NCBI GenBank assembly: GCA_019090385.1
Contig: JAHRWB010000101.1
Location: 1 to 39,274, forward strand
From: Pseudomonadales bacterium
GTDB lineage: Bacteria > Pseudomonadota > Gammaproteobacteria > Pseudomonadales > Azotimanducaceae
Length of the DNA: 39,274 bases
Direction of reading: 5' to 3'
This document shows positions 1 through 39,274 of the stretch, piece by piece (positions within the stretch are counted from its first letter, which is position 1; the number at the start of each line of letters is the position of its first letter). Made by a program: the position numbers and the translations under genes. The notes under the pieces are model-generated. The model had not been told where the DNA came from, did no database searches, and was given only the letters and a program-made list of their open reading frames with translations.

Positions 1-428
1 ATGTTTTCAAGGCCCGGTATTTTATCTAAACCCGATTTTTTTTCTTGGTTTGCGTCATAAACTTGCTCCGTTTCTGCTACTTGTACAACAGGCATTTCAA
101 GTTTCTTATCCAGGCAATCCGGCAGATGCACGCTAAACCATTGACTGGTAACCGCATGCCGATCTTTCATTCCAGCATAAGAGACCGCCCCATGACTCAC
201 ACCTAACGCGCGCGCTAACGCCCGAGCTACAAATGCAGTGTTCTCGCCAGTTTTACGAACATGCAAATACAAATGCTCACCCTGCCCCACAGGATCAAAT
301 GCCAGCACTTCATTGACCACAAAATGCTGGGGCTCTGCCTTGATATCCGCAGCGCCATCAATACGAGGCCAAGCTCTAGGACCCAGATGAGCCGAAAAAT
401 TAGCAACTGTAGTAGCAATCTCGCTCAA
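1..428 (-). CDS. truD: tRNA pseudouridine(13) synthase TruD, N-terminal part (runs off the left edge)
   Basis: TruD makes pseudouridine at position 13 of tRNA(Glu). About 142 codons are visible. The motif AGMKDRHAVTSQW matches the catalytic region of TruD, with the catalytic aspartate at about residue 89 (Asp80 in E. coli). The N-terminal stretch KAEPQHFVVNEVLAF and QGEHLYLHVRKTGENT is also typical. No ATG occurs before the catalytic motif. The TTG at 428-426 is the most likely start and overlaps the ftsB stop as TTGA, suggesting translational coupling. In relatives ispD and usually ispF lie between ftsB and truD; here they do not. The last visible residues form a polar stretch longer than in the E. 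coli enzyme. The family call is confident; the start is inferred. Confidence 0.9.
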   Translation of the reverse strand, partial: MSEIATTVANFSAHLGPRAWPRIDGAADIKAEPQHFVVNEVLAFDPVGQGEHLYLHVRKTGENTAFVARALARALGVSHGAVSYAGMKDRHAVTSQWFSVHLPDCLDKKLEMPVVQVAETEQVYDANQEKKSGLDKIPGLEN

Positions 429-712
429 TCTGGCTGACCCACAATCAGAAAAAATGTTTCATCACGCATAATCATGCCTAGTTCACTTCTCGCCCTGTCT
501 TCGATAATGGAAAAATCATCCTTGTCCTGATAGGCAGCGACCTCAAGGGCCAGCAGACGGTTCCGCTCATCCAGTAGATTATTTTCTGAAAGCTTTTCCA
601 TCACTTCGATACGCAATTGCTGAATGGCAAAAAAACCTGCATCACCAAACCACAAACGATATTGGAGAAATACCAGCAGCAAAGCACTAACAATGGCCAA
701 CACTCGAATCAT
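425..712 (-). CDS. ftsB: Cell division protein FtsB
   Basis: FtsB is a small bitopic inner-membrane protein that forms the FtsQLB complex of the divisome and helps signal activation of septal peptidoglycan synthesis. The 95-residue product has one hydrophobic segment at about residues 2-18 and the juxtamembrane residues RLWFGDAG at 19-26. A heptad-like coiled-coil region follows at about 30-60, then the conserved ARSELGMI at 74-81 and ETFF. Length and layout match the family. It lies 91 bases downstream of eno, its usual neighbour, and its stop overlaps the putative truD start, where ispD would normally follow. Confidence 0.94.
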   Translation of the reverse strand: MIRVLAIVSALLLVFLQYRLWFGDAGFFAIQQLRIEVMEKLSENNLLDERNRLLALEVAAYQDKDDFSIIEDRARSELGMIMRDETFFLIVGQPD

Positions 713-803
713 GCGTACTGTTTTATCCAGTGTATATTTTCATCACTCAGGCTAATTCGACCCGAACCTTTCGTAATAAAACGGCCCTCAATCCTCGTGC
801 TGC

Positions 804-2120
<1,317 letters not shown>

Positions 2121-2267
2121 TCATTTATTGTCACGTTCTCGCTATTTTCATCTTTCTATTTTGTCTGAATTCACTCATACAAACGTTGGAACAGTTTCCA
2201 AATTCTACAGCCCCTCTATCACAAGCTACGTCCAAAACCCCAATATTATGAGCCTCAAGCTATAAAG
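2121..2267 (-). promoter_or_regulatory. kdsA-eno intergenic region with a small hairpin
   Basis: This 147-base gap upstream of eno holds no gene. It contains a perfect inverted repeat, TTGGAA at 2186-2191 and TTCCAA at 2196-2201, separated by four bases. A short direct repeat of TATAGCTT lies just after the kdsA stop. It is a plausible site for an eno promoter or an mRNA hairpin, but I see no convincing -35/-10 pair. Confidence 0.25.
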
Positions 2268-3104
2268 CTATAACATACCGTCTTCAACAAATGGTTGTGC
2301 TTTTACAAGCTCATCGATCTGTTTTAACTGAGTTAACAAGGGCAACATATCCTGCAAAGGCCAAGAATTCGGCCCATCGGACAGGGCATTGGCAGGATCA
2401 GGATGGGTTTCCATAAATATTCCAGCAATACCCACGGCACATGCCGCTCGCGCAAGAACTGGCACCATTTCACGCTGTCCACCGGAGGTAGTTCCCAAGC
2501 CACCTGGCATTTGTACACTGTGGGTTGCATCAAAAACTACAGGGCAGCCTGTCTGCCGGAGAATAGGCAAACTCCGCATATCTGACACCAGCGTATTATA
2601 ACCAAAGCTCGTGCCTCGCTCACACAGCATTATTTGGTCATTTCCTGTTGCACGTGCTTTGGCTACAACATGTTGCATGTCCAAAGGCGCCATAAATTGC
2701 GCCTTCTTAATATTTACCGGTTTACCTTGTGCACACACGTGCTGAATAAAGTCGCTCTGACGGCAGAGGAAGGCCGGAGTTTGTAATACTGAAACAACTT
2801 CAGCAGCAGGCTTTGCCTGAGATTCTTCGTGAATATCAGTAAGAATGGGCAAGTCGAGCTCGTTTTTAACCTTTTCCAGTATTCTTAAACCCTCGTCTAT
2901 ACCGGGCCCCCGATAACTTTCCAGAGAAGAACGATTGGCTTTGTCAAAAGAGCTCTTAAAAATATAAGGGATGCCCAAACTCTGGGTAACGTTTTTCATT
3001 TGCTCGGCAATCTGCATAATTAAGGATTCACTCTCAATTACACAAGGCCCAGCAATTAAAAATAGCGGATTGTTCTCACCCACCTCGAAATCACATAACT
3101 TCAC
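2268..3104 (-). CDS. kdsA: 3-deoxy-8-phosphooctulonate (KDO-8-P) synthase, metal-dependent type
   Basis: KdsA condenses phosphoenolpyruvate with arabinose-5-phosphate to KDO-8-phosphate, for the inner core of lipopolysaccharide. The 278-residue protein has [24 protein letters not shown]-like VNIKKAQF and ERGTSFGYN, all family signatures. Cys21 in IAGPCVIES, His195 in DATHS, Glu232 in METHPDP and Asp243 in SDGPN correspond to the metal ligands of the Aquifex enzyme, each offset by ten. E. coli-type enzymes have Asn in place of the Cys (GGMNVLES). This copy therefore looks metal-dependent, which is established family knowledge applied to visible residues. It lies between pyrG and eno, the normal order. 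Confidence 0.95.
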
Positions 3105-3193
3105 CGATCACCCCTTACCCCTATCGTCTTCGTCAACCTATTGAATGCTGTACCAGTGACACTGCATAGTGAAATAAAGTGGAATCCCTACTA

Positions 3194-4858
<1,665 letters not shown>

Positions 4859-5083
4859 TTAGGGACCATCTATTGAAGAATGCACACTGGATAAGATTTT
4901 TTTCTTTAGTATCAACTTAAATTTCCCCGGACTAAAACCCAGAGACTACCCGGGAATTCCGGCCCCCCCAGTGGGCGCTCTCAAGCCTGGATCAGCACAT
5001 AACCGGGGAAAAAAGGTACCAATAAAATTACCATCGTGCGCGTTAAAGATGGGGGGACAGATTACCACCGCGTAAGCCTAAGC
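4859..5083 (-). promoter_or_regulatory. tilS-pyrG intergenic region with a candidate pyrG promoter
   Basis: This 225-base gap has no gene that I can support. On the minus strand a TTGATA (4915-4910) and TATCCA (4893-4888) pair is separated by 16 bases and lies about 30 bases before the pyrG ATG, so it could be a sigma-70 type promoter. The gap also has a run of seven G on the coding strand near 4963-4969. CCGG-rich segments at 4923-4930 and 5002-5010 could pair over a long loop. All of this is by eye. Confidence 0.3.
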
Positions 5084-6436
5084 TCAATTACTTTCTAGCC
5101 TGATAGGTAGGCCAGGTCGCCAATAAAATCGGGCAATTGCAGCCTCTCCTTTAGCCAGAGCCAGGCTCACCCCTGGCACCGCAATCAATCTGTCCTGAGC
5201 ATAGAGCAAGGGATATTGGACCCTTTGCCAGGGGGGTATGCCTGATTCCTGAAAAATTGCCTTGAGTAATTTATGTCTGGCCGGCCCATTTGTAGAAGCT
5301 GGCAGTTTTACTTTTTGCCCGCGTTTCGGAAAACGCACCTCCAATGAGCCCAGATCAATACTGAGGGCCGAATCCACTTCTGCGATCAACTCCCCATGCG
5401 GAAGCTTTAGCGTTGCTGTGTTGCCAAGAATCTCCCAATCATAGGTCTCTGCCAGCTTCCCGTCATATATGAGACAAAGACAAAGCGTGTCCCTGTATCG
5501 CCTCACTTGAAAATGCCCTGGCTCCAATTCTTTATTCACACCCGGCAATTCAAACTGAGGATTCGCCATTGCACTTGCACGGCTTTGCCGCCAAATTTCG
5601 GCGACCCATGAGCGACTGATATGGAACCAGCCGCATTGTTCCAGCCAATACCTGATGAGGCTTTTTGATTGCGATGGGAGATACTCAGCCAAGCGCGTTA
5701 AATCCAGCATCCAATCTGAGATCTTCACCTTTTCTATATGTTCACTCAACCATGCGTCTATGAGTAACTTATCTTCGCTAAGGTATTCTACACTTTGCGA
5801 TAAGCTCTCGATTGCATGGGGCCAACGCGCTACCAGTCTGGGCAGTATCTCAGCACGCAAATAATTCCGGTCATATCGGGTATCCAGGTTGCTTGGATCC
5901 TGAATCCAGCTTAAACCATTTTTGAGCGCATATCTCTCCAGAACATTGCGATGCAAACCCAGCAATGGTCTAAGCAAGAAACCCTGGCCCAGCTTCCTGA
6001 CAGATGGAATAGCCGTCAAGCCAGCAGTTGCACCGCCACGCATCAGTTGAAATAGCAATGTTTCGGCTACATCGTTCAAGTGGTGCGCCATTAGCAGCAG
6101 CTCATCATTTTTAACTGTATTGGAGAAAAAAGCATAACGCGCCACGCGCGCCCGTTCTTCCTCGTGTGATCCGGACATCACCTGCACGGAATGTACGCGT
6201 AACCTGATATTGAGACCTGCACAATATTTTGCACAATGCGCCGCCCAGTCGGAGGACGACTTTTGTAGATTATGATCTACGTGCAGCGCGACAACCCTGT
6301 CTTTATCCACACCTGATTCGCATAGTGCATGCAACAAGACTGCAGAATCTAGCCCACCGCTAAAAGCAACAAAATATCGTTTCGTATGCGGGTATTCTGA
6401 AATAGCTTGTTTAAGCGTCTGGATTACATTTTTCAT
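5084..6436 (-). CDS. tilS: tRNA(Ile)-lysidine synthase TilS
   Basis: TilS attaches lysine to C34 of the CAU-anticodon tRNA(Ile), changing its decoding from AUG to AUA. The 450-residue protein has the PP-loop ATP pyrophosphatase motif SGGLDS at residues 26-31 in FVAFSGGLDSAVLLHAL. The ALHVDHNLQ and RVARYAFF stretches follow, then LLMAHHLNDVAETLLFQLMRG and NLDTRYDRNYLRAEILP, all typical of the family. The C-terminal domain (LKAIFQESGIPPWQR) is present, giving the E. coli-like long form. The gene starts 35 bases after dnaE ends. In many gammaproteobacteria accA lies in this junction and is absent here. Confidence 0.95.
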   Translation of the reverse strand: MKNVIQTLKQAISEYPHTKRYFVAFSGGLDSAVLLHALCESGVDKDRVVALHVDHNLQKSSSDWAAHCAKYCAGLNIRLRVHSVQVMSGSHEEERARVARYAFFSNTVKNDELLLMAHHLNDVAETLLFQLMRGGATAGLTAIPSVRKLGQGFLLRPLLGLHRNVLERYALKNGLSWIQDPSNLDTRYDRNYLRAEILPRLVARWPHAIESLSQSVEYLSEDKLLIDAWLSEHIEKVKISDWMLDLTRLAEYLPSQSKSLIRYWLEQCGWFHISRSWVAEIWRQSRASAMANPQFELPGVNKELEPGHFQVRRYRDTLCLCLIYDGKLAETYDWEILGNTATLKLPHGELIAEVDSALSIDLGSLEVRFPKRGQKVKLPASTNGPARHKLLKAIFQESGIPPWQRVQYPLLYAQDRLIAVPGVSLALAKGEAAIARFYWRPGLPIRLESN

Positions 6437-6471
6437 ATCTATTAAAAATTTGCCAACTTACTGATTCACAA

Positions 6472-9400
6472 TTACTGGACCAGTTGCAAATTACCAGGTT
6501 TAGAATATAAGAAGTTCACCAGCTCTATGCCAAATTCCTTGCGCAAATCACTCAATAAAGAGTCTGTTGCTGCTACCTTCCAATTCTGACCCAAGACCAC
6601 ATTGCCGCATGCATCTTCCCTTTCATAGGCAATGCTAATTCCGCAAGCATCAGATTTATGATTTTGAACAATTTGACGAAGCCGGCCAGAAAACCCCGGC
6701 TTAAGATCTTTTTCCGTTGCCTTTATTTCAATACAGCGCGCGTATTTGCATCGGACTTCTTCCATTGAATAAACCGACTCAACTACAAATTTAATACCCC
6801 CACTAAAATCGTCATCCTGCACCTCTCCCTCCATTACCAAAACGCCTTCTCCGGAAATATTTTCTTTACAACTGTCAAATACCTTAGGAAATATTGCTGC
6901 TTCAACTTTTGCGCTATCATCTTCCACAACAAGAAATGCCATGGGATCACCACGTTTACTGAGCATCATACGAGTAGAAACAACCAAACCAGATATAAGC
7001 TGAGGCCGTTTACCCGACCTAAGTTCAGAGATGGGTAATGGGCAAATATGCCGAATTTCGGATAAATACTCATCCACAGGATGCCCAGAGAGGTATAAAC
7101 CCAAGGTATCTTTCTCTCCGGCCAATAACTCGGTAATTGTCAGTGGCGGAATCTCAGGTAGTGAAGCAACGGGGGCTCTTACCTCATCTAAGCCCCCAAA
7201 CATATCCGTCATGCCCACCGCATCATTTCGTGCAGATTGTTCGGCACCCAACATGGCATCTTTTAGCTGATAGGCGAGTTGCGCACGAGTAAGATGCTTG
7301 GGCAAACTGGAATCGACAAGACTGTCCAATGCACCGGCACGAATGAGCGCTTCGTGGGACCGTTTATTACCGCCACTTGAACCAAGCCTTGCACAAAATT
7401 CATTTAGATTTTTAAAATCTCCCCCCGACTCACGTTCTTTAACGAGGGCATCTACGGGACCCTGTCCAACACCTTTAACAGCCCCCAGACCAAAAATTAT
7501 TTTATTACTCCGGGCTACAAATTTAAAAACCCCGGTATTTACACAGGGTGGTACCAGCTCCAAATCCAAGTTTTTTAAGTCATCTACCAAAGTGATGATC
7601 TTGTCTGTATTTTGCATATCCACCGATAGTGCCGCCGCCATAAACTCAGCCGGAAAATGTGTCTTTAAATAAGCCGTTTGGTAGGACACCATCGCATAGG
7701 CAGCAGAATGAGATTTATTGAACCCGTAACCCGCAAACTTCTCCATCAGATCAAATATCGAATCAGCAAGATCGATATCCACACCATTTTTTACAGCCCC
7801 ATCGCAAAATAGTTGGCGCTGCTCAGCCATTTCAGCAACCTTCTTTTTACCCATTGCACGACGCAATATATCTGCCTGTCCAAGGGTAAATTGTGCCAGC
7901 ACTTGGGCTATTTGCATAACCTGCTCCTGATACAAAATTACGCCGAAGGTTTCTTTCAATACTGGCTCTAAATCAGCATGAGGATACTTTACCTGGGTGC
8001 GACCCGCCTTGCAGTCGATGAAATCATCGACCATGCCCGACTGCAAAGGTCCTGGACGAAACAGCGCAACCAGTGAAATGATATCCTCAAAACATTCAGG
8101 GTTCTGGCGCACTATTAACTCTCGCATTCCCCTGGATTCCAACTGAAAAATCGCAGTAGTTGCCGCACCTTGCAACAAAACGAAGGTATCCGGATCATCC
8201 AGCGGAATCAGGTCTATATCCAGATCTACCTGTCCCTGTGTTTTACGTTTTTCATTGATGGCCCGCACCGCCCAGTCAATAACGGTAAGGGTTTTCAAAC
8301 CGAGAAAATCAAATTTGACTAAACCAGCACTCTCTACATCATCCTTATCGAATTGTGAAACCAGTCCGGCACCACCCTCATCGCGATACAAAGGAACAAA
8401 ATCCGTTAATTTTGAGGGCGCTATGACCACACCACCGGCATGCCGTCCGACATTTCTAACTACACCTTCCAGGTCGTAGGCCATTTCCATAATTTCGCTG
8501 ACTTCCTCATTGTCTGCGATAAGCTGACGCAGCTCGTCCACCTGCTCTTCGGCCTTACCCAATGTCATACCTACTTCAAAGGGAATGAGTTTGGCAATTC
8601 TATCTGCCATTCCATAAGACTTACCCTGCACCCGGGCAACATCGCGCACAACCGCTTTAGCCGCCATAGTGCCAAAGGTAATAATTTGACTGACTGCATC
8701 CTGACCATACATCTCAGAAACATGCGCTATCACCCTGTCGCGACCTTCCATGCAAAAATCAATATCGAAGTCAGGCATCGATACCCGCTCTGGATTGAGA
8801 AATCGCTCAAACAACAAGTTGTAATACAGCGGATCAATACCCGTGATGCCTAGCGAATACGCTACCAACGAACCCGCTCCTGAACCCCGGCCGGGTCCCA
8901 CCGGTATATCATTATCTTTGGACCACTGTATAAACTCCATCACAATCAAAAAATACCCAGCGAAGCCCATTTCGGATATCACGTCCAGCTCAAATTCCAA
9001 GCGGGCAAAATATCTGGCATCGTCTTCTACCCGCCAATCCTCCCGCTGAGTCCGAAGAACTACAAGCCGTTTCTCCAATCCCTGGTGAGACAGGTGTGAG
9101 AAAAATCCATCTATGGTTTCCCCGCCAGGCACAGGATAGTTTGGCAAAAAGTGGGTACCAAGTTGAATCGTGACATTACAGCGAAGCGCAATTTGATAGG
9201 TATTTTCAATCGCCTGGGGTAGATCCGAGAACAACTCCGCCATGTCTTCAGGTGAGCGATAATATTGCTCAGCACTATAGGCGCGCTCACGGCTTTGATC
9301 ATTCAGCACACGTCCTGCATGAATGCACACGCGTGTTTCATGCGCGTCAAAATCTTCTTTGAACAAAAAACAAACATCATTGGTGGCAACCAGCGGTATA

Positions 9401-9960
9401 GCGAGTTCATTGGCTATATCTACCGCTGTCGCGTTGTAAGTCTCTTCAAAAGGTCGGGATGTGCGCTGTAGTTCTATATAAAAGCGATCGGGAAAGGCAG
9501 CCTGCCACATGCGCGCGCAATCCCGAGCACGATCAACATCTCCATTAACTATGGCTTTTCCCACATCACCTTTTACCGCACCAGACAACATGATCAGCCC
9601 ATCGGACATTTCAATTAGCAGATCTTTATCAACACAAATTTGATCAGGGCAATCCAGATAGGAGCGGGACACCAATACTAATAAGTTTGCATACCCTTGA
9701 TTGTTCATCGCCAAAGCCGTGCATTGATATTGGGTATCACCCGGCCCGGCAATGTGAAGTTCAACACCAACGATGGGTTTTATACCGGACTGCATACAAT
9801 ACTGGTAAAATTTTATCAGCCCAAAAAAGTTTACTTTGTCAGTTATAGCGATAGCGGGCGAATTACATTCCAAAGTACGTTCCACTAGAGCAGGAACCTT
9901 AATTATTCCGTCAGATATCGAGAATTCCGTGTGGACTTTGAGATGGACAAAATTAGACAT
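6472..9960 (-). CDS. dnaE: DNA polymerase III subunit alpha
   Basis: DnaE is the catalytic subunit of the replicative polymerase. The 1162-residue protein has an N-terminal PHP domain (HLKVHTEFSISDG, AIAITDKVNFFG) and GPGRGSGAGSLVAY. The palm acidic residues Asp397, Asp399 and Asp401 lie in PDFDIDF. FGTMAAKAVVRDVAR, GRHAGGVVIAP, LFRPGPLQSGMVDDFID, YQEQVMQIAQ and AGYGFNKSHSAAYA follow, then a C-terminal OB-fold and tau-binding region. The internal clamp-binding site, normally QADMF, reads MTDMF at about residues 918-922, so the leading Gln is replaced. Length equals the E. coli enzyme. Downstream of rnhB as usual, followed directly by tilS. Confidence 0.97.
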   Translation of the reverse strand: MSNFVHLKVHTEFSISDGIIKVPALVERTLECNSPAIAITDKVNFFGLIKFYQYCMQSGIKPIVGVELHIAGPGDTQYQCTALAMNNQGYANLLVLVSRSYLDCPDQICVDKDLLIEMSDGLIMLSGAVKGDVGKAIVNGDVDRARDCARMWQAAFPDRFYIELQRTSRPFEETYNATAVDIANELAIPLVATNDVCFLFKEDFDAHETRVCIHAGRVLNDQSRERAYSAEQYYRSPEDMAELFSDLPQAIENTYQIALRCNVTIQLGTHFLPNYPVPGGETIDGFFSHLSHQGLEKRLVVLRTQREDWRVEDDARYFARLEFELDVISEMGFAGYFLIVMEFIQWSKDNDIPVGPGRGSGAGSLVAYSLGITGIDPLYYNLLFERFLNPERVSMPDFDIDFCMEGRDRVIAHVSEMYGQDAVSQIITFGTMAAKAVVRDVARVQGKSYGMADRIAKLIPFEVGMTLGKAEEQVDELRQLIADNEEVSEIMEMAYDLEGVVRNVGRHAGGVVIAPSKLTDFVPLYRDEGGAGLVSQFDKDDVESAGLVKFDFLGLKTLTVIDWAVRAINEKRKTQGQVDLDIDLIPLDDPDTFVLLQGAATTAIFQLESRGMRELIVRQNPECFEDIISLVALFRPGPLQSGMVDDFIDCKAGRTQVKYPHADLEPVLKETFGVILYQEQVMQIAQVLAQFTLGQADILRRAMGKKKVAEMAEQRQLFCDGAVKNGVDIDLADSIFDLMEKFAGYGFNKSHSAAYAMVSYQTAYLKTHFPAEFMAAALSVDMQNTDKIITLVDDLKNLDLELVPPCVNTGVFKFVARSNKIIFGLGAVKGVGQGPVDALVKERESGGDFKNLNEFCARLGSSGGNKRSHEALIRAGALDSLVDSSLPKHLTRAQLAYQLKDAMLGAEQSARNDAVGMTDMFGGLDEVRAPVASLPEIPPLTITELLAGEKDTLGLYLSGHPVDEYLSEIRHICPLPISELRSGKRPQLISGLVVSTRMMLSKRGDPMAFLVVEDDSAKVEAAIFPKVFDSCKENISGEGVLVMEGEVQDDDFSGGIKFVVESVYSMEEVRCKYARCIEIKATEKDLKPGFSGRLRQIVQNHKSDACGISIAYEREDACGNVVLGQNWKVAATDSLLSDLRKEFGIELVNFLYSKPGNLQLVQ

Positions 9961-10078
9961 GACCGCAGTTTAACCGCTCATAAGCATGCTGTAACTTTAT
10001 TTACGGCTATATTTCTCGCACCATACAAGCTGGCAAACCCGCTACTTTCTGCTGTCAAACATTCCGAAGCAAGAATTT

Positions 10079-10657
10079 TCAGGTCACCGCCGCTACCGGT
10101 GCAAAACTCTTACGGTGGTGTTTGGTTGCACCAAAGCTATTTAGCGCCGCAATGTGCTCACGGGTACCATAGCCCTTATGACGGGAAAAACCATACTCTG
10201 GGTAACGCGCATGCATATCACACATTTCTGCATCCCGACTCACCTTGGCCACTATTGAAGCCGCACTGATCATAGCGACTTTCAAATCACCTTTAACAAT
10301 AGGAACCGACGGACATGCAAAGCCTGGGCTCACATTTCCGTCAACCAAAACAAGCTCAACTGCGCTATTTAATCCTGCAACGGCCCGCTGCATGGCCAGG
10401 TGACTGGCCTGTAGAATATTAAGACGATCTATTTCGTGTACTTCTGCCCTGCCAAGGCTTACTGCCAAGGCACGCTGGTAAATCTCCTGGCTGAGTACTT
10501 CCCGACGCTTGGCAGAAAGCTTCTTTGAATCTGTCAAACCCCTAATAAACATCACCGGATCCAATATGACAGCCGCTGCTACCACAGGGCCTGCCAAAGG
10601 TCCTCTGCCCACTTCATCAACACCCGCTACCGTGGCTAAACTGCACAAACTACTCAC
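10079..10657 (-). CDS. rnhB: Ribonuclease HII
   Basis: RNase HII cuts RNA in RNA-DNA hybrids and starts removal of misincorporated ribonucleotides. Family motifs are [16 protein letters not shown] (metal ligands Asp14 and Glu15), [16 protein letters not shown] (Asp106), KGDLKVA (Asp124), [14 protein letters not shown] and [12 protein letters not shown] chose the GTG at 10657 because a GGAG lies six bases upstream; the TTG at 10663 is too close to that site. The start overlaps the end of lpxB by eight bases, so the two are probably translationally coupled. The product is 192 aa, close to the usual length. Confidence 0.95.
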
Positions 10658-11840
10658 CGGCAATCTCCAAAATAGCCTGTGCTGCTCGATCGTTGGCGTT
10701 ACATCTCAAACTAGCATGCATGTGCATAAATTCCTGTTTCTCCGCCAATATTTCTGGCGCACCCTGGGCCAATGCCACCAATCTGCGTTGAATTGCTGCA
10801 GCCAGTGTTTCTGGCCTGGCATCATCCTGCAACAGTTCAGGAACAATCAAACGACCTGCCAGAATATTTGGCAAAGCAACATAATCCCCGTATTTTAGTT
10901 TCTTTACCACGTTATAGGTGAGTCGACCCAGCTTATAACTAACCACCATAGGTTTTCCGAGCATCATAGCTTCCAAGCTGCTGGTCCCTGATTTAACCAA
11001 TGCCACATCACAGGCAGCTAAAGCTGTTCTAGCATGATCCAATAACAAACGAATATCGAGATTTTGATAATTTCCCACAAGGGTTTGCATCTGTTCATAC
11101 AGATGCTGAGTCGGGCAAGGTATGACGAAAACCGGCTTGTTTAACAATGCGGTTTGCTTACAAAACTTATCAATTCGCACAGCTGCACCCAAAAAACAGG
11201 TGGCCATTAAATTAAGTTCTGAACTTCTGCTGCCAGGTAATAACGCCACCACCGTGTCTTTAGTTTTCAAGCCAAGACTTTGCCTTGCAGATAAGGTTGC
11301 ACTGCCACTACCGTCATCAGGAATAATTTCGTCAGCCATAGGGTGCCCGACAAAAACTGCATCTACACCCTCTGCTTTATACAATTCTGGCTCAAAAGGA
11401 TACAAAGTTAATATGCGATCAACAGATTGCCGGATACTTTTGATACGCCCACGTCGCCATGCATAAACGGAAGGGCTAACATAATGTACTGTTTTTAAAC
11501 TCTGTCGTTTTAAGCGTTTTTCCAAATAAAAGTTAAACACATTGAAATCAATACCAACAAAAACATCGGGCTGCCACTGGCGGTAATGCGCTTCCAGTTT
11601 ACGCAACAGCGAATATAATTGGGGGAGTTTCATCAACGGCTCTCGAAACCCCATTATGGACAAATGCTTATAATCTGCGATCGCTACAAGACCAGCCGAT
11701 TGCATGTTTGAGCCACCCACACCCTGGAATTGTGCAGTGGGATATTTTTTCTTAATAGCCTGCATAAGGCCCGCTGCAAGTCGGTCACCAGATGCCTCAC
11801 CTGCAAGAATACCTATTTTCAAATTGCTTTCAGCTTTCAC
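10650..11840 (-). CDS. lpxB: Lipid-A-disaccharide synthase
   Basis: LpxB (glycosyltransferase family 19) joins UDP-2,3-diacylglucosamine to lipid X to give the lipid A disaccharide at the inner membrane. The 396-residue product starts with the typical [17 protein letters not shown]. It continues with [80 protein letters not shown] and [20 protein letters not shown]. The start is a GTG whose last bases overlap the lpxA stop (GTGA), a common coupling in this operon. Confidence 0.97.
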
Positions 11841-12631
11841 TTAGAACGTGAGCGCACAATTCCCCATTGGGAGTTTTTAATAGAGTCCACAAACAGTGCA
11901 ACCTCTAAAATCTCTCTGGCTATTGGAGCCAGCTGATCAAGGGCTTCATTTACCAACAATCCTTTACGATACACTATTCGATAAGCCTTATTCATGGCTT
12001 CGATCACCTGCTTATCCAGCCCCCTGCGTTTCATACCCTCAGTGTTCATACCCACTGCGTAGGCTGGGTTACCAGCAGCAGTGACAAAGGCCGGAATATC
12101 TTTCAGGACCAGGCTCATACCTGCAATATGCGTATACGCACCAATACTGCGAAACTGCGGAATACCAGCATATCCGCCAATATTGGCATAATCTCCCACG
12201 GTACAGTGGCCGGAAACAGCAGAATTATTAGCCATAACTACATGATCGCCAATTATACAGTCATGCCCAATATGCACATATGCCATAAATAAGTTGTTAT
12301 TTCCCACAACGGTCTCACCATTGTGCTGTTGCATTCCCCGATGAATAGTAACCCCTTCTCGAATTATATTATCGTCACCAATCAGGAGACCAGTGGATTC
12401 GCCCGCATAGGCTGTTGCAGGTGTATCCTCACCCACCGATGAGAACTGCAAAATAGTATTTCGCTTGCCAATTCGGGTTGGCCCCTTCAATACAACATGC
12501 GATGCGATACGACAACCTTCACTGATATCGACCTGGGGCCCCACGATACTCCAGGGACCAATTTCTACATCTTGAGCAATTCGAGCAGACGGGTCAATTA
12601 TGCTCGTAGGATGAATGCCGGCCCTATCCAT
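11837..12631 (-). CDS. lpxA: UDP-N-acetylglucosamine acyltransferase LpxA
   Basis: LpxA transfers a 3-hydroxyacyl chain from ACP to UDP-GlcNAc, the first step of lipid A synthesis. The 264-residue protein is built of hexapeptide repeats that form a left-handed beta helix (IHPTSIIDPSARIAQDVEIG onward). It has the catalytic-His segment YVHIGHDCIIGD and the alpha-helical C-terminus. The ATG at 12631 fits the family N-terminus; a TTG two codons upstream is possible. Its stop overlaps the lpxB start. It sits in the order lpxD-fabZ-lpxA-lpxB. Confidence 0.97.
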   Translation of the reverse strand: MDRAGIHPTSIIDPSARIAQDVEIGPWSIVGPQVDISEGCRIASHVVLKGPTRIGKRNTILQFSSVGEDTPATAYAGESTGLLIGDDNIIREGVTIHRGMQQHNGETVVGNNNLFMAYVHIGHDCIIGDHVVMANNSAVSGHCTVGDYANIGGYAGIPQFRSIGAYTHIAGMSLVLKDIPAFVTAAGNPAYAVGMNTEGMKRRGLDKQVIEAMNKAYRIVYRKGLLVNEALDQLAPIAREILEVALFVDSIKNSQWGIVRSRSK

Positions 12632-12708
12632 TCTCAAGTACTCACAATCTGGGCGACATCAACTACTGGGTAGTTTCCGTTTATCATTGACTTAGTTGTC
12701 ATTGCCTC

Positions 12709-13146
12709 TTACAACATCCGCTCAGCACAGGAGATATCCGCAGTACAAGCCAGGTCACCATCAACATGGGCTTTGCAGGAAAACTTTAATATTCCTCGAC
12801 GATCCAGGGTTAATTCGGAAAATAAATCCAGTTTGTCGCCCGGCACTACAGGACGACGAAAACGCGCCTTGTCAGTACCCCCCAGATAATAAATAGATCC
12901 ATCGGCTGGTTTTTTGCCTTTACTTTTAAAAGCCAAAATTCCAGATAACTGCGCCATTGCTTCAATAATAAGCAAGCCAGGCATAACCGGGTGGCCTGGG
13001 AAATGGCCGTTAAAAAACATCTCGTTCACGCTTACATTCTTGTAACCGGTAATACTGGTTCCCAGCTGAATATCATCGACACGATCCACTAACAAAAATG
13101 GATACCGGTGCGGCAAATACTCAAAAATTTCATTGATATCCATCAT
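12709..13146 (-). CDS. fabZ: 3-hydroxyacyl-[ACP] dehydratase FabZ
   Basis: FabZ dehydrates 3-hydroxyacyl-ACP in fatty acid elongation and competes with LpxA and LpxD for the hydroxyacyl-ACP pool. The 145-residue hot-dog fold protein has [13 protein letters not shown] near the start. It has the catalytic pair His48 in [12 protein letters not shown] and Glu62 in IEAMAQLSG. Tandem ATG codons occur at the start, preceded by a purine-rich GGGGAG and GGGA; either could be used. Lies between lpxD and lpxA. Confidence 0.96.
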
Positions 13147-13310
13147 AATCCCACGCTCCCCTCGCTGCCTGCGTTAGCCTTACTTCTATAAAGCCTCGGT
13201 ACATTACCAACTGTTTTTTACAACTGCGTATCTACTATTTAACGCCCTTATTTGCCGCCAGAACTCACTATTTTTGACACCGTTCGCACGATAAAATATT
13301 ATGCGGACCC

Positions 13311-14336
13311 TTAAGTTTTTCCAGATTTTTCCAATACGCCTACGCGCTTATTTAGCTCATCCAATCTATTAAACCTCAGCACATTACGTTTCCAGGTTCT
13401 GGTTTCGCTAAATAACACACCACCTGAATAAGTACCCGGTTTATCTATGGAGCGGGACACGTGGGTCATTCCGCTAACAATAACACCGTCACAAATCCGA
13501 ATCGCACCATCGCCCCCTACCCCAACACCACCCGCCAGAACACAATGCTTGCCGATAATAGTAGAACCCACCAAACCTACACAGCCACAAATTATAGAGT
13601 GCGCGCCTATTCTACAGTTGTGACCAATCTGTACCTGATTATCAATTTTCACGCCATCTTCGATAATAGTATCTTCAATAGCACCTCTGTCTATCGTCGT
13701 TGCTGCGCCAATAGAAACGTCTGTGCCTATCCTCACACCACCTACTTGTGCTATTTCTACGAGCTTACCATTTTCATCATGAACAAAGCCGAACCCGTCA
13801 GAACCAATAACTGCCCCACTGTGTATGCGGCAGTTATCCCCAAGCACAACATTAGAATAAAGCGTAACGTTGGAAAATATTTCAACCGATTTTCCTAGTA
13901 CACAATCTCGCCCAATATAGCTATTCGCACCAATACGCGAACCAGATGCTAATGTTGCGCCCGCTTCGACTACAACATTAGCCGAAATTACTACGTCATT
14001 TGCCAGGCTCGCATCAGGATGAACTACTGCCGACGGGTGCCTTTCATAATTTTCTGGCGGAATAGCTTTGAATAGGTGTGAAAGTCTCGCATAGGCCAGA
14101 TAAGGGTTGCTAACAACAATTGCGTTTGTTGGGCACTCGTGCAAATTTTTTTGTTCAAGCAAAACAACAGAAGCTTTGGTGGTGGAGAGATATTGGCGAT
14201 GATCAGCACGAGACAAAAAAGACAAGTCTCCGGCCCTGGCCCCGGAAAGCGTCCCAAGGCCAGAAATTTCTATCGATGTATCTCCAATAATCTCACCATC
14301 AATTTGTGCAGCAAGATCTCCGATAGAATAGAGCAT
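13311..14336 (-). CDS. lpxD: UDP-3-O-(3-hydroxyacyl)glucosamine N-acyltransferase LpxD
   Basis: LpxD adds the N-linked hydroxyacyl chain in lipid A synthesis. The 341-residue protein, the same length as in E. coli, has the N-terminal uridine-binding domain (YSIGDLAAQIDGEIIGD, LSFLSRADHRQYL). It then has about ten hexapeptide turns including GSDGFGFVHDENG and the catalytic histidine region QIGHNCRIGAHSIICG near residue 240. A C-terminal helix with ETRTWKRNVLRFNRL follows. Upstream on its strand is a short tandem repeat and then skp. Confidence 0.96.
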   Translation of the reverse strand: MLYSIGDLAAQIDGEIIGDTSIEISGLGTLSGARAGDLSFLSRADHRQYLSTTKASVVLLEQKNLHECPTNAIVVSNPYLAYARLSHLFKAIPPENYERHPSAVVHPDASLANDVVISANVVVEAGATLASGSRIGANSYIGRDCVLGKSVEIFSNVTLYSNVVLGDNCRIHSGAVIGSDGFGFVHDENGKLVEIAQVGGVRIGTDVSIGAATTIDRGAIEDTIIEDGVKIDNQVQIGHNCRIGAHSIICGCVGLVGSTIIGKHCVLAGGVGVGGDGAIRICDGVIVSGMTHVSRSIDKPGTYSGGVLFSETRTWKRNVLRFNRLDELNKRVGVLEKSGKT

Positions 14337-14354
14337 AAGATCCCAAGCTAGCCT

Positions 14355-14408
14355 TTCTTACTAATCACTGTGTTCTTACTAATCACTGTGTTCTTACTGA
14401 TCGCTGTA
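14355..14408 (-). repeat. Three-copy 18-bp tandem repeat upstream of lpxD
   Basis: Read on the plus strand, TTCTTACTAATCACTGTG occurs at 14355-14372 and again, identical, at 14373-14390. A third, degenerate copy (A to G at two positions) lies at 14391-14408. The array fills most of the 90-base skp-lpxD gap and ends about 20 bases before the lpxD start. On the coding strand each unit includes AGTAAGAA. It may be neutral slippage or may affect lpxD expression. Confidence 0.9.
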
Positions 14409-14426
14409 TAAATACAAAGACCCACA

Positions 14427-14933
14427 CTATTTTTTGTCATTAAGCTTTTCAGTGACTTTGCGCGTAATATCGTGCTTGGAGTTTACATACAGCAATGACT
14501 GGCGCTCCATGAGAACATCGTAACCTTCGAGTTCAATCATGTCTTTAAGTGCTGCGTCTAGCTTTGGCGCCATTTCGTTAAAAAGTTCCTGTTGCCGCTC
14601 ATTCAGCGCCTTTTGTAATTTTTTTACCTGGAACTGATATTCAATTTGTTGATCTTCAATTTTCTTACGTGCTTTTTCCTTGGCCACATCGCTCATTATT
14701 TCAGCACTTTTAATCAATTGTTCCTGTGCCGCCTGAATTTCGCTGCGCAATGCCAAAACGGACTCTTCGTCCGCTTTTAAGTCGCTTTCAATCACTTTAG
14801 CTTTAGCCTGAGCCTCGTCGGTTTGTAAAATAGCCTGTTGAGTATTGATAATAGCTATCTTTAACTCAGCAGCGACATTGCCTGCCGTAAATACACTCAT
14901 GCACACCATGAGTACCGCAAGTAGTCTTACCAC
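14427..14933 (-). CDS. skp: Periplasmic chaperone Skp (OmpH family)
   Basis: Skp is a trimeric periplasmic chaperone that holds unfolded outer-membrane proteins before delivery to the BAM complex. The 168-residue product has a signal peptide (residues 1 to about 22, MVRLLAVLMVCMSVFTAG then NVAA). The ELKIAIINTQQAI beta strand follows, then a long charged helical hairpin (about residues 40-135) forming the tentacles, and the C-terminal core. The GTG start is supported by AAGGAG seven bases upstream. It is 207 bases downstream of bamA and upstream of lpxD, the normal setting. Confidence 0.93.
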   Translation of the reverse strand: MVRLLAVLMVCMSVFTAGNVAAELKIAIINTQQAILQTDEAQAKAKVIESDLKADEESVLALRSEIQAAQEQLIKSAEIMSDVAKEKARKKIEDQQIEYQFQVKKLQKALNERQQELFNEMAPKLDAALKDMIELEGYDVLMERQSLLYVNSKHDITRKVTEKLNDKK

Positions 14934-15140
14934 ACTAATTCTCCTTTTCGTTCTCTTTAAACGTAATATTTATATTTGATGTTCAATTATTGGCCAAACA
15001 TTTAAATGTTAAGCACTTATTAGCATAGCCACATGGTAGGGACAACCCTGATCAAGCACTAATCAATGTTCCATTGTACAGTACTTGCCAAAAATAGCCT
15101 TTAGAATTAATCAGCCGCATGCCGTTCTCTCTGAAATCAT
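14934..15140 (-). promoter_or_regulatory. bamA-skp intergenic region with a 14-bp palindrome
   Basis: This AT-rich 207-base gap contains no gene that I can support. A perfect palindrome, AACATTTAAATGTT, lies at 14997-15010, about 65 bases before the skp start, and could be a regulator site. On the minus strand a GGAAC (15072-15068) resembles a sigma-E -35 element, but a matching -10 is poor. The strong AAGGAG of skp is at the left end. Confidence 0.3.
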
Positions 15141-17498
15141 TTACAGGGTTTTACCCAACTCAAACTGAAAACCTTCCGTTCTATCGAATTCTTTCTTGTT
15201 TAATACCCGTGAAAACGAAAAACTCATTGGACCCAGGCCAGGTGTAATCCATGTCACCGCTACTCCGACAGAATAGCGAAATTCATTAATATCGAAATCA
15301 AAACAGTTCGAATTATTACTTACCGTGGGACATTTTGTATTAAAAACATTTCCCGCATCGGCAAATATTACGGATCGAAATGAACGAGAATTCTCAATAA
15401 ATGGAATGGGAAAAATTAACTCTGCACTCAGTTCAAATAGTGCATTGCCACCAAATGGATCACCTTCCGGGCGACTAAAAATATCATCCGGCGGCGGTGT
15501 ACTTCGTGGACCCAGAGTAAAGGGCTCAAAGCCCCGTACTGAGCCAAATCCGCCTGCATAAAAATGCTCATAAAACGGTAATGCTGAAGTGCTTCCATAG
15601 GCATCACCATAGCCCAACTCTGTACGCAGCCGTAGGGTAAATGCCTCTCGTGTTACGGGGATATAAATCTGCCCTTCATAACGTACTTTATAAAACTGCA
15701 GATCACTCCCTGGAACAGCTGCTTCGAGACTTAAACTTTGTGAATTCCCGCGAGTCGGAAACAACCCCCTGTTCAACTTCGAACTACTCCAGTTGAGACT
15801 CATCTTAAAATTTGTCGCAAGATTTCCTTCGTTAGCAATATATTCCAGAATTTCCAGGGAGGATAAAAAACCTTCTTTCAGCTTTGTTTGTTCAACATTA
15901 AGACCAAAACCAACGCGTTGCGTTTCGCCAATGGGTAATCCAAAATTAATCCCTGTACCTAAACTGTCTGTAGAAAAACGTGCCAGGTTTCGCTCATTGA
16001 AATTGCTTTCCCGATAAAAAATATTGTACCCCCTACTAACGCCGTCTAGCGTAAAATAAGGGTTGAAATAGTTAAAACTGACTGACCGCTGAAACTTACT
16101 CCAGGATATATTGGCACCCAAACTGTTGCCTGTACCGAAGACATTGTTCTCCTGATAACCTGCACCCAGTGTTAAACCAAAACCTTGTGAATATCCCACC
16201 GTGGCAGAAATACTACCCGAAGGCTGCTCTTCTACTTCCAGTTCAACATCAATCTGATCATCGGTACCGGGCACCTCAAGCGTTTCTACATTTACCGCAC
16301 TGAAATATCCCAGGCGCTCCAGCCGCACCTTTGACATATCAATTAAATTGGTGGATGCCCACCCACCTTCCAGTTGACGCATCTCTCTGCGTACCACTTC
16401 ATCATTGGTTATACTGTTACCACGCACATTTATGCGTCTCACGTAAGCGCGTTTCCCCGCTTCCACGAAAAAACGGACGTCGACAATGCCATCATCCTGA
16501 ACTTGCGGAATACCTGAGGCACTAGCAAAAGTATATCCAGAGTTCCCCAGCGTTGCGGTAATACGTTTTTCAGTTGCTGTGAGCAAAGCTCGGTTAAAAG
16601 TTTGGTCTTTTTGTACCAACAGCAATGACTTGAGTATTTCAGGTGCAATGTCATTCAGCTCACCAACCAGCTCTACTTCACCTACCGTATATTTTTCTCC
16701 TTCGTCAACGGCAATAGTAATATAAACGTCTTTTTTGTCAGGCGTTATACTGACCTGAGTCGACTCAATTTCAAATACAACATAGCCACGATCCTGATAG
16801 TAGGATTCCAATGTCTCCAAATCACCTGAAAGCTTTTCTCGAGAGTATTTGTCGTCATTCTTATAAAAGGAGGTCAATCCCGGAAGCTTCAACTCCATAA
16901 CATCCAGGAGTTCAGATTGATCAAAAACATGATTCCCAACAAAGTTAATATGTTGTATACCCGAAGGTTTTCCTTCGACAATGTCTATTTTTATGGCTAC
17001 CCGATTACGCGGCAAGACTTCTACATTCGTTTTAATAGACGCGCCGTATCTTCCTTGAGAAACATACTGCCTTTCAAGTTCCAGCGCCACGTGCTCCAAC
17101 GTCGCTTGCTTAAATATCTCTCCCTCGGCCAAACCCTGAGCAGACAAGCCTTCAAGCAGGGCTTCGGATTTAATAGCCTTATTTCCATCAAGCTCGAGTG
17201 ACTCTATCGCAGGTCGTTCAGTCAAATTTACTACTAGCACATTGCCATCACGCAACATACGAATATCGTTGAACAAGCCTGAACGGAAAATTAGTCGTAC
17301 AAGTTGACGCAAGCCAATTTCGTCCACCCTATCGCCAACATCCACCGGCATCAAATTAAAAACCGTACCCGCAGAAACCCGCTGTAAACCCTGAATACGA
17401 ATATCAGAGACCGTAAAATCATCAGCTTTTACGGTATTCGCTAATAACAGCACAGCGAATACTGGAATAGCTGCCAACCGCCGAAATACAAAAATCAA
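15141..17498 (-). CDS. bamA: Outer membrane protein assembly factor BamA
   Basis: BamA is the Omp85 core of the machine that folds beta-barrel proteins into the outer membrane. The 785-residue product has a signal peptide (about residues 1-25, ending TVKA). Five POTRA domains (about 26-425) and a 16-strand barrel follow. Barrel features are GYSQGFGLTLGAGYQENN, the conserved VRGF at 654-657 in loop 6, and a loop cysteine pair at 723 and 732. The C-terminus is FQFELGKTL; most OMPs end in Phe or Trp. The first possible codon, TTG at 17498, directly follows an in-frame TAA and gives the signal peptide. Downstream of rseP and upstream of skp. Confidence 0.96.
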   Translation of the reverse strand: MIFVFRRLAAIPVFAVLLLANTVKADDFTVSDIRIQGLQRVSAGTVFNLMPVDVGDRVDEIGLRQLVRLIFRSGLFNDIRMLRDGNVLVVNLTERPAIESLELDGNKAIKSEALLEGLSAQGLAEGEIFKQATLEHVALELERQYVSQGRYGASIKTNVEVLPRNRVAIKIDIVEGKPSGIQHINFVGNHVFDQSELLDVMELKLPGLTSFYKNDDKYSREKLSGDLETLESYYQDRGYVVFEIESTQVSITPDKKDVYITIAVDEGEKYTVGEVELVGELNDIAPEILKSLLLVQKDQTFNRALLTATEKRITATLGNSGYTFASASGIPQVQDDGIVDVRFFVEAGKRAYVRRINVRGNSITNDEVVRREMRQLEGGWASTNLIDMSKVRLERLGYFSAVNVETLEVPGTDDQIDVELEVEEQPSGSISATVGYSQGFGLTLGAGYQENNVFGTGNSLGANISWSKFQRSVSFNYFNPYFTLDGVSRGYNIFYRESNFNERNLARFSTDSLGTGINFGLPIGETQRVGFGLNVEQTKLKEGFLSSLEILEYIANEGNLATNFKMSLNWSSSKLNRGLFPTRGNSQSLSLEAAVPGSDLQFYKVRYEGQIYIPVTREAFTLRLRTELGYGDAYGSTSALPFYEHFYAGGFGSVRGFEPFTLGPRSTPPPDDIFSRPEGDPFGGNALFELSAELIFPIPFIENSRSFRSVIFADAGNVFNTKCPTVSNNSNCFDFDINEFRYSVGVAVTWITPGLGPMSFSFSRVLNKKEFDRTEGFQFELGKTL

Positions 17499-17536
17499 TT
17501 ACACCACCCTGCTCCGTACCGGAGTGAACCCAGCAC

Positions 17537-18886
17537 TTACATAAGCCTGGATATGTCGTTAAAGAAAGCGAGCAGCATCATACCGCTAACTATAAAAATT
17601 CCAAGCTGCAAGCCAATATTTTGGACTCTTTCTGACAACGGTTTGCCACGCAGAATCTCCAGCAAACAGAATAATATATGCCCTCCATCCAAAACCGGGA
17701 TTGGCAGTAAATTCAAAACGCCCAAACTTATACTCAACAGCGCTAATAATCCCGTAAAAGCTATCCAACCGGACTTGGCATAATCCCCTGCCACTTTGGC
17801 AATAGTTATCGGGCCACTCAAGTTGCGTGTTGAGACAAGCCCGGTCACCATCTTCTTCAACAAATTCAGTGTCAGTACGGTCTTTGACCAGGTCTCACGA
17901 AAGCCCTGCTGCAAAGCACCCAGGCCAGTATATTGAGTTTCACGAACATAAAGCATGACGCCAACCAAACCGTACTCCGTTCCATCTGACGCAATTTCCA
18001 AGCCCGGCGTTATGGACAAATCTCGCTCATCCCCTGCCCGGTTCACGCGTATCGCCAATGTTTGATTGGGCGAGTCACGCACGATTGCCACCCACTCCGA
18101 CCAGGTGCCGACTGATTGGTTATCCACCTCAATGATGCGATCTCCGGACTTAAGCCCTGCTCGCTCGGCAGGACTACCTGCTAAAATATCTCCCAACACT
18201 GTGGTTGCCGCCTGAATTCCCAGGGAACCACCCAAATCTGGCGATTCTTCACCCCGGTGCCAGTCATTAATTTCAATCCCCACGGTGTGCTCACGCTGCG
18301 AAGCTGGGTTTGGTGAAGGATAACGCGTGGTAATATCCAACTGCCCGGAATCACCCATACGCGCAGCCAGCGCCAATGCAACCTGGGGCCAGCTCTCCGT
18401 GGTGATACCATCGATGGCCACTATTTCCTCGCCCGAGCGCATACCTGCCAGAGCTGCGGGGCTGTCTGCGGGCAAATCCGCCAATACCGGAACCAGGCCT
18501 ATGGTTCCAACCGTAGCCAATAACCAATAAATCAAAATAGCCAATACAAAATTGGCCAAAGGCCCGCCAAGAGCAATGGCTATACGCCAATATACTGACA
18601 GGGACTGATAGGAATTTGCCGAAATTTTCTGGGGCGGTTTCGATGCAAAAGCCTCCCACTCCCGCTCATCAAGCATCCTGACATAGCCACCCAGAGGTAT
18701 CATTGCAAGCACAAATTCAGTGCCGTGCTTGTCGATCCAGGTGAAAAGAGGCTTTCCAAAACCCACGGAAAATCGCACAACAGACACGCCGGACCAACGT
18801 GCAATAATAAAATGCCCGAATTCGTGAACAGTTACCAGTACCCCTAAAGTAACAATCAGTGCCAGTGGATATTGCAAGAAATCCAT
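17537..18886 (-). CDS. rseP: Site-2 intramembrane zinc metalloprotease RseP
   Basis: RseP cleaves anti-sigma factor RseA/MucA inside the membrane during the envelope stress response and also removes signal-peptide remnants. The 449-residue protein has the zinc motif HEFGH at residues 21-25 in the first membrane helix. Two tandem PDZ domains follow in the periplasm (about 125-200 and 215-305), then the last zinc ligand Asp400 in NLLPIPVLDGGH, with membrane helices at both ends. In Pseudomonas dxr lies just upstream between cdsA and this gene; here only a 240-base gap is found. bamA follows after 38 bases. Confidence 0.96.
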   Translation of the reverse strand: MDFLQYPLALIVTLGVLVTVHEFGHFIIARWSGVSVVRFSVGFGKPLFTWIDKHGTEFVLAMIPLGGYVRMLDEREWEAFASKPPQKISANSYQSLSVYWRIAIALGGPLANFVLAILIYWLLATVGTIGLVPVLADLPADSPAALAGMRSGEEIVAIDGITTESWPQVALALAARMGDSGQLDITTRYPSPNPASQREHTVGIEINDWHRGEESPDLGGSLGIQAATTVLGDILAGSPAERAGLKSGDRIIEVDNQSVGTWSEWVAIVRDSPNQTLAIRVNRAGDERDLSITPGLEIASDGTEYGLVGVMLYVRETQYTGLGALQQGFRETWSKTVLTLNLLKKMVTGLVSTRNLSGPITIAKVAGDYAKSGWIAFTGLLALLSISLGVLNLLPIPVLDGGHILFCLLEILRGKPLSERVQNIGLQLGIFIVSGMMLLAFFNDISRLM

Positions 18887-19126
18887 ATTTGTGTCTTTTC
18901 CTACTTCTGTTTCCAGCGGTGCTTTTGAGCTGGGAAAGTATTTAATTTAGTCTTGGGACCGGTACAGCCACCATGCTTACATTTAGCCGTGCTCGCAATT
19001 CAATAACAACAAACGTTTTGACCCACTAAATCGCAAATGATTTCCGGATTATCTCAAATACCTGGCGTACTGTGTAGATACGTTTGATGAAGGATTCCGG
19101 AAACCAGATGCAACATGCCATCAGCA
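18887..19126 (-). other. cdsA-rseP gap where dxr is expected
   Basis: In pseudomonad-like gene order this site holds dxr. The 240 bases here contain no reading frame or recognisable dxr fragment in a visual scan of the minus strand. An inverted repeat, TTTCCGGA at 19041-19048 and TCCGGAAA at 19096-19103, separates two halves of the gap. It could be a deletion scar or simply the rseP promoter region. Confidence 0.4.
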
Positions 19127-19948
19127 CTATATATGCATATTGTAGAATCCATACATAATGCATGAAAAAACCGGAATAACTGCTATAAGTGCGTCTATTC
19201 GATCAAGCAAGCCACCATGGCCGGGAAAGATGCTGCCTGAGTCCTTAACACCCGCACTACGTTTTACAATACTCTCAAAAAGATCACCAGCAACTGACAA
19301 TACCGCCAAACTGACTGCCAGCCCCGCCCACAACCATAAAGGCAGCTGAAAGGTTTTATACGCCGGAACAATGAACACCAGCGCAAGCGTCGCGGCGACG
19401 GCAACCAGTACCCCACCAACTGCTCCTTCCCGGGTTTTACCCGGACTAATAGCCGGAGCCAATTTATGTGTGCCAAACGTCTTGCCCGAGAAGTAAGCAC
19501 CAACGTCCGCACCCCAAACAAGTATCATTGTCCATAGAAGCAGCCATTCACCCTCAGGCAATCGCTTCAACAAGACCAAACCCATCCATGCACCCAGCAT
19601 AAGCAAAAGACCCACCGCCAAATGCACGAGGCGCACACTTAACCAATGATTTCCCGCGGGATAGATGAACACCATGATCAATGCCCAGACCCAAAATAGA
19701 GAAACACCGATTAGCCCGTACAACATGTACATTGTTTCAATCATCCAATAGGCAGCAAACCAGTACACACCTATATAGACTGTTTTTTGCGCAAGGCTAT
19801 GCAAGCCTGCAAGATTGCCCCATTCATATAGAGCAATACTGGCCAACATTAAAAAACTCAGTGTGAACACTGCCTCAGAGGTGAAGAACAGCATAAGTAT
19901 TACTAGTGGCGCTGCTATCAATGCAGCAATGACGCGGGTTTTCAGCAT
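19127..19948 (-). CDS. cdsA: Phosphatidate cytidylyltransferase
   Basis: CdsA makes CDP-diacylglycerol from phosphatidic acid and CTP, the branch point of phospholipid synthesis. The 273-residue protein is very hydrophobic with about eight membrane helices. It carries the CTP transferase signature near the C-terminus, SIVKRSAGVKDSGSIFPGHG followed by GLLDRIDA, and upstream PGKTREGAVGG. Lies after uppS with a 44-base gap, the usual pairing. Confidence 0.96.
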   Translation of the reverse strand: MLKTRVIAALIAAPLVILMLFFTSEAVFTLSFLMLASIALYEWGNLAGLHSLAQKTVYIGVYWFAAYWMIETMYMLYGLIGVSLFWVWALIMVFIYPAGNHWLSVRLVHLAVGLLLMLGAWMGLVLLKRLPEGEWLLLWTMILVWGADVGAYFSGKTFGTHKLAPAISPGKTREGAVGGVLVAVAATLALVFIVPAYKTFQLPLWLWAGLAVSLAVLSVAGDLFESIVKRSAGVKDSGSIFPGHGGLLDRIDALIAVIPVFSCIMYGFYNMHI

Positions 19949-19992
19949 GACTGAAATTTACCTGAGCATGCAACCAGACTCAACAAATACAA

Positions 19993-20736
19993 CTAGTTTC
20001 GCTCTCCGAAACGGCGCTCGCGGCAGGAAAAATTGCTAACCGCGTCTTCAAGCGTTTTCAAAGAAAAGTCAGGCCAGTAAATTTCCGAAAAAATCAACTC
20101 TGTATAGGCCATATCCCACAACATGAAATTACTGATTCGGTTGTCACCGCCCGTGCGAATACACAGGTCTGGTGGGGGTACATCACCCAGTGACAATTGT
20201 GACTGAAAACGCGCATCCGTGATGTCTTCTGGATCCAGTTCACCCGCCTGCACAGCCAGAGCAAGTTGCTTTGCAGCATTGGTAATATCCCAACGCCCAC
20301 CAAAATTAGCCGCGATCGACAGCGTCATTCTCGTATTTTTCAGGGTAAGTTGTTCCGCACGGGTCATTAACATTTGAATCTTGCCAGAAAACCGTGAGCG
20401 GTCGCCAATAACCCGTAATCGCACATTTCGTTTAGCCAATTCATCGACATCGTCTTCCAGCAAGCGCGTCATGAGGCCCAGCAACAACTCGACTTCAGGT
20501 TTAGGACGCTGCCAATTTTCGGTACTGAAGGCAAACAGTGTAAGGTATTTCACACCCAGATCGGCACAGGCTTCTGCTACAGGACGTACATTTTTCGCCC
20601 CGGCTCGATGTCCAGCCGCACCAGGCAGGTGCCGGGACTTAGCCCATCGATTGTTCCCATCCATTATAATTGCCAAATGCCGAGGCACTATATAAGAACT
20701 TACTGAGGTTTCTGATGATCTTGTTAATTCCGACAT
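19993..20736 (-). CDS. uppS: Undecaprenyl diphosphate synthase (cis-prenyltransferase)
   Basis: UppS extends farnesyl diphosphate with eight isopentenyl diphosphates to make the C55 carrier lipid for peptidoglycan and O-antigen. The 247-residue protein has the catalytic Asp26 in IIMDGNNRWAKSR. It also has GHRAGAKNVRPV, LTLFAFSTENWQRP, and the C-terminal LCIRTGGDNRISNFMLW with AYTELIF and WPDF. Its presence means the cell still needs isopentenyl diphosphate, although dxr, ispD and ispF are not at their expected places. It lies between frr and cdsA. Confidence 0.96.
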   Translation of the reverse strand: MSELTRSSETSVSSYIVPRHLAIIMDGNNRWAKSRHLPGAAGHRAGAKNVRPVAEACADLGVKYLTLFAFSTENWQRPKPEVELLLGLMTRLLEDDVDELAKRNVRLRVIGDRSRFSGKIQMLMTRAEQLTLKNTRMTLSIAANFGGRWDITNAAKQLALAVQAGELDPEDITDARFQSQLSLGDVPPPDLCIRTGGDNRISNFMLWDMAYTELIFSEIYWPDFSLKTLEDAVSNFSCRERRFGERN

Positions 20737-20788
20737 CTTTAGCTGATAAAATCCATGTAAATTATTGCTAAGCAGACAAATTGTATCG

Positions 20789-21346
20789 TTATATCTGCAA
20801 TAAGTCGGATTCTTTTTCCGCTAAAGCGTGATCAACATCAGCTATTTTGGCATCAGTTAGTTTTTGAATCTGCTCTGAAGCTTTGTGAGCCTCGTCTTTA
20901 CTGATTTCAGACTCCTTTTCAAAGTCTTTAATATGGGTCAATGCATCGCGACGAATATTCCGTACCGCGATTCGGCCATTTTCTGCTTCATTTCGTGCAA
21001 CTTTGGTCAAATTCTGGCGATTCTCTTCTGTAAGAGGCGGCATTGGCAAGCGAATGACATCTCCCGTCGTGGTAGGCGTAATGCCAACACCACTGCGCAA
21101 AATGGCCTTTTCGATCTCAACAATCATATGCTTTTCCCAGGGCGTAACCGTCAAATTGCGCGCATCCTCTACGATAACAGCGGCTACCTGATTTAAGGGC
21201 GTATCCACCCCATAGTACGGCACCACAATGCCATCCAGTATGTCTGGAGACGCCCTACCGGTCCTAATTTTGCCAAATGCACTGCGTATAGCTTCGACGG
21301 ATTTATCCATCCGTGTCCCAGCATCTTCGAGTATTTCGTTAATCAC
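20789..21346 (-). CDS. frr: Ribosome recycling factor
   Basis: RRF splits post-termination ribosomes together with EF-G. The 185-residue product matches the family length and has [43 protein letters not shown]-like [13 protein letters not shown] and the C-terminal long helical domain. The start is GTG at 21346, overlapping the pyrH stop as GTGA, which suggests translational coupling. In E. coli dxr follows frr; here uppS follows after 52 bases. Confidence 0.96.
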
Positions 21347-22068
21347 GCTACAGTTCCTGACGAATTATTCTCACAGCTTATAACAGTTCCCACTTTCTTG
21401 CCTTGTGCAATATCGCGCAATGCACCTGGCAAAGCCATATCAAACACCACAATCGGCAGCTTATGATCCCTGCACAGGGTCATAGCAGAGAGATCCATCA
21501 CTTTTAGTTCTTTCTGAATTACTTCGTCAAAGCTCAAGGCACCGTAGCGTTGAGCATTTTTGTTTATCTCCGGATCAGAGTCATAAACACCGTCGACTTT
21601 GGTCCCTTTCAGAACCATGTCTGCGGCTATTTCGATACCGCGCAAACTAGCCGCGGAATCTGTTGTAAAAAATGGGTTACTGGTACCCCCACCAAATATG
21701 ACAACTTCTCCGCGCTCAAGCAAGCGAACAGCCTTAGCCCGAGAATAACCGTCCACAATTGAATGAATATCTACAGCAGAGAGTACTCTGGAAGGTACAT
21801 TTATACTCAACAATACATCACGCAACGCCAGCGCATTCATTATCGTTGCCAGCATACCCATGTGATCACCGGTTACGCGATCCATGCCGGCAGCCTGTAA
21901 GGTTGCTCCCCGAAACAAGTTGCCACCACCCAGCACGACGCCGACCTCAACGCCATCTGCTATTACATCTCTTATCTCACTTGCTATGCGCAGAACAACT
22001 TTGGGGTCAATGCCAAAGTCCAACTCTCCAGCAAGAGCCTCTCCACTAAGCTTGAGTAACAATCGCAT
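21343..22068 (-). CDS. pyrH: UMP kinase
   Basis: PyrH phosphorylates UMP to UDP and is a hexameric amino acid kinase fold enzyme regulated by GTP and UTP. The 241-residue product has [56 protein letters not shown] and DGVYDSDP. The ATG at 22068 has GGGAGA about six bases upstream and gives a slightly shorter N-terminus than in Pseudomonas. It lies between tsf and frr in the conserved order. Confidence 0.96.
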
Positions 22069-22116
22069 TCTTGTTCTCCCGCAGAACCAACGCTATTCTT
22101 CTACGACCATTATCGC

Positions 22117-22281
22117 TTATTTACCTGGCAGCTGAGCGGCCACTTCTGCAGCAAAATCCATCTCTTCCAATTCAATGCCCTCACCGACCTCCAAGCGTGC
22201 AAATGCATTGCACTCAGACTGGCTTTCAGATAGTAATTTACCCACTTTCATATTCGGGTCCATCACAAAAGCCTGCTCAGT
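22117..22281 (-). pseudogene. tsf: In-frame C-terminal continuation of EF-Ts after the TAA stop
   Basis: Directly after the TAA at 22284-22282 the same frame stays open for 54 codons and ends at TAA 22119-22117. It encodes a normal EF-Ts C-terminus, including [28 protein letters not shown] and [10 protein letters not shown]. With the upstream part the total is 289 codons, close to the 283 aa of E. coli EF-Ts. An in-frame ATG at 22263-22261 with an AGG about eight bases upstream could allow re-initiation. Without suppression, readthrough or re-initiation this part is not made. Confidence 0.85.
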
Positions 22282-22986
22282 TTAACTAATCTCAGCCAAG
22301 TATTTACGTACTTTACCAGCAACCATTTTTTCAATGATTTCTGGCGGCTTGCCACTTTCTTCTGCCTGGGCTGTAAATATCTCACGTTCCTTGGCTATGG
22401 CATCTTCAGAAACCTGATCGCTGCTGACAACTTCCGGTTTACTTGCAGTGACGTGCATGGCTATTTTTCGGCCCAGCTCCTCGTCACCTCCGGTAAGTGC
22501 AACGAGACAACCCTGCCGCTTATCGCCATGGATATAGTGATAAACCTTACCCGCTGGACATTCTACTCTGCCGATGCGCCTTACCGTAATATTTTCACCA
22601 ATTTCCTGAACCAGCTTTTCCCGTTCGTCAGTCAGCGGCCCAGCCATAAGCGCGTCAACGTCTTCACCACCATGGTTAAATGCGCTATCTGCAATTCGAT
22701 CGACAAAAGCGATGAATTTTTCGTTCAACGCAGCAAAATCCGTCTCTATATTTACCTCGACCAAAACACCCGTCTTTCCATCATCACTAATTTTCACACC
22801 AAGCAACCCATTGGCAGCGGTTCTTCCTGCTTTTTTTGCAGCTTTTAGAGCACTGGATTTACGCAAAGTACTAATTGCCAGTTCCATGTCTCCATCTGCT
22901 TCTGTCAACGCGCGCTTGCAATCCATCATGCCAAGCCCGGTTCTTTCTCGCAGCTCTTTCACTTGTGCGGCTGTAACTTTGGCCAT
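22282..22986 (-). CDS. tsf: Elongation factor Ts, interrupted by an in-frame TAA at codon 235
   Basis: EF-Ts is the guanine nucleotide exchange factor for EF-Tu. The open part encodes 234 residues: the N-terminal UBA-like domain (VKELRERTGLGMMDCKRAL), the ETDFAALNEKF signature near residue 80, and the core up to GKVRKYLAEIS. The codon after Ser is TAA, where relatives normally have a Leu in a motif like EISL.EQPFV; TTA to TAA is one base. The rest of the protein follows in frame (22281-22117). The gene is normally essential, so this is either a sequence error, a real nonsense change, or recoding. It sits between rpsB and pyrH. Confidence 0.93.
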   Translation of the reverse strand: MAKVTAAQVKELRERTGLGMMDCKRALTEADGDMELAISTLRKSSALKAAKKAGRTAANGLLGVKISDDGKTGVLVEVNIETDFAALNEKFIAFVDRIADSAFNHGGEDVDALMAGPLTDEREKLVQEIGENITVRRIGRVECPAGKVYHYIHGDKRQGCLVALTGGDEELGRKIAMHVTASKPEVVSSDQVSEDAIAKEREIFTAQAEESGKPPEIIEKMVAGKVRKYLAEIS

Positions 22987-23007
22987 TTCTACCCTCTTAA
23001 AATAACG

Positions 23008-23058
23008 TGGGTGCCGATATGCTCGGCACCCATTAGAAAATTGCTGCGGCTCGCAGCA
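23008..23058 (-). terminator. Two adjacent hairpins in the rpsB-tsf gap (possible attenuator)
   Basis: A perfect 10-bp stem, TGGGTGCCGA at 23008-23017 and TCGGCACCCA at 23023-23032, has a five-base loop. Next to it is a 7-bp stem, TGCTGCG at 23042-23048 and CGCAGCA at 23052-23058, with a three-base loop. On the coding strand the larger hairpin is followed by ACGTTATTTTAAG, which is only moderately U-rich. It could be a partial terminator or RNA-processing site lowering tsf relative to rpsB. Confidence 0.65.
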
Positions 23059-23092
23059 TACTCTTGAATTCTAAACCCCTAACAAATAGGGG

Positions 23093-23914
23093 CTAGGCTT
23101 GCGCAGGCTTCTCTGCAGCCTCAGTAGCGGGTGCAGCTGCTGCCTGTGTTGCTACCGCATCAGTAGCTGTCTCTTCAACGGCTTCAGTCGCAGGCACTTC
23201 AACAAATTCGTCCTCAGCAACATCAACCTCATTCTCAGCCAGACCCGAATCTATGGCGTCGGCCACGGCGGTAACGTACAAACGAATCGCTCGAATAGCA
23301 TCATCGTTACCAGGGATAACGTAATCAACACCGGCGGGATCACTATTTGTATCGACAATGGCGATAACCGGAATGCCCAGTTTATTAGCTTCCTGAATTG
23401 CTATTCGCTCATGCTGAACATCAATAACAAACATAGCATCAGGTAATCCACCCATGTCCTTAATACCACCCAGACTACGCTCCAGCTTATCCTTCAAGCG
23501 TGTTTTTTGCAGGGCTTCTTTCTTGGTCAATTTTTCAAAAGTACCATCTTCGGACTGTACTTCCAGATCCTTCAATTTACGAATTGACGCCTTAATTGTT
23601 TTGTAATTCGTCAACATCCCACCCAGCCAACGCTGGTCCACATAGGGCATGCCTACACGCTGTGCCTGTTCCTTGATCACTTTGCTAGCAGCACGTTTAG
23701 TGCCTACAAAGAGCAGTTTTTGCTTTCGGGAAGCCAACAATTGTACAAACGCCAGCGATTCAGTGAATGCAGGCATTGTGAGTTCTAAATTGATGATGTG
23801 TACTTTATTGCGGGCGCCAAAAATGTACGAATCCATTTTCGGGTTCCAAAAACGAGTTTGATGGCCAAAGTGTACCCCTGCGGCCAACATGTCGCGCATA
23901 CTGATTGTGCTCAT
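23093..23914 (-). CDS. rpsB: 30S ribosomal protein S2
   Basis: S2 binds the 30S subunit and is needed for S1 attachment. The 273-residue product starts with [20 protein letters not shown]. It continues with the family signatures [44 protein letters not shown] and [13 protein letters not shown]. About 48 C-terminal residues (from about 225) are a low-complexity Ala/Glu/Thr/Val tail that E. coli S2 (241 aa) does not have in this length. GGAG six bases upstream supports the ATG at 23914. It is the first gene of the left-going cluster, divergent from map. Confidence 0.97.
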
Positions 23915-24174
23915 ATATTTCTCCGGGTTGAGCCTCCACGCACCCCATTCCCAGACCTTGCGGCACCCATGGAAATGTGTCGATGTGTGTGAGTAGTTTT
24001 AAGTAAAATTAGCATAGCTGCAGGCAATATCGATCGAATCAGACATCAACTATAGTTATACAAAGCGAGCTTAGCATAACTGACCAAATAACATTTTCGA
24101 TTTTCATTGCCTGTCAGCGCCGCGCTTTATACCATAAACGGGTAATTGCATAAACTAATCTTTGGAATATTTTT
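23915..24174. promoter_or_regulatory. Divergent rpsB/map control region
   Basis: These 260 bases separate two long divergent gene runs and must hold their promoters. On the plus strand TTGCCT (24107-24112) and TACCAT (24130-24135), 17 bases apart, form a weak candidate map promoter about 40 bases before its ATG. For rpsB I see AT-rich TATGCTAAT-like elements around 24009-24017 but no clean pair. The leader next to rpsB is listed separately. Confidence 0.35.
23921..23968 (-). promoter_or_regulatory. Candidate S2 autoregulatory leader of rpsB mRNA
   Basis: On the coding strand the 48 bases before the start can form a closing stem. GGGTGCC (23968-23962) pairs with GGC and ACCC in GGCTCAACCC (23934-23925), leaving a three-base bulge. 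A G-rich segment, GGTCTGGGAATGGGGTGCG, lies inside. The GGAG ribosome-binding site follows directly. Gammaproteobacterial rpsB leaders are known to be bound by S2 for feedback control. The assignment here rests on position and pairing only. Confidence 0.4.
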
Positions 24175-25029
24175 ATGGACGCGTCCTCAATGGCTAACCC
24201 TCAAACCCCGATAAATAAGATGGGAAAATCCGGAACCGTCATTCAGAATAGCCAGCAACATGATAATATGCGCATTGCAGGCAGGCTAGCTGCCCAGGTA
24301 CTGGACATGATTGAAGAACATGTACAGCCCGGAGTTACTACTGATACGCTAGACAAATTATGCCATGACTACATCGTGGAAGAACTCGGCTGTATACCTG
24401 CCCCACTGAATTATGGTGGCGGTGGCAGCCAAATGCCCTTCCCGAAATCAATTTGCACATCGGTCAATCATGTCATCTGTCACGGTATACCCACTGATAA
24501 GAAAAAACTGAAGAATGGAGACGTACTAAACATTGATATCACCGTGATTAAAGAGGGTTTTTATGGTGATACCAGCAAAATGTTCTGTGTGGGGGAAACC
24601 AGTGTGCTGGCTAAAAGGCTGCTAAAAGTCACCCAGGAATGCCTTTATTTAGCTATTGAGCAGGTCCGTCCCGGGGCCAAACTCGGGGACATCGGCTCAG
24701 CCATTCAAGCTCACGCTGAAAAAAACCGATTCTCCATCGTCAGAGAATTTTGCGGTCACGGGATAGGCACAGTATTCCATGGGGACCCCCAGGTCGTACA
24801 CTACGGTAAATCGGATTCAGGTATGACACTTACACCCGGCATGTGCTTTACCATTGAGCCAATGATCAATGCGGGGAAACGACACATTAAAATATTACCA
24901 GATGAATGGACCGCAGTTACCAAAGACCACAAATTATCAGCACAATGGGAGCACACCGTAATGGTTACCCAAACGGGCGTAGAAGTGTTCACCCTGCGCG
25001 CAGAGGAAACACCAACCTGGAAAGTGTAG
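24175..25029 (+). CDS. map: Methionine aminopeptidase, type I
   Basis: Map removes the initiator methionine from nascent proteins and is essential. The 284-residue product has the pita-bread fold motifs with all five metal ligands: Asp in VLNIDITVI, Asp in GFYGDTSKMF, His in CGHGIGTVFHGDP, Glu in FTIEPMI and Glu in QWEHTVMV. The N-terminus before NMRIAGRLAAQVLDMIEEHV is about 18 residues longer than in E. coli. An internal ATG at codon 16 would give 269 aa and may be the true start. Divergent from rpsB; the tandem repeat array follows at once. Confidence 0.96.
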   Translation: MDASSMANPQTPINKMGKSGTVIQNSQQHDNMRIAGRLAAQVLDMIEEHVQPGVTTDTLDKLCHDYIVEELGCIPAPLNYGGGGSQMPFPKSICTSVNHVICHGIPTDKKKLKNGDVLNIDITVIKEGFYGDTSKMFCVGETSVLAKRLLKVTQECLYLAIEQVRPGAKLGDIGSAIQAHAEKNRFSIVREFCGHGIGTVFHGDPQVVHYGKSDSGMTLTPGMCFTIEPMINAGKRHIKILPDEWTAVTKDHKLSAQWEHTVMVTQTGVEVFTLRAEETPTWKV

Positions 25030-25032
25030 TAG

Positions 25033-25203
25033 AACAGCCCTGAGCTTTTTATGAACAGCCCTGAGCCGTTCTTGTAAACAGCCCTGAGCTTTTTTTATGA
25101 ACAGCCCTGAGCGGTTCTTGTAAACAGCCCTGAGCTTTTTTATGAACAGCCCTGAGCGGTTCTTGTAAACAGCGCTGAGCCGTTCTTATAAACAGCCCTG
25201 AGC
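25033..25203 (+). repeat. Eight-copy tandem array with two alternating spacers (map-glnD gap)
   Basis: The 13-mer AACAGCCCTGAGC occurs eight times, starting at 25033, 25054, 25077, 25100, 25123, 25145, 25168 (one change: AGCGC) and 25191, so about every 22-23 bases. The spacers alternate between a T-tract form (TTTTTTTATG or shorter) and a GGTTCTTGTA/CGTTCTTGTA form. The larger period is thus about 45-46 bases; the last spacer breaks the alternation. Copies 2, 4 and 6 are each preceded by ATG and followed by TTCTTGTAA, making an 8-codon ORF, MNSPE(P/R)FL, three times. The array fills most of the gap between the map stop and the glnD start. Confidence 0.95.
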
Positions 25204-25235
25204 CTGGGTCAACAAATTAAAGAGTGTAAACAACC

Positions 25236-27896
25236 TTGAACAATGAAATAAAAGCAGATGTCCCTCAGTTAAGCATCCCCCAGCGAATGAAAGCCTTCAA
25301 CGATGAATCCGCCACTGAGTTCTGGCAGACATCTCGCAACATTGATGAACTTGTATGTGAACGTGCGCTGAAATTTGATCAGATCATCATAGAGCTTTGG
25401 CAGGCCGCCGACTGGCCAGAATCTGCCATTGATAAGATAGGTTTATACGCAGTAGGCGGCTACGGGCGTGGAGAGTTACATCCCCATTCAGACATCGACC
25501 TGTTGATTCTCGTGATTGGTCAGCCTGAAAATCACACACAACAAATAGAAACATTTATTCAGAGCCTATGGGATCTGAAGGTAAATATTGGCCATAGCGT
25601 GCGTAACCTCGAGGAACTGTATGAAGAAAGCAAAGCCGACATTTCTGTCGCCACGTCAATACTTGAGAGACGGCAACTAGTTGGGCCAGCCAGTCTGGAC
25701 CGGTCCATTGGCGATCTGTTTGCATCAGATGAAATATGGCCCAATGCAAAATTTTTTAAAGCCAAGCGAGACGAGCAAGAGAAACGATACGACAGACATG
25801 CCGACACCGAATACAACCTTGAACCCAATATCAAAAGCTCTCCGGGCGGACTACGCGACATTCAAACCATAAACTGGATAACCAGGCGTTTTTTTGGCTC
25901 AGCATTGCCAACGGACCTGGTTAGCAGAAATGTGTTAACAGAAAAAGAAAGCCAGGCCCTGCAGAATGGTCGGCGTTTTTTGTGGCAGGTAAGATTTGGA
26001 CTGCATTTACTTTCTGGAAGAGGAGAAGATAGACTTTTATTTGATTATCAACGGGAGTTAGCGAAGAAATTCGGCTACACCAACAGTTCTGGACAGTTAG
26101 CTGTTGAACAGTTTATGCACCACTACTATCGAGTAGTGCTGGAAATAAGAGAAATAAACGACCTTCTGCTACAACACTTTGATGAAGCTATTCTGCGAGC
26201 ACATTATGCCCCGAAAATCGAACCCATTAACGACTATTTTCAAATCAGGGACGATTATATACAGGTTACCGACAACACAGTTTTCGAAAGCAGACCCGCC
26301 GCTCTTTTAGAAATGTTTGTCATCATGGCCAACCGCCAAGACATTGCCGGCGTACGTGCTTCAACCATTCGACTGGTTAAGAACAGCTTACACCTAATCG
26401 ATGATTCATTCCGTGAAAACCCGGAAGCAAATGGTTATTTTATGCAGTTACTAAGAGCACCCTACTCTCTTGTAGCACAACTTACACGAATGCGCCGATA
26501 TGGCATTCTCGGTAAATACATTAAGGAATTTGGTAAAATTGTTGGCCAAATGCAACATGACCTGTTCCACATCTATACTGTGGATGCACACACCGTGATG
26601 GTAATCCGCAATATGCAGCTCTTTAAGAAGACCAGCAGCCAGGACAAATTTCCAGTTGCGCACCATTGCATCAATAACATCGAAAAAATTGAACTGCTCT
26701 ATTTGGCAGGGTTATTCCACGATATAGGCAAAGGTCGCGGTGGTGATCATTCCGAGCTTGGAGCCGTTGATGCGGTAGCATTCTGTAAACGACATGCCCT
26801 GTCAGCCGAAGATACGGACCTGGTTGAATGGCTGATCAAATCCCACCTTTTGATGTCAGCGGTGGCACAACGTCAAGATATATATGACCCCGATGTCATA
26901 CAGAAATTTGCACGTTTAGTCGAGACTGAAGCACGGCTGGATTATCTGTACACTTTGACTGTTGCCGATATCAACTCCACAAATCCAACGCTATGGAACA
27001 ACTGGCGAGCTACGCTAATGCGCTCGCTCTACGTTGAGACGCGAAAAACCCTAAGGCGTAACCCTGAAGATTTCATCGACAGAAGTACCTATATTAATGG
27101 GATCATTTCTGTAACCCTTGAACGCCTCAAAGAAAGAGGTATCAGTATTCAGCGTGCTCGAGCGATATGGGAAAGACCAGAACCTGAGTTCTTTTTGCAA
27201 CACTCTCCTGTGCAAATCGCAGCAATGACTGAAGCAATAGAAAATCGCAGCCAAGCACAAATCGACAACAACGTCCCCGTGATTCTGATTCGTGATTTTG
27301 CCGACCGAGGCAGCGAAGAAGGCGCAACTGAAATTTTCCTCTACGCCAAAAATCAACCGCACCTGTTCACTCTGGCTGTAATGGCAATGGACAACCTGGA
27401 ATTATCCGTACTGGCCGCACATTTGCATACCTCTCCCAACGATATGTCATTTAGCAGCTACGTAGTACTGGATGAATCTGGCAAACCCATGGGAGAAAAG
27501 TCCCCCAAGCGCGATCAACTTCGCGAGCTGCTGACACGCTATATAGCCACCCCGGCACCAGATCCAACAATTTTTGAGGGGCGTTCCAAACGTTTAGTTC
27601 CACGCCGGCTAAAACAATTTAAGATTCCCACTATGGCCAGTATAGACTGCAATGAAAGTCAAAATTACTCCGTTCTCAGCGTAACTACTTCCGACCGCCC
27701 CGGGCTGCTTGCACACATTGGAACAATTTTCCTAGACCTGGGTATATCGGTACGAAGCGCAAAAATTACTACCCTGGGAGAGAAAGTCGAAGATGTATTC
27801 TACATTACCGATATGGACAACAAACCGATCATTGATGATAAAAGCGCACACAGCCTTACTTCTACAATCTGCACACAACTGGACGAAGAACCTTAG
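25236..27896 (+). CDS. glnD: Bifunctional uridylyltransferase/uridylyl-removing enzyme GlnD
   Basis: GlnD senses glutamine and adds or removes UMP on PII proteins, controlling nitrogen assimilation. The 886-residue protein has the nucleotidyltransferase motif GGYGRGELHPHSDIDLLIL starting at residue 74, with acidic residues 86 and 88. The NLEPNIKSSPGGLRD segment follows, then the HD hydrolase motif LFHDIGKGRGGDHS near 495, and two C-terminal ACT domains (about 700-780 and 805-886, YSVLSVTTSDRPGLLAHIG). The start is TTG at 25236; it gives the family length of about 890 aa, and the nearest in-frame ATG is 17 codons later. Same strand as map and dapD, as in E. coli. Confidence 0.95.
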   Translation: MNNEIKADVPQLSIPQRMKAFNDESATEFWQTSRNIDELVCERALKFDQIIIELWQAADWPESAIDKIGLYAVGGYGRGELHPHSDIDLLILVIGQPENHTQQIETFIQSLWDLKVNIGHSVRNLEELYEESKADISVATSILERRQLVGPASLDRSIGDLFASDEIWPNAKFFKAKRDEQEKRYDRHADTEYNLEPNIKSSPGGLRDIQTINWITRRFFGSALPTDLVSRNVLTEKESQALQNGRRFLWQVRFGLHLLSGRGEDRLLFDYQRELAKKFGYTNSSGQLAVEQFMHHYYRVVLEIREINDLLLQHFDEAILRAHYAPKIEPINDYFQIRDDYIQVTDNTVFESRPAALLEMFVIMANRQDIAGVRASTIRLVKNSLHLIDDSFRENPEANGYFMQLLRAPYSLVAQLTRMRRYGILGKYIKEFGKIVGQMQHDLFHIYTVDAHTVMVIRNMQLFKKTSSQDKFPVAHHCINNIEKIELLYLAGLFHDIGKGRGGDHSELGAVDAVAFCKRHALSAEDTDLVEWLIKSHLLMSAVAQRQDIYDPDVIQKFARLVETEARLDYLYTLTVADINSTNPTLWNNWRATLMRSLYVETRKTLRRNPEDFIDRSTYINGIISVTLERLKERGISIQRARAIWERPEPEFFLQHSPVQIAAMTEAIENRSQAQIDNNVPVILIRDFADRGSEEGATEIFLYAKNQPHLFTLAVMAMDNLELSVLAAHLHTSPNDMSFSSYVVLDESGKPMGEKSPKRDQLRELLTRYIATPAPDPTIFEGRSKRLVPRRLKQFKIPTMASIDCNESQNYSVLSVTTSDRPGLLAHIGTIFLDLGISVRSAKITTLGEKVEDVFYITDMDNKPIIDDKSAHSLTSTICTQLDEEP

Positions 27897-27977
27897 CACA
27901 CCTAATTTGGGCCAGGGATCCCACACTGCGGGAGATTGTGGTAGTTTATGCACTTCTTTAAATACGGTGTTTGAGTA

Positions 27978-29030
27978 ATGACTACGATGTTTGCGTTTGG
28001 ATTTGGTATTGCAGCTACAAATGAGAAAGGAGAGTGCCTGGATACTTTTTTCCCGCTGCCCATATATGAACCCGACGTACAACTGGCGGCATATCTAGAT
28101 AAAGCTTTCGATGATGGCGTCAATGAGTTGTCTACCCAGCAATTGAACAAAATCATCGAACCGCTTTCAGGTTTAGGTAACCAGCAAGCTGATGCCCAAG
28201 CGCATATTGTGCGTGCCTTTTCTGCCAGCACTGCTTCTGCCGACACTGCAAACGCCAAGTTAGTAGCGGTAAAGCTGAACGCGGATTTGGCCATCCTGTC
28301 CACGCCCGAAGCCTATTTAAAACTGCACCTGCTTTCGCATTGTTTATGCCTGCCAAATTCAATGAATCTGGATGGGTTATTTGAGAAACTGCCAACGGTT
28401 TGCTGGACGACAGCTGGACCCGTAGACCCTTCAGAAATAACTGACCGACTGACAAGCGCCCGCTTGAAAGGGCAACACCTGGAGGTTCAGTCCGTCGATA
28501 AATTCCCACGCATGACTAACTATGTCATTCCCCCGGGAGTCCGAATTGCTGATGCCAGTCGAGTGCGTCTCGGTGCTTACCTTGGTGCCGGAACAACCGT
28601 GATGCATGCAGGATGTGTTAATTTCAACGCAGGCGCACTGGGTCCAAACATGATCGAAGGACGCATCTCGCAAGGTGTTGTGGTCGGGGCGCATAGTGAC
28701 CTTGGCGGTAGCTCTTCAACCATGGGTACCCTCTCCGGTGGCGGAAAGATCAAACTCTCCCTGGGCGAGAACTGCCTGGTGGGTGCCAATGCGGGCACCG
28801 GCATTCCCCTGGGCGATCGCTGCACGATAGAGGCTGGGCTATATATCACGGCCGGGACACACGTAGAATTGCTCGCTAACGATGGGAAAGCCAGCAAGAT
28901 TATCAAAGCACGCGAACTTGCCGGGCAAAGCGATTTATTGTTTATTCGACACAGCCAAACCGGCAAAGTAATTTGTCGAACCAATTTGGCGGCAGTTGAA
29001 TTAAACGAAACCTTGCATGCAAACAACTAA
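27978..29030 (+). CDS. dapD: 2,3,4,5-tetrahydropyridine-2,6-dicarboxylate N-succinyltransferase, long type
   Basis: DapD succinylates tetrahydrodipicolinate in the succinylase route to diaminopimelate and lysine. The 350-residue product resembles the long Pseudomonas form, not the 274-aa E. coli form. Shared segments include AYLKLHLLSH, EVQSVDKFPRMTNYVIPPGV and RIADASRVRLGAYLGAGTTV. MHAGCVNFNAG, MIEGRISQGVVVG, GANAGTGIPLGDRC and the closing ELNETLHANN are also present. Hexapeptide repeats in about residues 180-300 form the left-handed beta helix. A second ATG at codon 4 is an alternative start. It precedes dapE, the next-but-one step of the pathway. Confidence 0.95.
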   Translation: MTTMFAFGFGIAATNEKGECLDTFFPLPIYEPDVQLAAYLDKAFDDGVNELSTQQLNKIIEPLSGLGNQQADAQAHIVRAFSASTASADTANAKLVAVKLNADLAILSTPEAYLKLHLLSHCLCLPNSMNLDGLFEKLPTVCWTTAGPVDPSEITDRLTSARLKGQHLEVQSVDKFPRMTNYVIPPGVRIADASRVRLGAYLGAGTTVMHAGCVNFNAGALGPNMIEGRISQGVVVGAHSDLGGSSSTMGTLSGGGKIKLSLGENCLVGANAGTGIPLGDRCTIEAGLYITAGTHVELLANDGKASKIIKARELAGQSDLLFIRHSQTGKVICRTNLAAVELNETLHANN

Positions 29031-29062
29031 ATTGATGTTTGCCCTCAAAATTTAGCAATACA

Positions 29063-30235
29063 ATGAATAACAAACCATCTATGCAAACGCTGGAGTTAAC
29101 CAAGGCACTATTGTGTTTAGAATCGGTAACTCCGGCAGACGCCGGTTGCCAAAAACTTATTGCTAAACGGCTAGGTAAATTGAATTTTGCAATCTCCGAT
29201 CTACATTTTGGAGAAGTGGATAATTTGTGGGCTATTCGTGAAGGTAAAATCCAGAAGCCTCTCATAGTTTTTGCAGGACACACAGATGTAGTTCCTACGG
29301 GTCCGTTAAGTGAATGGCAATCTCCTCCTTTCGTACCCAGCATTCGAGACGGATACCTGTATGGTCGAGGGGCGGCAGACATGAAATCCAGCCTTGCCGC
29401 TATGGTCGTGGCAGTGGAAAAATTTGTGGACCGTTATCCGAAGCATGATGGAAGTATTGGCTTCCTGATAACCAGCGATGAAGAAGGCGAAGCCCGGGAT
29501 GGCACAAAACGTGTTATCGAACACCTCACAGAACAAAGCTGTTACATAGACTATTGCATCGTCGGGGAACCCTCCAGTGATGTGCAGCTGGGCGACACGG
29601 TAAAATGTGGACGCCGTGGTTCACTGAGCGGTGAGCTCATTATCAGAGGAAAACAAGGCCACGTAGCCTACCCTCATTTGGCAATTAATCCGATTCACCA
29701 GGCAATATCCGCGTTGAATAAGCTTCTCTCTCAACAGTGGGCAGCAGCAAACCAATATTTTCCCGCAACCAGCCTGCAAGTTTCCAATATCAATGCCGGA
29801 ACAGGTGCCGGAAATGTCATACCCGGTATTTTGACCGCTGCTTTTAATTTTCGCTTTAATCCAGAGCAAAATATTGAACAATTAAAAGCCAAAACTGAAA
29901 GTATATTTTCCGGTTATGGACTGGACTATTCTATTGAGTGGAAACTCAGCGGCGTGCCTTTTATTACCCCGGAAGGTAGATTGACCAAAGCTGTGCGTGC
30001 TGCTGTTCAAAGCGCATGTAACATAACACCGCAGTTTTCCACTTCAGGGGGCACTTCAGATGGTCGTTTTATCGCCCCGACCGGAACCGACGTAGTAGAA
30101 ATTGGCCCGGTGAATGCCACTATTCATATGATAGACGAGCGCGTATACCTTCCGGACCTTACCTTGCTCGAAAACATCTATTTCAACACACTGGAAAACC
30201 TGCTGATAAATCCGTCTGATACTGCGCCGGCATGA
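29063..30235 (+). CDS. dapE: Succinyl-diaminopimelate desuccinylase
   Basis: DapE is a dinuclear zinc M20 peptidase-fold enzyme that releases diaminopimelate from its N-succinyl form. Zinc ligands and catalytic residues are visible in FAGHTDVVP, YGRGAADMKSSLAAMVV, FLITSDEEGEARDGTKRV, CIVGEPSS and the C-terminal NATIHMIDERV. GKQGHVAYPHLAINPIHQ and STSGGTSDGRFIAPTG are also family signatures. The ATG at 29063 gives 390 aa; a second ATG at 29081 would match the E. coli N-terminus more closely. No clear ribosome-binding site decides. The stop overlaps the start of gspN (ATGA). Confidence 0.95.
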   Translation: MNNKPSMQTLELTKALLCLESVTPADAGCQKLIAKRLGKLNFAISDLHFGEVDNLWAIREGKIQKPLIVFAGHTDVVPTGPLSEWQSPPFVPSIRDGYLYGRGAADMKSSLAAMVVAVEKFVDRYPKHDGSIGFLITSDEEGEARDGTKRVIEHLTEQSCYIDYCIVGEPSSDVQLGDTVKCGRRGSLSGELIIRGKQGHVAYPHLAINPIHQAISALNKLLSQQWAAANQYFPATSLQVSNINAGTGAGNVIPGILTAAFNFRFNPEQNIEQLKAKTESIFSGYGLDYSIEWKLSGVPFITPEGRLTKAVRAAVQSACNITPQFSTSGGTSDGRFIAPTGTDVVEIGPVNATIHMIDERVYLPDLTLLENIYFNTLENLLINPSDTAPA

Positions 30236-31032
30236 AACCACGCACAAAATATCTTTTACTAGGCGTTACCGTCTGCCTGGTCTATGCCATCACCTTCGCA
30301 CCAGCCTCACTGGTAAAACAAGCTCTGGAAACAAATACCAAAATATCTGTTTCTGAGTTAGCTGGGTCTCTCTGGGCAGGTCAGGCATCTTTGCACGTGG
30401 CCGGGCAGCAGGCAGGCGAGTACAGCACATTTAATCTCGGGCAAATCTCCTGGCACTTTGCCCCGCTGTCTGTGTTTTCCCTGCAACTCGTTTACGATAT
30501 TCAACTCCAAGCAGATACGCACACTTTTAAGGGACGACTGTCTCAATCCATGCACCACTCTCAGGTATCCGGCGAGGCAGTCACCCAAACAGAATTATTG
30601 AACCAGCTGTTACTGCCTTACGACATCCATGTTGCAGGTAATCTCACCATAAAAGCATTTGATCTACAGATAAAAACGGCTTCGCTTTCAGAATCTAACT
30701 TACCGGAAATTACGCAGCTACAAGGTCAAATACATTGGCCTGGCGGCCCCATTGAATACCGACTTAGCGGTCAAACGGCAACTATCGACTTACCCGCCCT
30801 GCAAGCCCTTCTATCCCTGGAGGATGAAATGCCAAATCTCCGTATTTATCAACAATCTGAAATAAGCGCGACCTCAGATCCGCGCATCCCGCTGATTCTG
30901 GGTAGCCTGGACAAAAACGGCTGGGTTAGCCTGGGTATTACAAAAAAATTCACGCACATGATAGAGCGACCCTGGTCAGGAAGTGAGCCAGATCACGCCG
31001 TGGTTCTGGAGGTGCAAGAGAAACTGCTTTAG
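30232..31032 (+). CDS. gspN: Type II secretion system protein N (GspN)
   Basis: GspN is a minor inner-membrane component of the type II secretion system with one N-terminal membrane segment and a periplasmic domain. The 266-residue product has a short basic N-terminus and a hydrophobic stretch at about residues 7-25 (YLLLGVTVCLVYAITFAP). The VSELAGSLWAGQA segment and beta-rich periplasmic part with LGQISWHFAPLSVFSL are typical of this family. Weak sequence conservation makes the family call less secure than for the neighbours, but the adjacent gspC and gspD support it. The ATG overlaps the dapE stop by four bases. Confidence 0.85.
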   Translation: MKPRTKYLLLGVTVCLVYAITFAPASLVKQALETNTKISVSELAGSLWAGQASLHVAGQQAGEYSTFNLGQISWHFAPLSVFSLQLVYDIQLQADTHTFKGRLSQSMHHSQVSGEAVTQTELLNQLLLPYDIHVAGNLTIKAFDLQIKTASLSESNLPEITQLQGQIHWPGGPIEYRLSGQTATIDLPALQALLSLEDEMPNLRIYQQSEISATSDPRIPLILGSLDKNGWVSLGITKKFTHMIERPWSGSEPDHAVVLEVQEKLL

Positions 31033-31064
31033 AATCAGCGAATCAAATTCGAGATGTAAATTCA

Positions 31065-32009
31065 TTGCATGCGCTGATCGATAAAAGTATTGAACCCATC
31101 CGTGTACTGCTGGTCATTTTGCTGGCCGTCACTGTGGCTCAAACAGGCTGGTTCTTCATTACCGGCCCGACGCCAGAAGTATTAACGCCACAAAGCGCGG
31201 ATCGTACAATTGTCGCCCGCCCTAGCCTGAGCATTCTCGATGTCGCTGATCTGAATTTATTTGGAAATGCCACATCCATGAGCATTGACCGCGTGGAGAG
31301 CAATTTTAATGCCAGTCAAACGCGTCTGCGCCTGGAATTGCAAGCTGTTTTTCAAGCTGATCACCCCGAAAATTCTGCGGCCATTGTTGCGGAGTCTAAA
31401 CGCCCGGGATTATTGTACAAAATCGGTAGCAAAATGCCCGGCAACGCTATTCTACAGGAAGTATTTGCCGATCGAATCGTGCTAAAGCGCGGTGGGGTAT
31501 TTGAGACGCTGCGGTTTCCCAAATCAAAAGAACTGCTTACAGGCGCTCAGCATAAACGCTCCACGCTATTTTCAGCTAAAACCGGCAGCACACCTGCCGG
31601 CCAAAAACTTTCCTCGGCAAATACTAATGGCAGCAACCCGGCAATTTCACCTTTGCCTCCTGAAGCTTTCGCCAATACCACTAGTACTAACAGCGAACTG
31701 AGCAGAGCCATAAGCCAATTTCAAACGAATCTCAAGAATGATCCCAAAACCACGCTGAAACAAATTGGCCTATCGCCTGTAAACTCGGGTAATGCGGATG
31801 GATATCGCCTGGGTGGACTTTCAAACTCCCCATATTTAAAACAAACAGGTTTACAAGCCAATGACGTGATACTCTCTGTAAATAATCAGCCTGTTGGAGA
31901 TATACAACAGGATCAAATACGCATAGCAAATGTACTCGCACAAGGATCTGCTCGTCTAGAAGTGCTGCGCGGAGACCGAAGATTTTTCGTGACAGCATCT
32001 CTCAAGTAA
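31065..32009 (+). CDS. gspC: Type II secretion system protein C (GspC)
   Basis: GspC links the inner-membrane platform of the type II secretion system to the GspD secretin and helps in substrate choice. The 314-residue product has one membrane helix (about residues 13-33, VLLVILLAVTVAQTGWFF). The homology region with LSILDVADLNLFGNA and TRLRLELQAVFQ follows, then a Ser/Pro/Thr-rich linker and a C-terminal PDZ domain (GYRLGGLSNSPYLKQTGLQ, VILSVNNQPVG). The start is probably TTG at 31065; the frame is open upstream and no ATG or GTG fits. gspD begins five bases after the stop. Confidence 0.92.
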   Translation: MHALIDKSIEPIRVLLVILLAVTVAQTGWFFITGPTPEVLTPQSADRTIVARPSLSILDVADLNLFGNATSMSIDRVESNFNASQTRLRLELQAVFQADHPENSAAIVAESKRPGLLYKIGSKMPGNAILQEVFADRIVLKRGGVFETLRFPKSKELLTGAQHKRSTLFSAKTGSTPAGQKLSSANTNGSNPAISPLPPEAFANTTSTNSELSRAISQFQTNLKNDPKTTLKQIGLSPVNSGNADGYRLGGLSNSPYLKQTGLQANDVILSVNNQPVGDIQQDQIRIANVLAQGSARLEVLRGDRRFFVTASLK

Positions 32010-32014
32010 TCATA

Positions 32015-33982
32015 ATGACAAACTCGACCCCCCCGATCTCAATTAAATCTTTCCGCCAGTTAGTGCTATGCATCATTGTTCTATTAGCTGGAGCTGGGTC
32101 CTTCCGTGCCTTCGGTCAGGAAAACACCTGGCAGCTTAATATCAAAAATGCTGATATCAGTGAGTTCACTAATCAAGTTGCCGCCATGACAGGCAAAACC
32201 TTTATTATCAGCCCAAAAGTTAAAGGCAAAGTCACTGTCATCTCTAATTCCCGGATGAACAAGGAAGGTATATATCAGCTATTTCTTTCTGTCCTTAGAG
32301 TGCATGGATTTACCACCATAGAAAGTGGTGACATCGTAAAAATAGAACAGCTGACTTTGGCCAAACAATCACCCAGTGTCACCGGTGAAGCATTCGGCGA
32401 ACAATTAATCACGCGTGTAATCGCCGTAAATAATCTTAATTCTCAGGAATTGGTTAAAATATTACGGCCACTGATTCCACAACAAGGCAGCATTGGTTTT
32501 CTAACAAATCCCAATGTTCTGATTATCGGAGATCACGTTGATAACATTAATCGGCTGATAAAAATCATTCGTCAAATTGACGTTGCAGACGAAGATGAAA
32601 TCGTAGTAGTTCCTTTAAAGGATGCCTGGGTCGGCACTATTGTGTCTTTGCTAGAGAAACTTGCGCCCCAGCAACTCGCTCAGGGAGCCAAAGGCCCGCA
32701 GCGTATCACCGTTATTGCAAATGAACGTAATAACAGTTTGATTTTGCGTGGCAAATCGAAACCCGTTGGCGTGATGCTAAAACTGGTAAATAAACTGGAT
32801 AAACCCGCCACGGCCAGCGGAACAACCCAAGTATATTATCTCGGTCATGCTGACGCAGAGGAAACCGCAAGCATAGTTAATGCCCTTATTTCCTCGAATA
32901 AAAAAGGAAGCGGCGACTCCAGCACGCAACAGGCAACCAGCATTCAAGCAGATGTGTCTCTAAATGCACTGGTTGTTAGAGCCGAACCCAGTGTTATGCG
33001 AGATGTCTCTGAAACGGTAAAACTACTCGATGTGTCCCGCACACAGGTGCTAATTGAAGCAGCAATAGTAGAAATTTCCCTGGATAATTCTGATTCTTTA
33101 GGGGTAACCATTGCCGGCGTAGATAGTAGTGGATCATCTGTACCATTGTTCAATACCGCTCTAACAGGTGCTTTGGGTACCCTACTTAAAGATTTAATTC
33201 CCACCGACCCCACAGCACCCCCTGGCAATGCCCCCATTGCTGCCACAGCCGGGCTGACAACTCCCACTATAGCTGTTGCAAAAGTCGATCCCGATGGCAT
33301 TTCGTTTTCGGCAATAGTACAAGCATTATCAAGCGCCACCCAAGCAAATTTACTCTCTACACCCCATATAACAACCGTAGACAATAAAGAAGCAAAAATT
33401 TCTGTAGGCCAGGAAGTGCCTATTCGTACCGGTGAATTCACCTCGGGAAATAATGGTTCAACCAACCCATTTACAACCATTCAACGCAAGGATGTGGGAT
33501 TGGAGTTGATAGTTACTCCACATGTCTACGATGGCTCCAGGGTCCGACTGGAGATTTCCCAGGAGGTATCCAGTGTTGTTCCTTCCGTGAGCATCGGGGA
33601 CGGTGGATTCTCTGATATCGTTACCAATAAACGCACGTTGGATACCACGGTTATTGCCGACGATGGGCAAACCATTGTCCTGGGTGGACTGATACAGGAC
33701 GACACCACACATATCGATAGCAAAGTTCCTCTATTGGGAGACATCCCCGTGTTAGGCCGATTATTTCGCAGCACCTCCTCGCAAAAGATCAAAAAGAGTT
33801 TGCTGGTTTTTCTTCGCCCAACTGTTCTGCGCTCAGATAAAGATGTAAAAGCAGTAACCGATCGAAAGTACGCTGATATATGGGAAATCTCTATCGAATC
33901 GGAAGATACTGAGTCCCCCTCTATTGCTCCGCCCGCCATTGAGGAACTCTACAAAGGTCTCAATAGAGCCCGTGGGAATTAG
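32015..33982 (+). CDS. gspD: Type II secretion system secretin GspD
   Basis: GspD forms the multimeric outer-membrane channel of type II secretion. The 655-residue product has a signal peptide (about residues 1-34). The N0 domain (WQLNIKNADISEFTNQVAAMTGKTFIIS), N1-N3 ring domains up to about 340, and a C-terminal secretin domain follow. Secretin-domain motifs are VLIEAAIVEISLD, LLSTPHITTVDNKEAKI, VGQEVPIRTG, DVGLELIVTPHV, VLGGLIQDD and VPLLGDIPVLGRLFRS. A Pro/Ala/Thr-rich insert lies near residues 393-420. No gspE-M genes follow in this window. Its end overlaps the plsB start by 11 bases. Confidence 0.95.
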   Translation: MTNSTPPISIKSFRQLVLCIIVLLAGAGSFRAFGQENTWQLNIKNADISEFTNQVAAMTGKTFIISPKVKGKVTVISNSRMNKEGIYQLFLSVLRVHGFTTIESGDIVKIEQLTLAKQSPSVTGEAFGEQLITRVIAVNNLNSQELVKILRPLIPQQGSIGFLTNPNVLIIGDHVDNINRLIKIIRQIDVADEDEIVVVPLKDAWVGTIVSLLEKLAPQQLAQGAKGPQRITVIANERNNSLILRGKSKPVGVMLKLVNKLDKPATASGTTQVYYLGHADAEETASIVNALISSNKKGSGDSSTQQATSIQADVSLNALVVRAEPSVMRDVSETVKLLDVSRTQVLIEAAIVEISLDNSDSLGVTIAGVDSSGSSVPLFNTALTGALGTLLKDLIPTDPTAPPGNAPIAATAGLTTPTIAVAKVDPDGISFSAIVQALSSATQANLLSTPHITTVDNKEAKISVGQEVPIRTGEFTSGNNGSTNPFTTIQRKDVGLELIVTPHVYDGSRVRLEISQEVSSVVPSVSIGDGGFSDIVTNKRTLDTTVIADDGQTIVLGGLIQDDTTHIDSKVPLLGDIPVLGRLFRSTSSQKIKKSLLVFLRPTVLRSDKDVKAVTDRKYADIWEISIESEDTESPSIAPPAIEELYKGLNRARGN

Positions 33983-36482
33983 AAGCAGGCTTTTTCATCT
34001 GCGCTTTGCACTCACCCGCGCCCTCATAAATTGGTGGACCAAACCCACTATTATTGGTTCTCACAGGCTTAAATCTCATACGACTTATTGTTATGTTTTA
34101 AATACGCACTCGATAACTGATCTAGCAATCCTCGACCAAACCTGTCGAGGGCTGAATATTGACGCTCCTCTTGCGCCTTTAGCACTTTTGGCCCCTCCAG
34201 CACCCCTCGCCCCACTAAATCAACATTATTTTTTTCTGCACTCACGGAAACGATTCTTCCGAAGTTTGAAGCATCTTCGTGGCAACCCGAAACAATTAAT
34301 AACACTTAACAACTATTTCCGTGAACCGCATAACGAAACGCCTGTTGCCTTATTGCCTATCTCTATATTCTGGAGCCATGCACCGGATAAGGAGCGCTCT
34401 CTGTTCAGGCTGCTGTTTTCCGAACACTGGCGAGTTACCTCCAGAATGCGCCGAATACTGGCTCTGCTACTGAACAGAAAACACATAACTGTTCAAATTG
34501 GAGAGGCCATATCGCTGTCTTCTATCGTACAAAAAAGCTTAAAAGACGCACTGGATGAAGAACGCTTGCTGCGTAGAGAGATGCGTATTTTACGTGTTGC
34601 CTTTAAAAAACACCGTACAGCTTTTCTCGGACCAGATCGCTCTCACAGACGCACCTTGCTCAACGAAATTGTTAGTAGCGGTGATGTGCAGACTGCGATA
34701 CTGGCCTCGGATGAAAAAAAGGCCCAGCGACTTGCCTTAAAACATGCAAATACCATTGTTTCAGACATCTCAACGGTAAATGTACGTTTTTTACACATAG
34801 CACTCAGCTGGTTTTGGAACAGAATATATGATGGAGTCGAGGTACATGGCTTAAATCAAATCAGCAGCATTGCAGAGACTGCGAGTATAGTTTACATACC
34901 CGCCCACCGCAGCCACATAGATTATCTTTTACTGAGTTACCTGCTCTACAGCCAGGGCCTGCAACTGCCCCATGTGGCTGCGGGGGACAACCTGAACATT
35001 CCTATCGTCGGTCCTATACTGCGAAGGGCCGGCGCTTTTTTTATGCGCAGGAGCTTCCGCAACGCTCCTTTATACAGTGCCGTGTTCAAAGAATATTTCA
35101 GTCAGCTATTAATTCGTGGCTATTCGATTAAATTTTTTTTGGAAGGCGGGCGCACTAGAACAGGGCGGCTCCTGCCTGCAAAGGCTGGCTTGCTAAATAT
35201 GACCATCACCACAGTTCAGCAAAATCCCCACAAATCTATTGTGCTGGTACCTGTATATATAGGCTACGAAAAACTTATTGAGGCCAACAGCTACTTCAAG
35301 GAACTTCGCGGCGAGCAAAAAACAGGCGAATCTATAGGAGATATCATTCAAAATATTCGCCTGATTAGACAGTCATTCGGTAAAGTTTATGTAAATTTCG
35401 GGGAGCCTATCTATCTAGCGGATTTTTTGAAACGTCAGAGCCTCACTTCAAAACAATCTCTCTCTCAAGCCCTTAAAAACTCAACTTCTGAAAATTCAAT
35501 AAATGCAAGTTCTGATGCAAAGCTGCATGACCTGTCCCAGCGGCTGGGGAGTGAAATACTCACAAGAATTAATGCAGCAAGTGCAGTTAACCCGGTTAAT
35601 CTGGTCGCCATGGTGAGTTTGTGCACGCCGAAATTGGCCATAGACGAGCTTTTACTTAGCCAGCAAATAGATGTCTATCTTGATTTGCTCAGCAACTACA
35701 ATTCATGGCGTGGCACGTTTACTCTGCCCGACCTAAACGGCCAGGAATGTATTAGTCACGTCGAATCACTTGGCATGCTCAAACGCGAACAGCATGATGC
35801 TGGGGATATCTTATATCTTGATGACTATAGTGGCGTCCTGTTTACCTGGTACCGTAATAACGTCTTACATACACTTGCGCTGCCTTCTTTGCTGGCCTGC
35901 CTTATAATTGAGCGCCGCTCTCTGGATAGAAAATCATGTTTATCTATGGCTATTACGGTATTTCCTTTTCTAAGCCATGAACTGAATATGCCACCCATCA
36001 ATGAAGAACAAATTGATTTTTGGCTAAACCTGCTAACCCAAAAGCAGTTACTTAATCAGCAAACCCCAGCTAAAAGCCAACGCTCGCCAACCACCCTGTA
36101 CTCCCCTCCGGCACCTCATTCACCCGGTTACTACCAACTTGATCTACTGGCCAGACTGGTCATGCAAACGCTGGAGCGCTTCTATATTGTCATCGGTTTG
36201 CTTAAACAGGCTGGTTCCGGTCAGCTTGATCAGGAAGCCCTGGAAAATAAGTGCATTAAAATCGCTGAGAGAATTTCGAGACTGTACGGATTAAATGCCC
36301 CTGAATTTTTTGACAAACGCTTGTTCCAGGGGTTTTTACATGCCTTGCTCAATGCTGCTGTCATCACCGAAAATAGCGCTGGTAAACTTGAATTCGGCGA
36401 ACTGATTTCACAGGTCTACCGAAGCTCCGACCGGGTCATCAGAAAAGAATTCCGCTACGCAGTATTAAGAGCTCGCCAGTAA
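33972..36482 (+). CDS. plsB: Glycerol-3-phosphate 1-O-acyltransferase PlsB
   Basis: PlsB acylates glycerol-3-phosphate at position 1, the first step of membrane phospholipid synthesis. From the GTG at 33972 the product has 836 residues. All acyltransferase blocks are present: AHRSHIDYLL with His312 and Asp317 (HX4D), GDNLNIPIVGPILRRAGAFF, FLEGGRTRTGRLLPAKAG and VLVPVYIGYEKL. Residues about 65-82 form an Ala-Pro-Leu-rich insertion near the N-terminus. The frame is open further upstream inside gspD, but the GTG fits the family N-terminus best. The ribosome-binding site is weak, so translation may be coupled to gspD. Confidence 0.94.
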   Translation: MGIRSRLFHLRFALTRALINWWTKPTIIGSHRLKSHTTYCYVLNTHSITDLAILDQTCRGLNIDAPLAPLALLAPPAPLAPLNQHYFFLHSRKRFFRSLKHLRGNPKQLITLNNYFREPHNETPVALLPISIFWSHAPDKERSLFRLLFSEHWRVTSRMRRILALLLNRKHITVQIGEAISLSSIVQKSLKDALDEERLLRREMRILRVAFKKHRTAFLGPDRSHRRTLLNEIVSSGDVQTAILASDEKKAQRLALKHANTIVSDISTVNVRFLHIALSWFWNRIYDGVEVHGLNQISSIAETASIVYIPAHRSHIDYLLLSYLLYSQGLQLPHVAAGDNLNIPIVGPILRRAGAFFMRRSFRNAPLYSAVFKEYFSQLLIRGYSIKFFLEGGRTRTGRLLPAKAGLLNMTITTVQQNPHKSIVLVPVYIGYEKLIEANSYFKELRGEQKTGESIGDIIQNIRLIRQSFGKVYVNFGEPIYLADFLKRQSLTSKQSLSQALKNSTSENSINASSDAKLHDLSQRLGSEILTRINAASAVNPVNLVAMVSLCTPKLAIDELLLSQQIDVYLDLLSNYNSWRGTFTLPDLNGQECISHVESLGMLKREQHDAGDILYLDDYSGVLFTWYRNNVLHTLALPSLLACLIIERRSLDRKSCLSMAITVFPFLSHELNMPPINEEQIDFWLNLLTQKQLLNQQTPAKSQRSPTTLYSPPAPHSPGYYQLDLLARLVMQTLERFYIVIGLLKQAGSGQLDQEALENKCIKIAERISRLYGLNAPEFFDKRLFQGFLHALLNAAVITENSAGKLEFGELISQVYRSSDRVIRKEFRYAVLRARQ

Positions 36483-36565
36483 CGCATTGCGAAAACCATC
36501 ACCCACTATAATGACTCAGTGAGCCGTATGAGCAATTTTTTTATAACCACAGGCTGTTCATACCC

Positions 36566-37348
36566 TCAGGCACCCCCTAAGCCACGGTACACGTCATAAC
36601 GAATAGTGCGACCAACAACCTTCCAATCTGGCTTGAGCACCTCAGGATCGGTACGACGCCGCTTAAGTACAACCCGCTTCACCGCGAACCGGCGTGCCAT
36701 TGCAATCACATTAGCCAACGAAAGCTCACTTTGGTTATTTTCGGCAAAGGGTAACAAACGAGCCAAAAGTTGCGCACGGCGGTTAGGCAGCGCTTTTTTA
36801 TTTCGCCCCGGAAACATAGGATCAAGATAAATAACATCGTAACGTTTAACGCTGTGCGCTTTTTCCGCTATCTCTGAGTTTTCTCCAGATAACAATTTCA
36901 GTTGCTCAATTGCATCAGTGCATTGAATACTGAACTCGCTTTCACAAATACCCAAACGATCCAGCGCATCACACAACAAAACAAACATAACCGGAGACCG
37001 TTCCAGCATTTGCACACGCGCACCCATACCTAACATCACCATTGCATCCATACCAAAACCGGCCATTGCATCCAATATATTCAACTTAGGGTGTTTATCA
37101 ATTCCAAGGCTTCGCGCTAAATGTAATTTATTGCCGGACTTCAATTTTGCTCGTACGGCATTTAGATCTGCATAGGCAGTTAATGACTCCTTCTCAAACC
37201 CAAGCTCCAGGCGGCCATCATGGGCCCACAAGAAAAACCCTGAATCTACTGACGGACGACTGCAAGAGATATCGACTGACATACCCAATTTACTCGCCGC
37301 TTTGCCAGCACGCTCAGTTTCTGCTTCGGTGGAAAATATACGAATCAT
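36566..37348 (-). CDS. rsmJ: 16S rRNA (guanine(1516)-N(2))-methyltransferase RsmJ
   Basis: RsmJ (YhiQ) methylates G1516 of 16S rRNA using S-adenosylmethionine. The 260-residue product has the Rossmann-fold motif ILDAMAGFGMDAMVMLGMGA and the segment LERSPVMFVLLCDALDR. It also has the diagnostic YLDPMFPGRNKKAL with the N6/N2-type DPMFP motif, and RFAVKRVVLKRR near the end. The ATG at 37348 is preceded directly by a GTG that could also serve. It is convergent with plsB across an 83-base gap that has a T-rich stretch near 36535 but only a weak stem, so no terminator is called. Confidence 0.95.
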   Translation of the reverse strand: MIRIFSTEAETERAGKAASKLGMSVDISCSRPSVDSGFFLWAHDGRLELGFEKESLTAYADLNAVRAKLKSGNKLHLARSLGIDKHPKLNILDAMAGFGMDAMVMLGMGARVQMLERSPVMFVLLCDALDRLGICESEFSIQCTDAIEQLKLLSGENSEIAEKAHSVKRYDVIYLDPMFPGRNKKALPNRRAQLLARLLPFAENNQSELSLANVIAMARRFAVKRVVLKRRRTDPEVLKPDWKVVGRTIRYDVYRGLGGA

Positions 37349-37405
37349 CACGTGATTATAAAGGCTAAAGCCCTGAGATTATATTCTTAGCTACCATGGT
37401 ATTTT

Positions 37406-37672
37406 TTAGGCAATTAGATCAATCTTGAATGGCTTGGGTGCGTTAAGAATAGTTGCCGTACTTGAATAGGTAAGCCTCGCCATATTTGCCATTAAAGGCC
37501 TGGGCGGTATACGTTCAAGATTAATTTCTGATGAACTTTCATTAAGAGAAGTGCTAACCGCAGGACGCGGCGCTGAACTTGCTCGAGGTCGAGGCAAATG
37601 AATATCAGATATTAACGAAATTCCTGACACCGGATGTAACCCTAATTTCAGTGCATGCGTCAGTATAGACAA
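37406..37672 (-). CDS. Small protein of unknown function between tsaB and rsmJ
   Basis: I do not recognise this 88-codon frame. It starts with a TTG 19 bases after the tsaB stop and ends with TAA 57 bases before the rsmJ start. The middle (about residues 28-58) is rich in Pro, Arg and Ser (HLPRPRASSAPRPAVSTS, NLERIPPRPL) and looks disordered. The C-terminus is more hydrophobic (TATILNAPKPFKIDLIA). There is no signal peptide or membrane helix. A perfect 7-bp inverted repeat, CAAGTTT and AAACTTG, sits at 37670-37686 at its start. It fills the gap in the same orientation as both neighbours, which favours a real gene, but it may be spurious. Confidence 0.5.
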   Translation of the reverse strand: MSILTHALKLGLHPVSGISLISDIHLPRPRASSAPRPAVSTSLNESSSEINLERIPPRPLMANMARLTYSSTATILNAPKPFKIDLIA

Positions 37673-37690
37673 GTTTCACAAACTTGCTTT

Positions 37691-38428
37691 TCAATTTCTG
37701 GTTTTTTTCCAGGGCGAAGTACCCTGAAGATAAATAGGCACCGCACTGGCAATATCCACCAAAGCATCGGAAGAACGCGGCGCGTTGAGTAATCCGGCAG
37801 CATCTGGTCGAGCACCCAATAATGCCATGCCATGATCAGCATGGGACAAAATGGATAGGCCCTCGCCCTTTTTATCAAAAGCAGCGTCATCAAATACCAC
37901 GACCCAATCCGGCGCGTTAATATCAACGACTTGGATATCCGTATGACGAAACAAGTTGTCAGCACGACAAATGATTTCGGCACCGCTTTCCCTCAAGCCC
38001 CCCTCTTGAATGGCATATGTACCTCTATAATATTCACCGGGCCTTGACTTAATAAAACTCAATATGCCACGAGCACCTGCATATTCAGAAAAGACTCGCG
38101 AAGCCAAGGACTGCAAACTGGAAATAGAATATACCGGTAACTCAAAAGGTAAAGCCAAGCCTTGAGTAACCGCGGCCGCGATGCGCGTACCTGTAAATGA
38201 ACCTGGTCCGCGACCAAAACAAATTGCGGTAAGCTCCCGCACCCGCAGTCCATTGCGTTTCAGCAAATCCCGTACCATTCCCAACACTTCTTGATTATGA
38301 GTTCGCGGGATCTCATGATGAATCTGATCGATAGTATTACCAACCTGCAATGCGACCGAGCATGCAACTGTAGAAGTTTCAATTGCCAGCACTCGCTGCT
38401 GACTGAGTTCTTGTGTAGTACTATCCAT
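37691..38428 (-). CDS. tsaB: tRNA threonylcarbamoyladenosine biosynthesis protein TsaB
   Basis: TsaB (YeaZ) is the ASKHA-fold partner of TsaD and TsaE in making t6A37 on ANN-decoding tRNAs. The 245-residue product has VLAIETSTVACSVAL at the N-terminus and ICFGRGPGSFTGTRIAAAV near residue 75. Both are diagnostic, and QSLASR and RPGEYYRGTY fit the family. The ATG at 38428 gives the normal N-terminus; a GTG six codons upstream is less likely. It is divergent from moeA with only 38 bases between the starts. Confidence 0.94.
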   Translation of the reverse strand: MDSTTQELSQQRVLAIETSTVACSVALQVGNTIDQIHHEIPRTHNQEVLGMVRDLLKRNGLRVRELTAICFGRGPGSFTGTRIAAAVTQGLALPFELPVYSISSLQSLASRVFSEYAGARGILSFIKSRPGEYYRGTYAIQEGGLRESGAEIICRADNLFRHTDIQVVDINAPDWVVVFDDAAFDKKGEGLSILSHADHGMALLGARPDAAGLLNAPRSSDALVDIASAVPIYLQGTSPWKKTRN

Positions 38429-38466
38429 ATTGACTATCCATGACACAACATTGTAGCGAGTAGATT

Positions 38467-39274
38467 ATGAATCCGCCGGTTTTAATGAGTATTGATGAAG
38501 CACTGGAAAAAATACTGACCAGCGCTCCAGACAAACCACAATATTCCAGTTTCGAATCGAACATCTATAAAAGTTTAACAGATTCTCATTTACGCATCAC
38601 CGCCAGAGATGTAACGGCACCGTTAAATATTCCGCCATTTCCCGCCTCAGCCATGGATGGTTACGCGGTTGCGTCTAGTGATAATATTTTTACGGAGGAA
38701 GCCCCCTATTTGCTACCGCTACAAGGAAAAAGTCTCGCCGGCAATCCCTTCACAAAAGAACTTTTACCCAATCAATGTATCAGAACCACCACCGGCGCAT
38801 GCCTGCCGGATAGAGCAGACAGTATCGTTATCCAGGAAAACGTTGTTATTAAAAATGACAATATTCAGATATTAACTAAGCCTGAGAAACTCGACCATGT
38901 GCGCGAAATTGGTCAGGACGTTAAACACAAGCAACTGCTTTTTCCAGAAGGCACTCAACTCGGCCCTCTGCAACTAGGTTGGCTGGCTGCCTGTGGAATT
39001 CCAGAAATAAACGTTTATAGAAAGATCAGAATGGCAGTATTTTCAACGGGTGATGAACTAAAGGAACCTGGTAGTACGCTCAAAGCTGGCGAAATTTTTG
39101 AAGCCAACCGTCTGGTTCTGGAAAAGTTGGGAAATACACTGCCAGTTGAAATAACGGATCTCGGAATACTGCCAGACGATGAAAAGCAAATATCCGATGC
39201 TCTCAAAACTGCAGCAAAAGATGCAGACATTATTCTTACTTCAGGAGGTGTTTCTGTTGGAGATGCGGACTACG
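38467..39274 (+). CDS. moeA: Molybdopterin molybdenumtransferase MoeA, N-terminal two-thirds (runs off the right edge)
   Basis: MoeA inserts molybdate into adenylylated molybdopterin to make the molybdenum cofactor. 269 codons are visible with no stop. Family motifs are FPASAMDGYAV, LPLQGKSLAGNPF, CIRTTTGACLP, IVIQEN, GQDVKHKQLLFPEGTQLGP, IRMAVFSTGDELKEPG, EANRLVL and SGGVSVGDADY at the very end. The ATG at 38467 gives the usual N-terminal length; a second ATG at codon 7 is possible. The full protein would be about 400 residues. Confidence 0.94.
   Translation, partial: MNPPVLMSIDEALEKILTSAPDKPQYSSFESNIYKSLTDSHLRITARDVTAPLNIPPFPASAMDGYAVASSDNIFTEEAPYLLPLQGKSLAGNPFTKELLPNQCIRTTTGACLPDRADSIVIQENVVIKNDNIQILTKPEKLDHVREIGQDVKHKQLLFPEGTQLGPLQLGWLAACGIPEINVYRKIRMAVFSTGDELKEPGSTLKAGEIFEANRLVLEKLGNTLPVEITDLGILPDDEKQISDALKTAAKDADIILTSGGVSVGDADY

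Follow-up and report, generated by a model that had tools for sequence, protein, structure and literature searches.

An in-frame TAA within an otherwise intact tsf gene is probably an isolated one-base error in a draft assembly

Introduction

Is a TAA codon inside the tsf gene of a bacterium a real stop, and is full-length EF-Ts made from such a gene? EF-Ts is generally needed in bacteria, and tsf is essential in E. coli. The question was raised by an original prediction, made from the sequence of the window (the whole stretch of DNA analysed, 39,274 bases, corresponding to the whole of contig C78). A literature search gave no report that we recognised as describing a bacterial tsf with a naturally occurring in-frame stop. 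The host genome (3.57 Mb in 229 contigs) is rated 99.35% complete. The only other genome of the genus that was compared, G001, is referred to here as the genus mate; its tsf locus, L003 (isolate OFTM202), and G001 were taken as one genome, as the contigs agree in length and both have the same residues at the stop region.

An in-frame TAA at codon 235 of tsf

The tsf gene is located on the minus strand (22986-22117), flanked by genes that we take to be rpsB and pyrH. Its ATG is the first of 234 sense codons (22986-22285), which by alignment encode the N-terminal and dimerization domains of EF-Ts and most of its core. Codon 235 (22284-22282) is TAA, in frame and at a mid-contig position. It is followed by a tail (22281-22117) of 54 in-frame sense codons and an ordinary TAA stop at 22119-22117. 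The tail, which includes EVGEGIE and a stretch of ten residues as originally stated, is a normal EF-Ts end, conserved and not decayed. The internal stop and the complete end of the protein in the same frame, as originally described, were borne out by the minus-strand reading and its translation. The internal ATG at 22263-22261 (codon 242), proposed as a site of re-initiation, was also found; an AGG lies upstream at a spacing of eight bases, and a GTG codon just before it.

The match to the EF-Ts profile PF00889 spans the internal stop (2.7e-63, 214.1 bits, profile positions 1-204, curated cut-off 27 bits) and includes one TAA. The gene thus belongs to the EF-Ts family by its profile match, while its reading frame is incomplete owing to the TAA at codon 235. 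When the stop is read through, the host gene aligns over its full length with E. coli EF-Ts (1efu_B, PF00889), from which it differs by the in-frame TAA at the residue aligned with position 228. The search for a second tsf, proposed in the original prediction, gave a single PF00889 match in the whole genome. Contig C206 of the host genome, which is equal in length to the contig that forms the window, had no similarity to the window in the 20 kb compared and is thus no second copy of it.

Leucine at the stop column in relatives

An alignment of 82 rows was used to compare the residue at codon 235. One row (L041) ends before the stop column; the 81 rows reaching it have 79 Leu, one Met and one TAA, the last being the host gene. 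As L002 and L003 are one genome, they were counted once, after which 78 of the 79 other genome records have Leu and the remaining one has Met. The claim that relatives have Leu at this position holds with that single exception. Comparison with close relatives had also been called for. The genus mate, which has 65-79% identity to the host genome in aligned DNA pieces, has no stop in tsf, and its codon at this column is a Leu codon one base away from TAA.

An EF-Ts match was obtained by profile search in 359 of 369 gammaproteobacterial genomes, host included. Of the 358 others, 229 were read row by row (150 best rows and 79 low-scoring genomes with 83 rows), leaving 129 outside this reading, and no internal stop was seen in these 229. 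Partial or split matches in eight of the 79 low-scoring genomes (G025, G097, G122, G237, G249, G334, G344 and G357), a few of them at contig ends, were stop-free. In view of the 229 stop-free genomes of the class, the internal stop would seem to be more than a chance occurrence.

Constraint on the tail

The age of a real stop should be reflected in the sequence behind it. The mean identity of the tail to 77 outgroups is 0.556 for the host and 0.547 for the genus mate; the corresponding values for the part upstream of the stop are 0.601 and 0.582. Conservation reaches at least 90% in 21 columns of the tail, and the host and the genus mate each match 20 of them. Identity between the two EF-Ts sequences is 78.6% before the stop and 63.0% after it. 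The lower value does not single out the host lineage, as neither gene is further from the outgroups. Synonymous sites are saturated, and dN/dS is uninformative. The tail is thus as constrained as that of the genus mate; an old truncation with a decaying tail is rejected, and any real stop in tsf would need to be young. A lack of decay behind the stop is also what is expected of a spurious stop made in assembly.

Cost of a real truncation

In the alignment with E. coli EF-Ts (chain 1efu_B), codon 235 falls on residue 228. In the available text of PMC9529903, E. coli EF-Ts is divided into an N-terminal domain (1-54), core (55-179), dimerization domain (180-228) and C-terminal domain (264-282). 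On this map, a product of 234 residues would lose the part of the core that returns after the dimerization domain, together with the C-terminal domain. Val-234 of subdomain C is described as touching domain III of EF-Tu (PMC3747624). A product ending at codon 234 should be defective. EF-Ts of M. tuberculosis has a naturally shorter end, without the E. coli C-terminal domain, and according to the available text retains a last strand of subdomain C of the core, at residues 259-267 (PMC9529903). The host gene, if truly stopped at codon 235, would in our reading lose the equivalent of that strand. EF-Ts is reported in all Mollicutes (PMC4014445).

An EF-Tu that works independently of EF-Ts was considered and rejected. 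The part of EF-Tu that was recovered (residues 31-394) looks ordinary and can be aligned from one end to the other with EF-Tu chains of solved structure; hence it gives no pointer to EF-Ts-independent translation. In the draft assembly tuf is broken at contig ends and tRNA genes are missing. Pieces of the EF-Tu gene lie at C195:1-1101, C10:3582-4199 and C179:2-181 of the host genome, in two cases at the start of a contig; the genus mate yields only short EF-Tu end pieces. The EF-Tu repeats were probably collapsed in assembly and the neighbouring tRNA genes lost with them.

Internal stops elsewhere in the genome

If the assembly were generally poor, internal stops would be expected in other genes too. 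None was found in 84 domain matches of the host genome (44 ABC_tran, 16 AMP-binding and 24 TonB-barrel), a few of which are partial. Twenty-eight other window genes of at least 145 amino acids, whose names are presumptive, align near full length with syntenic genes of the genus mate and have no internal stop. A split-gene test was carried out with 427 kb of the host genome (window included) against 460 kb of the genus mate, with antisense shadow ORFs counted. Among 70 matched reference ORFs (24,463 amino acids), tsf was the only real gene broken; the other apparent splits were antisense shadow ORFs by position or, in the case of rpsB, a conserved leader. When these 427 kb were scanned by composition, tsf was again flagged, and no other clear internal stop was seen in the 388 kb outside the window. 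Sensitivity was low, at 13% of interior codons for windows of 40 codons and 32% for windows of 30. The scan's other candidates, L126, L133, L136 and L123, were judged by eye to be neighbouring genes or noise.

The number of internal stops in this sample of the genome is thus not raised, and a generally low quality of the assembly is unsupported. The wrong or mutant base in tsf appears to be isolated. Such isolation would be expected about equally from a single error left in the consensus and from a single real mutation.

An Rfam t44 RNA (RF00127, 65 bits) lies at 23927-24012 on the minus strand, directly upstream of rpsB. Its sequence is conserved in the genus mate, and we read it as a conserved rpsB leader.

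Readthrough, re-initiation and recent mutation as alternatives

Reassignment of TAA was rejected. TAA ends 10 of the 28 window genes, tsf's own end included, the 28 other window genes are stop-free, and the RF-1 domain occurs in a short protein (147 codons) and in two others as large as release factors, with open frames of 378 and 347 codons. The original view that a genome-wide code change is unlikely is therefore upheld. A real TAA could still be read through, by an ochre-suppressing tRNA or by leaky termination, to give full-length EF-Ts, and the conserved tail agrees with this. So does a stable predicted RNA fold (22191-22280, minus strand; -29.9 kcal/mol, z -2.62), in which pairing begins at the second base past the stop; a nearby window has z -3.28, and of 131 control windows taken from 13 other genes, one was as extreme. 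Other parts of tsf reach -2.5, however, and the matching stretch of the genus mate has no such fold (z +0.98); the fold is probably due to chance. None of the 28 tRNA genes found has the anticodon UUA, in a set so incomplete (no tRNA-Tyr, -Asn or -Ile called) that a suppressor might have been missed. Against readthrough also stand the two release-factor-size proteins with the RF-1 domain, the lack of any other clear internal stop in the genome sample, and the use of TAA at the end of 10 window genes, which should make a strong suppressor costly. Readthrough is improbable. Less probable again is a two-piece EF-Ts, in which residues 1-234 would be joined on EF-Tu by a C-terminal piece of 48 residues started from the ATG at codon 242 or the GTG preceding it. 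The stop does fall at a domain boundary, and the ATG, 18 bases after it, has a weak AGG-type ribosome site with a duplex energy of -5.2 kcal/mol, stronger than 14 of the 21 window gene starts tested. In the genus mate, however, the same ATG is an ordinary Met codon with an energy of 0.0. Internal ATG or GTG codons do as well in 70 of 412 cases in 27 other window genes, and such a start follows within the next 11 codons for 226 of 3428 sampled codons; the restart site is neither shared with the relative nor clearly better than chance. The second piece would moreover have to complete the core in trans, and the 229 other class genomes read offer no EF-Ts with an internal stop. The fold and the internal ribosome site are weak hints and give no evidence of design.

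A further alternative is that the TAA is a real and very recent nonsense allele, a strain variant or part of a sick or dying sub-lineage, unfixed and served by no dedicated mechanism. This is unlikely, though less so than readthrough or a split protein. The undamaged tail is as expected of a young mutation, and the sampled genome has no other clear internal stop. On the other side, EF-Ts is found once in this genome and is generally needed, the truncated product would be without part of its core, and an allele of this kind would not be expected to prevail in a consensus. In order of decreasing probability, the explanations are consensus error, young nonsense allele, readthrough and split protein. 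Among the options originally listed (error, readthrough or suppression, and split protein), an error, or else a very recent mutation, is favoured; little supports readthrough or a split, and that little is not shared by the genus mate.

A probable error in the consensus, at a conserved leucine

The TAA is best explained as a one-base consensus error at a conserved Leu codon in a draft assembly, the gene being intact in the organism (probability about 0.75). We infer that the base at codon 235 is wrong; the assembly seems to be of the short-read, metagenome kind. This explanation draws on the single tsf match in a genome rated nearly complete, the undamaged tail with 20 of 21 conserved columns matched, the Leu in 78 of 79 other records together with a genus mate codon only one base off, and the expected defect of the truncated product. 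It draws also on the fragmented state of the assembly, with 229 contigs, a broken tuf and missing tRNA genes. Against it, the assembly has no general excess of errors, and the stop is mid-contig. In the living organism, tsf would be intact, the TAA being an isolated error of one base in the consensus; an ordinary EF-Ts of 289 residues would be made in full length and would recycle EF-Tu.

Many pseudogenes with internal stops arise in assembly, chiefly from low coverage or low-quality reads, according to the available text of Cooley and Wright 2024 (PMC11017572). The spurious pseudogenes described there are likewise conserved draft-genome genes, intact except for an internal stop, and more plausibly explained by a technical cause than by loss. 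In that study, as far as the available text goes, stops were counted across whole assemblies and nearly identical genomes were compared; the present case differs in consisting of one stop in a partial sample, with the genus mate as the nearest comparison. As a warning, when a draft genome has a lone stop with an unbroken tail behind it, an error in the consensus should be the first reading.

It is improbable that the in-frame TAA is real and that the only EF-Ts of this organism is made despite it, whether by readthrough aided by a structure or in two pieces through re-initiation, with its supply tied to the efficiency of termination. If true, a translation factor needed by most bacteria, and present here in a single copy, would have a natural stop mid-way, with a possible built-in feedback between termination and elongation.

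Isoprenoid genes in the genus

In gammaproteobacteria, dxr usually sits between rseP and cdsA. It is absent from the interval 18887-19126 of the window, whose flanking genes we take to be rseP and cdsA. The Dxr model matched neither of the two genomes of the genus (G000, the host, and G001) and 9 of 14 controls. For ispE, both genomes gave weak partial matches only, below the cut-off. Judging from these searches, the MEP isoprenoid pathway may have been lost from the genus, with a putative mevalonate route perhaps used instead.
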